Assembly (NCBI GenBank): GCA_947453695.1
Contig: CANGHW010000024.1
Location: 1-50,574 of the forward strand
Length of the DNA stretch: 50,574 bases
Source: Opitutia bacterium
GTDB lineage: Bacteria; Verrucomicrobiota; Verrucomicrobiia; Opitutales; Opitutaceae
Reading direction: 5' to 3'
Of this stretch, positions 1 to 50,574 are shown piece after piece. The notes below the pieces were generated by a model. It ran no database searches. It was given only the letters and a program-made list of their open reading frames with translations, and was not told where the DNA came from. Made by a program: the position numbers and the translations under genes. The stretch's first letter is position 1; every line of letters begins with the position of its first letter.

Positions 1-1926
1 CCACCCAGCCCGCGCGACTTCGTAAGCGCGCCGCAAGCCGTCGCCTCCATTGGTCGGCCCTTCGGCGCGCAAACTCGCGACTGCCTCCGTGATCTCATTC
101 GCCCGCCTCACCGGCGTCAGCGGCAACACCACACGGGCCTCCGCCGCATAGGCCACCACCGCCACGCGGTCGTCGGCTCGCAACTCACGCAACAACCGCC
201 GCGCCGCCGTTTGCACCAGCGGCAATCGGTCCGCCGCTGCCATCGAGGCTGAGACATCCACGAGCAACACCACACTCTCGGCCGGCCGCGTCGCCGGCTC
301 GCGGGCCGCGCTCACCACCACGCGCACGAGCCGCCGCGTCGCGTCCCAGGGTGCCGCGGCCACCTCCGCCTCCACCGTGATCCCCGGCACCGCTTCCGCC
401 TGCGCCTCAAACGTGGAAAACTTCGCCAACAACTCCGCCACGGAGCCCGCCTTCGTCGCCTGCCAGCGAGCGAACGCCGACTCGCCGGCCTCCAATTTCA
501 GCGGCTCGCGCTCAGCCGCGCCCGGCTCCAACGCCGTGCGCTCGGCCGTTTTCCGCGCACTCCGCGCCTCCCTCGGCGACGTCGCTTTCGGCTTCCCCTC
601 GGACTCGGCCGGCGCCGCTTCGGCCCGCGCGCCATCCACGGCCTGCGGGGCCGCCGGTTGCGCCCCGCCCGGCACCGCGGGCAAGGCCGCCGCCCGACCC
701 GCGCCAGCCTGCCCCGTCCCTTCGCTTGAATTTTTCCGCGCTACGCCTCCGCGTTGCGCCGCCGGATTCTCGCCCCCGCCTGCCGGCTCGGCCCGCGGCG
801 CGCTCTCCAAGGCCGGCTCGCTCGCTCCTTCCGCCCGCAAGGTGGCATCACCTGACGCAGCACTTGCCCCCGGAGAGGTCCCCGCACCTACGCCGTTGCC
901 GCTCACCGGACCGCGCACGTCAGGCGGCACATCCTCCCGCCGCGCCTTCGCGCGCGGCGCAGACACCGCTCCCACCTGGTTGATCTGTTCACCCGTCGCT
1001 CCCGCGCCACCGCCGGCTACGCTCCGACCGGGCCCGAGCGCGCCCGTCCCCCCCGAGGAGCGGGCGAGCTTCCACTCATCGGGCCGTAGATGAAAGTCCT
1101 CCGCTCCCGCCGCAACCGACTCTCGTCCTGCTGCTTTCCGCTGCGTCCACCACCATCCGCCACCCGCCGCGAGCATCACCCCGGCCACGGCAGCAACCCG
1201 CCAGAGCACCCGGCGTTTTCCTCCGCGCGACGTCGCTCCGCCGCCCCCGCGCCGCCGTTTCCGTTGGCGTCCGTCGTCGAGCGCCGCGCTCAGCTCCCGC
1301 GCGATCCGCTGCGCCGTTTCCACACCCGTCCGTGTCTCCGCCTCCTGCTTCATCACCTGCGCAAACGCCGCCCGCTCCTCGGGATCCATTTCGTCCAGCA
1401 CGTAGGCGCTCACGCGGGGATCGTCCATCGCCGCGAGGGCCTTTCGCCCGACCTGCGCCTCGACGAGATGCGAGAGCGCCGAGTGCAGCAGAAACCCGAC
1501 GTTGTGCCGCGAGAGCCCGGCGATCCGGGCCACCGCTTCATCCCCAAATCCGTGCGAAAAGCGCAACCACACGACTTCGCGCTGCTTCGGGGTCAAACGC
1601 CCCACTTCCTCCGCCAGCGATCCCGCCGGCTCATCCTGATCCACCGCCGCCCGCGCCTCGCGCCCGGCTTGGCGCAGTCGGGCCAGCACGAGCTGCCGGC
1701 ACGCCGCAAAGCGCCGCTCGAGCAACCGCTCGTCGTCATCCGCTCCATCCGCCGCGCCTGCGTCGGCCGCGAACACCGCCTCGACGATCCCCGCTGCGGC
1801 CGGCGCCTCGTCCTCGAGCATCCGCGTCGCATAGCGCAGCAACGCCCCGCGGTGCGCCGGGTCCACGGCGGACACGGCGGAGCGACCGTCGGCCGCGCGG
1901 CGCGCGTTGGACGTGGCGATTTCCAT
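1..1926 (-). CDS. ECF sigma-like / anti-sigma-like / vWA fusion protein (3' end outside window)
   Basis: One uninterrupted frame of 642 codons starts at the ATG at 1926 (an in-frame TAA lies at 1939-1941) and leaves the window at base 1. Order seen: a degenerate sigma region 2 (about residues 24-100, with RYATRML like the neighbouring sigma factor); sigma region 4 (about 108-155, LTPKQREVVWLRF and NVGFLLHSA); a segment at 168-188 (DDPRVSAYVLDEMDPEERAA) matching the N-terminus of the next vWA protein; a basic stretch and one membrane helix (about 238-260, ending WWW); a long Ala/Pro/Gly linker; then a vWA domain with MIDAS D557-V-S-A-S and the downstream PTNGG threonine. It resembles the two genes upstream joined into one. 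Inferred role: membrane-tethered signalling. Membrane topology, and whether the sigma part still binds RNA polymerase, are unknown. Confidence 0.85.
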   Translation of the reverse strand, partial: MEIATSNARRAADGRSAVSAVDPAHRGALLRYATRMLEDEAPAAAGIVEAVFAADAGAADGADDDERLLERRFAACRQLVLARLRQAGREARAAVDQDEPAGSLAEEVGRLTPKQREVVWLRFSHGFGDEAVARIAGLSRHNVGFLLHSALSHLVEAQVGRKALAAMDDPRVSAYVLDEMDPEERAAFAQVMKQEAETRTGVETAQRIARELSAALDDGRQRKRRRGGGGATSRGGKRRVLWRVAAVAGVMLAAGGGWWWTQRKAAGRESVAAGAEDFHLRPDEWKLARSSGGTGALGPGRSVAGGGAGATGEQINQVGAVSAPRAKARREDVPPDVRGPVSGNGVGAGTSPGASAASGDATLRAEGASEPALESAPRAEPAGGGENPAAQRGGVARKNSSEGTGQAGAGRAAALPAVPGGAQPAAPQAVDGARAEAAPAESEGKPKATSPREARSARKTAERTALEPGAAEREPLKLEAGESAFARWQATKAGSVAELLAKFSTFEAQAEAVPGITVEAEVAAAPWDATRRLVRVVVSAAREPATRPAESVVLLVDVSASMAAADRLPLVQTAARRLLRELRADDRVAVVAYAAEARVVLPLTPVRRANEITEAVASLRAEGPTNGGDGLRRAYEVARAGW

Positions 1927-2024
1927 GAGGCTTTCCCGTTACATCGGTCCGCCACGGCCTCCGCTTAACCTCCAAATATCCGCGTCCTCGGGGCCTGACT
2001 GCCCGGGGTCGCGCTCTAGCGCGT

Positions 2025-4619
2025 TCAGCGCTGCTCCACCCACTCTGCATTCCGCGCCAGCTCGATGAACTCGCTGCGGTAGCCACCCGGATCTTCCGCG
2101 GCTCCCGCCTCGGCCCACTCCGCGACACTCGCCATGGTCGCGGTGCCCTTGTGGGGCGACTCGCGCAAAATCATCCCGAAGCCCGCCACCGCCGCCGCGA
2201 ACTTGAAGTCCGGGCTCGCCGCCGCGAACCGCGCACCGCTGTCGACCAGCGGGAAATCCACGCGCGCACTCGAGTTACCATCCGGCTTCTTGTAGCGCAC
2301 TTTTACGAGGAGCATCTCCTTGCTGCGCGGATCGACACGCCCGGGCAGCGTCGCATTGTCCGTCACGCCTCCGAGAAACGTATAGCGCCGCTCCTCGACC
2401 TCCGACTCCTTCGGACCCTCCTTGGCCGCCACGCTGACCGGGATCACCTCATAGAGCGCCGTCACCGTGTGGCCCGCACCAATCTCGCCCGCGTCGACCT
2501 TGTCGTCCGCGAAATCCTCTTTCTTGAGCAACCGATTTTCGTAGCCGATCAGACGGTAACTCGCGACCTGCGACGGGTTGAACTCCACCTGGAGCTTCAC
2601 GTCCTTCGCGATCGTCACGAGCGTGCCGCTCACCTGTTGCACGAGCAGCTTTTCCGCCTCGCGCCGCGAATCGATGTAGCCGTAGTTGCCGTTTCCTTTG
2701 TCCGCCAACTTCTCGAGGGTGCTGTCCTTCAGATTGCCCATGCCGTAACCCAGCACGGTGAGAAACACCCCCGACTGCGCCTTGTCCTGGATCAGGCGCA
2801 CGAGATCGCCTTCGCTCGTCACGCCGACATTGAAGTCGCCGTCCGTGCAAAGAATCACGCGGTTGATCCCACCCTCGACGCGGTTCGCCTTCGCGATGTC
2901 GTAGGCGAGCTGGATGCCCATCGACCCGTTGGTCGAGCCGCCCGGCGCGAGACTGTCGAGCGCCGCCAGAATCTCGCTCGCGCGCGACACCGGCGTCGAG
3001 GGCAGCGCGAGGCCCGACTGGCCCGCATACGTCACGATCGCCACGCGGTCATCGGCGCGGAGTTTGCCGATGAGGAGCCGCATCGACTCCTTCACGAGCG
3101 GCAGGCGGTTGGGAGCATTCATCGAGCCCGAGACATCGAGTAGGAAAACCAAATTCGCCGCCGGCCGTTCCGCCGTCGAGACCTCGCGCCCCTTGAGCCC
3201 GATCCGCACGAGCCGGTGCGCCGGCGCCCACGGCGCGTCGGCCACTTCGAGCGACGCCGCAAACGGCGCCTCGCTCTTCGCCGCCGGCGGGGCGTAGCGA
3301 TACGGGAAATAGTTCAACAACTCATCGATGCGCACCGCATCGCGCGGCGGCCGCTGGTGCGCGAGCAGCATCCGCCGGATATTCGCATAGCTCGCCGTGT
3401 CCGTATCGACCGAGAAGGTCGAGAACGCATTCTGCGCCACGGGCACGAAACCGTTGTCCGGGTTGAAGCTGTAGCTCTCCGTGTTGCCGGTTTTCACAAA
3501 CTCCGCCCCAAATGGCGCCCGCGGCCGGTTCGCCGGCGCACTGGCCTCCGCCGGCGGGGTAAACGCCTTCATGTTCGACACCCCGCCCGCGGCGCCTACT
3601 CCGCCGGTCGCCCGACCGGCAAAGCGCTCGGCCGACACAGTGAACGGCGAGAGAAACATCAATTCGCCGCTCCGGGTGGCGGGAGTCGGCTCGGTCGCAC
3701 CTGACCCGGCAAACTCGGTGCCTTGGGTGATCTCCGCGAGCGAGCTTCCCTTCAGGCCTCGGCTCTCATTGACGATGCTGCCGCGATCACTGTTGGCGGC
3801 CAATTTGCGGGCCTCGGGCACCGTCACCGTCGTCTTCGGACTGACCTCCACCACAAACTTATCGTCCGCCGGAAAGGTCAGCACCCGGCTCTGGGCGACC
3901 TCCGGCCCCGCCGCCGCCAACGTCACAGTCGCCGCCGGCTTGCCCTCCCGCGCGACGGTCGTCGCGCCGCTGGAAGCGAGTTCCGGGTTCGGCAGCAGGC
4001 TGAGGGTCGGCGCCATGGCCGGCCCGGACGGGGCCGAAGCCGGCGACTGCGCGAGTTGCACCGCCCCACTCACGATCGTAGCGCCCGTCGCCACGCTCGT
4101 CGTCACGGACTTTTCCTCTCCGCCGGCCGACGCCACCGGTGCAGTCGACGTCACCGGCGGAGGCGTAGGCGCCCCCACTTCGCGGCCGGGCAGGAGCGCG
4201 TTCATGTCGATATACGTTTTCGCCGTCGCCGTTTCGTGCGGCACGGGCGCGGGGGGCGGTGTGCGCAAGGTTGCGACCAGCGCGAAACACGCCGCGGCGA
4301 GTCCGCCCATGACAAAGTAGAGTTGGGGAAACTGCCCGAGCTTCTGCCAGGGACCGCCATCGTGCCGGCGGTAGTCACGTCCGGGAATAATCGCCGCCTT
4401 GAGCAATTCCTGTGTGGCCCGCTCGGCACCATCGACCGTCTCATCCGCCAACGCAGCTTCGAGTTGCGCCGCCGTCGCGCGGATCTCGTCGACCGTCATC
4501 CGCAGTGCGGGGTTCTGTCGCAGGGCCTGCTCCACGGCCGCACGTTCGTCGCCTTCGAGTTCGCCGAGGGCGTAGGCGGTGATCCGGGGATCATCGGGCA
4601 AAAGTTGGGTGTCGTTCAT
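2025..4619 (-). CDS. YfbK-type vWA protein with anti-sigma-like N-terminus and DUF3520-like C-terminus
   Basis: 864 residues. Residues 9-60 (DDPRITAYALGELEGDERAA) look like the zinc-less anti-sigma N-termini common in Verrucomicrobiota and Planctomycetota. One membrane helix follows at about 99-118, then a low-complexity linker containing LSPFTVSA at 323-330. The YfbK-family block begins near 385 (FSTFSVDTDTASY), with a vWA MIDAS D495-V-S-G-S-M500 and the STNGS threonine loop, and a C-terminal DUF3520-like region. Its start lies 12 bases after the sigma gene stop, so the two are probably co-transcribed. Expected role: a membrane anti-sigma partner presenting an external metal-dependent adhesion domain. 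The domain family is clear; the biological signal is unknown. Confidence 0.88.
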   Translation of the reverse strand: MNDTQLLPDDPRITAYALGELEGDERAAVEQALRQNPALRMTVDEIRATAAQLEAALADETVDGAERATQELLKAAIIPGRDYRRHDGGPWQKLGQFPQLYFVMGGLAAACFALVATLRTPPPAPVPHETATAKTYIDMNALLPGREVGAPTPPPVTSTAPVASAGGEEKSVTTSVATGATIVSGAVQLAQSPASAPSGPAMAPTLSLLPNPELASSGATTVAREGKPAATVTLAAAGPEVAQSRVLTFPADDKFVVEVSPKTTVTVPEARKLAANSDRGSIVNESRGLKGSSLAEITQGTEFAGSGATEPTPATRSGELMFLSPFTVSAERFAGRATGGVGAAGGVSNMKAFTPPAEASAPANRPRAPFGAEFVKTGNTESYSFNPDNGFVPVAQNAFSTFSVDTDTASYANIRRMLLAHQRPPRDAVRIDELLNYFPYRYAPPAAKSEAPFAASLEVADAPWAPAHRLVRIGLKGREVSTAERPAANLVFLLDVSGSMNAPNRLPLVKESMRLLIGKLRADDRVAIVTYAGQSGLALPSTPVSRASEILAALDSLAPGGSTNGSMGIQLAYDIAKANRVEGGINRVILCTDGDFNVGVTSEGDLVRLIQDKAQSGVFLTVLGYGMGNLKDSTLEKLADKGNGNYGYIDSRREAEKLLVQQVSGTLVTIAKDVKLQVEFNPSQVASYRLIGYENRLLKKEDFADDKVDAGEIGAGHTVTALYEVIPVSVAAKEGPKESEVEERRYTFLGGVTDNATLPGRVDPRSKEMLLVKVRYKKPDGNSSARVDFPLVDSGARFAAASPDFKFAAAVAGFGMILRESPHKGTATMASVAEWAEAGAAEDPGGYRSEFIELARNAEWVEQR

Positions 4620-4631
4620 CGTGCGTTCTCC

Positions 4632-5174
4632 TTAGGGCCGCTGCGCGGCGAATTCCGTGCGCAGGCGCGCCACGGCGGTATGAATCAGAAATCCCACATT
4701 CCCCACCGAGAGGGACGTGATGCGGGAAATCTCTTTGTAGCTGAAACCATTTTGAAATTTGAGCCGCACGACCTCCTGTTGGTTCGGCGGCAGGTGCTCG
4801 ATCATTTTGAGGAGCGCCGCGTGCGTCTCCTCCTGCTCCAGAGCCCGCCCCGGACGCGGCTCGGCGGTCGTCACCCGCTCGGCTTCTCCTTCGGCAAAGC
4901 GTTTCATGCGTCCCTCCTTGCGCAACACGTCGAGGGCGCGGTGCCGGCAGACCGTGAATAACCACTCGACGGTGTGCCCGTTGACCGCCTCGGGCGGCTG
5001 GCCCATGAGGCGAACAAACGTGTCCTGCACCACATCGCGCGCCCGGTCCGCGTCGCCCCCGAGGAGGCGTGTCGCATAGCGGGTGAGCGGAGCCTGATGC
5101 TCCGCGAAAGTGCGTTCCAGAAAACCGAGGTCTTCATGCGTCGTAGCCCGTGCATTCGTGGGTTCGTGTGCCAT
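4632..5174 (-). CDS. RNA polymerase sigma factor, ECF subfamily
   Basis: 180 residues from ATG 5174; longer upstream frames lack sigma features. Region 2 lies at about 25-90 (RYATRLLGGDADRARDVVQD, the usual core-binding helix, followed by a WLFTVCRHRALD segment). Region 4 lies at about 125-175 (LPPNQQEVVRLKF and a helix-turn-helix with SYKEISRITSLS). It directs RNA polymerase to alternative promoters and is normally held by a partner anti-sigma. The next gene on the same strand, 12 bases away, has an anti-sigma-like N-terminus and is the obvious partner. It shares Q.EVV.L.F..GF and NVGFL.H.A with the sigma-like part of the fusion gene at 1-1926, which points to local duplication. Its promoter targets are unknown. 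Confidence 0.92.
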   Translation of the reverse strand: MAHEPTNARATTHEDLGFLERTFAEHQAPLTRYATRLLGGDADRARDVVQDTFVRLMGQPPEAVNGHTVEWLFTVCRHRALDVLRKEGRMKRFAEGEAERVTTAEPRPGRALEQEETHAALLKMIEHLPPNQQEVVRLKFQNGFSYKEISRITSLSVGNVGFLIHTAVARLRTEFAAQRP

Positions 5175-5259
5175 GCGGGTTCTCCGGTAATACGCGCGAT
5201 TGCGTGCTTTCTTAGAAAAGAATTTTGCCCCCACTACCAGCCACGGCTTTGCTCCCGGC

Positions 5260-6891
5260 ATGCCTTTCTTCCGCCGCTCCGCTTTCGTGCCGTTCCTCTG
5301 TGTCGTGGGCCTGCTCGGCCTCAGCCTCTCCTCCTGCGCCAAGCGCGAGACACCCGTCGAGGAAGGCCTCCGCACCAAGACCCTCCTCATCGGTAATCAG
5401 AACGAGCCGGCTTCGCTCGATCCGCACATTATCGACGCACTCACCGACGGCATCATCGCCAATACTCTCTTCGAGGGCCTCGCCACCCTCGACGAAGAGA
5501 CTTCTCGACCCCTCCCCGGTGTCGCCGAGCGCTGGGAAACCTCTGCCGACGGCCTCACCTATACCTTCCACCTCCGCGCCAATGCCGTCTGGTCCAACGG
5601 CGATCCGCTCACCGCGCGTGACTTCGCTTATTCGTTCCAGCGCCTGCTCACCCCGTCTTTCGGAGCGTCCTATTCCTTCATGCTCTGGCCCATCAAAAAC
5701 GCCGAGCGTTTCAACAAGGGCGAGGTGAAGGATTTCTCCGCCGTCGGCGTAGAGGTCGTCGATGACCGCACGCTCCGCGTCCGCCTCGAAAACCCCACCC
5801 CCTACCTCCCGGCGCTCACCACCCACCAGACGTGGTTCCCGGTCCATCGCGCGACCATCGAAAAATTCGGCAAAGCAGACGACCGCGCCAACCGCTGGAC
5901 CCAGCCTGGCAACCTTATCGGCAACGGTCCTTTCACCCTCGTCGAATGGAAGCCCAACGCCCGTCTCACCGTCGCGAAGAACCCGCGCTACTGGGACTCC
6001 ACCCAGACCCAGTTGGAGCGAATCGTTTTCTTCCCCATCGAAAAGGCCGACATCGAGGACCTCAATTTCCGCGCCGGCCAGATGCACCTCACTTTCGACG
6101 TGCCGAAATCCAAACTCGCCACTTACCGCGCCCAATCCCCCTCACCGCTCCGCATCGAACCACTCCTCAACACCACCTACCTCAACTTCAACACCACCAA
6201 GCCCCCATTCACCGATCCGCGCGTCCGTCGCGCCCTCTCCCTCGCCGTCGACCGCACCGCCCTATCCCAAAACGTGCTCAGCGGCGCCTTCCTCGCCGCC
6301 CCCACCATGGTCCCGCCGGCCTGTGGCGACTACGTCTCCACGGCGAAAGTCACTCGCGACCTCGACGCCGCGCGCCGTCTCCTCGCCGAAGCCGGCTTCC
6401 CCGGCGGCAAGGGCCTCCCCACTATTCCCGTGCAGGTGCTCAACGACGAGAATCAGCCCCGCATAATGGAAGCCCTGCAGGCGATGTGGCTCAAGGAGCT
6501 CGGCGTGAAGATCACCATCGAACCGTTTGAGCAAAAAACCCTCTTCCAAAACCAGCAGAACCTGCAGCACACGCTCGCCATGCTCGGCTGGACCGGCGAC
6601 TACGCCGACGCCTCCACCTTCCTCGACATCTTCCGCACCGGCAACGGCCAGAACTGGACCGGCTGGGGCAACAAGGAATTCGACGCCCTCCTCGACCAAG
6701 CCGCCCGCACCGTCGACCCGCGCGCCCGTCAGGCCTTCTTCCAACAAGCCGAGGCCCTCCTCCTCACCCAAGCCCCCATCTCGCCGCTCGTCCATCGCGC
6801 GCGCACCTACCTCGTCCATCCCACGGTAAAGAATTGGGCGCCCGCCCCGCTCGGCACCCGCCGGTTCCAACTCATCCGCCTCGAAAAATAA
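5260..6891 (+). CDS. Oligopeptide ABC transporter substrate-binding lipoprotein (OppA-like)
   Basis: 543 residues from ATG 5260, chosen because it begins a lipoprotein signal (basic start, hydrophobic core, LSLSSC lipobox). The mature protein has the SBP family 5 layout: NEPASLDPH, then ADGLTYTFHLR, a GNGPFTLVEWKPN segment, a YWD motif, and a DPRVRRALSLAVDR helix in the second lobe. Length is normal for OppA/DppA. It should bind peptides outside the inner membrane for an ABC importer. No permease or ATPase gene is nearby, so it is an orphan here. It is divergent from the sigma gene, with about 85 bases between them. A TTTCTTAGAAA odd palindrome lies at 5208-5218, too weak to call a site. Confidence 0.92.
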   Translation: MPFFRRSAFVPFLCVVGLLGLSLSSCAKRETPVEEGLRTKTLLIGNQNEPASLDPHIIDALTDGIIANTLFEGLATLDEETSRPLPGVAERWETSADGLTYTFHLRANAVWSNGDPLTARDFAYSFQRLLTPSFGASYSFMLWPIKNAERFNKGEVKDFSAVGVEVVDDRTLRVRLENPTPYLPALTTHQTWFPVHRATIEKFGKADDRANRWTQPGNLIGNGPFTLVEWKPNARLTVAKNPRYWDSTQTQLERIVFFPIEKADIEDLNFRAGQMHLTFDVPKSKLATYRAQSPSPLRIEPLLNTTYLNFNTTKPPFTDPRVRRALSLAVDRTALSQNVLSGAFLAAPTMVPPACGDYVSTAKVTRDLDAARRLLAEAGFPGGKGLPTIPVQVLNDENQPRIMEALQAMWLKELGVKITIEPFEQKTLFQNQQNLQHTLAMLGWTGDYADASTFLDIFRTGNGQNWTGWGNKEFDALLDQAARTVDPRARQAFFQQAEALLLTQAPISPLVHRARTYLVHPTVKNWAPAPLGTRRFQLIRLEK

Positions 6892-7005
6892 TCCGCGTCT
6901 CTCGTAGCCGCGAGCGCCAGTGAGTGGATCAGCTTCGCTACCCCTCATCCACTCTGCCCTCCCCCCGCTTGCGCCGGGCCATTCCACTACCCAACTTCCC
7001 TCCGC

Positions 7006-7506
7006 ATGCCTCGCCTCCGCCGCCTCTCCCTTTTCGTTTCGTTCGTGTGTTTCGCGGGCTCCTTCCTCGCCGCGACTGCACTCGCCGCCGACGCGTCCTT
7101 TGTCCGCCTCTGGCCCGGCTGGCGCGACACTGAGTCCTTTGACCGCATCGGCGAATTCCTCGGCGGTTCCGAGCCCGTCACGGGCTCTCGCACTCTCGTC
7201 CGCACCCAGCCCGCCGCCCGCGCCGGCTACTACTTCCTCCTCCGTATCAACTCTCCCGAGCGCCTCGCGATCGGCACCAAATTCGAACTCACTGTCATCC
7301 GCCCCGATTCGCCCGAGCCCAAAACCTTTACCTTCGCCGTGACCGGTGCGGCGGGCGATAACGTCTTCGACCTCGGCGTCACCGGCTCCGACTGGCCCGG
7401 CGGCAAAAAAGCCAACCCCGTCGCATGGAAACTCACGCTCCTCGCGCCCGATGGCCGCGTGCTCACCGAGCACAAGAGCTTCCTCTGGGAAAAGCCCGCG
7501 AAGTGA
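7006..7506 (+). CDS. Small exported protein of unknown function
   Basis: 166 residues. A clear signal peptide (basic start, about 18 hydrophobic residues, ATALAAD cleavage region) precedes a compact mature domain of about 135 residues with no cysteines and no membrane segment. The mature part alternates short beta-like segments (RTLVRTQPAARAGYYFLLRI, KFELTVIRPDS, TFTFAVTGAAG) and reads like a small beta-sandwich. I do not recognise the family. It lies 114 bases after the peptide-binding lipoprotein and 82 before the glycosylase, all on the plus strand, so it could be co-expressed, but nothing links their functions. Confidence 0.75.
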   Translation: MPRLRRLSLFVSFVCFAGSFLAATALAADASFVRLWPGWRDTESFDRIGEFLGGSEPVTGSRTLVRTQPAARAGYYFLLRINSPERLAIGTKFELTVIRPDSPEPKTFTFAVTGAAGDNVFDLGVTGSDWPGGKKANPVAWKLTLLAPDGRVLTEHKSFLWEKPAK

Positions 7507-7588
7507 CTCCGTCGCGACCCGTGTTGGCTTCTGCTGTAGCGGCGGTCTGTGACTGCCGGCCCTCGCCGTCGCCCGCCCCCCGCGCGCC

Positions 7589-8494
7589 ATGACCAGGTCG
7601 CTCCCCGGCTGGTCCGACTGGCAGCCCATCCCCGGCCTGCCGCCCCTCTCCGCCGCCGTCCTCGCCGAGACCATCGACGGGGGCCAAGCCTTCCGCTGGC
7701 ACCGCCAACCCGACGACATCTTTCTCGGCCAGTGGTCGGACCACGTCGTCCGGCTTCGCCGCGGTGCCGACGGACGCACCGAGTGGTCCACAGCGGTCGA
7801 TCGCGTCAAGCAGACCGCGCCAGCCCTCCGCACTTACTTGGGACTCGACCGCGATTTCCCGGAGCTCACCGACTCGCTCCCTTGGCGTAGCGACGCCCAC
7901 CTCGCCGCCTGCCTCGCCGCCTACCCCGGGCTGCGCATATTGCGCCAACCGTTCGGTGAAACCCTCCTCGGTTTCCTCTGCAGCGCGACGAAACAGATCG
8001 TCCAAATCAAACAGATGATGGCGCTCCTCGCCACCCGCCATGGCGACGAGATCGCGCCCCTCGTCCACCGCCTTCCGACCTGGTCCCAACTCGCCGCCAT
8101 CCCCGAAGCCGAGCTCCGCGCCTGCCTGCTCGGCTTCCGCGCGCGCTACATCGCGCAGACCGCCCGGTTCCTCGCCGCACATCCCGGCTGGTTGGAGGAA
8201 ACCGAACAGCTCCCCTACACCGCCGCCAAAGAGCGTCTCTGCTCGCTCCCCGGCGTCGGGGAAAAAGTGGCCGACTGCGTTCTCCTCTTCGGCGCGGGAA
8301 GACTCGAGGCGTTTCCCGTCGATGTGTGGATCATCCGGACCATGGAGCTCCGCTATGGCCTCACCGGCTGGACGCCTGCCCAGATCGCCCATTTCGGCCG
8401 GACGCACTTCGGCCCGCTCGCCGGCCTCGCGCAGCAGTTCCTCTTTTCGTGGGAGCGGGAGAACCGCGCAGCCGGGTCGTTACCCAATAAGTGA
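7589..8494 (+). CDS. 8-oxoguanine DNA glycosylase/AP lyase, OGG1-like
   Basis: 301 residues. The N-terminal OGG-type domain has GGQAFRW near residue 31. The helix-hairpin-helix-GPD domain shows LPGVGEKVADC (220-230) with K226 as the expected Schiff-base lysine, and PVDVW with D245 as the catalytic aspartate. The K-to-D spacing of 19 equals that in human OGG1 (K249/D268). FLCSATKQIVQIKQM parallels the FICSSNNNI helix of OGG1. The expected reaction is removal of 8-oxoguanine opposite C followed by beta-elimination. It ends 27 bases from a convergent VOC gene. An AlkA-type alkylbase glycosylase is the alternative, but the lysine argues for the OGG group. Confidence 0.9.
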   Translation: MTRSLPGWSDWQPIPGLPPLSAAVLAETIDGGQAFRWHRQPDDIFLGQWSDHVVRLRRGADGRTEWSTAVDRVKQTAPALRTYLGLDRDFPELTDSLPWRSDAHLAACLAAYPGLRILRQPFGETLLGFLCSATKQIVQIKQMMALLATRHGDEIAPLVHRLPTWSQLAAIPEAELRACLLGFRARYIAQTARFLAAHPGWLEETEQLPYTAAKERLCSLPGVGEKVADCVLLFGAGRLEAFPVDVWIIRTMELRYGLTGWTPAQIAHFGRTHFGPLAGLAQQFLFSWERENRAAGSLPNK

Positions 8495-8521
8495 CAAACT
8501 TCCCGGCGCGCTCTGCGCCCC

Positions 8522-8905
8522 TCACTTCGCGCGCTGGATCAACTCGACCTCGTAACCTTCCGGCGCGTCGAGAAACGCGATCACAGAGCCGCTGCCCGTC
8601 TTCGTCGGCCCGTCGCTGAGCTTGAAGCCCTTCGCCTCGACCTTGCGCGTGAACTCCGCGAGGTCCTCCACCTCGAAGGCGAGGTGCACGAGATCCGGCT
8701 GCACCACCACCGCGGGAGCACCCGGCGGCATCTGGCAAATCTCGATCTCCTCGTCGCTGTTCGGCGTCGCGAGAAACACGATCTGCGCCCCGCGCGGGGA
8801 GATATTGCGGCGCGCGACTTTCAGCTCGAGCGCCTCGACGTAGAATTTCACCGTGCGCTCGACATCGCTCACGCGCATGCGGGTGTGGAGAAGTTTTTTG
8901 ACCAT
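8522..8905 (-). CDS. VOC/glyoxalase I-family protein
   Basis: 127 residues from ATG 8905. It has the paired beta-alpha-beta-beta-beta modules of the vicinal oxygen chelate fold: HTRMRVSDVERTVKFYVEAL at the start, LVHLAFEVEDLAEF in the middle and GYEVELIQ at the end. Candidate metal ligands are the first His (LLHTRM), a Glu in EIEIC, the His of VHLAF and the final Glu in VELI, as in lactoylglutathione lyase. Glyoxalase I activity is the simplest guess, but the family also covers dioxygenases and epimerases. It is convergent with the glycosylase and divergent from the amidohydrolase. Confidence 0.85.
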   Translation of the reverse strand: MVKKLLHTRMRVSDVERTVKFYVEALELKVARRNISPRGAQIVFLATPNSDEEIEICQMPPGAPAVVVQPDLVHLAFEVEDLAEFTRKVEAKGFKLSDGPTKTGSGSVIAFLDAPEGYEVELIQRAK

Positions 8906-9107
8906 GCGCGCGACCGTGCCGCCTCTCTCAAAAAACGCAATCACGCCGCCCGCCCCACGCCCGCGGTTCAGATTTCCGGCTTCTGCCGATCCGCACCTCG
9001 CCGTGCCTTGCTGTGGGGCGGGGTTTACCCCCGCCATGCCTTGCCCCGCTCGCCATCGCGGGTTGCGCCCTTGCGTCGCGCCACTCCTCCGCACTTCCCT
9101 TGTCGCC

Positions 9108-10394
9108 ATGCTTCCCGCCTCCCTCTCCGCCGACCTCACCCGCTGGCGGCGTGATTTTCACCGCCACCCCGAGCTCGGCTTTTGCGAATTCCGCACTGCC
9201 GCCACCGTCGCCGCCACGCTCGCGCAACATGGCTGGCAGGTCGCCGCCGGCGCCGAGGTGATGCGCGCCGAAGCCCGCATGGAAGTCCCTCCGCTCGCCG
9301 AGATTAACGCCGCGCGCGCCGAGGCATTGCGCGACGGCGCCGATCCCGTCTGGGTCGCCCGCCTCGGCGCCGGCCTCACCGGTGTCGTCGGGACGTTCGA
9401 CACCGGTCGCCCCGGCCCGACGGTCGCCTTCCGCGTCGACCTCGACGCCCTGCCGGTCCGCGAAAGCACCGACGCCACGCACGTGCCGGCCCGCGAAAAT
9501 TTCCTCTCCACCCGCCCCGGCCGCATGCACGCCTGCGGACACGACGGTCACACCGCCATCGGCCTCGGTCTCGCCGTCACCCTCCCCGCGCTCGCGAAAA
9601 ACTGGCGCGGCAAAATCAAACTCATCTTCCAACCTGCCGAAGAGGGCTGTCGCGGCGCCAAGTCCATGGTCGCCGCCGGCGTCCTCGCCGACGTCGATTT
9701 CTACTTCGCCACCCACCTCGGCATCTCGCTCACCGAGACCGGCGCCGTCTCTTGCGGCACCGACCACATCCTCGCGACGACCAAGCTCGACGCCACGTTC
9801 CGCGGCACCGCCGCCCACGCGGGCGTCGATCCGCACCTCGGTCGCAATGCGCTCCTCGCCGCCGCCACCGCCACCGTGCAGCTCCACGCCATCGCCCGCC
9901 ACGGCGCCGGTGCCTCGCGCGTCAACGTCGGTCTCCTCGAAGGCGGCTCCGGTCGCAATGTCATCGCCGACCGCGCCGTCCTCAAACTCGAGGTCCGCGG
10001 CGAGACAACGCCCATCTGCCAGTGGATGGCCGTCGAAGCCGAGCGCGTCCTCCGCGCCGCCGCCGCCATGCACGCAGTCGAGGTCGCAATCGAAAACATG
10101 GGCGAGGCCGGCAGCGCGCCCTGCGACGACGCCGCCCGCGCCATCGTCCGCCGCGCCGCTGAAAAATCCGGCGCCACGCGCATCACCGAGTTCTCCCCGC
10201 TCGGCGGCAGTGAAGACGCCACGCTCATGATGGACGCCGTCCAAGCCCGCGGTGGCTCCGCCACCTACCTCCTCGTCGGCACCCCACTCCCCGCCGGCCA
10301 CCACCACCCGCGTTTCGACATCGACGAAGCCGCCCTGCTCCGCGCCGTCGCCCTCCACACCGCCATCGTCCGGGAAATCCTCGCCACGCCATGA
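9108..10394 (+). CDS. M20 amidohydrolase, AbgA-like (p-aminobenzoyl-glutamate hydrolase subunit A type)
   Basis: 428 residues. Start at ATG 9108, since the M20 fold begins at once (RRDFHRHPELGFCEFRT). Metal-site motifs: HACGHDGH (141-148), QPAEEG (175-180), GTAAHAG, and a late GTPLPAGHHHPRFD. The order and wording match E. coli AbgA as I recall it, including FDTGRPGPTVAFRVD and GSGRNV. E. coli AbgA works with AbgB on folate breakdown products; no abgB-like gene is here, so the substrate may be another N-acyl amino acid. The stop overlaps the next start (ATGA), giving translational coupling with the dehydratase. No signal peptide is seen, so it is probably cytoplasmic. Confidence 0.9.
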   Translation: MLPASLSADLTRWRRDFHRHPELGFCEFRTAATVAATLAQHGWQVAAGAEVMRAEARMEVPPLAEINAARAEALRDGADPVWVARLGAGLTGVVGTFDTGRPGPTVAFRVDLDALPVRESTDATHVPARENFLSTRPGRMHACGHDGHTAIGLGLAVTLPALAKNWRGKIKLIFQPAEEGCRGAKSMVAAGVLADVDFYFATHLGISLTETGAVSCGTDHILATTKLDATFRGTAAHAGVDPHLGRNALLAAATATVQLHAIARHGAGASRVNVGLLEGGSGRNVIADRAVLKLEVRGETTPICQWMAVEAERVLRAAAAMHAVEVAIENMGEAGSAPCDDAARAIVRRAAEKSGATRITEFSPLGGSEDATLMMDAVQARGGSATYLLVGTPLPAGHHHPRFDIDEAALLRAVALHTAIVREILATP

Positions 10395-11344
10395 CCACGC
10401 TTACGCTCGCTGACATCCAGGCCGCCCACGCCCGCATCGCCGACAAGATTCACCGCACGCCCGTCCTCACTAGCGCCACACTCGACGCGCACTGCGGCGG
10501 GCAACTGTTCTTCAAGTGCGAGAACTTTCAAAAAATCGGCGCCTTCAAAGCCCGCGGCGCCACCAATGCCGTCTTCGCCCTCACCGACGCCGAGGCCGCC
10601 CGCGGCGTCGCGACCCACTCGTCGGGCAACCATGCCGCCGCCCTCGCCCGCGCCGCCCGCCTCCGCGGCATCGCCGCGCACATCGTGATGCCGTCCAACG
10701 CGCCACACGCCAAGGTCGAGTCAGTCCGCCGCAACGGCGGCCAAATCGTCTTCTGCGAACCCAACGTAGCCGCCCGCGAAGCAGCCTGCGCCCGCGTCAT
10801 CGCCGAGACCGGCGCGCGCCTCGTCCACCCCTACAACGACTACGCCGTCATGGCCGGCCAGGGCACCGCCACCCTCGAACTCATGGAACAGGTTCCCAAC
10901 CTCGACCTCATCCTCTGCCCCGTCGGCGGCGGCGGCCTGCTCAGCGGCACCGCCGTCGCCGCGAAAAGCCTGCGCCCCGGTATCCGCGTGATCGCCGCCG
11001 AACCCACCGCGGCCGACGATGCCGCACGCTCCTTCGCCGCCGGCAGCATCCAGCCCGTAGCCCCCACGACCACCATCGCCGACGGCCTGCGCACCTCGCT
11101 CGGTGAGAAAAACTTTCCGCTCATCCAGCGCTACGTCGACGGCGTCGCGACTGTCTCCGAAGACGCGATCGTCGCCGCCATGCGCCGCACGTGGGAAGTG
11201 CTCAAGATCATCATCGAGCCGAGCTGTGCCGTTCCCTACGCCGTCGTAATGTCCGAAAAAATCCCCGTCGCCGGCCTCCGCGTCGGCCTCATCCTCACCG
11301 GCGGCAACGTCGACCTCGACGCGCTGCCTTGGCTCAAAAAGTAA
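10391..11344 (+). CDS. PLP-dependent threonine/serine dehydratase (or serine racemase)
   Basis: 317 residues, a fold-type II PLP enzyme. The PLP lysine is K53 in IGAFKARGA, the substrate loop is SSGNH (77-81), and the phosphate-binding glycine loop is GGGG (179-182). There is no C-terminal ACT regulatory domain, so it matches the short, catabolic threonine ammonia-lyase/serine racemase group rather than biosynthetic IlvA. Expected reaction: deamination of threonine or serine to a 2-oxo acid. Its start overlaps the amidohydrolase stop by four bases, which suggests that an amino acid released by the amidohydrolase may be processed here (inference). It is followed after 13 bases by the acetylesterase gene. 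Confidence 0.92.
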   Translation: MTTLTLADIQAAHARIADKIHRTPVLTSATLDAHCGGQLFFKCENFQKIGAFKARGATNAVFALTDAEAARGVATHSSGNHAAALARAARLRGIAAHIVMPSNAPHAKVESVRRNGGQIVFCEPNVAAREAACARVIAETGARLVHPYNDYAVMAGQGTATLELMEQVPNLDLILCPVGGGGLLSGTAVAAKSLRPGIRVIAAEPTAADDAARSFAAGSIQPVAPTTTIADGLRTSLGEKNFPLIQRYVDGVATVSEDAIVAAMRRTWEVLKIIIEPSCAVPYAVVMSEKIPVAGLRVGLILTGGNVDLDALPWLKK

Positions 11345-11357
11345 CCCGCCCCTCCTC

Positions 11358-12089
11358 ATGCGCCCCCTCCTCCTCACCCTCGCCCTCCTCGCCGCCGCCT
11401 TCGCCTCTGCGGCTGATGCCCCTCGGCTCTACCTCGCCGGCGATTCCACCATGGCGAACAAGCCGCTCGATCTCCCCGAGCGCGGCTGGGGCCAATCGCT
11501 CGCCACCCTTTTCAAAGACGCCGACACCGTGCAAAACCACGCGATGAACGGCCGCAGCACGCTCAGTTTCATCACCGAGGGTCGCTGGGAAAAAATCACG
11601 ACCGCGCTCAAGGCCGGTGATTTCGTCATCATTCAGTTCGGGCACAATGACGAGAAAGTCGAAGACCCGAAACGCGGCACCGACCCGAAGACGACCTTCC
11701 CCGCTAATCTCCGCCGCTTCGTCGCCGATGTCCGGGCGAAAGGCGCCTCACCCATCCTCGCCACTCCCGTCGCGCGCCGCAAATTTGACGCCGCCGGCAA
11801 ACTCCAGCCCACGCACGGCGCCTATCCCGACGCCATCCGTCGCGTCGCCACCGAGGAGAAGGTGCCGCTCCTCGAACTTGAGAAAGCCACCTCCGCTTGG
11901 CTGCAGGCCGAGGGCGACGAGCCTACGAAGAAATACTTCATGTGGATCGAGGCCGGCAAATACGCGAAGATTCCCGATGGCCGCAAAGACGATACCCACT
12001 TCGTCGAAGCCGGCGCCGCGAAAGTCGCCGCCCTCGCGGTCGCCCAAATCCGCGAGCAAAAACTCCCGCTCGCCGCCTGGTTGAAATAA
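11358..12089 (+). CDS. Rhamnogalacturonan acetylesterase (SGNH hydrolase)
   Basis: 243 residues with a signal peptide (MRPLLLTLALLAAAFASA). SGNH motifs: block I GDST (28-31, S30 nucleophile), block II Gly in MNGRSTLSF, block III GHND, and block V DDTHF carrying the catalytic Asp-His pair. This arrangement is that of fungal and bacterial rhamnogalacturonan acetylesterases (CE12 type), which remove acetyl groups from pectin rhamnogalacturonan I outside the cytoplasm. It is 13 bases after the dehydratase and convergent with the CDGSH/RhaM side. The nearby rhamnose mutarotase fits a pectin/rhamnose theme. Confidence 0.9.
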   Translation: MRPLLLTLALLAAAFASAADAPRLYLAGDSTMANKPLDLPERGWGQSLATLFKDADTVQNHAMNGRSTLSFITEGRWEKITTALKAGDFVIIQFGHNDEKVEDPKRGTDPKTTFPANLRRFVADVRAKGASPILATPVARRKFDAAGKLQPTHGAYPDAIRRVATEEKVPLLELEKATSAWLQAEGDEPTKKYFMWIEAGKYAKIPDGRKDDTHFVEAGAAKVAALAVAQIREQKLPLAAWLK

Positions 12090-12141
12090 CTCCGCTACGG
12101 CAAACACCCGCGACCACCCGTGGTTTCGCGCCCACCCAAAG

Positions 12142-12167
12142 AAAAAGCGCACTCCGAAGAGTGCGCT
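12142..12167 (-). terminator. Rho-independent terminator of the CDGSH gene
   Basis: Read on the minus strand: AGCGCACTC, a TTCG tetraloop, GAGTGCGCT, then a T-rich tail. The 9-bp stem is perfect. It begins 47 bases past the CDGSH stop. The tail is on the minus side only, so it serves the minus strand, although the hairpin also separates it from the convergent acetylesterase gene. Confidence 0.85.
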
Positions 12168-12214
12168 CAAAGTCGCTAAAGTCATCAGCCCAGAGGGCTG
12201 ACCGGTCGGCAAAA

Positions 12215-12388
12215 TTACTTCGCGTGGGAACCATCGCAGTAACCCTGCGGATCCTTGGTCTTGCCGCACCCACACATCTTGCGCGCGGGCTGGGCGTGCG
12301 AGCCATCACAATGGCCCTGCGGATTCTTGGTTTTGCCGCAGCCGCACATCTTAGGGGCTGGGCTCGGAGGAGTCGTGGAATTTTCCAT
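12215..12388 (-). CDS. Tandem CDGSH-type iron-sulfur miniprotein (57 aa)
   Basis: 57 residues consisting of a short Pro/Ser/Thr lead and two nearly identical modules. C15-G-C17-G-K-T with C27-D-G-S-H31, and C39-G-C41-G-K-T with C51-D-G-S-H55. The CDGSH family binds one 2Fe-2S cluster per module with three Cys and one His. Here the gap between the second and third Cys is nine residues rather than the canonical eight, with the proline moved forward (NPQG / DPQG). A longer upstream frame exists but adds only Arg/Gly-rich sequence, so ATG 12388 is preferred; no strong Shine-Dalgarno is visible. The two modules share MCGCGKTK.PQG.CDGSHA, an internal duplication. A strong terminator follows. Confidence 0.85.
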   Translation of the reverse strand: MENSTTPPSPAPKMCGCGKTKNPQGHCDGSHAQPARKMCGCGKTKDPQGYCDGSHAK

Positions 12389-12504
12389 GAGCTGTGAGTA
12401 ACGGCCCAGACGGGCTTGGCGAGCAACATTAGCCCCGCGGAGTCCTATTCGCCCCGCCGTAGCTCCGTCCCGGCACCGGGAGCCGCCTCGCACTCCGCCT
12501 CCGC

Positions 12505-12819
12505 TTACGGCAGGTGAAACACTTCCTTCAGTCCCGTTGCGACCGGACTATGGTCCGCATTCGACGGCATGACGTCGCCCATCCGCTTCCACCAGCGCTG
12601 GCAAATTTCCGTCTGCGCGATCGCGGCCCAGCGCGCTTCGTCTTCGATTTCAGCGTAGGCGAATAGCTGCCGCGTCTCCTCGTGCAGAAAGATCGAGTAG
12701 TTGTGCACGCCGTGAGCTTTGAGCACGGCCTCGAGCTCGGGCCAGATGGGTTGGTGGCGACGGGCATACTCGACCTCGTGGCCGGCGTGCACGCTCATGA
12801 CGAAGACTTTGCGGATCAT
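12505..12819 (-). CDS. rhaM: L-rhamnose mutarotase
   Basis: 104 residues, the same length as E. coli RhaM (YiiL) and matching it nearly throughout: MIRKVFVM at the start, [31 protein letters not shown], then EVFHLP at the end. It interconverts the alpha and beta anomers of L-rhamnose. Its start overlaps the stop of the upstream gene as ATGA, so it is translationally coupled and the last gene of the symporter-led minus-strand set. No rhamnose isomerase, kinase or aldolase lies in the window, so the rest of the pathway must be elsewhere. With the symporter and the LacI regulator it suggests L-rhamnose or a rhamnose-containing sugar as substrate. Confidence 0.96.
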
Positions 12820-14516
12820 GGCAGTTTCGGAAGGTATGATTCACCCTTCTTGGGCTCGGCCGGTTTTGCCGCTGGCTTCGGCGGGGGCGCCGCGTCGCGC
12901 GCAAACGCCGCCTGCAGCATCGTGAAGCGCTCACGGTCGGACGCCGTGCGCGCGATCTTCAGGCCGTGCGTCGCGAGGTCGTAGGCTTCGACGCCAAACT
13001 TGTGCGCGGCGGCCAGCAGCGTCGCCTGCAGCACCAGCGGCGCGTTGCGCGGAAAGAACTGAACGCCTTCGAGGACATACATGAAATCCGGTTTCGTAGG
13101 CGCCTTGGCCGACTTCGACCATACTTCCGCCATCAGGCCGTAGACCTGCGCCATCGGGGGCTTCTGTTTGCGGGCGACCAGCAGCGGCTCCAGCACGGTT
13201 TTGACCTGCGCCTCACTCAGCTTCTCGCCTGCGCCACCTGGCGCCGCCTTGGCGGTCTCAAAGCGCAGCTTGGCCAATTCGAGGTAGACGCGCGGACGCT
13301 CCGCGCCGGCCTTGGCCGCGGCTTCGAGGAATTTCCGCGCGCGGTCATCGTTGCCTGCATTGCGTTCGTCGAGGCCGAGCGCGGCGAGGAGCTGCGGGTC
13401 GCGTTCGCCGCGCACGTAGGGCGCGATGAGCGCCATGTGCGCCTCCGGGCCGTGCGCGCCGAGGCGCAGGACCTCGCCGACGATCCGGCCCGACTCCGCA
13501 TCGGTCGCATCGCGGAGCGCGACAGACGGCGGCTCGGGCAACTCTTTACCTTTCTTCGCCGTGTATTGCATCGACTTGTAGTCGGTGAATCCGATGTAGC
13601 CGCGCAGCTCGAGCAGCATCCCTTTAAAGTCGAGTCCAAGGCATTCTTTGAAGACCGCCTCGTTCGGCGCCTCGGTGCCGATCCGGCTGAGAAACTTTAT
13701 AAAGCCTTTCTGGTATTTCTGGTTTCGGCCGTAGAGGCACATGTGCACGAATCCGTAGCACTGAGCCGACCAAAATGTGCTGCGTTGCGGCTGCTCGGCG
13801 AAGAGCTCGGGAAAAGGCATTAGCGCGCGCTCGTTGAGGATGCGGTTGAAGTCGCCCGTCTTCGGCCCGCCAAAGCCGTCGCCGACTTGGGCGAAACTGA
13901 TCCACTTCCGGTTAAACTCGATCGAGGCGAAGATCTGCACGAGGCCTTCCTCGAACCAAGCCGGCGACTTCCCGCCTGCCTGACGCCGGATCAAATTGCG
14001 GAAATAGGCTTTGTAGAAATCGCGGTAGGGATCGGCGTCCTCGGTCGTGTTGTCCTCGAGCGTCAGCTCAGCGAGCGCAAAGTCTACCACGATGGCGCTG
14101 CGCTCCGGATCGTCGAAAAAGAGTCCAGTCGTGCGAAAGCGGTCGTCTTCGCGGTCCGCCGGCAGGAAACGGTCGAAGTCCTTGCCTCGTCCGGTGAGGA
14201 TCAGGCTGGTTGGCACGGCCACTTCGCCCTGGCGAAAGCCGGGCATGATCTCCGCGATGACCGTCTGCAGGAGGAGAAAGTCCTTCACGAACCGCGTCGT
14301 CTCGCGCGCCGAAATGCTCGAGAGGACTTCGAAGCCGGGGATCGCGGCGTAGCGCCACTTTTCCGGCTGCGGAAGCACGCGGCTGTCAGTCACCTCAAAT
14401 TTCGGCAGCTCCACCGGCGGTTCGCTGGCCGCCGGCACGGTCGGTTGGGCACGGAGGGGCAGGCCGCCGGCGAGCAGCAGCCCGAGCAGCAGAAGACGTG
14501 GAGGGAAGGGGTTCAT
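12816..14516 (-). CDS. Exported degenerate gluzincin-like protein with helical repeats, paralog A
   Basis: 566 residues. A signal peptide ([18 protein letters not shown]) is followed by [20 protein letters not shown]. The mid-region has [12 protein letters not shown], which resembles the second half of a gluzincin zinc site (W-x-x-EG). The expected HExxH helix ahead of it is replaced by [11 protein letters not shown], so zinc peptidase activity is doubtful. The C-terminal 250 residues are Ala-rich helical repeats of TPR/SEL1 style, ending in a Pro/Lys tail. It is paralogous with the next gene upstream (21 bases away) and coupled to rhaM by an ATGA overlap. The function is unknown. A scaffold or binding role in the envelope is a guess. 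Confidence 0.82.
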
Positions 14517-14537
14517 GGGCAGAGGGAGCGCGGACGC

Positions 14538-16382
14538 TCAGGATTTCTTGGGCGCGGACGCCGGAGCCGCGGTTGGGGCGGAACCGGGCATCGGTGCGAG
14601 CGGAGGCAACTGGGCCTTGAACTTCTCGAAGGCGGCCTTCGTCTTCGCGTCGGGTGCGACTTGAATGCCGTAGTCGGCGAGCGGATGGGCGGCGTCGTTC
14701 ATATTGGCCTGCGCCGCGAGCACCGCCGTCTGGTAGACGAGTTTCAGGCGTCCGGGGAAGCCACGGGCGCCTTCGATTAAGAAGACCACATCATCGCGTT
14801 TCGCCGGAGCCGCGCTGCGGATCCACGTGTCGGCCATGAGTTCGTAGGTGTCAGGGAGGGCCGGCGGGAGGGTGCGGGCGCTGAGCAGGAGCGAGACCAC
14901 GCCATTGACCTGCTCGGCGGAGAACTTGTCGCCCACCCCAGGCTGAGCGAGGGCATCGGCGTAGCGATAGCGCGCGAACTCAATATAGGCGCGCGGATTC
15001 GGGACCTTGGCTTTCACCGCGGCCTCAAGAAATTTCCGGGCCCGTTCTTCCTGGCCGCCGGTCTTTTCGTGGAGGCCAATGGCGGCGAGAAGGCGCGGAT
15101 CGCGTTCGCCGCGGATGTAGGGCGCGGTGAGCTCGGCGTGCGCCTTGGTCTTATTGCCGGCGAGGAGCAGCGCTTCGCCTTTGATGCGGCCGACCTCGGC
15201 CTCGGTGGCGTCGCGGAGCTGCAGCTTCGGCGGATCGGGCAGGCCGGCATCTTTCCCTTTCGCGACAAACATCTGCTTCTCGTAGTTCGTAAAATCGATG
15301 TAGCCGCGGAGCACGATGAGCATGTCTTTATAGCTCTTACCGAAGCACTGCTTGAAGAGTTCCTCCGAGACCGGCTCCTTGCTGGTGCGCACCACGAATT
15401 GAGTGAAGGGCTTTTGGTAGCGCTTGCCTTCGCCATAGAGACAGAGGTGCACGAAGGCGTAGGCTTGCTTGGCCCAGACGTTGTTGCCGAGGGGATTGTT
15501 GGCCTCAGGCGAATCGGGAGTCACCGCGAAGAATTGATCCAGCGGCACGAGGCGGCGGCGCTGGAGCGCGGCGTTGAAATCGCGGTCCTCGGCCGGCGCA
15601 CCGGGCAGCGGGATGCCGTTGGGATCATCGGCGCCGAGCAGGGCATTGACTGCGGCGATCTGACCCGCGGCCGCCGACACGAGATTGGGATCCTCCAGTT
15701 CGCCGACGATGATCTCCTTCTTGTCGACCTTCATGCGCATGATGATCTGCGCCATGCCTTCCTCGAGCCACGCCGGCAGCCGAGGCTCGCTCTTGCTCAG
15801 GAGGAAGCGGACATACTCGCGATAGAGTTGTTTGTCGTGCTCGACCGAGACCTGCGTGGAGTCGGTGCCAGTGGAGGCATCGTCCGTGGTGTCGAAGTTG
15901 GAGAGGTTCAGTGACGACGACTGCAGGTCGATCACGATCGCGGTTTGGTCCTTATTCTTCAGAAAGAGGCTCGCGAGCACCTTGTCCGAGCCACCTTTCT
16001 CCTTCGGTTTGAAGGCATCGAACTTATTGCCCCGGCCGCAGAGGATCAGCGACGCCGGCCCGTTGCCGCGGTTCGGTAGCGGCCAGACATAGCCCAACGC
16101 GGTCTTGAACATCTCAAAATCACGGATGAGCCGCTGGGTCGTCTTGTCCGACGCATTAGAAAGAATCTCGAATCCCTGAATTTCGCCATAACGCCACGCC
16201 TCGGCCGGCGGCAGCTCGCGATTGTCCGTCACAACGAATTTCGGCAGCTCCACCACCGGCCCACTCGGTGCGGTGTCCTGCGCCGCCAACTGCACCGCGA
16301 GCCCACCCGCGAGTGCAGCCCCTCCGAGCACCAAACCACGGACAGAGCGCAAACAGGACAGAAACAGGGTCGCACGATTCAT
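14538..16382 (-). CDS. Exported degenerate gluzincin-like protein with helical repeats, paralog B
   Basis: 614 residues from ATG 16382, where a signal peptide begins (VLGGAALAGGLAVQLAAQD); the frame extends to 16517 but that part has no likely role. Shared with paralog A: ELPKFVVTDNRELPPAEAWRYGEIQGFEILSN near the start, the LILCGRGNKFDAF block, LPAWLEEGMAQI, FVHLCLYG, and the RAYIEFARYRY repeat region. The gluzincin helix position reads LYREYVRFLL, so no HExxH is present here either. It has two extra loops compared with A. The gap to the symporter stop is 135 bases, so a separate promoter is possible. Function unknown. Confidence 0.82.
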   Translation of the reverse strand: MNRATLFLSCLRSVRGLVLGGAALAGGLAVQLAAQDTAPSGPVVELPKFVVTDNRELPPAEAWRYGEIQGFEILSNASDKTTQRLIRDFEMFKTALGYVWPLPNRGNGPASLILCGRGNKFDAFKPKEKGGSDKVLASLFLKNKDQTAIVIDLQSSSLNLSNFDTTDDASTGTDSTQVSVEHDKQLYREYVRFLLSKSEPRLPAWLEEGMAQIIMRMKVDKKEIIVGELEDPNLVSAAAGQIAAVNALLGADDPNGIPLPGAPAEDRDFNAALQRRRLVPLDQFFAVTPDSPEANNPLGNNVWAKQAYAFVHLCLYGEGKRYQKPFTQFVVRTSKEPVSEELFKQCFGKSYKDMLIVLRGYIDFTNYEKQMFVAKGKDAGLPDPPKLQLRDATEAEVGRIKGEALLLAGNKTKAHAELTAPYIRGERDPRLLAAIGLHEKTGGQEERARKFLEAAVKAKVPNPRAYIEFARYRYADALAQPGVGDKFSAEQVNGVVSLLLSARTLPPALPDTYELMADTWIRSAAPAKRDDVVFLIEGARGFPGRLKLVYQTAVLAAQANMNDAAHPLADYGIQVAPDAKTKAAFEKFKAQLPPLAPMPGSAPTAAPASAPKKS

Positions 16383-16517
16383 ACGGAGAGTGACGGGGAG
16401 CAACAGGAGAAGGTTTCGAACAGGTAACAGGACCACGCAGCAGCCAAAGCCCGCCTGGCGCTGACGGCTAGAGAAAACGGCGACCGCGGCGTGTCCCGCC
16501 ACGGCGCGCGGCTTCAC

Positions 16518-18542
16518 TCACGCCGCCCACTTCAGCAAGAGCACGAAGAGCCCGATGATCGCACCGGACACCGCGCAGCAAATGAGGAAACCCACCGTAT
16601 CGACGCGGTCCCACTTGCAAAACTCCCACGACGAGCGCGGGAACAACTTGGTGTGATCGAAGCGCGCCGGATTGCGGCGCGTCTCCTCCATGGCCGCCTC
16701 CTCCAACTCCGGCGTGTCGCCGACCGGGGTCTTCATCTTGCCGTAAAACAAATCGACGCGCGCCTTGTCGGTCGGGCGCGTCGCGTAGCTTACGATCAGC
16801 AGCACCAAGAACGGAAACAGTCCGTCAAAATAGAACGTCGCGGCCTCCCGGCCCTGCGGCGCGAGTTTGGCGACATCGAGGCCGAGCTTGTTTAGCGTCC
16901 AACACTCGAAATTGAAACGGCCCCTCCCTTCGAGCGCACTGGCCGGATCCGCGGGGTTCGTGCGCACGAGTTGTTTCCAATACACCGGCACCGGTTTTCC
17001 CGCTTCGTTCGGCGAGGAAATCGTCAGCGCCGGCGACTGGCGCACCGCCGAGAAATCGCCCGCAATATTCGGAATGGTGAGGATCGCGATCACGGTGAGC
17101 GACACCGACCACCACACCGCTGTCGCCGTGAGTCGGCGCCAGAAGAAGCAGGTGAGAATCGCCGCGCCGAAGGGCACATTGACGGTGAGCACCAGCTTCA
17201 CGATCGACTCCACATCACCCATGAGCTCCGCGGAGATCACGCCGAGGGCCAGCACGATGATGATCGTCCACCGCGCGGCCGTGACCGCCTGCTCTTGCGA
17301 CGCATCCGGGCGCAGGTGGCGGTAGAAGTTGCGCACAAACAGGGAGGAGATCGCGAGCGCCTTGGCCGCCAGGGTCGACATCGTGCCCGCTAGCACGCCG
17401 GCGAGCATCAGGCCGATCAGGCCCGGGCCAAGCAGCTTGTTGGACATGGCGCCCCAGACGATGTCCGGGTCGGCGAGACCGCCCACGCCGAAGAGCGCGA
17501 TCGCGATCAGGCCGGCAAACGCCCACAGGATGATCATGAAGCGTTTGAGGTAGTTGCCCGTGACGCCCATGCGCGCCGCAAACTCGTTTTTCGCCGAGCC
17601 GGCGATGCCCATATTGTGGCTCAGACCACCGTTCTGCACGATGCTGATGAAAAGCACGGCTCCGATGAAAATCGGCGACCCGCCGGGCCCCGCGAAGAGA
17701 TCAAGCATCTGCCCGGGCACCTTGTGCGCGATCTCGCTCCACCCACCGATCGCCGCGAGGCCCGTCGGAATCAGCAGCACCGAAAACACAATAATGAGCA
17801 CGCTCTGCAGCGCCTCGTTCACGGCCGCCGCCGCCATCCCGCCCAACACGATGTAGGCGCCCACCACTAGGGTGAATCCGAGATAGAACGGCAGCGACCG
17901 CAGCAGCGTGATGTAGCTGTGCAACTCGCCCCGCGCCTGACGGTCGCGCAAGGTCGCGAGCCGCGTCTTCGCCTCTTCATTCAGCGCCGGGGTGCCCGCG
18001 GTCACCTGTTTCTCCAACACCTTGAGTTCGCGATAGTCTTCGACGGACGAACGCTCCGCCGCCGTCCACTCGATCTCGGGTTTTACCACAAGCGACGAGG
18101 CGATCTTGTAGGCGACATAGTTGCCAAAGCCGAGAAACACACACGCCACCACCACTTGGAACAGCGCGTAGAGCCGGCTGAGTCCGCGGCTGCCGAAACG
18201 GTCTTCGAACAAATCCGCCGCCGTCACGAGTCGCACGCGGCGAAACCACGTGTTCATGAACCAAAAATACGGGTTCATGAACACCGTCTGAAACGAGAAC
18301 CACACACCCGTAACACCGCGCTGAAACACGAGGCTCGCCGTGCTCACCGCGCCCTGCGGCTCGGTCGCGTTGCCGAAATTTAGGAAAAACTGGTAGAGCT
18401 TCCCCAGCGAGCGCCCGGCGAGAAAGAACCCTTCCTCGCTCCCCGTGCCCTTCGCCGCCCGTTTGCCGATGTAGATCACGGCCGCGAGGTAGGAAAGGAT
18501 GACGAGCAAATCAACGAGGTGTAGGCTGCCGAAAATTCTCAT
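16518..18542 (-). CDS. Sodium:solute symporter (SSS family)
   Basis: 674 residues with about 13 to 15 hydrophobic helices. The N-terminus (DLLVILSYLAAVIYIGKRA) and the GRSLGKL block are typical of SSS proteins, as is LAGVLAGTMSTLAAKALAISS, the SSS signature helix. A hydrophilic loop of about 60 residues (around 155-215) and a cytoplasmic-looking C-terminal stretch (FDHTKLFPRSS) before the last helix enlarge it beyond the usual 500-550. It should import a sugar or organic solute with sodium. Divergent from a LacI-type regulator and upstream of rhaM, so rhamnose or an oligosaccharide is the likely but unproven substrate. Confidence 0.92.
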   Translation of the reverse strand: MRIFGSLHLVDLLVILSYLAAVIYIGKRAAKGTGSEEGFFLAGRSLGKLYQFFLNFGNATEPQGAVSTASLVFQRGVTGVWFSFQTVFMNPYFWFMNTWFRRVRLVTAADLFEDRFGSRGLSRLYALFQVVVACVFLGFGNYVAYKIASSLVVKPEIEWTAAERSSVEDYRELKVLEKQVTAGTPALNEEAKTRLATLRDRQARGELHSYITLLRSLPFYLGFTLVVGAYIVLGGMAAAAVNEALQSVLIIVFSVLLIPTGLAAIGGWSEIAHKVPGQMLDLFAGPGGSPIFIGAVLFISIVQNGGLSHNMGIAGSAKNEFAARMGVTGNYLKRFMIILWAFAGLIAIALFGVGGLADPDIVWGAMSNKLLGPGLIGLMLAGVLAGTMSTLAAKALAISSLFVRNFYRHLRPDASQEQAVTAARWTIIIVLALGVISAELMGDVESIVKLVLTVNVPFGAAILTCFFWRRLTATAVWWSVSLTVIAILTIPNIAGDFSAVRQSPALTISSPNEAGKPVPVYWKQLVRTNPADPASALEGRGRFNFECWTLNKLGLDVAKLAPQGREAATFYFDGLFPFLVLLIVSYATRPTDKARVDLFYGKMKTPVGDTPELEEAAMEETRRNPARFDHTKLFPRSSWEFCKWDRVDTVGFLICCAVSGAIIGLFVLLLKWAA

Positions 18543-18627
18543 AAAGGGGAACAGGGTAAAAGGGGTGGGCGAAAGGTGGGCCGGAACGCGGTGCCGGGCG
18601 ACTCATCCGCATGACACGTGCTCGTGC

Positions 18628-18643
18628 ATGAAATCGGTTGCCA
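18628..18643. promoter_or_regulatory. Candidate LacI-family operator
   Basis: ATGAAATCGGTTGCCA fits the LacI/GalR-type pattern WTGNAANCGNTTNCAW at every fixed position but one; the core GNAANCGNTTNC is intact. It lies in the 138-base gap between the divergent symporter and LacI-type genes, 85 bases from the symporter start and 38 from the regulator start. Control of both genes by the adjacent regulator is inferred. Confidence 0.55.
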
Positions 18644-18680
18644 AGCGGAGCGACCGGCCGAAAGTCTGACAGTCCGCCCG

Positions 18681-19721
18681 ATGTCTGCGCCTGCTCCCAC
18701 TCTTCGCTCACTCGCCAAAACCCTTGGCCTCTCGCGCACTACTGTCTCCGACGCCCTTCGGGGCTCCCCGCGTGTCGATCCGGCCACGGCCGCCCGCGTG
18801 ACCAAAGCGGCGCAGGAGGCCGGCTATCGCCGCAATCCCCTCGCCGGAGCACTGATGTCGGAGTTGCGTCGCTCCCGCGGCACAGCTTTCCGTGGCGTGC
18901 TCGCCGCCGTCGACTTCGCCGAACCCGACCGTCCCGACTCAGCCGCCCGCTTTCACCGCGAACTCGTGCTCGGCGCCGAGACGCGCGGCACCGAGCTCGG
19001 CTTCAAGGTCGAGAAATTCGTCGTCGGCCGGGCCGGAATCTCGGTCTCGCGCCTCGACTCGATCCTCCAATCGCGCGGCATCAACGGCATTTTCTTGCTC
19101 CCGGTCTGGGAGGAACCCGACCTCTCCGGTCTCGATTGGTCGCGCTACGCGGGTATCTATACCGACTACATCATTGAGCGACCCGCCCTGCACTCCGTCT
19201 GCTCCGACCACTACCGTTCGCTCCTCGCCGCTCTGCAACGCCTCGCGGCACTCGGCTACCGTCGCCCCGGCCTCCTCCTTCAGCGCCATCAGGACGAGCG
19301 ACTGCAGTATCGATGGGGCGCCGCCTTCCGCACATTTCAAGACACCCATCCCGTGGCAAAACCCGTGCCGCCGCTCATCGTCGATTCATTTTCCTCGACC
19401 GAGTTCTGCGCGTGGTTCCGCAAACACAAACCCGACGTCGTCCTCGCCCACCGCACGGAGGCGATGGATTGGATGGAGAGCTGCGGCGCCGAGATTCCCG
19501 CGACGCACGGCTTCGTCTCCCTCAACATCTTGACCAAGACACGCCCCTGCGCCGGTCTCGACCTCCAGCCCCGCCAACTTGGCGCCCGCGGCGCGGAGCT
19601 TCTAATCGCCCAGCTCCAGCGTAACGAACCCGGTATCCCCGAGTGGCCCTCCACGACGACCATCCCCGCCCGCTGGGTCGATGGCCCAACCCTGCGTGCC
19701 GCTCCTTCGGTCACGACCTAG
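18681..19721 (+). CDS. LacI-family transcriptional regulator
   Basis: 346 residues from ATG 18681. The N-terminal helix-turn-helix is clear (LRSLAKTLGLSRTTVSDALRG then VTKAAQEAGYRRNP). The remainder is a periplasmic-binding-like sugar-sensing domain (GVLAAVDF at the start of the first lobe, LAALGYRRPGLLL, then VSLNILTKT and the GARGAELLIAQLQ helix typical of the family's end). It should repress or activate in response to a sugar. The divergent symporter gene and the operator-like site between them make this its likely local target. Confidence 0.93.
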   Translation: MSAPAPTLRSLAKTLGLSRTTVSDALRGSPRVDPATAARVTKAAQEAGYRRNPLAGALMSELRRSRGTAFRGVLAAVDFAEPDRPDSAARFHRELVLGAETRGTELGFKVEKFVVGRAGISVSRLDSILQSRGINGIFLLPVWEEPDLSGLDWSRYAGIYTDYIIERPALHSVCSDHYRSLLAALQRLAALGYRRPGLLLQRHQDERLQYRWGAAFRTFQDTHPVAKPVPPLIVDSFSSTEFCAWFRKHKPDVVLAHRTEAMDWMESCGAEIPATHGFVSLNILTKTRPCAGLDLQPRQLGARGAELLIAQLQRNEPGIPEWPSTTTIPARWVDGPTLRAAPSVTT

Positions 19722-19763
19722 TATTGCCAGATTTAACCTGCGCTCCAAGCGGGGAGCCGCCCC

Positions 19764-20150
19764 TTGACGCTCGCCGCCAACCGTCATTTCCTGCCTCGCT
19801 TGCGTTTCCTCTCCTCCATCGTCGCGCTGCTGGGCCTACTGTTACTCGCGACGGCGTCGACCTCTTCGACCCGTGGCAACTGCAGCAGCTCGCCTTTCGA
19901 GGAGCAGGGCAACGCGCGCTCATCCTTCGTCGACGCTAGCGCCGACCTGTCAGTCACCACCGGGGGCAACGGCGCACTCGAAGACTGGGATGATGAATCC
20001 AAGCCCACGCTACCCCGCTGCGAGCTGCCTTACTCCACTCCGCGCACGGTCGCTCGGGCCGCCGCCACCCATTTCCCTCCGCGTTGCTTTACGCGTGTTA
20101 CTGACCGCCGAACGGCTACGCTCGTCGGCACCGTCCTGCTCTTGATCTGA
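19764..20150 (+). CDS. Possible small exported protein, doubtful
   Basis: 128 residues from a TTG start preceded by GGGGAG at 19751-19756, a good Shine-Dalgarno at normal spacing. The first 30 residues look like a signal peptide (SSIVALLGLLLLATAS). The rest is a Ser/Thr-rich acidic stretch with four Cys and a hydrophobic end (ATLVGTVLLLI). I recognise no family, and several other frames are open across the same bases. The stretch otherwise would be a gene-free gap of about 600 bases between the LacI-type gene and tatA. It could equally be a non-coding leader. Confidence 0.35.
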   Translation: MTLAANRHFLPRLRFLSSIVALLGLLLLATASTSSTRGNCSSSPFEEQGNARSSFVDASADLSVTTGGNGALEDWDDESKPTLPRCELPYSTPRTVARAAATHFPPRCFTRVTDRRTATLVGTVLLLI

Positions 20151-20161
20151 GCGACGACCTT

Positions 20162-20300
20162 CCCGATGCGCCGCGGTTCATCGGGCTAGATTCATCTCCG
20201 GAGGAATACGCGCCATGCGCGGCTCCTCCACCTCGCCGGTCGCTAAGCGACCGTGGTTTCTCGCCTTAATTTTTTCGTCCCGCGCCTTTCTGGCCGGGAC
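20162..20300 (+). promoter_or_regulatory. Candidate structured RNA leader upstream of tatA
   Basis: Four consecutive inverted repeats found by eye: 20162-20185 (CCCGATG/CATCGGG), 20200-20229 (GGAGGA/TCCTCC enclosing CGCGC-CAT-GCGCG, 11 bp in all), 20237-20253 (CGGTCGC-TAA-GCGACCG) and 20277-20300 (GTCCCG/CGGGAC with inner GCC/GGC). An alternative pairing, TAAGCGA (20244-20250) with TCGCCTTA (20261-20268), would be followed at once by ATTTTTT and would exclude the third hairpin, as in a terminator/antiterminator switch. It ends 32 bases before the tatA start. No known RNA family is recognised. Confidence 0.35.
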
Positions 20301-20332
20301 CTCAGCCTAAGTTCAAAAACAACTTCATTATC

Positions 20333-20578
20333 ATGCACGCACTCTCTCCCTTCTTTGCTGGCGTCCTCGGCCTTGGCGGCCCGGAACTCGTCATTATCTT
20401 TGCCATCTTCATGCTGCTCTTCGGCGGCGCGAAACTCCCCGGCCTCGCCAAGGGCCTCGGCCAATCGATCAAGGAATTCAAGCAAGCCTCGCGCGATGAG
20501 CCGGCGCCAGCCGCCCCGACCACCAGCGCTCCGGCCCAGAAGGCAGATCCGGTTTCACCACCGGCCCAATCGCACTAA
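20333..20578 (+). CDS. tatA: Twin-arginine translocase subunit TatA/TatE
   Basis: 81 residues. One N-terminal membrane helix (PELVIIFAIFMLLFGG, about 16-31), the FGGAKLPGLAKGLG hinge and amphipathic helix conserved in TatA, then a charged Pro/Ala-rich tail. The length suits TatA or TatE rather than TatB. TatA oligomers form the pore for export of folded proteins with twin-arginine signals. No tatC is nearby. A strong terminator follows, so it is a single-gene unit, perhaps with its own structured leader. Confidence 0.95.
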   Translation: MHALSPFFAGVLGLGGPELVIIFAIFMLLFGGAKLPGLAKGLGQSIKEFKQASRDEPAPAAPTTSAPAQKADPVSPPAQSH

Positions 20579-20591
20579 GCCCCGCCAGTTG

Positions 20592-20626
20592 AACTGCCGG
20601 CCGCTCTACTGGGCCGGCAGTTTTTT
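20592..20626 (+). terminator. Rho-independent terminator of tatA
   Basis: Perfect 11-bp stem AACTGCCGGCC / GGCCGGCAGTT with a 9-base loop, running into six T residues at 20621-20626. It begins 14 bases after the tatA stop. Confidence 0.93.
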
Positions 20627-20730
20627 CCCGCAACTTTGCGCCCTCGGACCACCCCTGGCGCCGGCCGGCATTTCGACCCGGACCAGCGTCGAGCCGTGGC
20701 CTCGGCGATTTCAGACTTGGCCGCATGTAA

Positions 20731-22890
20731 ATGGCGCGCACAAAGTCCGCTATGGAACTGAAGCGCATCTTCCCCGGCAGTATCTATGTGAAAGCAGGGG
20801 AACATACCCTGTTGGCCGGCTGCCCGCCAGAGATCATCAAGGTGCTCTTCCAACAGGGACTCCGTTCCCCGGATTGCCTCCTTCTGCCAGACCGCCCGGT
20901 AAATCACGGCGAATCTCAAGTGGCGATCGAGTTCCCGCTCTACCATCACCTCTTCATCGGCTGTAAACCGGGCGAACTGCGTCCGCTGAACCTCGCGGGC
21001 AGCGCGCGCCGCGTCTCCGCCGCCCGCGAATTACTGGGTCTCACACTCTTCGGGCCTGACGTCGAACAAATGCAGGCGTGGGGCTTGCCCGAATCCGAAT
21101 CCACCAGTCTCGCCCGCGAGATGCGCTGGTTTCACCTCAAGGACAAGGGCGGCCGCCCCCTCACGCTCGACGATCTGCTGTCGATTCATTCCCTCGACGA
21201 GGGCCCCGTCGACCTCGGCTGGGGCACGCTCCGCCGCCTTCGCCCCAATGTCTTCGAACTCACCGTTGACGGCGAGTCGCTTGAGATCGATCTCCAACTC
21301 GATCGCGAACAAGCACCACCTTACCCGGTCAGCCCCGACCTCACTCCCACAACCTTGGTCAAGCTCGGCATCGAGGTCGTTGGCGGCTCCACCGGCTTTA
21401 GCGCCCTGCAGGCGTCCTCTGGACTCGCGCTTTGTTACAACGGCAATTACTTGCTCGTCGACGCGATCCCTTACCTCAACTCGCACCTCCGCGCCCGCGG
21501 CATCGCGCGCAACCAGATCCACGGTCTATTCCTGAGCCACATCCACGATGATCACTGCAACCTGATCTCGCTGCTCCAATACAATACCCGGCTCCACGTT
21601 CTGACCACTCCGCTCATCTATCGGATGATGCTGCGCAAACTCGCCCTCACGCTGGACCGCTCAGAGGAGAGCTTGGAGGAGTATTTTTCCCTTCACGAAC
21701 TCGTGCCCGGAAAAGAGACCAACTATTTTGGCCTCCGCATCACTCCGTTTTACTCCAGTCACTCGATCCCCACGATCGGTGCACGCTTTGAGGTGACCCA
21801 CTCCGGCACCACCTACTCCATCGTGTTTAGCGGCGACACCCAATCACTCGCCGATCTCAAGCGCATGCAGCTCACCGGCGTGATCAATCAGGAGCGCTAC
21901 CAGCAGGTCGCCGATATCTATAGCACGCCCACCCAGCTCCTCATCGCCGACGGCGGCGAAGGCCAAATTCACGGCGATCCCGCCGATGCCCTGCTCTCCC
22001 CGGCCGAGCGCGTGGTCTTTCTCCACCTCGACAAGCTCTCGGACCGCTTCCAGGCCCACTTCACCACCGCCACCTCCGGCAAACGATTCTGCGTCCTCCG
22101 CGGCGAGACCGATTACAATCTCACCCACACGATCGAGTTCCTCCTCGATTACTTTAAGGGCCTCCCGTCGGAGTGGATTTCGCATCTGATGTCGAATCAG
22201 CGTTCGCTGACTTACAACGCCGGCGATATCATCATTCGCGAGGGAGCCAAGTCCGATGGCTGCGTCTACATCATCATCACTGGCTATGCGCAGGTTATCC
22301 ATCACGACGGCGACAAGTGCCATGTCCTCGCCCAAATGGAGGCCGGAGAAATTATCGGCGAAATGTCCGTCATCAGCGGCCAGGGCACCCGCAACGCCTC
22401 GGTCGTTGCCGTCAGCCCCGTTAACGTCACCGCCATCGCCGAAACCGCCTTCCGCGATTACATCACGCATCAGGGCCTCGAGAGTCAGATCAAGAAACTG
22501 TGGCAGCACCGCGAACCACTTCAGACCCTAGCCTACCTGCGCCCGCTCCAACAACCCGTCATCCGCGAGCTCGCCAAGCTCGTCACACTGGAAAAATTGC
22601 CACCCGGCAACGCGCCGCGCCCGCTCGAGAGCCTGTGCGACCCGTTCAGTCTGATTCTCCCGCTCGGCCAGGACATCGTCATCCAACGCGATACCCGCAC
22701 CGAGACCATTCCTGCCCGCAGTGCGCCCATTCTCTGCACTTCCGGCGCCACGCTCATCACCGAATCGGAAATACAATTCCTCCTCCTGCGTGCCGATCAC
22801 GCGACGGAATTGCGCGCCCGCATCCCCGCCTTCCGCTTCTTTTGGGAAGAGACGCTCGGCTTGGGCCTGCCCAATCGCATCCGCGTCTAA
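20731..22890 (+). CDS. Metallo-beta-lactamase-fold hydrolase fused to a cyclic-nucleotide-binding domain
   Basis: 719 residues. An N-terminal region of about 230 residues of unclear family precedes a metallo-beta-lactamase fold with H270-I-H-D-D-H275, a SSHSIPT histidine and a FSGDT aspartate. At about 480-600 there is a cNMP-binding domain (YNAGDIIIREG, then GEIIGEMSVISGQGTRNASVV, the phosphate-binding cassette with its arginine). A further C-terminal segment of about 110 residues follows. No signal peptide, so probably cytoplasmic. Inferred: a hydrolase, perhaps a phosphodiesterase, whose activity is gated by cAMP or cGMP. It stands alone between the tatA terminator and a convergent tRNA. 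A start at 20752 is also possible. Confidence 0.88.
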   Translation: MARTKSAMELKRIFPGSIYVKAGEHTLLAGCPPEIIKVLFQQGLRSPDCLLLPDRPVNHGESQVAIEFPLYHHLFIGCKPGELRPLNLAGSARRVSAARELLGLTLFGPDVEQMQAWGLPESESTSLAREMRWFHLKDKGGRPLTLDDLLSIHSLDEGPVDLGWGTLRRLRPNVFELTVDGESLEIDLQLDREQAPPYPVSPDLTPTTLVKLGIEVVGGSTGFSALQASSGLALCYNGNYLLVDAIPYLNSHLRARGIARNQIHGLFLSHIHDDHCNLISLLQYNTRLHVLTTPLIYRMMLRKLALTLDRSEESLEEYFSLHELVPGKETNYFGLRITPFYSSHSIPTIGARFEVTHSGTTYSIVFSGDTQSLADLKRMQLTGVINQERYQQVADIYSTPTQLLIADGGEGQIHGDPADALLSPAERVVFLHLDKLSDRFQAHFTTATSGKRFCVLRGETDYNLTHTIEFLLDYFKGLPSEWISHLMSNQRSLTYNAGDIIIREGAKSDGCVYIIITGYAQVIHHDGDKCHVLAQMEAGEIIGEMSVISGQGTRNASVVAVSPVNVTAIAETAFRDYITHQGLESQIKKLWQHREPLQTLAYLRPLQQPVIRELAKLVTLEKLPPGNAPRPLESLCDPFSLILPLGQDIVIQRDTRTETIPARSAPILCTSGATLITESEIQFLLLRADHATELRARIPAFRFFWEETLGLGLPNRIRV

Positions 22891-22891
22891 G

Positions 22892-22975
22892 TGGTGCCCG
22901 GGACAGGACTCGAACCTGCACACCTTACGGCAAAGGCTTCTAAGACCTTCGTGTCTGCCATTCCACCACCCGGGC
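22892..22975 (-). tRNA. tRNA-Leu(UAG)
   Basis: 84 bases with encoded CCA. The acceptor GCCCGGG pairs with CCCGGGC, followed by A73 and CCA. The anticodon stem AAGGT/GCCTT holds loop CTTAGAA, giving anticodon UAG (Leu CUA/CUG). The T arm contains GGTTCGAGTCC and there is a long variable arm typical of class II tRNAs. It begins one base past the convergent hydrolase stop. Confidence 0.96.
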
Positions 22976-23138
22976 GCGAGTAGTATCACGGCAGAGCTTG
23001 CCGAGGCTCGCGCACTCCACGCAAGCGGGGAAATCGCGCTCGCCGCATCAGGCCGACAAGCGTCCCGCGGCGGCAAATTTCGCAGTAGCAAGCGTCCGCC
23101 GTCCAACACACCCTCGGTTTACCCCACCGCCTGTCCTT

Positions 23139-26100
23139 ATGAAGTCGTTTCTCCTCTGTCTTGCCCTGCTCTGCAGTCTTCACCTCGCCCGCGCCGCCGA
23201 AGTCGGTGTGCGCATCCGTTTCGGCCTCACTGACCAGGGCAACACCAAGTGGGATGGCTCCGTCGCCGTCTCCCCCGGCCGGGTCGACCTCATAAGCGGA
23301 TGGCGCTTCCAACAAAGCGATGCCATCGAGGGCAACACGGGATGGAAGGCTGATACCCGCCCGCTCACCGTTCGCCGCTCCAACGCCCAGAAACAAAAAC
23401 AAAAAGCCGCCGGTGGAAAAAAGAAGGGCAAAGCCGCCGCCACCGAAGGTCCAATCGCCGACAATGGCGTGGTCCTCCGCCTCGTCGATATCACCGAAGA
23501 CTCGGTCGTCAGCGTCACCACCGCGCAGGGGAAATTCAGCTTCAAACTCGCCGATCTGCCCTACGGCAAAGTTGTCGAGCAGCTCAACGGCGCCGTCGAC
23601 GTCGAGCGCACTGCCGCCACGCAATCGCTCACGAAGAACCGCACCGACGACGATTTTCCGGCGGTGGCTGTCGCCGCCGACGGCACCACCTACATTGCGC
23701 ATGTCAGCTTCACCCCCGGCCTCGACCGCGACGAACGCGCCCGCACCTGGACCAAGGCTCCCGCCGACTTTGCCTTTCTCGCCACGCCGCCCGGCGGAGA
23801 TCAGATTTTCCTCCGCACCGTGAAAAACGGCCAGCCCGGCGAACCCATCGCCATCACCACCGGCAAGGGCGACATCTATAAAGTAGCACTCGCCGTCGAC
23901 GGCCAAGGCACGGCGTGGGTTATCTGGAGTGAGAACAACGCTTGGCAGAATCCCGCCGCCTCCGCGAATTTCGAAATCTGGGCGCGCTCCTTCAAGGCCG
24001 GCACGCTCTCCGCTCCCGTCAACCTCTCCAATCACGTCGGCTCCGATCTCAATCCCGTCGCCACCACCGACTCGCAAGGTCGCGTCTGGCTAGCCTGGCA
24101 GGGCGCGCGCGAAGGCGTTTTCCGCATCCTCTCGCGTCGCCAAACCGTCACCGGATGGTCCGAGGTCGAACGCGTTTCCACCCAATCCGGCACCAGTTGG
24201 ACGCCCGCCATCGCCGCCGCCTCCGATGGACGCGTAGCCATCGCTTGGGACACCTACGACAAGGGCGACTACGACGTGTGGCTTCGCGAATACGGCCCCA
24301 CCGGCCAGCCCGCAGCCCCCCAGCCCGTCGCCACCACGCCGCAATACGAGGCCCGCCCCTCGATCACCTACGATCTCGTCGGTCGCCTCTGGGTGTGCTG
24401 GGAGCAAAGCGGCGCCACGTGGGGCAAAGACTGGGGCGCCCTCGTGCGTGACGAGGGCATCGGTCTCTACCGCGACCGCCAGATCGGTATGCGCATCCTC
24501 GACCGCGGCCAGTGGCTCGCGCCCGAGACCGCCGTCGCCCAAGGCCTTCCGGGCGCGAAGATGCGACGTGGACCACGCGCGCTGCCCGTCCGTCAGCCCG
24601 AGACCGAACCCGTAGTCCGCGCCGCCGGCGAAGAAGCCGAGGCCGAGGGCGCCGGCACCTATAACAATCTCGGTCGCATTACCTGTGATCGCGACGGCCG
24701 CATCTGGCTGCTCGCCCGCTCCCGCGAGGGCAATTTCTTCACTCCGCTCGGCTCCGTGTGGATGAACTATGCGACGTATTTCGATGGCCAGAAGTGGGTC
24801 GGACCCATCCTCCTCCCGCACTCGGACAATCTGCTCTACAACCTCCCTGCCGTCGCGCCCCACCCCGCCGGCGGCCTCGTCGTCGCCCACTCCAGCGACC
24901 ACCGCCAAAGCCGGCACACGCAGAACCCGCGCTCGGGCAGCAATGCCTCCCTCGACTCCGACCGCGATCCCTTCGACAACGACATCTTTTTCAGTCGCCT
25001 CGAATTCGCCGCAGCCAAAGTCACGGCCACGTTGAAACCCGCCCGCGCTACGCCTTCGGCTTCGGTCAAAGCCAGCGCTCGCACCGAGGCCGAACGCCGC
25101 GACATCGCCGCCGCTCGCTCCTACCGCTTTGCCCATGAGGGTCAGCAGCTCCGTATCATCCGTGGCGAGTTTCACCGCCACACGGAAATCTCCGGCGATG
25201 GCGGCAACGACGGTCCGCTAGAGGATATGTGGCGCTACGCCATCGACGTCGCGGGCATGGACTGGCTCGGTTGCGGTGACCACGACAACGGCAATGGCCG
25301 CGAATACACGTGGTGGCTCACCCAAAAAACCACTGACGCCTTCCGCCTCCCCGGCGTTTTCGAGCCTCCGTTCACCTATGAACGCAGCGTCGCTTACCCC
25401 GAAGGCCACCGGAACGTCGTCTTCGAACAACGCGGCGTCCGCACCCTCCCGCGCCTCCCGAAATCGGACCGCAATGTCAGCGCACCTGCGCCCGACACGC
25501 AAATGCTCTACGCCTACCTCAAGGCATTTAACGGCGTCTGCGCCTCGCACACCTCGGCGACCAACATGGGCACCGATTGGCGTGACTGGGACCCCAAGGT
25601 AGAGCCCATGGTCGAGATCTACCAAGGTGCCCGCCAAAACTACGAACGCCCCGGCGCCCCGCGCAGCCCGAGCGCCGGCGACGCCATCGGCGGGTGGGAA
25701 CCGCTCGGCTTCATCAACCTCGCGCTGCAAAAGGGCCACCGCTTCTCGTTCCAATCAAGCAGCGACCACGGCTCCACCCACATCAGCTACGCACTCGTCC
25801 TCGCCGAGGACAACTCGCGCGCCGCGCTGCTCAAGGCCATGCGCCAGCGCCACACCTACGCCGCCACCGACAACATCATCGCCGAATACACCAGCACCAC
25901 CGGGGGTCGCACCTACATGATGGGTGACGAATTCACCTCCGCGACAGCCCCCACCGTTCGCGTCAAATTCATCGGCACCGCTCCATTCAAGAAAGTCACC
26001 CTCGTTAAAGACGACGTCGAATTCGTCCTCGGTGAGCCCAACAAGACCGAAGTCGAATTCACCTGGACCGACCCGTCCCCCAAGCCCGGTAAAACGAGTT

Positions 26101-26204
26101 ACTACTACGTGCGCGGCGAGCAATCTCCCGGCCCGGGCGAAACTGTCGGCGAACTCGTCTGGGCTTCGCCGATGTGGATCACTTACGCACCGGCCTCCCG
26201 TTGA
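23139..26204 (+). CDS. Large exported beta-propeller-like protein with C-terminal PHP/DUF3604-type domain
   Basis: 1021 residues from ATG 23139, where a signal peptide begins (MKSFLLCLALLCSLHLARA); the frame is open further upstream without features. Residues of about 150-640 repeat W-rich blade-like segments (TWTKAPADFAFL, GTAWVIWSENNAW, GRVWLAWQGAREG, GRVAIAWDTYDKG, GRLWVCWEQSG), as in sialidase or TolB-like propellers. At about 677 the PHP-like part begins with FH679-R-H681-T, then GCGDHDNGNG, CASHTSA and QSSSDHGSTH, a set of metal-ligand motifs like DUF3604 proteins. A final beta domain follows. Probable role: an exported metal-dependent hydrolase with a binding propeller; substrate unknown. 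The next gene overlaps its end. Confidence 0.82.
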   Translation: MKSFLLCLALLCSLHLARAAEVGVRIRFGLTDQGNTKWDGSVAVSPGRVDLISGWRFQQSDAIEGNTGWKADTRPLTVRRSNAQKQKQKAAGGKKKGKAAATEGPIADNGVVLRLVDITEDSVVSVTTAQGKFSFKLADLPYGKVVEQLNGAVDVERTAATQSLTKNRTDDDFPAVAVAADGTTYIAHVSFTPGLDRDERARTWTKAPADFAFLATPPGGDQIFLRTVKNGQPGEPIAITTGKGDIYKVALAVDGQGTAWVIWSENNAWQNPAASANFEIWARSFKAGTLSAPVNLSNHVGSDLNPVATTDSQGRVWLAWQGAREGVFRILSRRQTVTGWSEVERVSTQSGTSWTPAIAAASDGRVAIAWDTYDKGDYDVWLREYGPTGQPAAPQPVATTPQYEARPSITYDLVGRLWVCWEQSGATWGKDWGALVRDEGIGLYRDRQIGMRILDRGQWLAPETAVAQGLPGAKMRRGPRALPVRQPETEPVVRAAGEEAEAEGAGTYNNLGRITCDRDGRIWLLARSREGNFFTPLGSVWMNYATYFDGQKWVGPILLPHSDNLLYNLPAVAPHPAGGLVVAHSSDHRQSRHTQNPRSGSNASLDSDRDPFDNDIFFSRLEFAAAKVTATLKPARATPSASVKASARTEAERRDIAAARSYRFAHEGQQLRIIRGEFHRHTEISGDGGNDGPLEDMWRYAIDVAGMDWLGCGDHDNGNGREYTWWLTQKTTDAFRLPGVFEPPFTYERSVAYPEGHRNVVFEQRGVRTLPRLPKSDRNVSAPAPDTQMLYAYLKAFNGVCASHTSATNMGTDWRDWDPKVEPMVEIYQGARQNYERPGAPRSPSAGDAIGGWEPLGFINLALQKGHRFSFQSSSDHGSTHISYALVLAEDNSRAALLKAMRQRHTYAATDNIIAEYTSTTGGRTYMMGDEFTSATAPTVRVKFIGTAPFKKVTLVKDDVEFVLGEPNKTEVEFTWTDPSPKPGKTSYYYVRGEQSPGPGETVGELVWASPMWITYAPASR

Positions 26205-27331
26205 GCCACGTCCGAACGACCATCCTGTCGCTCCTGGCCTGGGGTGCCCTGCTCCTTACCCCGGCCGTCACGCGCGCACACAATCCCGATACGAGCTACG
26301 CGCGCGTCACCATCGGCGAGCACGACGTCCGCTTCCGCTTCACCTACGACCTCTTCACCCTGCAAAAGGTCGTCGCGCTGGACACCGATCACGACGGCCG
26401 CACCAGTCGCTCTGAACTGAAGCGCGGCCTGCCGCAAATCGAGGCCTTCCTCCGCCGCCACATCGGCGTCGAACTCGACGACACCTCCGCAGATTTCGGC
26501 GCACCTGCGGGCTACGTGTGGCCACCCGACGCCGGCGACGCGATCGCGGAGCCCGACTACCACACCGCCAATGGTCTCGTGCATTTCGATTTCGTCCGCC
26601 CCATCGCCGATACGCCGGAGAACATCGTCCTCGCCTTCCGTTTCAACGCCCCGCTTAGCGAGCGCCATACGGTGCTCGGCTCGTTCATCTCCGGCGGCGC
26701 CTCGCACGAGGTCACCTTTACCCGCTTCGAGCCCGACTACGACTACGCTACCGGTTACGAACCGCCGCTATGGAAACGCCTCTGGCAATTTTTCCGTCTC
26801 GGCGTCGCCCACATCTTCCTCGGCTACGATCACCTTTGCTTTCTCCTCGCGCTGATCCTCGCGAGTCGATTCCGCGAGCTCGTCAAGATTATCACCTCCT
26901 TCACCCTCGCCCACAGCCTCACACTGATCCTTGCCGCGCTCGATATCGTGCGCTTGCCCGTGCGTCTCGTCGAAACCGGCATCGCGGCCACTATCATTTA
27001 CGTGGCCGTGCAGAATCTCCGCGGCGCGCCGACTGAGAAGCGCTGGCTGCTCACGTTCTTCTTCGGCCTGATCCACGGCTTCGGCTTCGCCAACGTCCTC
27101 GGCGAAATGAATCTTCCCACGACCGGCCTCGTGCGCTGCCTCCTCTCGTTCAACGTCGGCGTTGAGCTCGGCCAACTCGCCTTCGTCGGCGTCATGTTCC
27201 CGCTCGTGCTATGGCTGCGAAAAACCAAGCTCGCCAATCGCACTTCCACCGTGATCTCCGTTCTCCTCGCTGCCTTTGGCGCAGCATGGTTTGCTGACCG
27301 CGCCTTCAATCTCGGCGCTATGCCGTTGTAG
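26174..27331 (+). CDS. HupE/UreJ-family membrane protein with exported EF-hand-bearing N-terminal domain
   Basis: 385 residues if ATG 26174 is used, overlapping the previous gene by 31 bases; a TTG at 26201 overlapping the TGA is an alternative start. A signal peptide (ILSLLAWGALLLTPAVTRA) is followed by an exported domain of about 180 residues. This has a perfect EF-hand loop, D70-T-D-H-D-G-R-T-S-R-S-E81. The C-terminal half is a HupE/UreJ-type bundle of about six helices, with the conserved GVAHIFLGYDHLCFLLAL and TLAHSLTLILAAL, which carry histidines and an aspartate, and GLIHGFGFA. The family is thought to transport nickel, cobalt or similar ions. Overlap with the propeller/PHP gene suggests coupled expression. 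Confidence 0.88.
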   Translation: MDHLRTGLPLSHVRTTILSLLAWGALLLTPAVTRAHNPDTSYARVTIGEHDVRFRFTYDLFTLQKVVALDTDHDGRTSRSELKRGLPQIEAFLRRHIGVELDDTSADFGAPAGYVWPPDAGDAIAEPDYHTANGLVHFDFVRPIADTPENIVLAFRFNAPLSERHTVLGSFISGGASHEVTFTRFEPDYDYATGYEPPLWKRLWQFFRLGVAHIFLGYDHLCFLLALILASRFRELVKIITSFTLAHSLTLILAALDIVRLPVRLVETGIAATIIYVAVQNLRGAPTEKRWLLTFFFGLIHGFGFANVLGEMNLPTTGLVRCLLSFNVGVELGQLAFVGVMFPLVLWLRKTKLANRTSTVISVLLAAFGAAWFADRAFNLGAMPL

Positions 27332-27427
27332 GCGAGGCACCGTTCACCCGCGCAAGTGTTCGCTATTTAAGATGGGGACTGCCGGAGCCCGTCCAAGCGG
27401 CACCCGGGGGCACACTACGCCGAACGC

Positions 27428-29005
27428 TCAACGCGCATCCATGGTCGGCAAGAACTTGGGCTCTCTCCTCGCCTGCACTTTGGCTTCGAAATCCGCTGCC
27501 AGCGCGAGGAGCTTCGCCTCGCTCCAAGCTCGGCCGACAAAGGATAGGCCCACCGGCATGCCAAAGACGTGCGTCGCCGGCACTGTCACACTCGGATAGC
27601 CCGCCACGGCCGCCAGGCTCGCGCTGCCGCCGCTGGAGGCGTCGCCATTGATCGGATCAGTGAGATGCGCTGGCCCGCGGGTGAGCATCACCAGCGCATC
27701 GAGTTTCTCTCCATCCATCGTCGCATCGATGCCCTCCGCCCGCGTCATCCGGAGCAGCGCCTCACGCGCGTCGAGATACGCTTTGTCGGTAAGTGGCCCA
27801 CGCGCTTGGGCGGTCGTCAAATCCTCCTGACCGAAATAGCGCAGCTCGCGCGCGCTGTTCAGTTCATTGAACGCGATCACATCCGCCAAAGTCTTGATCG
27901 GGGCCGCGGGCGCGAGCGTAGCGAGGTAGGCATTGACGCCATCTTTGAACTCATAGGACAACAGATCTCCCTCCGGGCCGCCAAAGCGCGTGAGCGTCGC
28001 CACCTTCACTGCATCGATCACCTCCGCGCCGGCCTCACGCAACGCCGCGATCACGCGATCACAGACCGCCTCCATACGAGGATGAAAGCCAAACGGCCCG
28101 CGTAACACGCCGATCCGGGCACCTTTCAGCGCATCACGCCGAAACGGCGCGGCCAAGTCCACCGCCGCCCCAAGCGGACTGTGCGTCGTGGCCTCATCGC
28201 GCTCGTCAGGACCAGAGATGGCCGCCAGCACAAGCGCGGCATCGCGCACCGTGCGCGTCATCGGTCCGGCGGTATCCTGCGTGACCGAAATGGGAATGAT
28301 GCCCGACCGGCTCACGCGGCCCACCGTGGGTTTTACGCCCACGATCCCGCACGCCGACGCCGGCGACATGATCGAGCCGTTGGTCTCCGTGCCGATCGCA
28401 AACACACACAAATTAGCCGACACCGCGGCGGCCGAGCCGGAGCTCGATCCCGAGGGGTTGCGGTCGAGGGCATAGGGGTTTCGCGTCTGGCCACCGCGCG
28501 CACTCCAACCGCTGATCCCGCGGTTGCCGCGAAAATACGCCCACTCGCTCATGTTGGCTTTGCCCAAGATCACCGCCCCGGCCTCGCGCAGCCGCATCAC
28601 CACGTGCGAATCGCGCACGGGTTTCGAGCCCACCAATGCCAGCGACCCCGCCGTCGTCTCCATCTTATCCATGGTAGCGAGATTGTCTTTGATGAGCACC
28701 GGGATGCCGTGCAGCACGCCACGCACGCGTCCGGCCTTTCGCTCCCCATCGAGTCGATCAGCGATGGCGAGCGCATCCGGGTTAAGCTCGATCACGGAGT
28801 TGAGCATTGGCCCCGCCTTGTCGAAGGCCGCTATCCGCGCGAGGTAGGCCGAGGTTAGTTCCCGCGCCGTCAAAGTCCCGGCACCCATCCGCGCCTGCAG
28901 CTCATCAATCGTCGCTTCTGCAAAGGCGAACGCGGCGTCAGCCGCCGCGAGACGAACCGTGCCCATGCAAACGACCAAGACCAGAAAACATGAACGTAGG
29001 AACAT
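27428..29005 (-). CDS. Exported amidase (amidase signature family)
   Basis: 525 residues with a signal peptide (FLVLVVCMGTVRLAAAD). The Ser-cisSer-Lys triad regions are present: the lysine in GIPVLIKDN and the glycine/serine-rich signature DRNPSGSSSGSAAAVSA, with downstream GTETNGSI and the PTVGRVSRSGIIP segment. The family hydrolyses amides from small molecules to amidated peptides. Export distinguishes this one from GatA, so Glu-tRNA amidation can be excluded. It follows psd by 40 bases on the same strand and may be read from the same transcript. Substrate unknown. Confidence 0.92.
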   Translation of the reverse strand: MFLRSCFLVLVVCMGTVRLAAADAAFAFAEATIDELQARMGAGTLTARELTSAYLARIAAFDKAGPMLNSVIELNPDALAIADRLDGERKAGRVRGVLHGIPVLIKDNLATMDKMETTAGSLALVGSKPVRDSHVVMRLREAGAVILGKANMSEWAYFRGNRGISGWSARGGQTRNPYALDRNPSGSSSGSAAAVSANLCVFAIGTETNGSIMSPASACGIVGVKPTVGRVSRSGIIPISVTQDTAGPMTRTVRDAALVLAAISGPDERDEATTHSPLGAAVDLAAPFRRDALKGARIGVLRGPFGFHPRMEAVCDRVIAALREAGAEVIDAVKVATLTRFGGPEGDLLSYEFKDGVNAYLATLAPAAPIKTLADVIAFNELNSARELRYFGQEDLTTAQARGPLTDKAYLDAREALLRMTRAEGIDATMDGEKLDALVMLTRGPAHLTDPINGDASSGGSASLAAVAGYPSVTVPATHVFGMPVGLSFVGRAWSEAKLLALAADFEAKVQARREPKFLPTMDAR

Positions 29006-29067
29006 ACAGATGGATAAATGGTTTCGAATCGCGAACGGCGAGGAGACCCGCTCACAACACCGACGCT

Positions 29068-30027
29068 TTATGGCTCTTCCCCCAGTCGTTCCCCCATCTT
29101 GGCGTAAAGCTCCATATGCTCGCCGCTCACTTTTACCAGGTCCTCATCGAACCGGATTCGCCCTCGCTCGAAGAGCGTAATCACGCACGAACCACCGAAT
29201 GCAAACATGCCCTTCTCAGCTCCCTTCGCCACTGCTCGACCGGGCACGAAACTCTGTCGGATTGTGCCGACATTCGTCGCCCCGACCTCGATTACCGCCA
29301 CCGTGCCGAACTCGGGCGACTCGACGAGCGTGATCTCGCGCTTGTTTTCCACGAGGTAGCGGACATTGCGACTCAGCGCGATCGGACTCACCGAGTAGAG
29401 CCAGCCGTTGATGAGGCGGGAGTCACTCGGCACACCGGCCACCGGGAAGTGAAACCGATGATAGTCCACCGGGCAGAGCCGGGAGATCAGCATCGCGCCG
29501 CCGGCAAATTTCTTCGCCAGCACCTCGTCGCCCAGCAGCTCCAGCAGCGAGAACTTGAAGCCCTTGACGTAAAACCCGGCCGCAGTGTCGACATTCTGCA
29601 TGGCCAAGTGCCGCCCGTCGGCCGGAAACACAGCCACCCGCGCTCCCTCCGCAATCGGCCGGGCCGTCGGCTTCAACGCCCGGTAGAAGAACTCGTTGAA
29701 CGTCTTGTAGTCGAAGGGCGACTTGGCGAACTCGTCGACATCCAGATTGTATTTCGTGATGAAAGGCAGGACCAGGCGGGAGCTATCGCTGCCGCCTAGC
29801 AGCATGCGCAACAACTGAAAGACCCTCATCTCGGAATCATTGAGTGCCCCCATGCTCATGCGCCACCCATACCAGCGGGAGAAGAATGCCCGTCGGGCGG
29901 CGAGCCAGACGAAGAGCCGGCCGGCCGGATTCTCATACCCAAAGCGCAACCACCCTTCTCCGTAGACTTGCTCCGTCTTCACGGAACGCGTGGCGCGGTC
30001 AAAATAGCGGATGGGTGCAGCGGACAT
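29068..30027 (-). CDS. psd: Phosphatidylserine decarboxylase
   Basis: 319 residues from ATG 30027 (APIRYFDRATRS); the frame extends to 30138 but that part looks unrelated. Motifs: FNEFFYRALKP, VFPADGRHL (the aspartate of the self-cleavage triad), a YHRFHFPVAG histidine segment, and a C-terminal FGGSCVITLF in which G-S is the expected autocleavage site giving the pyruvoyl alpha chain. It makes phosphatidylethanolamine from phosphatidylserine at the inner membrane. The cleavage motif is GGS-C rather than the LGST of E. coli, as in other branches of the family. It is divergent from the DUF4260 gene, 62 bases away. Confidence 0.94.
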   Translation of the reverse strand: MSAAPIRYFDRATRSVKTEQVYGEGWLRFGYENPAGRLFVWLAARRAFFSRWYGWRMSMGALNDSEMRVFQLLRMLLGGSDSSRLVLPFITKYNLDVDEFAKSPFDYKTFNEFFYRALKPTARPIAEGARVAVFPADGRHLAMQNVDTAAGFYVKGFKFSLLELLGDEVLAKKFAGGAMLISRLCPVDYHRFHFPVAGVPSDSRLINGWLYSVSPIALSRNVRYLVENKREITLVESPEFGTVAVIEVGATNVGTIRQSFVPGRAVAKGAEKGMFAFGGSCVITLFERGRIRFDEDLVKVSGEHMELYAKMGERLGEEP

Positions 30028-30089
30028 CGCGCCGACCATCGGACAAGCGCACGCTTGCGCAAAGCACAAAAATCCCACCGCGTCGGTCC

Positions 30090-30464
30090 ATGAAGAATGC
30101 TGCGACAATCTGGCTGCGGACGGAAGGGGCGGTCGCACTCGGAGCGGCCCTGGTGCTTTACGGCCGCGGACTTCACCCCTATTCGTGGGGTTGGTTTGCC
30201 GCCCTCTTCCTGGTCCCCGACATTTCCATGCTAGGCTACCTCGCCGGTCCGCGGGTAGGCGCGATCGCCTACAATCTCGCCCACACTTACACGCTTGCGT
30301 TGGGACTGCTGGGCCTCGGCTTGCTGCTGGGGCAAGGCGTCTCCATCGCCGGAGGAATTATCTGGTGTGCACACATCGGCTTTGACCGCGCCATGGGCTA
30401 CGGCCTCAAGCTGCCCGAGGGATTCGGCCATACCCACCTCGGGCCCATCGGCCGACGACGTTGA
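30090..30464 (+). CDS. DUF4260-family small membrane protein
   Basis: 124 residues from ATG 30090, with four hydrophobic segments. Features of the DUF4260 family: RTEGAVALGAALVLYG at the start, LFLVPDISMLGYL, RVGAIAYNLAHTY, and a HIGFDRAMGYGLKLPEGFGHTHLG end rich in histidine. The family has no established function. It is divergent from psd and convergent with clpB. The conserved polar residues in the membrane region (D in VPDIS, H in NLAHT, the final GFxxTHLG) suggest metal or small-ligand binding, which is inference only. Confidence 0.88.
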   Translation: MKNAATIWLRTEGAVALGAALVLYGRGLHPYSWGWFAALFLVPDISMLGYLAGPRVGAIAYNLAHTYTLALGLLGLGLLLGQGVSIAGGIIWCAHIGFDRAMGYGLKLPEGFGHTHLGPIGRRR

Positions 30465-30484
30465 TCGGGACGCGACGCGCCTAC

Positions 30485-33070
30485 TTACTTCATCGCGAGC
30501 TCTTCGTCTTTAACTGTGAATTTCACTTCACTTCCTTCGGCGATCTGGCCACCGATCAGCGCACGCGCTAGTTTCGTCTCAATATTGCGCTGCAGGAAAC
30601 GCTTGAGCGGGCGCGCACCGAAGACGGGATCGTAGCCCTTTTCCGCCGCCCATTCTTTCGCCTTTTTGTCGAGCACCACTGTCACGCGGCGGTCCACGAG
30701 GCGCTTATTTAAATCAGCCAGCAGCAAGTCCACGATCGTCGTGATTTCTTCCAATGTGAGTGGCTTGAAGAGAATCGTTTCGTCGATGCGGTTGAGAAAC
30801 TCCGGCCGAAACGCTTTGCGCAGCTCCATCATCACGCTTTCGCGCACGCTCTCGGGAATCGTATCGCCCGTCACACCCTCGAGCAGAAAGCGCGAGCCGA
30901 GATTCGAGGTCATGATGATGATCGTGTTCTTGAAATCTACCGTGCGCCCCTGCGCATCTGTGATGCGCCCGTCGTCGAGCACCTGCAGCAATACGTTAAA
31001 CACATCCGGATGCGCCTTCTCGATCTCATCGAAGAGGATCACCGCATACGGCTTCCGCCGCACGGCTTCCGTGAGCTGCCCGCCTTCATCGTAGCCAACG
31101 TAACCCGGAGGAGCGCCGATCAACCGTGCGACGCTGTGCTTCTCCATGTATTCCGACATGTCGATGCGCACCATTGCGGCCTCAGTGTCGAAGAGCGTCT
31201 CGGCCAGCGTCTTCGCCAGCTCGGTCTTGCCGACGCCGGTTGGCCCGAGGAACAAAAAGCTGCCCACCGGACGCCGTGGATCTTTGATCCCGCTGCGTGC
31301 GCGCAAAATCGCCTCTGTGACCAGAGTCACCGCTTCGTGCTGACCGACCACCCGTTGGTGCAGCACATCTTCGAGCCGGAGTAGTTTGTCCTTCTCGCCT
31401 TCGACGAGACGGGTGACAGGCACGCCGCTCCATTTGGAAACGATCTCCGCAATCTCCTCCTCGGAGACCTCCTCCTTGAAAAGCGTGGTCGTAGCACGGC
31501 CTGCCTTCTCCAGGTTCTTCAACTCCTCCTCCATCTGCGGTATCTTGCCATGGCGGAGTTCCGCGACCTTGTTGAGATCGTAGGCCCGCTCAGCTTTTTC
31601 CATTTCCAAGCGCGCCGCGTCGATCGTCTCGCGCAGTTTGCGGGTCTTTTCCACCGCCGCCTTTTCTTTCTCCCAATGGAGTTTAATACCCTTCGACTTC
31701 TCGCGGGCCTCAGCCAACTCCTTGCGCAGCGACCCCAGTCGACGTGCACTCGCTTCGTCTTTCTCCTTCGCTAGCGCAGTTTCCTCGATTTCGAGCCGCA
31801 GCACCTTCCGCGTAAGCTCATCAAGCTCCTGCGGCATCGAATCCATCTCCGTGCGAATCATCGCACAGGCTTCATCCATGAGATCAATAGCCTTGTCGGG
31901 CAAGAAACGGTCCGTGATGTAGCGGCTCGATAGCGTGACGGCGCTCACCAGCGCGTTGTCCTGAATATGCACGCCATGATGCAGTTCGAAGCGCTCCTTG
32001 ATACCGCGCAAAATCGACAGGGCATCTTCGACACTCGGCTGGTCCACTACGACGGGTTGAAAGCGTCGCTCTAGCGCCGCATCCTTCTCGATGTGCTTCC
32101 GATACTCATCGAGCGTGGTCGCGCCGATGCAGTGCAACTCGCCGCGAGCGAGCATGGGCTTGAGCAAATTCCCCGCGTCCATGGCGCCCTCGGTTTTGCC
32201 GGCGCCCACGATCACATGGAGTTCATCGATGAATAAGATGATTCGTCCTTCGCTCGCCTTGACCTCGGCCAGCACGGCTTTGAGGCGCTCCTCAAACTCA
32301 CCGCGATACTTCGCACCCGCAACGAGCGCGCCCATATCGAGGGAGAAAATCGTTTTATCCTTCAGTCCCTCGGGCACATCTCCGCGCAGGATTCGCTGCG
32401 CGAGACCTTCGACAATCGCCGTCTTACCGACGCCAGGTTCGCCGATCAGCACCGGATTGTTTTTTGTCTTCCGCGACAAAATGCGTATAGTTCGGCGAAT
32501 CTCATCATCGCGACCGATCACCGGATCCATTTTTCCTTTCCGCGCCTGCGCTACCAGGTCGAAGCCGTATTTCTCCAGTGCGGCATAGGTCGCCTCCGGG
32601 TTGTCGGTCGTCACGCGTTGCGAGCCGCGCACTTCCTTGAGCACCTTCAAGACCTTGGCTCGGTCGAGTCCGAAGCTCTTGAAGAGCCTTTTCAAACCGT
32701 CCGGCTTCGCGACATCGAGCAAGCCGAGTAGCAAGTGCTCGACGGAGACAAAATCATCGTTGAGCGACTTCGTCTCTTCTTCACCACGAGTAAGCACCTC
32801 ATTCACCGCCTGGGTCACATAGATCTTCGAGGTGTCGACGCTGCCAGTGACCTTTGGGATACGTTCCAACTCGCGCTCCACAGCGAGGAGCACGGCGCTG
32901 GGTGTGATCGACAGTTTCTCCAACAGTCCGGGCACCACCCCGTTCTCCTGCGCGACCAGCGCGGAGAGCAAGTGCCACGTGTCGACCTCGGTGTGATTGA
33001 GGCGGCGCGCGAGGTTCTGCGCGTCAGTCATCGCCTGGCGCGACATTTGGGTGAGTTTGGCAAAGTCCAT
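30485..33070 (-). CDS. clpB: ATP-dependent disaggregase ClpB
   Basis: 861 residues, the normal ClpB length. An N-terminal Clp repeat domain (1-145) is followed by AAA1 with Walker A GEPGVGKT (210-217), a long coiled-coil middle domain (about 400-525, rich in [14 protein letters not shown] heptads), and AAA2 with Walker A GPTGVGKT (about 610), a sensor segment and the C-terminal small domain. The middle domain distinguishes it from ClpA and ClpC. It works with DnaK to recover aggregated protein. No CIRCE element is seen upstream; a different inverted repeat lies at 33156-33187. Confidence 0.97.
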
Positions 33071-33155
33071 GGTGCCCCTATCATCGCACGCACCACGCCA
33101 AATCGTAAATGGGTTGTTTCCCTAGGCGGATCAGCCTCGCGGTGAAACTCGGGAG

Positions 33156-33187
33156 ACAAACTGCACCGACTCACCGACGCAGTTTGT
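33156..33187. promoter_or_regulatory. 9-bp inverted repeat upstream of clpB
   Basis: ACAAACTGC at 33156-33164 and GCAGTTTGT at 33179-33187, separated by 14 bases that contain ACCGAC twice. It lies 86 to 117 bases ahead of the clpB start and about 30 bases past the end of the phosphatase gene; both are on the minus strand. There is no T-run, so it is more likely a protein-binding site or a weak 3' hairpin of the phosphatase transcript. Confidence 0.35.
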
Positions 33188-33216
33188 GCCAGATTGTGTC
33201 GAACGTCAGACGGGCC

Positions 33217-34968
33217 TTAAGGGACCTCGTAAGCTTCAACCAACACGCTGCCGACCGCATCCCCGAGCCCCTTCGCCTGCAGGGTATAGGCGCCCGGAGG
33301 CAAGGTCGCGATCAACGCGGCATCCGGCGAATCGGCCGTGCTGAGCCCAAACGCCCCCACCCGTTCGAAGGCCAACGAGAGTCGCACGGTATCGGCCGAG
33401 GTCCAGTCGTCGTTGCTCGCGAGAATCGTGGCGCCGCGATACAGGGTGAGCACCGGGCGCAGCAAAGCGTCGGTAACGCCGAACGTTCGCAAGCTCGGCC
33501 CTACCGCCCGCGCCAGCACGGTGCGCGAGTTGGTGCCACCAATTACAAACCCGACGATCAATGACTCATCCGGGCTCGCGATCCGACCGCGCGTCGAAAC
33601 ATTTACAAAGGCTTTGTCGGTGCCACCCACCGGACCGGAAACACCCGTCGGCACGATCCCATTCGCCGAGGCTGTGAATTGAAACACCAACTTGGCCCCC
33701 TCGCCCACGCGCTTACCGACGTAGCGACACTGCATCGTCGGACCACCGGTGTCGGTGACCTCAAACAAGCCATATTGCGCCGTCCCCAGAATGGGGCCAG
33801 CCGAGTAAGGGCCACCTTTGGCTTCGGGCGGACGCGTCAAGGGCGCGGCATGCAGCACCACCAACGGCGCGCCGCCACCCACCGCATAGTCAGAATTGGA
33901 TCCATCGTCATAGGCGAGTGCGTGCATATCACCCGATAGCACCACGAGATTCTTCACGCGATTATCACGGAAGAAGTTGGCCAGTTCCGTGCGCTCAGTC
34001 GCGTATCCTGCCCAGGAGTCATCACCGAGTTGTGCCGTGCCGATCCAGGGCGCCGTGCTGACCCACAGGATCAGCGGAAAACCCGCATCACGTGCTGCAA
34101 TCACCTCCTGTTTAAACCACGCCTTCTGCGCCGCCCCGAGGCGGCTCTTCGTCGCTGACTCGGCTACGGTTGCAGCCACGGAGGCGCTGCGCAGGTCGGT
34201 CATGATCACCCGCACGCGGCCAACCGTGAATGACTGGGCCACGGTGCCTCCGCTCACATTGATCGGATAATGGGGCACATACTCGCGATAGATCGTGCGT
34301 GCCGCCGCGACACCCGGCGCTGCGCCGTTGCTGTTGTCGCCGGCAAAGTCATGATCGTCCCACATGTAGGCCAGTGCCACACCGCGGTAGAGCGCACCCT
34401 GCTTGGGATGACTAAGCACACCATCATAGTTGCGCCGATAGTCCTCTGCGACCGTGCTGCTCGTGTCACTATAGTGCAGATCTCCCATGTGGATCAGTAA
34501 CTGCGGTTGTTCCGCCAGGATCGCGTCGTAAGCCCGCTGATCCGCATCGCGGAAATCACCGCACGACGCAAACGCGAGGCGGAACGACGAGGCACCTTGC
34601 GGGAACGTGCGAAACTTGCCCCGCGCGACCGACTCGGTCCGCACGACTCCCGCCACTTCGATCCCATAATCGTAGTCGGTCGCCGGCTGGAGTCCCTCGA
34701 TATCGAGCGTGACCACGTTGCCCGCCGCCGCTGTCGTAGTAATCGCGGGGGAGAACACCGCCGGAGATAGGCGGTCATTCGTGCCCACGACGAGTCGGAC
34801 CCGCAGCCCCGCCGCATTGAGGCGCACCGTCACGGTTGCGCTCGTGGGGGTAACGTTGCCGCACCAGACTCCGCTCACAAAGGGTGAACTGGTCTGCGCA
34901 CCAAGCGGTAAAAGGCAGGCCGCCACTGCGACCAGCCAAATCCGCCAACCGCACGATATCGGCCGCAT
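33217..34968 (-). CDS. PhoD-like alkaline phosphatase/phosphodiesterase with C-terminal YEVP domain
   Basis: 583 residues from ATG 34968; an ATG at 35016 is also possible. A signal peptide (IWLVAVAACLLPLGAQ) leads to an N-terminal beta domain of PhoD type (VWCGNVTPTSATVTVRL), then the metallophosphatase core: SCGDFRD, HMGDLHYSD, WDDHDFAGDN and SGDMHALAYDDG, with the metal ligands of the PhoD group. Phosphomonoester or diester hydrolysis outside the cytoplasm is expected. The last 129 residues are the domain shared with three other proteins of this region and end in EAYEVP. It is divergent from the CotH gene with a 107-base gap that holds a perfect palindrome. Confidence 0.92.
   Translation of the reverse strand: MRPISCGWRIWLVAVAACLLPLGAQTSSPFVSGVWCGNVTPTSATVTVRLNAAGLRVRLVVGTNDRLSPAVFSPAITTTAAAGNVVTLDIEGLQPATDYDYGIEVAGVVRTESVARGKFRTFPQGASSFRLAFASCGDFRDADQRAYDAILAEQPQLLIHMGDLHYSDTSSTVAEDYRRNYDGVLSHPKQGALYRGVALAYMWDDHDFAGDNSNGAAPGVAAARTIYREYVPHYPINVSGGTVAQSFTVGRVRVIMTDLRSASVAATVAESATKSRLGAAQKAWFKQEVIAARDAGFPLILWVSTAPWIGTAQLGDDSWAGYATERTELANFFRDNRVKNLVVLSGDMHALAYDDGSNSDYAVGGGAPLVVLHAAPLTRPPEAKGGPYSAGPILGTAQYGLFEVTDTGGPTMQCRYVGKRVGEGAKLVFQFTASANGIVPTGVSGPVGGTDKAFVNVSTRGRIASPDESLIVGFVIGGTNSRTVLARAVGPSLRTFGVTDALLRPVLTLYRGATILASNDDWTSADTVRLSLAFERVGAFGLSTADSPDAALIATLPPGAYTLQAKGLGDAVGSVLVEAYEVP
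33220..33606 (-). repeat. YEVP-type C-terminal domain, copy in the PhoD protein
   Basis: 129-residue module: VNVSTRG at the start, FVIGGTNSRTVLARAVGPSL, TFGV, PVLTLY, NDDW, VGAFGL, DAALIATLPPGAYTLQ, VLVEAYEVP at the very end. It lies directly before the stop codon. Confidence 0.85.
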
Positions 34969-35001
34969 ACCCACGCGCCGCAGAGTGCGTTTCACTGTTC
35001 G

Positions 35002-35015
35002 TGAGGCAAGCCTCA
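35002..35015. promoter_or_regulatory. Perfect palindrome in the PhoD/CotH divergent promoter
   Basis: TGAGGCAAGCCTCA, a 6-bp inverted repeat with a 2-base centre, midway in the 107-base gap between two divergent starts (34968 minus, 35076 plus). Its position would suit a shared regulator. I do not recognise it as a Pho box or any other named site. Confidence 0.4.
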
Positions 35016-35075
35016 AGCCGGCCTCGAACCCGGCATTGCACGGCGGATCATTCGCTGCTCTGCTCTGTCTGCATC

Positions 35076-38000
35076 ATGCGCTACCCCACCCGAGTCCAGC
35101 GGGCCGCAAGCTGTCTTGCGCTAGCCCTGTTCTGCTGCGGCGCCCCGGCGTCCCTGTTTGCCGACCCCGTCATCACGGAATTTCTGGCCGCCAATTCCAA
35201 GATCCTAGCCGACAGTGATGGAAAGTTCTCCGACTGGATCGAGTTGCACAACCCGGCGAGCACCGCCGCCAATCTCAACGGCTGGTATCTCACCGACGAC
35301 GCATCGAATAAGAAGAAGTGGCAGTTTCCCGCCGTCACGATGCCCGCCGGCGGATATCTCGTCGTGCGTGCATCCAACGAAGATCGACGCGACCCCACCA
35401 AACCGCTGCATACCAATTTCGTGCTCAACCAGAGCGGCGATTATCTGGCGCTCGTAAAACCGGATGGCGTCACGGTTGCCACGGAGTTTGCGCCGAGTTA
35501 CCCGCCTCAGTTTGAAAATGTCTCCTACGGCATCACCCAGCCGACGGCGGCGGGCGAAACCGCGATTCGTGGATTTTTTCGCGTGCCCACTCCCGGTGCG
35601 CCCAACGGCGGCTCGTCCACCTTGCTCCTCCAAGAGCGAGTCACTTTTTCCCGAGCCTCCGGTCCCTTCACGGGCTCGATTACCGTGACACTCACAGGCG
35701 CAGCCGCCGGCCAGCAGATTCGTTACACCATTACCGCGCCAGGCGCGGCCGCCGCCGCCGAGCCTGGCCCGACGTCCCCCCTCTACTCGGGACCGCTCAC
35801 CGTTTCGGCTTCGTCTATTATTCGAGCCACGGTTTTTGCCGCCGATAATATCGCCTACGGCTACTCCTCGACCGCCCACTACGTTCGCCTCGCCAATACC
35901 GGCACGACCCGCCTCGACACCTTCACGAGCCAACTTCCCGTGCTGGTGGTCGATACCCACGGCTCCGGCCCGCTGGTGAAGGATGGTATCGACCATTCTT
36001 CGTGGATTTACGCCTGGCCCAAGCCCGCCAGTGGCAACACCACCCTCACTACGGCCCCGACCAGCCTAACGTCTGGCTCCAGCAGTGTCCGTGGCGCCTC
36101 GTCGGCCGATTTCCCCAAGAAAAGCTACAGCCTGAAATTCAACGATACGCTGGGCCACGACAACCCGGTCGCACTCTACGGTCTTCCGGCCTTCGACAAC
36201 TGGACCCTCATCGGCCCATGGAAATACGACCGCACCGCGATCTACAACGCATTCATCTACGCGCTCAGCAACCGTCTCGGCCGCTGGGCGCCACGCACCC
36301 AGTTCGTCGAAGTATTCTTCAACGCCGACGGCGGCGACCTCGACTACAACGACTACGCGGGGATCTACGTGCTCACGGATTCGTTGCGCATCGATGACAA
36401 GCGCATCAACCTCGCCACCCTCGACGCCAACGACCTCGGCACAAAGAAAATTACTGGCGGCTATCTCCTCAAACTCGATCTGCCTGACCCCGACGAATAT
36501 AGCTTTCAGCTCAAACGCGGCTTCCCCGGGCTACCCTTCGCCCTCACCGTCGCTCAACCGAAATTGGCCGACCTCGTCCCCGAACAGCGCGACTACATCA
36601 AGAACTACCTCCAGAGTTTTGACGACGCGATCTTCGCCAACTTCGCCAACCGCTGGTCCAACCGCACACACCTCGATCTCATCGATCGCCCGTCATGGGT
36701 GGACCACCATATCCTCAATGTTCTTGCGATGAACGTCGATGGTCTGGCCCGCAGCGCCTACATGACCAAGGATCGCGAGGGTCGCCTCGCCGCCGGCCCG
36801 ACGTGGGACTTTGATCGCTCGATGGGCGGAGGCGACGTGCGCGCCCAAGATCCCACCCGCTGGAGCGGACCGGACGGTGCCACGGATCTCTGGGCCTACG
36901 GGTGGTGGGGCGCTTTCGCGCAGGACCCGGAATTTGTCCAAGCGTGGATCGACCGATGGCAATCGCTCCGCCGCACCGAGCTCTCCGTCTCCAGCCTCAA
37001 CGCCCTCGTCGACTCTCTCGGCTCCCAAATCGGCTCTGCGGCCGCCGCACGTGACGCCCTCCGCTGGCCTGACAGCGCACCGCGCTTCGGCAACGGCTGG
37101 CAGGGAGAGATCGATAACCTGAAATCGTGGCTCGCGCGCCGGGTCGCGTGGATCGACACCCAATTTGTCGCCGCGCCGACGGTTGTTGCCGCGGGCGGCA
37201 CCCTCACGATCACACCCGCGGCCGGCACCCAGCTCGCCTATACGACCGACGGCACCGATCCACGCACTTTTGGTGGAAGCCCTTCGCTCGGCACCCGTCT
37301 GTCGACGAGTCCCGTCACGGTATCGGATACGTCAAACGTCCAGGCTCGCAGCTATCGCGCCAACACTTCCACTGCCGTGGCACCGGCGAGCGGCTGGAGC
37401 TCCGCCATCGGCGGCGCCCGTTCGTCGACCCTCACGCCCCGTCCCCGCCTCGCGAATCTTTCCAGCCGCGGATTCATTGGAACCGGCGAGAACCTGCTCA
37501 TCACGGGCGTGGTCGTAAATGACACGGCAGGGAAACAGTATCTGGCCCGCGCGGTCGGGCCGGCCCTCACCGCCTTCGGCGTTCCCGGTGCGCTCGCCCA
37601 ACCCGTGCTGACCATTCTCGACTCCAATGGTCGCGAACTCGCCCGCAACACCGCGTGGGAGAGTGGTCCCGATGCCGACGATATCGCAGACCTCACGAAA
37701 CAAGTGGGAGCCTTCCCCTTTGCCAAGGGCAGCAAAGATGCCGCCCTCCTCGCCCGTCTGCCAGCCGGCCAGTTCACCTTGCAGGTCGCTAGCGCCAACA
37801 CCGGCACCGGTGTCGGGCTAGCCGAACTCTATGAAATCGACGCAGGCGTAGGCCGCACCCTCAACCTCTCCACCCGCGGCCTCGTCCGCTCCGGCGACGA
37901 GCTTTTGATCGGTGGCGTCGTCGTGCGCGGCCCCGGCCCGAAACGCCTCCTCGTCCGCGCCATCGGGCCGACATTGACGGCATTCGGCGTCAACGGCGCT

Positions 38001-38267
38001 CTGGCCGATCCGGTGCTCACTCTCTTCAACGGGGCGACCCAAGTCGCAACCAATGACGACTGGGGCACTCGCACCGGCGCGGCCGCTACCGCCACCGTGG
38101 CAGAGATCGCCACTGCCACCAGCGCCGTCGGAGCCTTCGGCCTCACCAGCACCAGCCGCGATGCCGTGCTCCTTCTCACGCTTCCCGAAGGCGCCTACAC
38201 GGCCCAGATCGCCGGTAAAGCCGGCGCTAGCGGCGTAATCCTACTTGAGATCTACGAGGTGCCCTGA
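35076..38267 (+). CDS. CotH-kinase surface protein with lamin-tail domain and two YEVP domains
   Basis: 1063 residues from ATG 35076. Order: signal peptide (ASCLALALFCCGAPASLFA); lamin-tail domain at about 27-150 (ITEFLAANS, GKFSDWIELHNP, NGWYLTDD, PAGGYLVVRA); a chitobiase-C-type beta domain near 200-270; CotH kinase-like domain at about 290-640 with FPKKSYSLKF, the DRPSWVDHHI helix and GPTW577-D-F-D580, the metal-binding motif of CotH; a second chitobiase-C-type domain (YTTDGTDPRTF); then two copies of the shared C-terminal domain. CotH of Bacillus phosphorylates spore-coat proteins. It faces the VTC/DUF4956/HlyD operon, a neighbourhood I recall for CotH genes elsewhere. Confidence 0.93.
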   Translation: MRYPTRVQRAASCLALALFCCGAPASLFADPVITEFLAANSKILADSDGKFSDWIELHNPASTAANLNGWYLTDDASNKKKWQFPAVTMPAGGYLVVRASNEDRRDPTKPLHTNFVLNQSGDYLALVKPDGVTVATEFAPSYPPQFENVSYGITQPTAAGETAIRGFFRVPTPGAPNGGSSTLLLQERVTFSRASGPFTGSITVTLTGAAAGQQIRYTITAPGAAAAAEPGPTSPLYSGPLTVSASSIIRATVFAADNIAYGYSSTAHYVRLANTGTTRLDTFTSQLPVLVVDTHGSGPLVKDGIDHSSWIYAWPKPASGNTTLTTAPTSLTSGSSSVRGASSADFPKKSYSLKFNDTLGHDNPVALYGLPAFDNWTLIGPWKYDRTAIYNAFIYALSNRLGRWAPRTQFVEVFFNADGGDLDYNDYAGIYVLTDSLRIDDKRINLATLDANDLGTKKITGGYLLKLDLPDPDEYSFQLKRGFPGLPFALTVAQPKLADLVPEQRDYIKNYLQSFDDAIFANFANRWSNRTHLDLIDRPSWVDHHILNVLAMNVDGLARSAYMTKDREGRLAAGPTWDFDRSMGGGDVRAQDPTRWSGPDGATDLWAYGWWGAFAQDPEFVQAWIDRWQSLRRTELSVSSLNALVDSLGSQIGSAAAARDALRWPDSAPRFGNGWQGEIDNLKSWLARRVAWIDTQFVAAPTVVAAGGTLTITPAAGTQLAYTTDGTDPRTFGGSPSLGTRLSTSPVTVSDTSNVQARSYRANTSTAVAPASGWSSAIGGARSSTLTPRPRLANLSSRGFIGTGENLLITGVVVNDTAGKQYLARAVGPALTAFGVPGALAQPVLTILDSNGRELARNTAWESGPDADDIADLTKQVGAFPFAKGSKDAALLARLPAGQFTLQVASANTGTGVGLAELYEIDAGVGRTLNLSTRGLVRSGDELLIGGVVVRGPGPKRLLVRAIGPTLTAFGVNGALADPVLTLFNGATQVATNDDWGTRTGAAATATVAEIATATSAVGAFGLTSTSRDAVLLLTLPEGAYTAQIAGKAGASGVILLEIYEVP
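37449..37841 (+). repeat. YEVP-type domain, first copy in the CotH protein
   Basis: 131 residues: LANLSSRG, ITGVVVND, YLARAVGPALTAFGVPGAL, PVLTILDS, VGAFPF, DAALLARLPAGQFTLQV, LAELYEID. It is internal, followed by a 5-residue linker and the second copy. Confidence 0.85.
37857..38264 (+). repeat. YEVP-type domain, second copy in the CotH protein
   Basis: 136 residues: TLNLSTRG, LIGGVVVRG, LLVRAIGPTLTAFGVNGAL, PVLTLFNG, NDDW, VGAFGL, DAVLLLTLPEGAYTAQI, LLEIYEVP directly before the stop. Confidence 0.88.
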
Positions 38268-38328
38268 CGGGCAGTGGATTGTTTGAGCGCCACCACATTT
38301 GATCGGCTACTACGTTCATCCCGCCCCT

Positions 38329-39429
38329 TTAGCGCACCACGACATCGACATGCTCGCCGGGTCGCAGCACCAAACCACTCGGCAGCGCTAGCTCCACCTT
38401 CACCGCCGTTTCAGGAGTAGGCGTCGCCGGGAGGTGCATCGCCGCCAGCACGGTCGGCGAAACCGGCTCCAACGATACGCCGACTTGCGTAACCGTCGTG
38501 GCGAACACCTTGGGCGGTAAACTGCGCGTGCGAATCTCCGCCACCATGCCCGTCTTTGGCTCAAACGGCAGTGGCTGGCGCAGGTAGCCCGTCAAGCGCG
38601 CGGGCGCCGTCGCTGTCACCTTTAACACGGTGTCGCCGGCCATCACCGTCTCACCAGGGCGGCGCACCACGGCGGTCACTACCCCGTCGATAGGCGAGAT
38701 AATCGGCACCGGCGAAAGCTGCTCCTCGGCTAGGTGCAACTTGGATTCCTGAACCTTGATCGCGGCCGCTAACGCAGAATCAGCCGACAGACCGGCCGCC
38801 TGCGGGTCACTGGCGTTGAGCTGGCGCAGCACTGGCTCAAGTCGCGCGATCAACTTGTCCTTTTCCACCAGCTGCGCCGCGAGGCTGTCCCGCGAGATCT
38901 TCAATTGCGTATAGTTTTCCTCGGAAATCATCCCGCCCTGGCGCAGTGGCTCAGCCCGCACCAAGTCCGCCTCGATCTGCTGCAGGCGACCAAGGAGAGC
39001 CGCGCGGTCGACACGATGACCCATCCAGTCGAGTTGCATGCGCTCAAATTCCAAAGCCACGCGCTGGCGATCCGTCGCCCCTTGCATGGTGGCTGACAGC
39101 ATACCGACCTCGGCCCGGATGACGGACAGAGTAGCCTCCAGCAAACGAGGATTGGCTCCGGCCAAGTGTCCGACCACTTCACCGCTCTTCACGGACTGAT
39201 GGAGGCCGACCTTCAGACTGGCGACGACGCCAGCCTGCGTCGCCCGCAACTCCGCCGCCGCGACTTCCGCTTCGGCGACCATCGTCGCCGGCGCGACCGA
39301 ATCCGTCCACATCCACGCGACCAGCACAATGCCCGCGACAAACATCGCCCGCGGCAGATAGAGCAACCGCACTTCGCGCCAGCGCTGGGCCGGCGGCGTG
39401 GGGATCGGCGGAAGAATGCGATTGTCCAT
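38329..39429 (-). CDS. HlyD-like membrane fusion (periplasmic adaptor) protein
   Basis: 366 residues. One N-terminal membrane helix (about 27-42, FVAGIVLVAWMW) leads to a biotinyl-lipoyl-like half (TQAGVVASLKVGLHQSVKSGEVVGHL), an alpha-helical hairpin of about 130 residues (RLQQIEADLVRAEPLRQGG, DKLIARLEPVLRQL), the second half (PIISPIDGVVTAVVRRPGETV) and a beta barrel. Such proteins bridge inner-membrane transporters and outer-membrane channels. No ABC or RND transporter is adjacent; instead it starts 3 bases after the DUF4956 gene and is the last gene of the VTC operon. Confidence 0.9.
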   Translation of the reverse strand: MDNRILPPIPTPPAQRWREVRLLYLPRAMFVAGIVLVAWMWTDSVAPATMVAEAEVAAAELRATQAGVVASLKVGLHQSVKSGEVVGHLAGANPRLLEATLSVIRAEVGMLSATMQGATDRQRVALEFERMQLDWMGHRVDRAALLGRLQQIEADLVRAEPLRQGGMISEENYTQLKISRDSLAAQLVEKDKLIARLEPVLRQLNASDPQAAGLSADSALAAAIKVQESKLHLAEEQLSPVPIISPIDGVVTAVVRRPGETVMAGDTVLKVTATAPARLTGYLRQPLPFEPKTGMVAEIRTRSLPPKVFATTVTQVGVSLEPVSPTVLAAMHLPATPTPETAVKVELALPSGLVLRPGEHVDVVVR

Positions 39430-39432
39430 GGA

Positions 39433-40116
39433 TTAGATCTCCGATTCGTCCGCCGCCTGCACGCTCGACACGCGGTCGACGCCTGGTAGCTCGGCCAGTT
39501 CACTTAGCAGCTCGGCCGCCCGCGACGGATCACGCAGCAACACGCGGTAGGAAAGATTCGCGGCCTCCGCGCCCTTGCCGAAATGCTGGTTGGCCACATG
39601 CACGCGCAAGCTGTGGCGGTTCAACAATTGCCCCACCGCCGAGAGCTCCGAAGCTGGCCGCGTCCACCGCAAATTCAGGATCAAGTCGAAACGATGGCGC
39701 GTGCCCGACGCCGTCATCCAGAGAAACACGAAGAGTCCGGCGACCGCAATCGCCCCCACAATGGCCGAGGAAAATTTCTGCGTGCCGCACGCCGTCCCCA
39801 AAATAATCACCGCGAGCACATAACAGGTATCGAGCGTGTCGCGCAGGACGTTGCGAAACCGCACCACCGCAAACACCGCAATCAGCCCGAACGCCGTTAT
39901 CAGGTTGTTCGACATCACAATCAGCACGAGCGAGACGAGCACCGGCAGCACGATGAGCGACACCACAAACGACCGCGAATAGGAAACTCCCGAGTGGGTG
40001 TAGACGTAGACCCACGCCATCATCTGACCGAAGAGATACGCCAGCGTCAGAGCGACGATCAACGACTGGAAACTAGTGGGGGCGGCGGCGTGGTCGCCTT
40101 GGAGTAGGGCATTCAT
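39433..40116 (-). CDS. DUF4956-family membrane protein
   Basis: 227 residues. Four hydrophobic helices lie in the first 135 residues (LIVALTLAYLFGQMMAWVYV, VVSLIVLPVLVSLVLIVM, LITAFGLIAVFAVVRF, SAIVGAIAVAGLFVFLWM). Between the third and fourth is the RFRNVLRDTLDTCYVLAVIILGTACGT segment that typifies DUF4956. The C-terminal 90 residues are a soluble, ACT-like cytoplasmic part (RVLLRDPSRAAELLSELAELPGVDRVSS). Its start overlaps the VTC stop as ATGA and its stop is 3 bases from the HlyD-like start, so the three are one tightly coupled operon. The function is unknown; association with VTC domains suggests involvement in polyphosphate or phosphate handling. Confidence 0.93.
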   Translation of the reverse strand: MNALLQGDHAAAPTSFQSLIVALTLAYLFGQMMAWVYVYTHSGVSYSRSFVVSLIVLPVLVSLVLIVMSNNLITAFGLIAVFAVVRFRNVLRDTLDTCYVLAVIILGTACGTQKFSSAIVGAIAVAGLFVFLWMTASGTRHRFDLILNLRWTRPASELSAVGQLLNRHSLRVHVANQHFGKGAEAANLSYRVLLRDPSRAAELLSELAELPGVDRVSSVQAADESEI

Positions 40117-40964
40117 TGACGATTAGGTCCGAGAGCATCGCGCACCGCAGCGGAGGCGTCGAGCCACGGGGCACTGGTGGCAGTCGAGGTGACCGCATTG
40201 CCCCACTCGAAACCGACGCGCCGCCGGGCCACTCGCTGCTCCCCGAGCAACGCCACGCCCTGCACGTATTTGGCCGCGCCGGAGCTCTTCAGCTCAAACC
40301 CGCGCACCATTTCAATCAGCCACGTCGGCATGCGGTCTGTAAACTTCAGTTCCAACACGACCACGCTACCAAACACCTCGACCCCCTCGTCGATTGCAGT
40401 GCCAAGTTCTCCTCCGAATTCCGGGCAAATCTGAATATTTCTATCCATCGTCACCCGCACCGAAGCCTCCGCATTCACATAGGCCTCCCGCAGGTAAAAA
40501 TTATGCGCCCGCGGAGCCGCCTGCAGTCTCTCCACCAATTGCCAAAACTCCAACAGGTCCGCCCAGTGCCGCTCGTTCCATTTGAACAAATGCGCCGGCG
40601 TCGGGCTCTCGCCCGACAGTAACGAATGCACCGCATCCCGCTGCACCCGCGCACGCTGCTTCACCACGCCTTCATTGATCCGGCGTTTGATCTCGAAAAA
40701 CACCGGCGACCACGGGCTGTCGTCGTAATAGCGAATGCGCAGCTTGAACCGGTTGCGCTCGCCGTTCGTGGCCGCGTGGTAGGTGGCGAGCCGGTTCGAA
40801 TCCAGATAGAGCGAGTGCACCGAATAGGAATTGTCCGGTTTTCCGGCGGCAAATTCATCCGGCTCCAGATAACTGCTTAGGTAACTGCGGACGGCCAACG
40901 CTTCCTCCTCACGGATCAAATATTTGATCTCCCGCCGCTGGCGTTGGGCCCGGTCGATTGACAT
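40113..40964 (-). CDS. VTC-domain protein (polyphosphate polymerase-like)
   Basis: 283 residues, essentially one VTC domain. The tunnel-lining basic residues of the fold appear in order: RREIKYLI near residue 10, SLYLDSNRLATY, RNRFKLRIRYYDD, VFFEIKRRINEGVVKQRARV, then RVTMDRNIQ and VLELKFTDRMPTWL. In yeast Vtc4 this domain makes polyphosphate from ATP. In bacteria the fold is also grouped with CYTH/TTM triphosphate-binding proteins, so binding or sensing is possible too. It is the first gene of an operon with DUF4956 and the HlyD-like gene, and divergent from the phytase-like gene across about 100 bases. Confidence 0.94.
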   Translation of the reverse strand: MSIDRAQRQRREIKYLIREEEALAVRSYLSSYLEPDEFAAGKPDNSYSVHSLYLDSNRLATYHAATNGERNRFKLRIRYYDDSPWSPVFFEIKRRINEGVVKQRARVQRDAVHSLLSGESPTPAHLFKWNERHWADLLEFWQLVERLQAAPRAHNFYLREAYVNAEASVRVTMDRNIQICPEFGGELGTAIDEGVEVFGSVVVLELKFTDRMPTWLIEMVRGFELKSSGAAKYVQGVALLGEQRVARRRVGFEWGNAVTSTATSAPWLDASAAVRDALGPNRQ

Positions 40965-41064
40965 CGCAAGGGATGCTTCTCGGCGGGAAGGAACTCAGGC
41001 AATCGTAAAATCACCCGCCGGAATTGAATTCGACCCGGTTCAGACTCTCCGCGATAACCCATCC

Positions 41065-42921
41065 ATGCCCCGCCGCCTTCGTCGTCTCACCACGTTCGTC
41101 TGCATCGCTGCCGCATGGATTCTAGGGCTCCCCCTTGCTGCCCAGACCGTCACCCTCGCTGGCGCCACGCTAACCAACAAAGGCCTCGTCGGCGTCGGTC
41201 GCATCCCAGCCGCACAGCGCGACAAGTTCGGCGAAACGTTCGGCTCCCTCTCCGGCCTCGCCCTCGATCCTCGCTCCTGGCGGCGCAACGCCGATGGCTC
41301 CTACACCGGCACGATTTACTCCCAGCCCGATCGGGGTATCACGCGCAGCGGTGCCGCCACCAACTATGCGCCGCGCACCCACCGTCTCTCGCTCTCGTTT
41401 GCGCCTGCCCCCAATGGGGCCACGACTCAATCGCAACTCGCGTTCACGCTTGAGGACACGACTCGCCTCACCGAATCGACCGGCACGCTGCTAACCTCGC
41501 TCGACCCCGTCGCCAACTCCACCGGCGGCAGCCGCGCCGGCTTCGCGTTCAACCTCCCGCAAGCCTCCAACGGTCGCATCTCAATCGACGCCGAAGGCCT
41601 CGTCCTGCTGCCGGACGGCACCTTTTTCATCAGCGATGAATATGGACCCTACGTCTATCGATTCTCAGCCACCGGCACGCTGCTGGGTGCGATCCGCCCC
41701 CCGGAAGCCTTCATCCCCAAACGCAACAACCGTGATTCGTTCTCCTCCGACAATGCCGCGGCCGGCCAGCCCGCCCCTTCTCCCAGCGAACCCAGCACCG
41801 GTCGGGAAAACAATCAGGGGTTCGAGGGCCTGACTGCCTCGCCAGATGGCCGCACACTCTATGTCCTCATGCAATCCGCCACACGGCAGGACGGCGGCGC
41901 CGGTGGCAGCACACTCCGTCGCTACACCCGCCTGCTCGCCTACGACCTTACGTCTCAGACTACTCCGACCCTCAAGGGCGAATGGATTCTCCCCCTGCCG
42001 CTCTACACTCAAGGCGGCCTGACCCAAGTCGCCTCCGTCGGCGACCTCGTCGTGCTCAACAGCCGGCAATTCCTCGTCCTCGCACGCGATGGGAATGGCC
42101 GCGGCGCCAGCACCACCGCCTCTCTCTATCGTGCAATCGTCGTCTACGACGTCACCGCCGCGACCAACCTCGCGGGCACTGCTTTCGACTCGGCCACGAC
42201 GCCGGTCGCCCCCAACGGCGTGCTCGCCACCGCGGTCACCCCTGCCACCTCGGCCGTTCTGATCGACCTCAACGATTCCTCCCAGCTCGTAAAATTTGGG
42301 CTCAACAACAGCTCCGCCGACAACGCCAATACGCTTTCCGACAAATGGGAAAGCCTCGCCCTCGCGCCCGCACTCGATCCCTCCGCGCCCGACGATTTTT
42401 TTCTCTTCGTTGGTAACGACAATGATTTCTCCACGACCGACGGGTTCATGGACGGCAGTTCCTTCCGCGCCGCCCAGACGACCGACACCATGGTGCTCGC
42501 CTACCGCATCACCTTGGGCGCACGTCTCATCAATATCTCCAGCCGGGCGCTGACCGGCGCCGACGGCGATGCCCATTTCGCCGGCTTCGTCGTGCAGGGC
42601 ATCCGCGCCAAAACTTTCGTCATACGCGGGATTGGTCCAGGCCTGGCCGCCTTTGGAGTCGCTGGCACCCTGCCCGATCCGGTTCTCAAGATCTACGACT
42701 CTGCCAATCGCCTCGTCCTCACCAACGACAACTGGAATGACGGCGCGCTCGTCGCGGATCTCCGTAGCGCCTCCGCAACCGTCGGTGCGTTCGCCTTGCC
42801 CGAAGGCAGCAAGGATGCCGCCGTGCTCATCGCTCTCGATCCCGGCGCCTACAGCGTGCAGATCGCCGATTCGTCCGGCCGCAGCGGAGTCAGCCTCGCC
42901 GAAGTCTACGAAGTGCCATGA
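41065..42921 (+). CDS. Exported phytase-like (esterase-like activity of phytase) protein with YEVP domain
   Basis: 618 residues from ATG 41065. A signal peptide (TTFVCIAAAWILGLPLAAQ) is followed by a single large beta-propeller of the phytase-like type: LSGLALDPRSW, GTIYSQPDRG, the FFISDEYGPYVYRF motif, NQGFEGLTASPDGRTLYVLMQS, VGDLVVLNSRQFLVLARDG, KWESLALAPAL. The family was named from an esterase activity attributed to phytase preparations, so true phytase chemistry is not assured. The final 131 residues are the shared domain, ending AEVYEVP. It is divergent from VTC, so one promoter region may serve both. Confidence 0.9.
   Translation: MPRRLRRLTTFVCIAAAWILGLPLAAQTVTLAGATLTNKGLVGVGRIPAAQRDKFGETFGSLSGLALDPRSWRRNADGSYTGTIYSQPDRGITRSGAATNYAPRTHRLSLSFAPAPNGATTQSQLAFTLEDTTRLTESTGTLLTSLDPVANSTGGSRAGFAFNLPQASNGRISIDAEGLVLLPDGTFFISDEYGPYVYRFSATGTLLGAIRPPEAFIPKRNNRDSFSSDNAAAGQPAPSPSEPSTGRENNQGFEGLTASPDGRTLYVLMQSATRQDGGAGGSTLRRYTRLLAYDLTSQTTPTLKGEWILPLPLYTQGGLTQVASVGDLVVLNSRQFLVLARDGNGRGASTTASLYRAIVVYDVTAATNLAGTAFDSATTPVAPNGVLATAVTPATSAVLIDLNDSSQLVKFGLNNSSADNANTLSDKWESLALAPALDPSAPDDFFLFVGNDNDFSTTDGFMDGSSFRAAQTTDTMVLAYRITLGARLINISSRALTGADGDAHFAGFVVQGIRAKTFVIRGIGPGLAAFGVAGTLPDPVLKIYDSANRLVLTNDNWNDGALVADLRSASATVGAFALPEGSKDAAVLIALDPGAYSVQIADSSGRSGVSLAEVYEVP
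42526..42918 (+). repeat. YEVP-type C-terminal domain, copy in the phytase-like protein
   Basis: 131 residues: LINISSRA, FAGFVVQG, FVIRGIGPGLAAFGVAGTL, PVLKIYDS, NDNW, VGAFAL, DAAVLIALDPGAYSVQI, LAEVYEVP before the stop. Confidence 0.87.
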
Positions 42922-43021
42922 GCCCGCGCTCGTCCGAGCCCCCGTTGTGCACCCTACCGCGCGACCGCGGTAGATCTCTCGCTGCGCGCCCGGCTGAGTA
43001 GGTCGCAGTCTGCCCCGCAAA

Positions 43022-44650
43022 TCACTCGGCCTTCTTCTTGCCCTTTTTGGCGCCCGCCGGCTCGCGCACCGGATCGAGCAGCGTCCAGCGTTTCGTCTCC
43101 TCGAAATGCTCGTTCCACAGCGCGTCGAGCTCCTGCACTTTCTCGGGATACTTTTCGGCGAGGTTGTTCGACTCACCGCGATCGCGGGCGAGGTCGTAGA
43201 GTTCCCACTCGCCTTTCGCCAGAGCGACGAGCTTCCAGTTGCCCGCGCTGATCGCCCGATTCTCCTCGTGCAGCCACCAGAGGTAGTCGCGCTGGATCGC
43301 GCCGTCGCGCTTAAACCCGGACACGAGGCTGCGACCGGGCAACGGCGGCACTGGTAGGCCCTTCGCCTCCGTCGTTTTTTTTGCGCCGGTGAGTTCGATC
43401 ACGGTCGGCAACACATCGATCAAGTGGACTGGATCGCGGCGCAGCTCACCGCGCGCCGTGATGCCCGCTGGCCAGTGGGCGATGAGCGGGGTCGCTATGC
43501 CACCCTCGTGCACCCAGGTTTTGTGGCGTCGGAACGGCGTATTCGCCGCGCTCGACCAGCCCGGGCCAATGCAGAGAAACGTCTTCGCTGAACCGAGCAC
43601 CGCCGTCGGATCATGCCCGTCGCCGCGCACCATCATCTCCGCGCTGGCTCCGTTATCCGAAGCGAAAAGGATCAGCGTGTTCTCGTAAGCTCCCATTTCC
43701 TTCAGCTGGGCGACCACCCGGCCGATCTCGCGATCCATACAGTCGACCATCGCGGCATGAATCGCCATCTTTGCCGCCTGGAATTCCTGCTGCCCGCCGG
43801 TGAGTTCGTCCCACGGGATCGGCCGATTGACCTCGTCGGGCCCGAGCTTCGCGACGTCTTCGAGAAATGCATAGGGCGGCCCGACGTCGCGCTCCATCGC
43901 CGGCAAGGCATGCGAAACGATCCCAAGCTTCGTCAGCCGCGCATGACGTGCGGCGGCGATGGCGTTCCAGCCGGCCTTATACGTCGCCCGGTAGCGCGCG
44001 ATGTCCGCTTCGGGTGCATGGAGCGGAAAATGTGGCGCGGTGAAACAAAGATACTGAAAAAACGGCTGCGCGCTGAACGACTGGGCGTGTTCGCGCAGAT
44101 ACTTGATCGCGTGGTCCGCCGTCGCGACCGTCACGTAGTAGTCGTCGGTCTGCACGTTGGGCACACCGTCGTCGGTGTTGCCGGGCGCCTTGAAGAAATT
44201 GTTCTGCCCGGTGCCGATCTCGAAACTGTGGTCAAACGCGTTGCCGAGGGGGCGCCCGTCGATGTGCCACTTGCCCGCGTGATAGTTGCGGTAACCGGCC
44301 GCGCGCAAAAACTCCGTCATCAGCGGCGCCCACGCCGGCCGCACGCCGGCACCGCCACTGCGGACTCCGGGCACCGTATCACGGCGCACTTGTTGTGCGT
44401 AATAACCGGTCATCACCGCCGCACGCGAGGGCCAGCAGCGGGCCGTGCTATACGCCCGCGTGAAACGCAGTCCGCCCTGCGCTAGGGCGTCGAGGTTGGG
44501 CGTTGCAATCTCTCCGCCGTAACACCCGAGGTCGGAAAAACCGAGATCGTCGGCGAGGATCACCAGGATATTGGGCCGGCGAGGTTCGCCCGCCGCGAGA
44601 GCAGCACATGTGACGAGCAATCCAACCCAGAGGCGCAGCAAAGAGGTCAT
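43022..44650 (-). CDS. Exported sulfatase (formylglycine-dependent)
   Basis: 542 residues from ATG 44650, where the signal peptide begins (LLRLWVGLLVTCAALAAG). The core has ILADDLGFSDLGCYGGE with metal-binding aspartates, the modification site C72-W-P-S-R inside a TARCWPSRAAVMTG context (C-x-P-S-R, cysteine type, so oxygen-dependent or radical-SAM maturation to formylglycine), YHAGKWH and FASDNGAS. The C-terminal EWELYDLARDRGESNNLAEKYP is usual for arylsulfatase A-type enzymes, and a Lys-rich tail ends the protein. It should cut sulfate esters from a polysaccharide or lipid. It lies 42 bases downstream of the metzincin gene on the same strand. Confidence 0.95.
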   Translation of the reverse strand: MTSLLRLWVGLLVTCAALAAGEPRRPNILVILADDLGFSDLGCYGGEIATPNLDALAQGGLRFTRAYSTARCWPSRAAVMTGYYAQQVRRDTVPGVRSGGAGVRPAWAPLMTEFLRAAGYRNYHAGKWHIDGRPLGNAFDHSFEIGTGQNNFFKAPGNTDDGVPNVQTDDYYVTVATADHAIKYLREHAQSFSAQPFFQYLCFTAPHFPLHAPEADIARYRATYKAGWNAIAAARHARLTKLGIVSHALPAMERDVGPPYAFLEDVAKLGPDEVNRPIPWDELTGGQQEFQAAKMAIHAAMVDCMDREIGRVVAQLKEMGAYENTLILFASDNGASAEMMVRGDGHDPTAVLGSAKTFLCIGPGWSSAANTPFRRHKTWVHEGGIATPLIAHWPAGITARGELRRDPVHLIDVLPTVIELTGAKKTTEAKGLPVPPLPGRSLVSGFKRDGAIQRDYLWWLHEENRAISAGNWKLVALAKGEWELYDLARDRGESNNLAEKYPEKVQELDALWNEHFEETKRWTLLDPVREPAGAKKGKKKAE

Positions 44651-44692
44651 GGAGAAATTTGATTCAACATGTATCTGCAATTCACCCGCGGG

Positions 44693-47104
44693 TCACGGTG
44701 CGATTTCGAAGACCTCGACCAGCACGATACCCGGCAATGCGGGCTCGTCGGGCAACAACTCAAAAGGCTGGACCACGACCGTGTAGTTGCCCGGCGGCAG
44801 GTCTGCGAGGAGGCAGGGTTCACGTCGGTTCGCCGGCGCGAAGCCGGTGCGTGCGATTTGCTGTTCGTTGTAGTATCGCACGAGTGGCGTGAAGTCGTTG
44901 CCGGGACTGGCACCTCCCTCGGCCCCGGCGCTCCAGTCGTCGCTGCGTAGCACGAGCGCACCGGCGGCGTTGCGCACTTCGAGCAGGGGATCATCCATCG
45001 CGTTCGGCACGTTAAACGGCCCGCGGGCGAGTGTCGGGCCGAGCGCACGTATCAGCATGCGTTTTGTCGAGCCAAGTGCGCCCCGCACGACGAAACCGGC
45101 AATGAGTGGATGGCCGTCGCGGTCGGCAAAGGCCCGCGTGGATAGGTTCACAATGCGCGCACCCGTCGACGCTGTTTCGTAAGCCTCGACGAGGACGGCA
45201 CCGGTTGCATTTCCGCTGCTCACTACGGCCGTGTAGGCTCCGGGCGCGAGGGTCACGAGCAACGCGGCATCGGCACTACCGGGCATCAAGGCGAACGCAC
45301 CCGCCTGCGTCGCCGCCGCGGCCAGCGCGGCCGCGGTGGCCGGGCCGGCGGAGGCCCACCCCAAGCTTTCTCCCAGCCGCGTCGCCCCCGAGTAGAGTTG
45401 CAGGTTGGGCGCAGCGAGGAAATCGCTCACGCCCAACGTCCCGAGCGTCGGTCCGACCGCGCGCAGCAACATCGTCTTCGGCTGCGAGCCTGCCACCGTA
45501 AAGCCCGCGATGGCGGCTCGTTCCCCTGGGCCCACACTGGCCCGTGTTGCGATATTGATCAGCGTGCCGGCGGCGGGTGGCGCGAGGGTCTGCAGGCGGT
45601 AATTCGCCACTTCGAGCGCTGCTTGCTCAATGGTGCGCGCGGCATCCGATTCCCCGGCGCGCCCGGCATCGATCCCGATTGGGACATTGGCGGGCGCGGC
45701 AGCCACGACCGCTGGATTCGAGAAAAACGGAAGCTGCGTGCCCGGCGGGTAGGCCATGATGTCGCGATAGAGCCGACCGTCCGCCCCCGTGAAACGGTAG
45801 CCGTAGCTGTAGGGATACGCCCCCGGACTCAGGGCATTTTCGCGATCGTGCGCACAGCCAAACGTATGTCCGAACTCATGGGAGACGACACTCGTGCCAG
45901 CGACGCTCGCATACTGCACCACCGAAAATGCGAAGAGCGCGTTCGTGGGGTCACCGGGCGTATCGAGCACAAACGCCAGGCCACTACTGGCAAAATCCGC
46001 CCGGTTCAGCACGAGGCAGACAAAGTCGGCACCACTCGCGTCACGCAGCGCATGGATCTCGTCCATTTTGCCATCCGTCGTCCGCTGCAGCGCAGTGAGC
46101 GCCTCATCCTGGACGCGACTACCCGAGCTAATCGTCTCGTCGTAAGTGGTCTCAACGACCTTCACGAGCCGCACCCGCGCGGTCACCAAACTGGCCGCGA
46201 GGTCCGCGTTTACCCGCACCACCGCCAGGTCGAACGCACTTTGTAGCGCGGCACTTCGCTCGGCTCCACTCAGCGTCGCCAGCACCGCCGGCGTCACCAC
46301 CATCATCACGTGGGCCTCGGCCCGCTGGGGATTGTCTGCCGCCGCCAGCGGAACCGCATTCTCAGATCCGGTCGACGAGTCAGTGGAATCGTTTCTTCCC
46401 CCCGCCATCCGGACGCGTCTCGCTGCGGCGGCCGCAATCACGTCGCCGTCGATATACTTTTTCTTCTCTCCCCCGCACGGTGGCACCCGCGCGGGATCGA
46501 CCATGTAGAACTGTGACACATCGCGATTCGCGACCCGAATGACGTGGGTCACCCCGCTCGAATCCAGCACCTCCGCATGCAGAAATCCCGCGCTAACCGC
46601 GAAGAGCGCCCGACTCCCGGGCTGGCCCTCAATCCGGCCGACACTCGTAAACCGACCGGCCCCGATCATCTCACTCGCCTCGATGACCACCACGAGCGCG
46701 CCGCCCTCAGGCAACGGCAGCGAAACGCGCCCCTCGCCCGGCTTGCGCCAGAACGGCGAGCGTTTGCCCTCAATCAGCGCTTTGTTGGTGCGAACATAGC
46801 TAACCCGCGCACTCGGTGCCGGCAGCGCAGTATTGAGCGCATGCGCTTCAGCCGGATTAACCCAGGCGAATAGCGCATTGTCCGCGACTTCGCGCTCGGG
46901 CGGTTCGACCTGAACTATATATCCAATCGACTCGAAGGCGATGGTGCTCTCCGAAGCGGTGTGGCGCGGTGCGCGTGGCGTATCGCCTTCGATCAGTTGG
47001 ATCGGCGCGGCCGTTTTCATCCAGAATGTCCACGCCAGCGTCACCACTGCGCAGGTCCCCGCCAACACACTTAAAGTCCTGCGGAGGCTGGGGCGGCGGG
47101 CCAT
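44693..47104 (-). CDS. Exported metzincin zinc protease (reprolysin/M12-like) with two YEVP-type domains
   Basis: 803 residues from ATG 47104; a GTG at 47131 is less likely. An N-terminal hydrophobic segment (LSVLAGTCAVVTLAWTFWM) is followed by a prodomain-like region with a lone cysteine (PPCGGEKKK) that could act as a cysteine switch. The catalytic domain carries H409-E-F-G-H413-T-F-G-C-A-H419, the metzincin zinc site, and the Met-turn DIMAYPPG downstream. Two shared C-terminal domains complete it, the second carrying an insertion of about 25 residues. Probably an exported protease. It heads a two-gene unit with the sulfatase 42 bases later. Confidence 0.92.
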   Translation of the reverse strand: MARRPSLRRTLSVLAGTCAVVTLAWTFWMKTAAPIQLIEGDTPRAPRHTASESTIAFESIGYIVQVEPPEREVADNALFAWVNPAEAHALNTALPAPSARVSYVRTNKALIEGKRSPFWRKPGEGRVSLPLPEGGALVVVIEASEMIGAGRFTSVGRIEGQPGSRALFAVSAGFLHAEVLDSSGVTHVIRVANRDVSQFYMVDPARVPPCGGEKKKYIDGDVIAAAAARRVRMAGGRNDSTDSSTGSENAVPLAAADNPQRAEAHVMMVVTPAVLATLSGAERSAALQSAFDLAVVRVNADLAASLVTARVRLVKVVETTYDETISSGSRVQDEALTALQRTTDGKMDEIHALRDASGADFVCLVLNRADFASSGLAFVLDTPGDPTNALFAFSVVQYASVAGTSVVSHEFGHTFGCAHDRENALSPGAYPYSYGYRFTGADGRLYRDIMAYPPGTQLPFFSNPAVVAAAPANVPIGIDAGRAGESDAARTIEQAALEVANYRLQTLAPPAAGTLINIATRASVGPGERAAIAGFTVAGSQPKTMLLRAVGPTLGTLGVSDFLAAPNLQLYSGATRLGESLGWASAGPATAAALAAAATQAGAFALMPGSADAALLVTLAPGAYTAVVSSGNATGAVLVEAYETASTGARIVNLSTRAFADRDGHPLIAGFVVRGALGSTKRMLIRALGPTLARGPFNVPNAMDDPLLEVRNAAGALVLRSDDWSAGAEGGASPGNDFTPLVRYYNEQQIARTGFAPANRREPCLLADLPPGNYTVVVQPFELLPDEPALPGIVLVEVFEIAP
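44696..45157 (-). repeat. YEVP-type domain, second copy in the metzincin protein, divergent
   Basis: About 154 residues: RIVNLSTRA, IAGFVVRG, MLIRALGPTLARGPFNVPNAM, PLLEVRN, SDDW, an inserted segment around FTPLVRYYNEQQIARTGF, CLLADLPPGNYTVVV, LVEVFEIAP before the stop. It is the most divergent copy. Confidence 0.8.
45174..45562 (-). repeat. YEVP-type domain, first copy in the metzincin protein
   Basis: About 130 residues: LINIATRA, IAGFTVAG, MLLRAVGPTLGTLGVSDFL, NLQLYSG, AGAFAL, DAALLVTLAPGAYTAVV, LVEAYETA. Right boundary placed to within a few codons. Confidence 0.82.
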
Positions 47105-47209
47105 TAAGTCAGCGTGCGAACCCGCTCCCACTCGGCAAGGTCAGTTCCTGATTTGCCGCCAACCACGGCCTCCGCGGTCCCGATTCCGGACGACTTTACA
47201 GTCTCCCCA

Positions 47210-47686
47210 CTATTTCAGCCCCGCGATCATAGCCCTGATCTGCGCCGCGTGGTCGGCGGTATCGACCTTCTCCGCGACGGCGAGGACGGTCCCGTCTTTA
47301 TCCAAGATGAAGGCCGCGCGGGCCGGACCAAAGTAGGTCTTACCATACATCGATTTCTCCACCACGGAGTCCGCGGCTTTGGCGAACAAATCGTCCGGAT
47401 CGCTCGCAAGCGTGTAGGATATTTTTTTCTTGGTCGCGTATTTCAGATGCGAACCGCACGTGTCGCGGCTGATCGCCACGAGGTTGAAACCAGCCTTGGT
47501 CAGCTCGCCGGCATGGGCGGCCAGACTGTCGTTCTGCTTGTCGCAGCTCCCCGTGTTATTCTTCATGTAGACCGACACAATTGAGCGGCGGGTAAGGAGT
47601 TCGGAAAACGTCACCTCTTTCTGGGCGCCGTCCTGCACGACCTTCAGCTTGAAGTTGGTTTTGAGCTTTTTTCCGGGAGAGATCAT
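47210..47686 (-). CDS. Peroxiredoxin (AhpC/TSA family, Bcp-like)
   Basis: 158 residues from ATG 47686; the longer upstream frame carries no peroxiredoxin sequence. The peroxidatic cysteine is C48 in T45-G-S-C48, keeping the family's T-x-x-C but with NNTG in place of the usual PxxxT helix start. A second cysteine, C77 (RDTCGSH), is placed about 29 residues later and may resolve the disulfide. YFGPARAAFILDKDGTV is typical of the family's end. It reduces hydrogen peroxide or organic peroxides. It is divergent from the thioesterase gene. Confidence 0.9.
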   Translation of the reverse strand: MISPGKKLKTNFKLKVVQDGAQKEVTFSELLTRRSIVSVYMKNNTGSCDKQNDSLAAHAGELTKAGFNLVAISRDTCGSHLKYATKKKISYTLASDPDDLFAKAADSVVEKSMYGKTYFGPARAAFILDKDGTVLAVAEKVDTADHAAQIRAMIAGLK

Positions 47687-47804
47687 GGCCGGCGAATGAG
47701 GGCCAGCCCCCGCGAACGTCAAATGGCTGGGGCGGTTTTCGCCCAAAAAGTCCTTCGGTTGAGGCTTTGACGCGTCGATAAAAACTCTCCACGGTCTCCC
47801 ACGA

Positions 47805-48266
47805 ATGAAATCGGTCAAGGTCCCCGCATTGGAGCTTTTCCTCCACGAAATGATCCCCCTCGCCAAGGCGATGGGCGTCGGCGTGGAAGTCAGCGACGAT
47901 CGTGCTTTGACCCTCACCGCCCCGAAAGAGCAGAACAAAAATTCGCTCAACACGGCCTTCGGCGGCAGCCTCGTTTCCCTCGCTACCCTCGCCGGCTACG
48001 GCGTCGTGTGGGAGTTGATGAAAAATGAGAAAGGCGCCGACAAAACCGAGTGGCGCATCGTCGTGAAGGAAAGCCGCGCCGCCTACCGCAAGCCCGTGAT
48101 CGGTGACTTGCGCGCAATCTGCGAACGTCCCGCGCAAGCCGCTATCGCCGAATTTAAGGATGCCCTCGACCGCTACGGTAAGGCGAAGCTCAAGCTCCGC
48201 GCCCGCGTGATCGAGGAAGGTGAGACCGCCGTGGATGTGACGGCGGCGTTTGTGGTGACGCGCTAA
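47805..48266 (+). CDS. YiiD C-terminal-type thioesterase domain protein
   Basis: 153 residues forming a single hotdog fold: the LEFLLHE-like helix here reads LELFLHEMIPLAKAMGV, then NKNSLNTAFGGSLVSLATLAGY as the central helix with its conserved N-T-x-F-G-G-S-L, and paired strands (AKLKLRARVIEEGETAVDVTAAFVV). The family corresponds to the putative thioesterase domain at the C-terminus of E. coli YiiD (FabY). It stands alone without the acetyltransferase half. An acyl-CoA or acyl-ACP thioester is the likely substrate. It is divergent from the peroxiredoxin gene with about 120 bases between starts. Confidence 0.87.
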   Translation: MKSVKVPALELFLHEMIPLAKAMGVGVEVSDDRALTLTAPKEQNKNSLNTAFGGSLVSLATLAGYGVVWELMKNEKGADKTEWRIVVKESRAAYRKPVIGDLRAICERPAQAAIAEFKDALDRYGKAKLKLRARVIEEGETAVDVTAAFVVTR

Positions 48267-48340
48267 ACTTTCTCCGCCTGCGAACCAGCCGCCGGCTGGT
48301 CGTTGCACTCCGTCAGAAAAAGTGCCCCAGGCACTCGGGA

Positions 48341-48712
48341 TCAGATGTGCTTGGAGTCTGCCTCGTCTTTCTTCACGTAGCCACTGTCCTGCCGCTGGTG
48401 GTTTACGGCATTCTTCTTGAGGTAGGCCTGATAGACATCGTCGGCCGTCATCCCGAGCGTTTGCGCCAGCGACACGAGGAAGTGAAACAAGTCCACGACT
48501 TCGACCTTCGCGTTTTGCTCATCAAATTTCTGGTATTTCGCCCACCACTTCCACGGCACGCTATCGATCAACTCGGCCGTTTCCTGCTGCATGGCACGCG
48601 TGTAGTTCAGGATCCACTTGGCCTTTTCCTCGTCCGTGGGGGGCGGGAGGCTTACGCCGATCCGTTGATTCAACGCGTCCTGCATCCGGAAAATTTCTTC
48701 GAGTTTATCCAT
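48341..48712 (-). CDS. Dimeric all-alpha dUTPase/MazG-like nucleotide pyrophosphatase
   Basis: 123 residues from ATG 48712. The NTP-pyrophosphohydrolase motif E-x-x-E...E-x-x-D is present as ETAELIDSVPWKWW and KVEVVDLFHFL. The tryptophans and the YVKKDEAD-like charged C-terminus match the dimeric dUTPase group found in phages, trypanosomes and various bacteria. It would turn dUTP into dUMP and pyrophosphate, lowering uracil in DNA. It is convergent with the thioesterase gene; 279 bases upstream of it (48713-48991) hold no recognised feature. Confidence 0.88.
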   Translation of the reverse strand: MDKLEEIFRMQDALNQRIGVSLPPPTDEEKAKWILNYTRAMQQETAELIDSVPWKWWAKYQKFDEQNAKVEVVDLFHFLVSLAQTLGMTADDVYQAYLKKNAVNHQRQDSGYVKKDEADSKHI

Positions 48713-48991
48713 GGCGCCGACGCTGGAAACCGCCCCGTGCGCTGGCAAGCCCCGCGTCATCCCGCTTCACCGTAACGATCTCCCGTCAGCGCCCTCGGTT
48801 TCACTGCGGCATCACCCGACTTTACCCCATTCCGGCTCGGGAATTTGCTGTTGCTCCGGGAGGCGCCCCCGGCGACCCTCCATCCTTCCCGCACGCCGTC
48901 GAGCGCGTTTCCCGCGCTCCGTTGCGTGCCCAACAAAACCAACGCCTCCCCGCCCACGCGGGTTGAGCGCCTCAGCGAAAAACCACAGCAC

Positions 48992-50215
48992 ATGTCAGAA
49001 ACAGATCCGTCCGGCACGCCGGCTCCGGCCCCTGCTCCCGCTCCCGCGGCGAGCACTGCCGCTCCCGCCGCTCCCGCGACCCAGCCGTTCGGCACGTTCG
49101 GCTCCACCCGAGGCTCCGGCCTCGCGCGTGGCAAACGCGCCACCGTCAACGCCGCCCCCGCCTCCGCTCCGAGCGGCTACAAGCCCACCGCCCTCGAGGT
49201 CATTACCCCGAAGAGCGAATACGTGAACCCGTTCACCGGCGAAACCTCCGTGGCTTCGCCTGTCGTCAACGAGCCTGCCCCGCAGGCCGCCCCCGCGCCC
49301 AGTCCTGTCGCTGCGCCCGCTCCGGTTGCTGTCAGCACACCCGCTCCTACTCCGGCGCCCGCTCCGGCCGCAGCTCCCGCACCTGCCGGCGAGTTGTTTC
49401 CTTTCAACGCCCCCGCTTCGCCCGCGCCCCGCGCGCCGGCCGAACCAGCCGCGAAGGCCGAGCTGAACATCCTGCCCCCGCAGGAAGCCAAGCGTCCCGC
49501 AGTCAGTTGGGAAGCTCCTTCCGCCAACGCCCCGGCCGACGCCCAACCCGCGCGCCGTGACGATCGCGCGACGTTCCGCACCGAGCGTCATCGTCGCGAA
49601 GACGGAGCCGCCAAGCCGGGCGAAACTCGTGATCAACGCGAGCCGCGCGAAGCCCGTGAGCCCCGCAAGTTCGAACCCCGCGAGCCCCGCCCGCAGGACC
49701 GCAAGTTCGAGCCTCGCACCAACCAACCCTATCAGGACCGCTCCCAGTCCGGCTCCGGCCGTGGTGAGCGCTCCGAACGCTCCGAGGCTCCCACCCCGGA
49801 AAAGAAATCAGGTGGCTTCTTCGGCTGGCTGAAAGGCCTCTTCGGCGGCAAGAAATCCGCCGAAACGCCCACCCCTTCCACAAGTGCCGGCGACGGCGAT
49901 CGCGCCCGCGAGGGCGGTGATCGTGGCGAATCCGGCGGTCACCGTCGTGGTCGTGGCGGCCGTGGTCGCGGCGGTTTCCGTGGCGACGGTCGCGGCCCCC
50001 GCGACGGCCAGCAGCAGGGCGGCGGCGAAGGCGGCCACTCTCACTCCCACGGCGGCGAGAACCGCGGTGAACACCGCGGCGACGGCCAATACGGCGATGG
50101 CGGCGGACGCCGTCGTCGTCGTGGCGGACGCGGCCGTTTCCGCGGCGAAGGCGGCGACCGCGGTGATCGCGGCGGACCTCGTCCCGAAGGCCAGCAGGGC
50201 GGCGGCGCGATCTGA
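48992..50215 (+). CDS. Disordered Pro/Ala-rich and RGG-rich protein with a short amphipathic segment
   Basis: 407 residues from ATG 48992. Residues 1-160 are almost pure Pro/Ala/Thr. Residues of about 175-265 are charged (many REPREAREPRKFEPR-like repeats). At 274-288 is GGFFGWLKGLFGGKK, an aromatic/leucine amphipathic patch with flanking lysines. The last 110 residues are RGG-, RGR- and GGH-rich, as in RNA-binding disordered tails. No folded enzyme domain is visible. Inferred role: RNA binding or condensate formation, perhaps membrane-associated through the amphipathic patch. It precedes murA but is separated from it by a strong terminator. Confidence 0.8.
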   Translation: MSETDPSGTPAPAPAPAPAASTAAPAAPATQPFGTFGSTRGSGLARGKRATVNAAPASAPSGYKPTALEVITPKSEYVNPFTGETSVASPVVNEPAPQAAPAPSPVAAPAPVAVSTPAPTPAPAPAAAPAPAGELFPFNAPASPAPRAPAEPAAKAELNILPPQEAKRPAVSWEAPSANAPADAQPARRDDRATFRTERHRREDGAAKPGETRDQREPREAREPRKFEPREPRPQDRKFEPRTNQPYQDRSQSGSGRGERSERSEAPTPEKKSGGFFGWLKGLFGGKKSAETPTPSTSAGDGDRAREGGDRGESGGHRRGRGGRGRGGFRGDGRGPRDGQQQGGGEGGHSHSHGGENRGEHRGDGQYGDGGGRRRRRGGRGRFRGEGGDRGDRGGPRPEGQQGGGAI

Positions 50216-50265
50216 GTAAGTTCTCGCGTTAAATCTTGCCCGACCCGCGCCCCCACGCGCATCTC

Positions 50266-50295
50266 AAAGGCGTCCGCCCCCGCGGACGCCTTTTT
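50266..50295 (+). terminator. Rho-independent terminator after the RGG-protein gene
   Basis: Stem AAAGGCGTCCGC (50266-50277) with GCGGACGCCTTT (50282-50293) across a CCCC loop, perfect over 12 bp, ending in a TTTTT tract. It lies 51 bases past the stop. Confidence 0.95.
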
Positions 50296-50360
50296 CATTT
50301 CCGCCCTTTGGTGGCCCGGGCTTTCAACTTTCAACCTTCACCTTTCAACTCCCTCGCACA

Positions 50361-50574
50361 GTGGCCGATCTCATCGTCAACGGCGGCAAGCCCCTCAGCG
50401 GCGTCATCACGCCCTCCGGCAACAAGAACTCCGTGCTGCCCATCTTCTGCGCCACGCTGCTCACCGACGAGCCCGTCACGCTGAAGAACGTCCCCGACAT
50501 CACCGACCTCGATAAGCTCGTCACCTTCTTCCGCAGCCAGGGTTCAAAGATCGATTGGAACCGCGACACCGGCG
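50361..50574 (+). CDS. murA: UDP-N-acetylglucosamine 1-carboxyvinyltransferase, 5' part
   Basis: 71 codons from GTG 50361, running off the right edge. Numbering already fits E. coli MurA: K22 and N23 in SGNKNSVLP, followed by ATLLTDEPVTLKNVPDITDL and FRSQGSKI. MurA transfers enolpyruvate from PEP to UDP-GlcNAc, the first committed step of peptidoglycan synthesis. The catalytic cysteine loop lies outside the window. The 5' leader (50296-50360) follows directly after the terminator of the RGG gene, so murA has its own promoter. Confidence 0.96.
   Translation, partial: MADLIVNGGKPLSGVITPSGNKNSVLPIFCATLLTDEPVTLKNVPDITDLDKLVTFFRSQGSKIDWNRDTG

Follow-up and report, generated by a model that had tools for sequence, protein, structure and literature searches.

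A gene at the start of the window (the whole stretch of 50,574 nucleotides that was analysed, from an Opitutia bacterium of the family Opitutaceae) joins a sigma-like domain, an anti-sigma-like segment, a predicted membrane helix and a vWA domain in one polypeptide chain. This one-chain layout is present in many genomes, goes back to a single origin with the backing of trees, has lost residues of sigma region 2, is under purifying selection, and is frequently found on the same strand as an intact sigma/anti-sigma-vWA pair. As a tentative explanation, possible rather than probable, we propose that the protein carries a non-transcribing sigma mimic which is clasped in cis and would swap partners with the neighbouring pair upon a signal from the vWA side.

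As reported in the first-pass annotation of this DNA, a minus-strand frame without stops extends over 642 codons from the ATG at 1926 to the edge of the window, where contig C24 itself ends (base 1 of the window is the first base of C24). That annotation had proposed to follow the protein beyond base 1, and a 3' half bearing YfbK_C was indeed found in the same genome: a search with the homologue P0001, of which the window protein spans residues 1-650, matched the end of contig C320 over residues 652-915 at 63% identity and so recovered the C-terminal half. The C320 piece matched YfbK_C with 38.7 bits (Pfam cut-off 25), the VWA and YfbK_C halves thus lying on separate contigs, and the whole fused protein would be about 900 residues long provided that C24 and C320 adjoin. 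Stop-to-stop frames of 837-989 codons were found in 18 of the 20 fused loci, L131 being longer and the window cut. A separate anti-sigma/vWA protein made from an internal start was considered and rejected: Met 167 of the window protein is close to a suitable place, but a Met is absent there in all aligned homologues. Contig C320 also contains a 392-residue open reading frame (L175:208-1386, minus strand) in which sigma regions 2 and 4 are joined to an SLBB domain. Table 1 lists the features of the window.

Table 1. Features of the fused gene and of the neighbouring intact pair, in window coordinates.
Feature	Position	Strand	Remarks
Fused gene, first 642 codons	1..1926	-	Ends at contig end; matching 3' half is own contig C320:3053-3829(-)
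Region-2-like remnant, residues 24-86	1669..1857	-	Several near-invariant residues gone
Region 4, residues 104-157 (Sigma70_r4_2)	1456..1617	-	
Anti-sigma-like segment, residues 165-226	1249..1434	-	Helix 1 motif DDPRVSAYVLDE
Predicted membrane helix, residues 240-260	1147..1209	-	AF2 helix 236-267
Pro/Ala/Gly-rich linker, residues 266-515, extracytoplasmic by prediction	382..1131	-	From sequence and alignment
vWA domain, MIDAS D-x-S-x-S, residues 551-642 (cut)	1..276	-	
Anti-sigma/vWA gene, 864 aa	2025..4619	-	Anti-sigma-like N-terminus, membrane helix, vWF_A, VWA, YfbK_C
Intact ECF sigma gene (regions 2 and 4), 180 aa	4632..5174	-	ATG after GGAG
Predicted ECF-type promoter TCTAAGAA-N14-CGT	5192..5216	-	Ahead of the intact sigma gene

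A protein search returned 11 proteins, nine of which (P0001-P0008 and P0010) align from the sigma-like part through to the vWA domain, P0009 being partial and P0011 being without the sigma part. With best identities of 38-56% to any fused locus, none of the database proteins duplicates one. Family scans, in which about 11 first-look candidates were scored per genome so that the counts are lower bounds, found the fused gene or a contig-edge piece of it in at least 22 of 252 Opitutaceae genomes and 5 of 49 genera (G000, G146, G174, G096, G182, G109, G113, G175, G237, G243, G215, G188, G217, G177, G224, G208, G163, G133, G116, G040, G074 and G149; G174 and G149 were counted from contig-edge pieces). 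One copy, L041, is on contig CAMBVX010000043.1 of an Opitutus sp. GAS368 MAG. An order-wide scan at E<=1e-36, a threshold that would also lose several of the family's own fused genes, gave matches in 5 of 273 genomes, all in the family of the window. The first-pass annotation had raised the possibility of two genes merged by a sequencing error. Such an error is ruled out, since fused frames recur in many genomes from separate assemblies, are known from nine more proteins of the database and cluster in two trees; the fused frame is a single gene.

Once duplicates were taken out, 20 rows were fused and 101 bore the label intact. Three partial sigma matches were dropped, and for the residue comparison below two sigma rows without a vWA neighbour were left out as well and the truncated contig-edge piece L142 was moved to the fused set. 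In the sigma-domain tree, which has long fused branches and drew warnings of long branches meeting, the 20 fused rows and L142 lie on one side of a branch with an SH-aLRT of 96. The vWA tree, built under a simple model and with odd composition flagged in nine rows (eight of them fused), placed the 20 fused rows and the contig-edge fragment L044 on one side of a branch with an SH-aLRT of 100; we read L044, labelled intact, as a cut fused gene. A single origin of the fused genes is supported by both trees, and because of the long fused branches and the odd composition of several of them their exact placement among the Opitutaceae sigmas is unsure.

The sigma-like domain is eroded, and more so in region 2 than in region 4. 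Region 4 was detected by Pfam, as the first-pass annotation would have it, with Sigma70_r4_2 (PF08281) at residues 104-154 of the window protein (27.0 bits, cut-off 25.7). The region 2 which it had also named is seen as a remnant by models built from intact relatives; in Pfam the window protein had no match to Sigma70_r2 (PF04542) even at E<=1, and it is not among the PF04542 matches of the whole-genome search. With those models, whose source rows are the very 98 intact rows scored here, the median for region 2 was 26.8 bits in 20 fused rows vs 124.1 in the intact rows, and for region 4 it was 48.4 vs 104.4. At columns conserved to at least 85% in the 98 intact sigmas, fused rows kept the intact residue on average at 38% in region 2 (26 columns) and at 60% in region 4 (24 columns). 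The losses in region 2 are concentrated at D27, Q30 and F33, which we take to be region 2.2 with a role in core binding, and at D62, K66 and R69, with L10, Y13 and R57 retained. Near-invariant among the 98 intact sigmas, D27 was kept in none of 21 fused rows, Q30 in 3 of 19 and K66 in none of 21, and the window protein has G and E at the D..Q positions of region 2.2. One fused member, L121, retained more of region 2. As judged from sequence, region 2 of the fused protein does not look like that of a working sigma. Thus 'sigma factor', the label of the first-pass annotation, is too strong, and the sigma-like part is likely a non-transcribing mimic.

T109 is present in all 21 fused rows at a position where most intact sigmas (87%) have P. 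H145 was retained in 90% of the 21 fused rows, and N139, V140 and G141 in 38%, 43% and 33%. The recognition helix reads N-V-x-F-L-L-H in eight of the nine window-type members (the window and P0001-P0008), H replacing N in P0008, and in P0010 the motif is gone except for the H. The AF2 prediction puts the sigma-like domain in a closed pose, as in some anti-sigma-bound sigmas and PhyR.

The anti-sigma-like segment of the first-pass annotation is homologous to the N-terminus of the neighbouring anti-sigma/vWA protein. Helix 1 of the neighbour (DDPRLTAYALGE) is recognisable in 15 of the 20 fused rows, namely those in which the segment was detected; in the other five the segment is under detection, and its later part is poorly kept. 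In the window protein zf-HC2 (PF13490) stayed under its cut-off of 22.2 bits (13.2 bits, E 0.1). The membrane helix called earlier was confirmed as a hydrophobic helix after a K/R-rich stretch. Such a helix was detected in the 19 fused proteins besides that of the window (with an additional hydrophobic stretch at residues 791-809 in L137), and AF2 places a helix at residues 236-267 of the window protein; on the other hand, the window's own W-rich helix at 240-260 is under the threshold of the helix script, which flags residues 592-610 within the vWA domain instead. In the 19 other fused rows, 5-9 K/R occur in the 15 residues N-terminal of the helix and 0-4 C-terminal of it, an excess which predicts that the sigma side of the one predicted membrane helix is in the cytoplasm. 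The vWA call held, with VWA_2 at residues 552-639 of the window protein (51.4 bits, Pfam cut-off 27). The MIDAS is complete, with D, S, S, T and D, in 19 of the 20 fused rows, the window ending before the last residue. vWF_A (PF12450) is present in P0002 and P0003, and the window protein gave no hit to it at E<=1.

The fused gene is under purifying selection. Region 4 of three close fused pairs had a dN/dS of 0-0.09, the vWA part one of 0.12-0.23 and the anti-sigma/membrane stretch one of 0.18-0.31; the linker between regions 2 and 4 gave 0.27-0.58 and the Pro/Ala-rich linker 0.56-0.60. Region 2 gave 0.09-0.37 in these pairs vs 0.04-0.06 in three intact pairs, two of which were drawn from genome pairs used for the fused comparison. 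With these ratios the fused gene does not look dead.

An intact, unfused sigma/anti-sigma-vWA pair, absent from the first-pass annotation, lies ahead of the fused gene in the window. The 252-residue open reading frame of the intact sigma gene likely starts too early, position 5174 being the most probable start. With 98 nt between the anti-sigma/vWA gene and the fused gene, the two may be co-transcribed. In all 17 cases (17 of 22 genomes) in which the fused gene and an intact sigma were in one fetched stretch, they are on the same strand; since the loci are related by descent, these are not 17 independent cases. The intact sigma is downstream of the fused gene by 140 nt or less in 10 (L044 by way of its edge piece), by 2.2 kb in one and by 9.3-9.7 kb in four, and the order is reversed in the window and G174, with the fused gene after the sigma/anti-sigma-vWA pair. 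In G109 the fused gene and the intact sigma are on different contigs. Four of the 22 genomes are without an intact sigma of this type: all that remains in G146 is a 142-residue frame with the region-2 part of the sigma, immediately ahead of the fused gene, and a search of G182, G243 and G217 found none. The fused protein can thus persist alone, which counts against a role solely in serving the neighbour and weakens the step in which the neighbour would be switched.

Some features of the intact pairs are recorded here in their own right. The intact sigma and anti-sigma genes of the window share one frame with a single TAA between them (4620-4634), and 45 of 91 pairs are in frame with a short gap and a stop. 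We make no claim that the fused protein came from in-frame read-through of the intact pair, because the queries behind the collection favour in-frame pairs. A vWA gene was found for 93 intact pairs, and in 15 of them the neighbour's anti-sigma is without the VWA core but has kept the flanking parts (L121, in which vWF_A and YfbK_C are retained, and L129, L131, L132, L067, L070, L044, L062, L068, L069, L079, L091, L095, L099 and L117). A fused gene is nearby in seven of the 15 (L044 by way of its edge piece; kinship uncorrected), and since the loss occurs with and without a fused gene we rejected it as proof that the fused protein has replaced the neighbour's domain. Downstream of three intact pairs, open reading frames on the plus strand (L063:10091-11518, L078:13234-14604 and L057:10704-12290) have sigma regions 2 and 4 joined to a TonB C-terminal domain (PF03544), a sigma fusion of a different kind.

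The start of the intact sigma gene at 5174 is 17 nt past the end of the TCTAAGAA-N14-CGT element. This ECF-type promoter is strongly conserved: of 87 stretches upstream of intact sigma genes from Opitutaceae and relatives, 59 have the strict form CTAAG-N16-CGT, whereas in three shuffles that preserve base composition only no such pattern exceeded 8, and in 55 of the 59 it is 92-124 nt upstream of the sigma domain. Ten intact sigmas lie directly after a fused gene or an edge piece, and CTAA[GT] with CGT at similar spacing precedes every one of them. Thus the intact sigma is likely self-regulated. None of 20 fused genes has CTAAG within 420 nt ahead of the sigma-like domain, and therefore the fused genes placed upstream are likely not under the CTAAG promoter. 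In the window's own genome TCTAAGAA-N13-15-CGT has 4 sites vs 9 for the reversed control, so there is no genome-wide regulon signal for the intact sigma. One TCTAAGAA-N14-CGT element, on own contig C44 (9439-9463, minus strand), is 7 nt ahead of a 155-residue open reading frame which by eye we take to be ExbD/TolR-like. Such sites are not above the control, and this one is a lead to the vWA 'force transducers' near TolQ/TolR-like genes in passages of PMC12204202.

We propose that at rest the sigma-like domain of the fused protein would be clasped on its own anti-sigma-like segment, as the predicted closed pose suggests. An event on the vWA side may open the clasp and free the mimic, which could then take the neighbour's anti-sigma domain in competition with the true sigma, as PhyR does with NepR, and the neighbour's true sigma would thereby be released. 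The layout given in the first-pass annotation is sound, and so are its three options, namely release by proteolysis, a sigma that works at the membrane, and a sigma module that now only binds; the evidence favours the third.

If the fused protein were instead a second anti-sigma for the intact sigma, its own segment would capture the real sigma and the sigma-like domain would be a lid that tunes the free segment. This we consider unlikely: the neighbour's DDPR-TAYALGE motif is recognisable in helix 1 wherever the segment was detected, and helix 1 contacts sigma region 4 in the class I anti-sigma domains treated in passages of PMC7406223, but the rest of the segment is poorly kept or, in five rows, under detection, and the compact predicted structure suggests that the segment is already occupied in cis. 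It is quite unlikely that region 4 by itself, tethered to the membrane, binds DNA at -35-like sites and so blocks or helps the intact sigma. The near-intact recognition helix of the window-type members and the retention of H145 would fit such a binder; across the clade, however, N139, V140 and G141 are mostly lost, P0010 keeps just the H, and the anti-sigma covers this surface in solved class I complexes (passages of PMC7406223).

A working ECF sigma that is kept at the membrane until proteolysis frees it, the mode of IutY and the one proposed for ECF52, is very unlikely. The order of the layout is the same as in IutY/ECF52 (passages of PMC8999054), region 4 is over the Pfam cut-off and L121 retains more of region 2, but the fused clade as a whole lacks region-2 residues that nearly all intact sigmas share, and the window protein is without a Sigma70_r2 match at E<=1. 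As for the site-2-protease gene that the first-pass annotation had suggested looking for, the genome of the window has matches to that family (M50), which would fit such a release, but they are likewise present in all 14 control genomes. Finally, a decaying duplicate without function, in keeping with the long branches and the eroded region 2, is scarcely credible given dN/dS far under 1 in region 4 and the vWA part, the MIDAS kept in 19 of 20 rows and the frames of 837-989 codons in 18 of 20 loci.

The proposed clasped mimic has one of its closest known parallels in PhyR, the anti-anti-sigma of Alphaproteobacteria, which passages of PMC8103513 describe as a response regulator whose sigma-like domain, degenerate in its core and promoter regions, captures the anti-sigma NepR. 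The fused protein too has a sigma-like domain with core and promoter residues lost and the fold kept by prediction. Unlike PhyR, it has no receiver domain by Pfam and NCBIfam (window part) or by Pfam (C320 part), and its mimic shares one chain with an anti-sigma-like segment, a membrane helix and a vWA domain. A fuller version, which we hold to be somewhat unlikely, is a membrane-anchored, vWA-driven counterpart of PhyR: an envelope event, perhaps a mechanical pull, would uncage the mimic, which would strip the neighbour's anti-sigma and free the sigma, a partner switch across the membrane in one molecule. In Verrucomicrobiota such a switch would have arisen as a duplicated sigma/anti-sigma pair fused and decayed.

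The other close parallels are IutY (ECF243) and ECF48, ECF52 and ECF53, which according to passages of PMC8999054 likewise unite a sigma, an anti-sigma-like segment, a membrane helix and an extracytoplasmic part in one chain; in the fused protein the helix and its sidedness are predicted. According to the same passages the IutY sigma is active once freed and the outer part of ECF52 consists of a proline-rich region and a carbohydrate-binding domain, whereas the fused protein has an eroded region 2 and a vWA-YfbK_C part. Inner-membrane vWA 'force transducers' share a membrane helix, a proline-rich linker and a YfbK-like vWA domain (passages of PMC12204202), but no sigma-like domain is described for them, the word 'sigma' occurring 0 times in the main text of that paper. 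The direct relative is the intact pair of sigma and YfbK-type anti-sigma/vWA genes in Opitutaceae, Planctomycetes and others, often a neighbour, with homologous sigma, anti-sigma-like and vWA parts; unlike the fused gene, it consists of two genes, with an intact region 2 and usually its own CTAAGAA promoter. The main texts of PMC8999054, PMC8103513 and PMC7406223 contain neither 'VWA' nor 'von Willebrand', and passages of PMC12826043 describe a VWA gene cluster within an ECF regulon, with no fusion. The first-pass annotation knew of no sigma/vWA fusion of this layout, and none turned up in searches of an open-licence library; the 2021 ECF re-classification may list such a group. Since membrane fusions of sigma and anti-sigma are already known (IutY, ECF52), the novelty is confined to the vWA/YfbK part and the decayed sigma domain.

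The vWA/YfbK-type proteins are here tied to sigma signalling. To our knowledge, sigma mimicry is known mainly from PhyR. If the proposed reading is true, the fused protein would be a second case, derived from a sigma that was fused to its own anti-sigma and then lost its sigma function. It would offer a system whose mimic, anti-sigma and true sigma are often in one cluster, with a recognisable promoter as a read-out, and would show a route by which such switches can arise.
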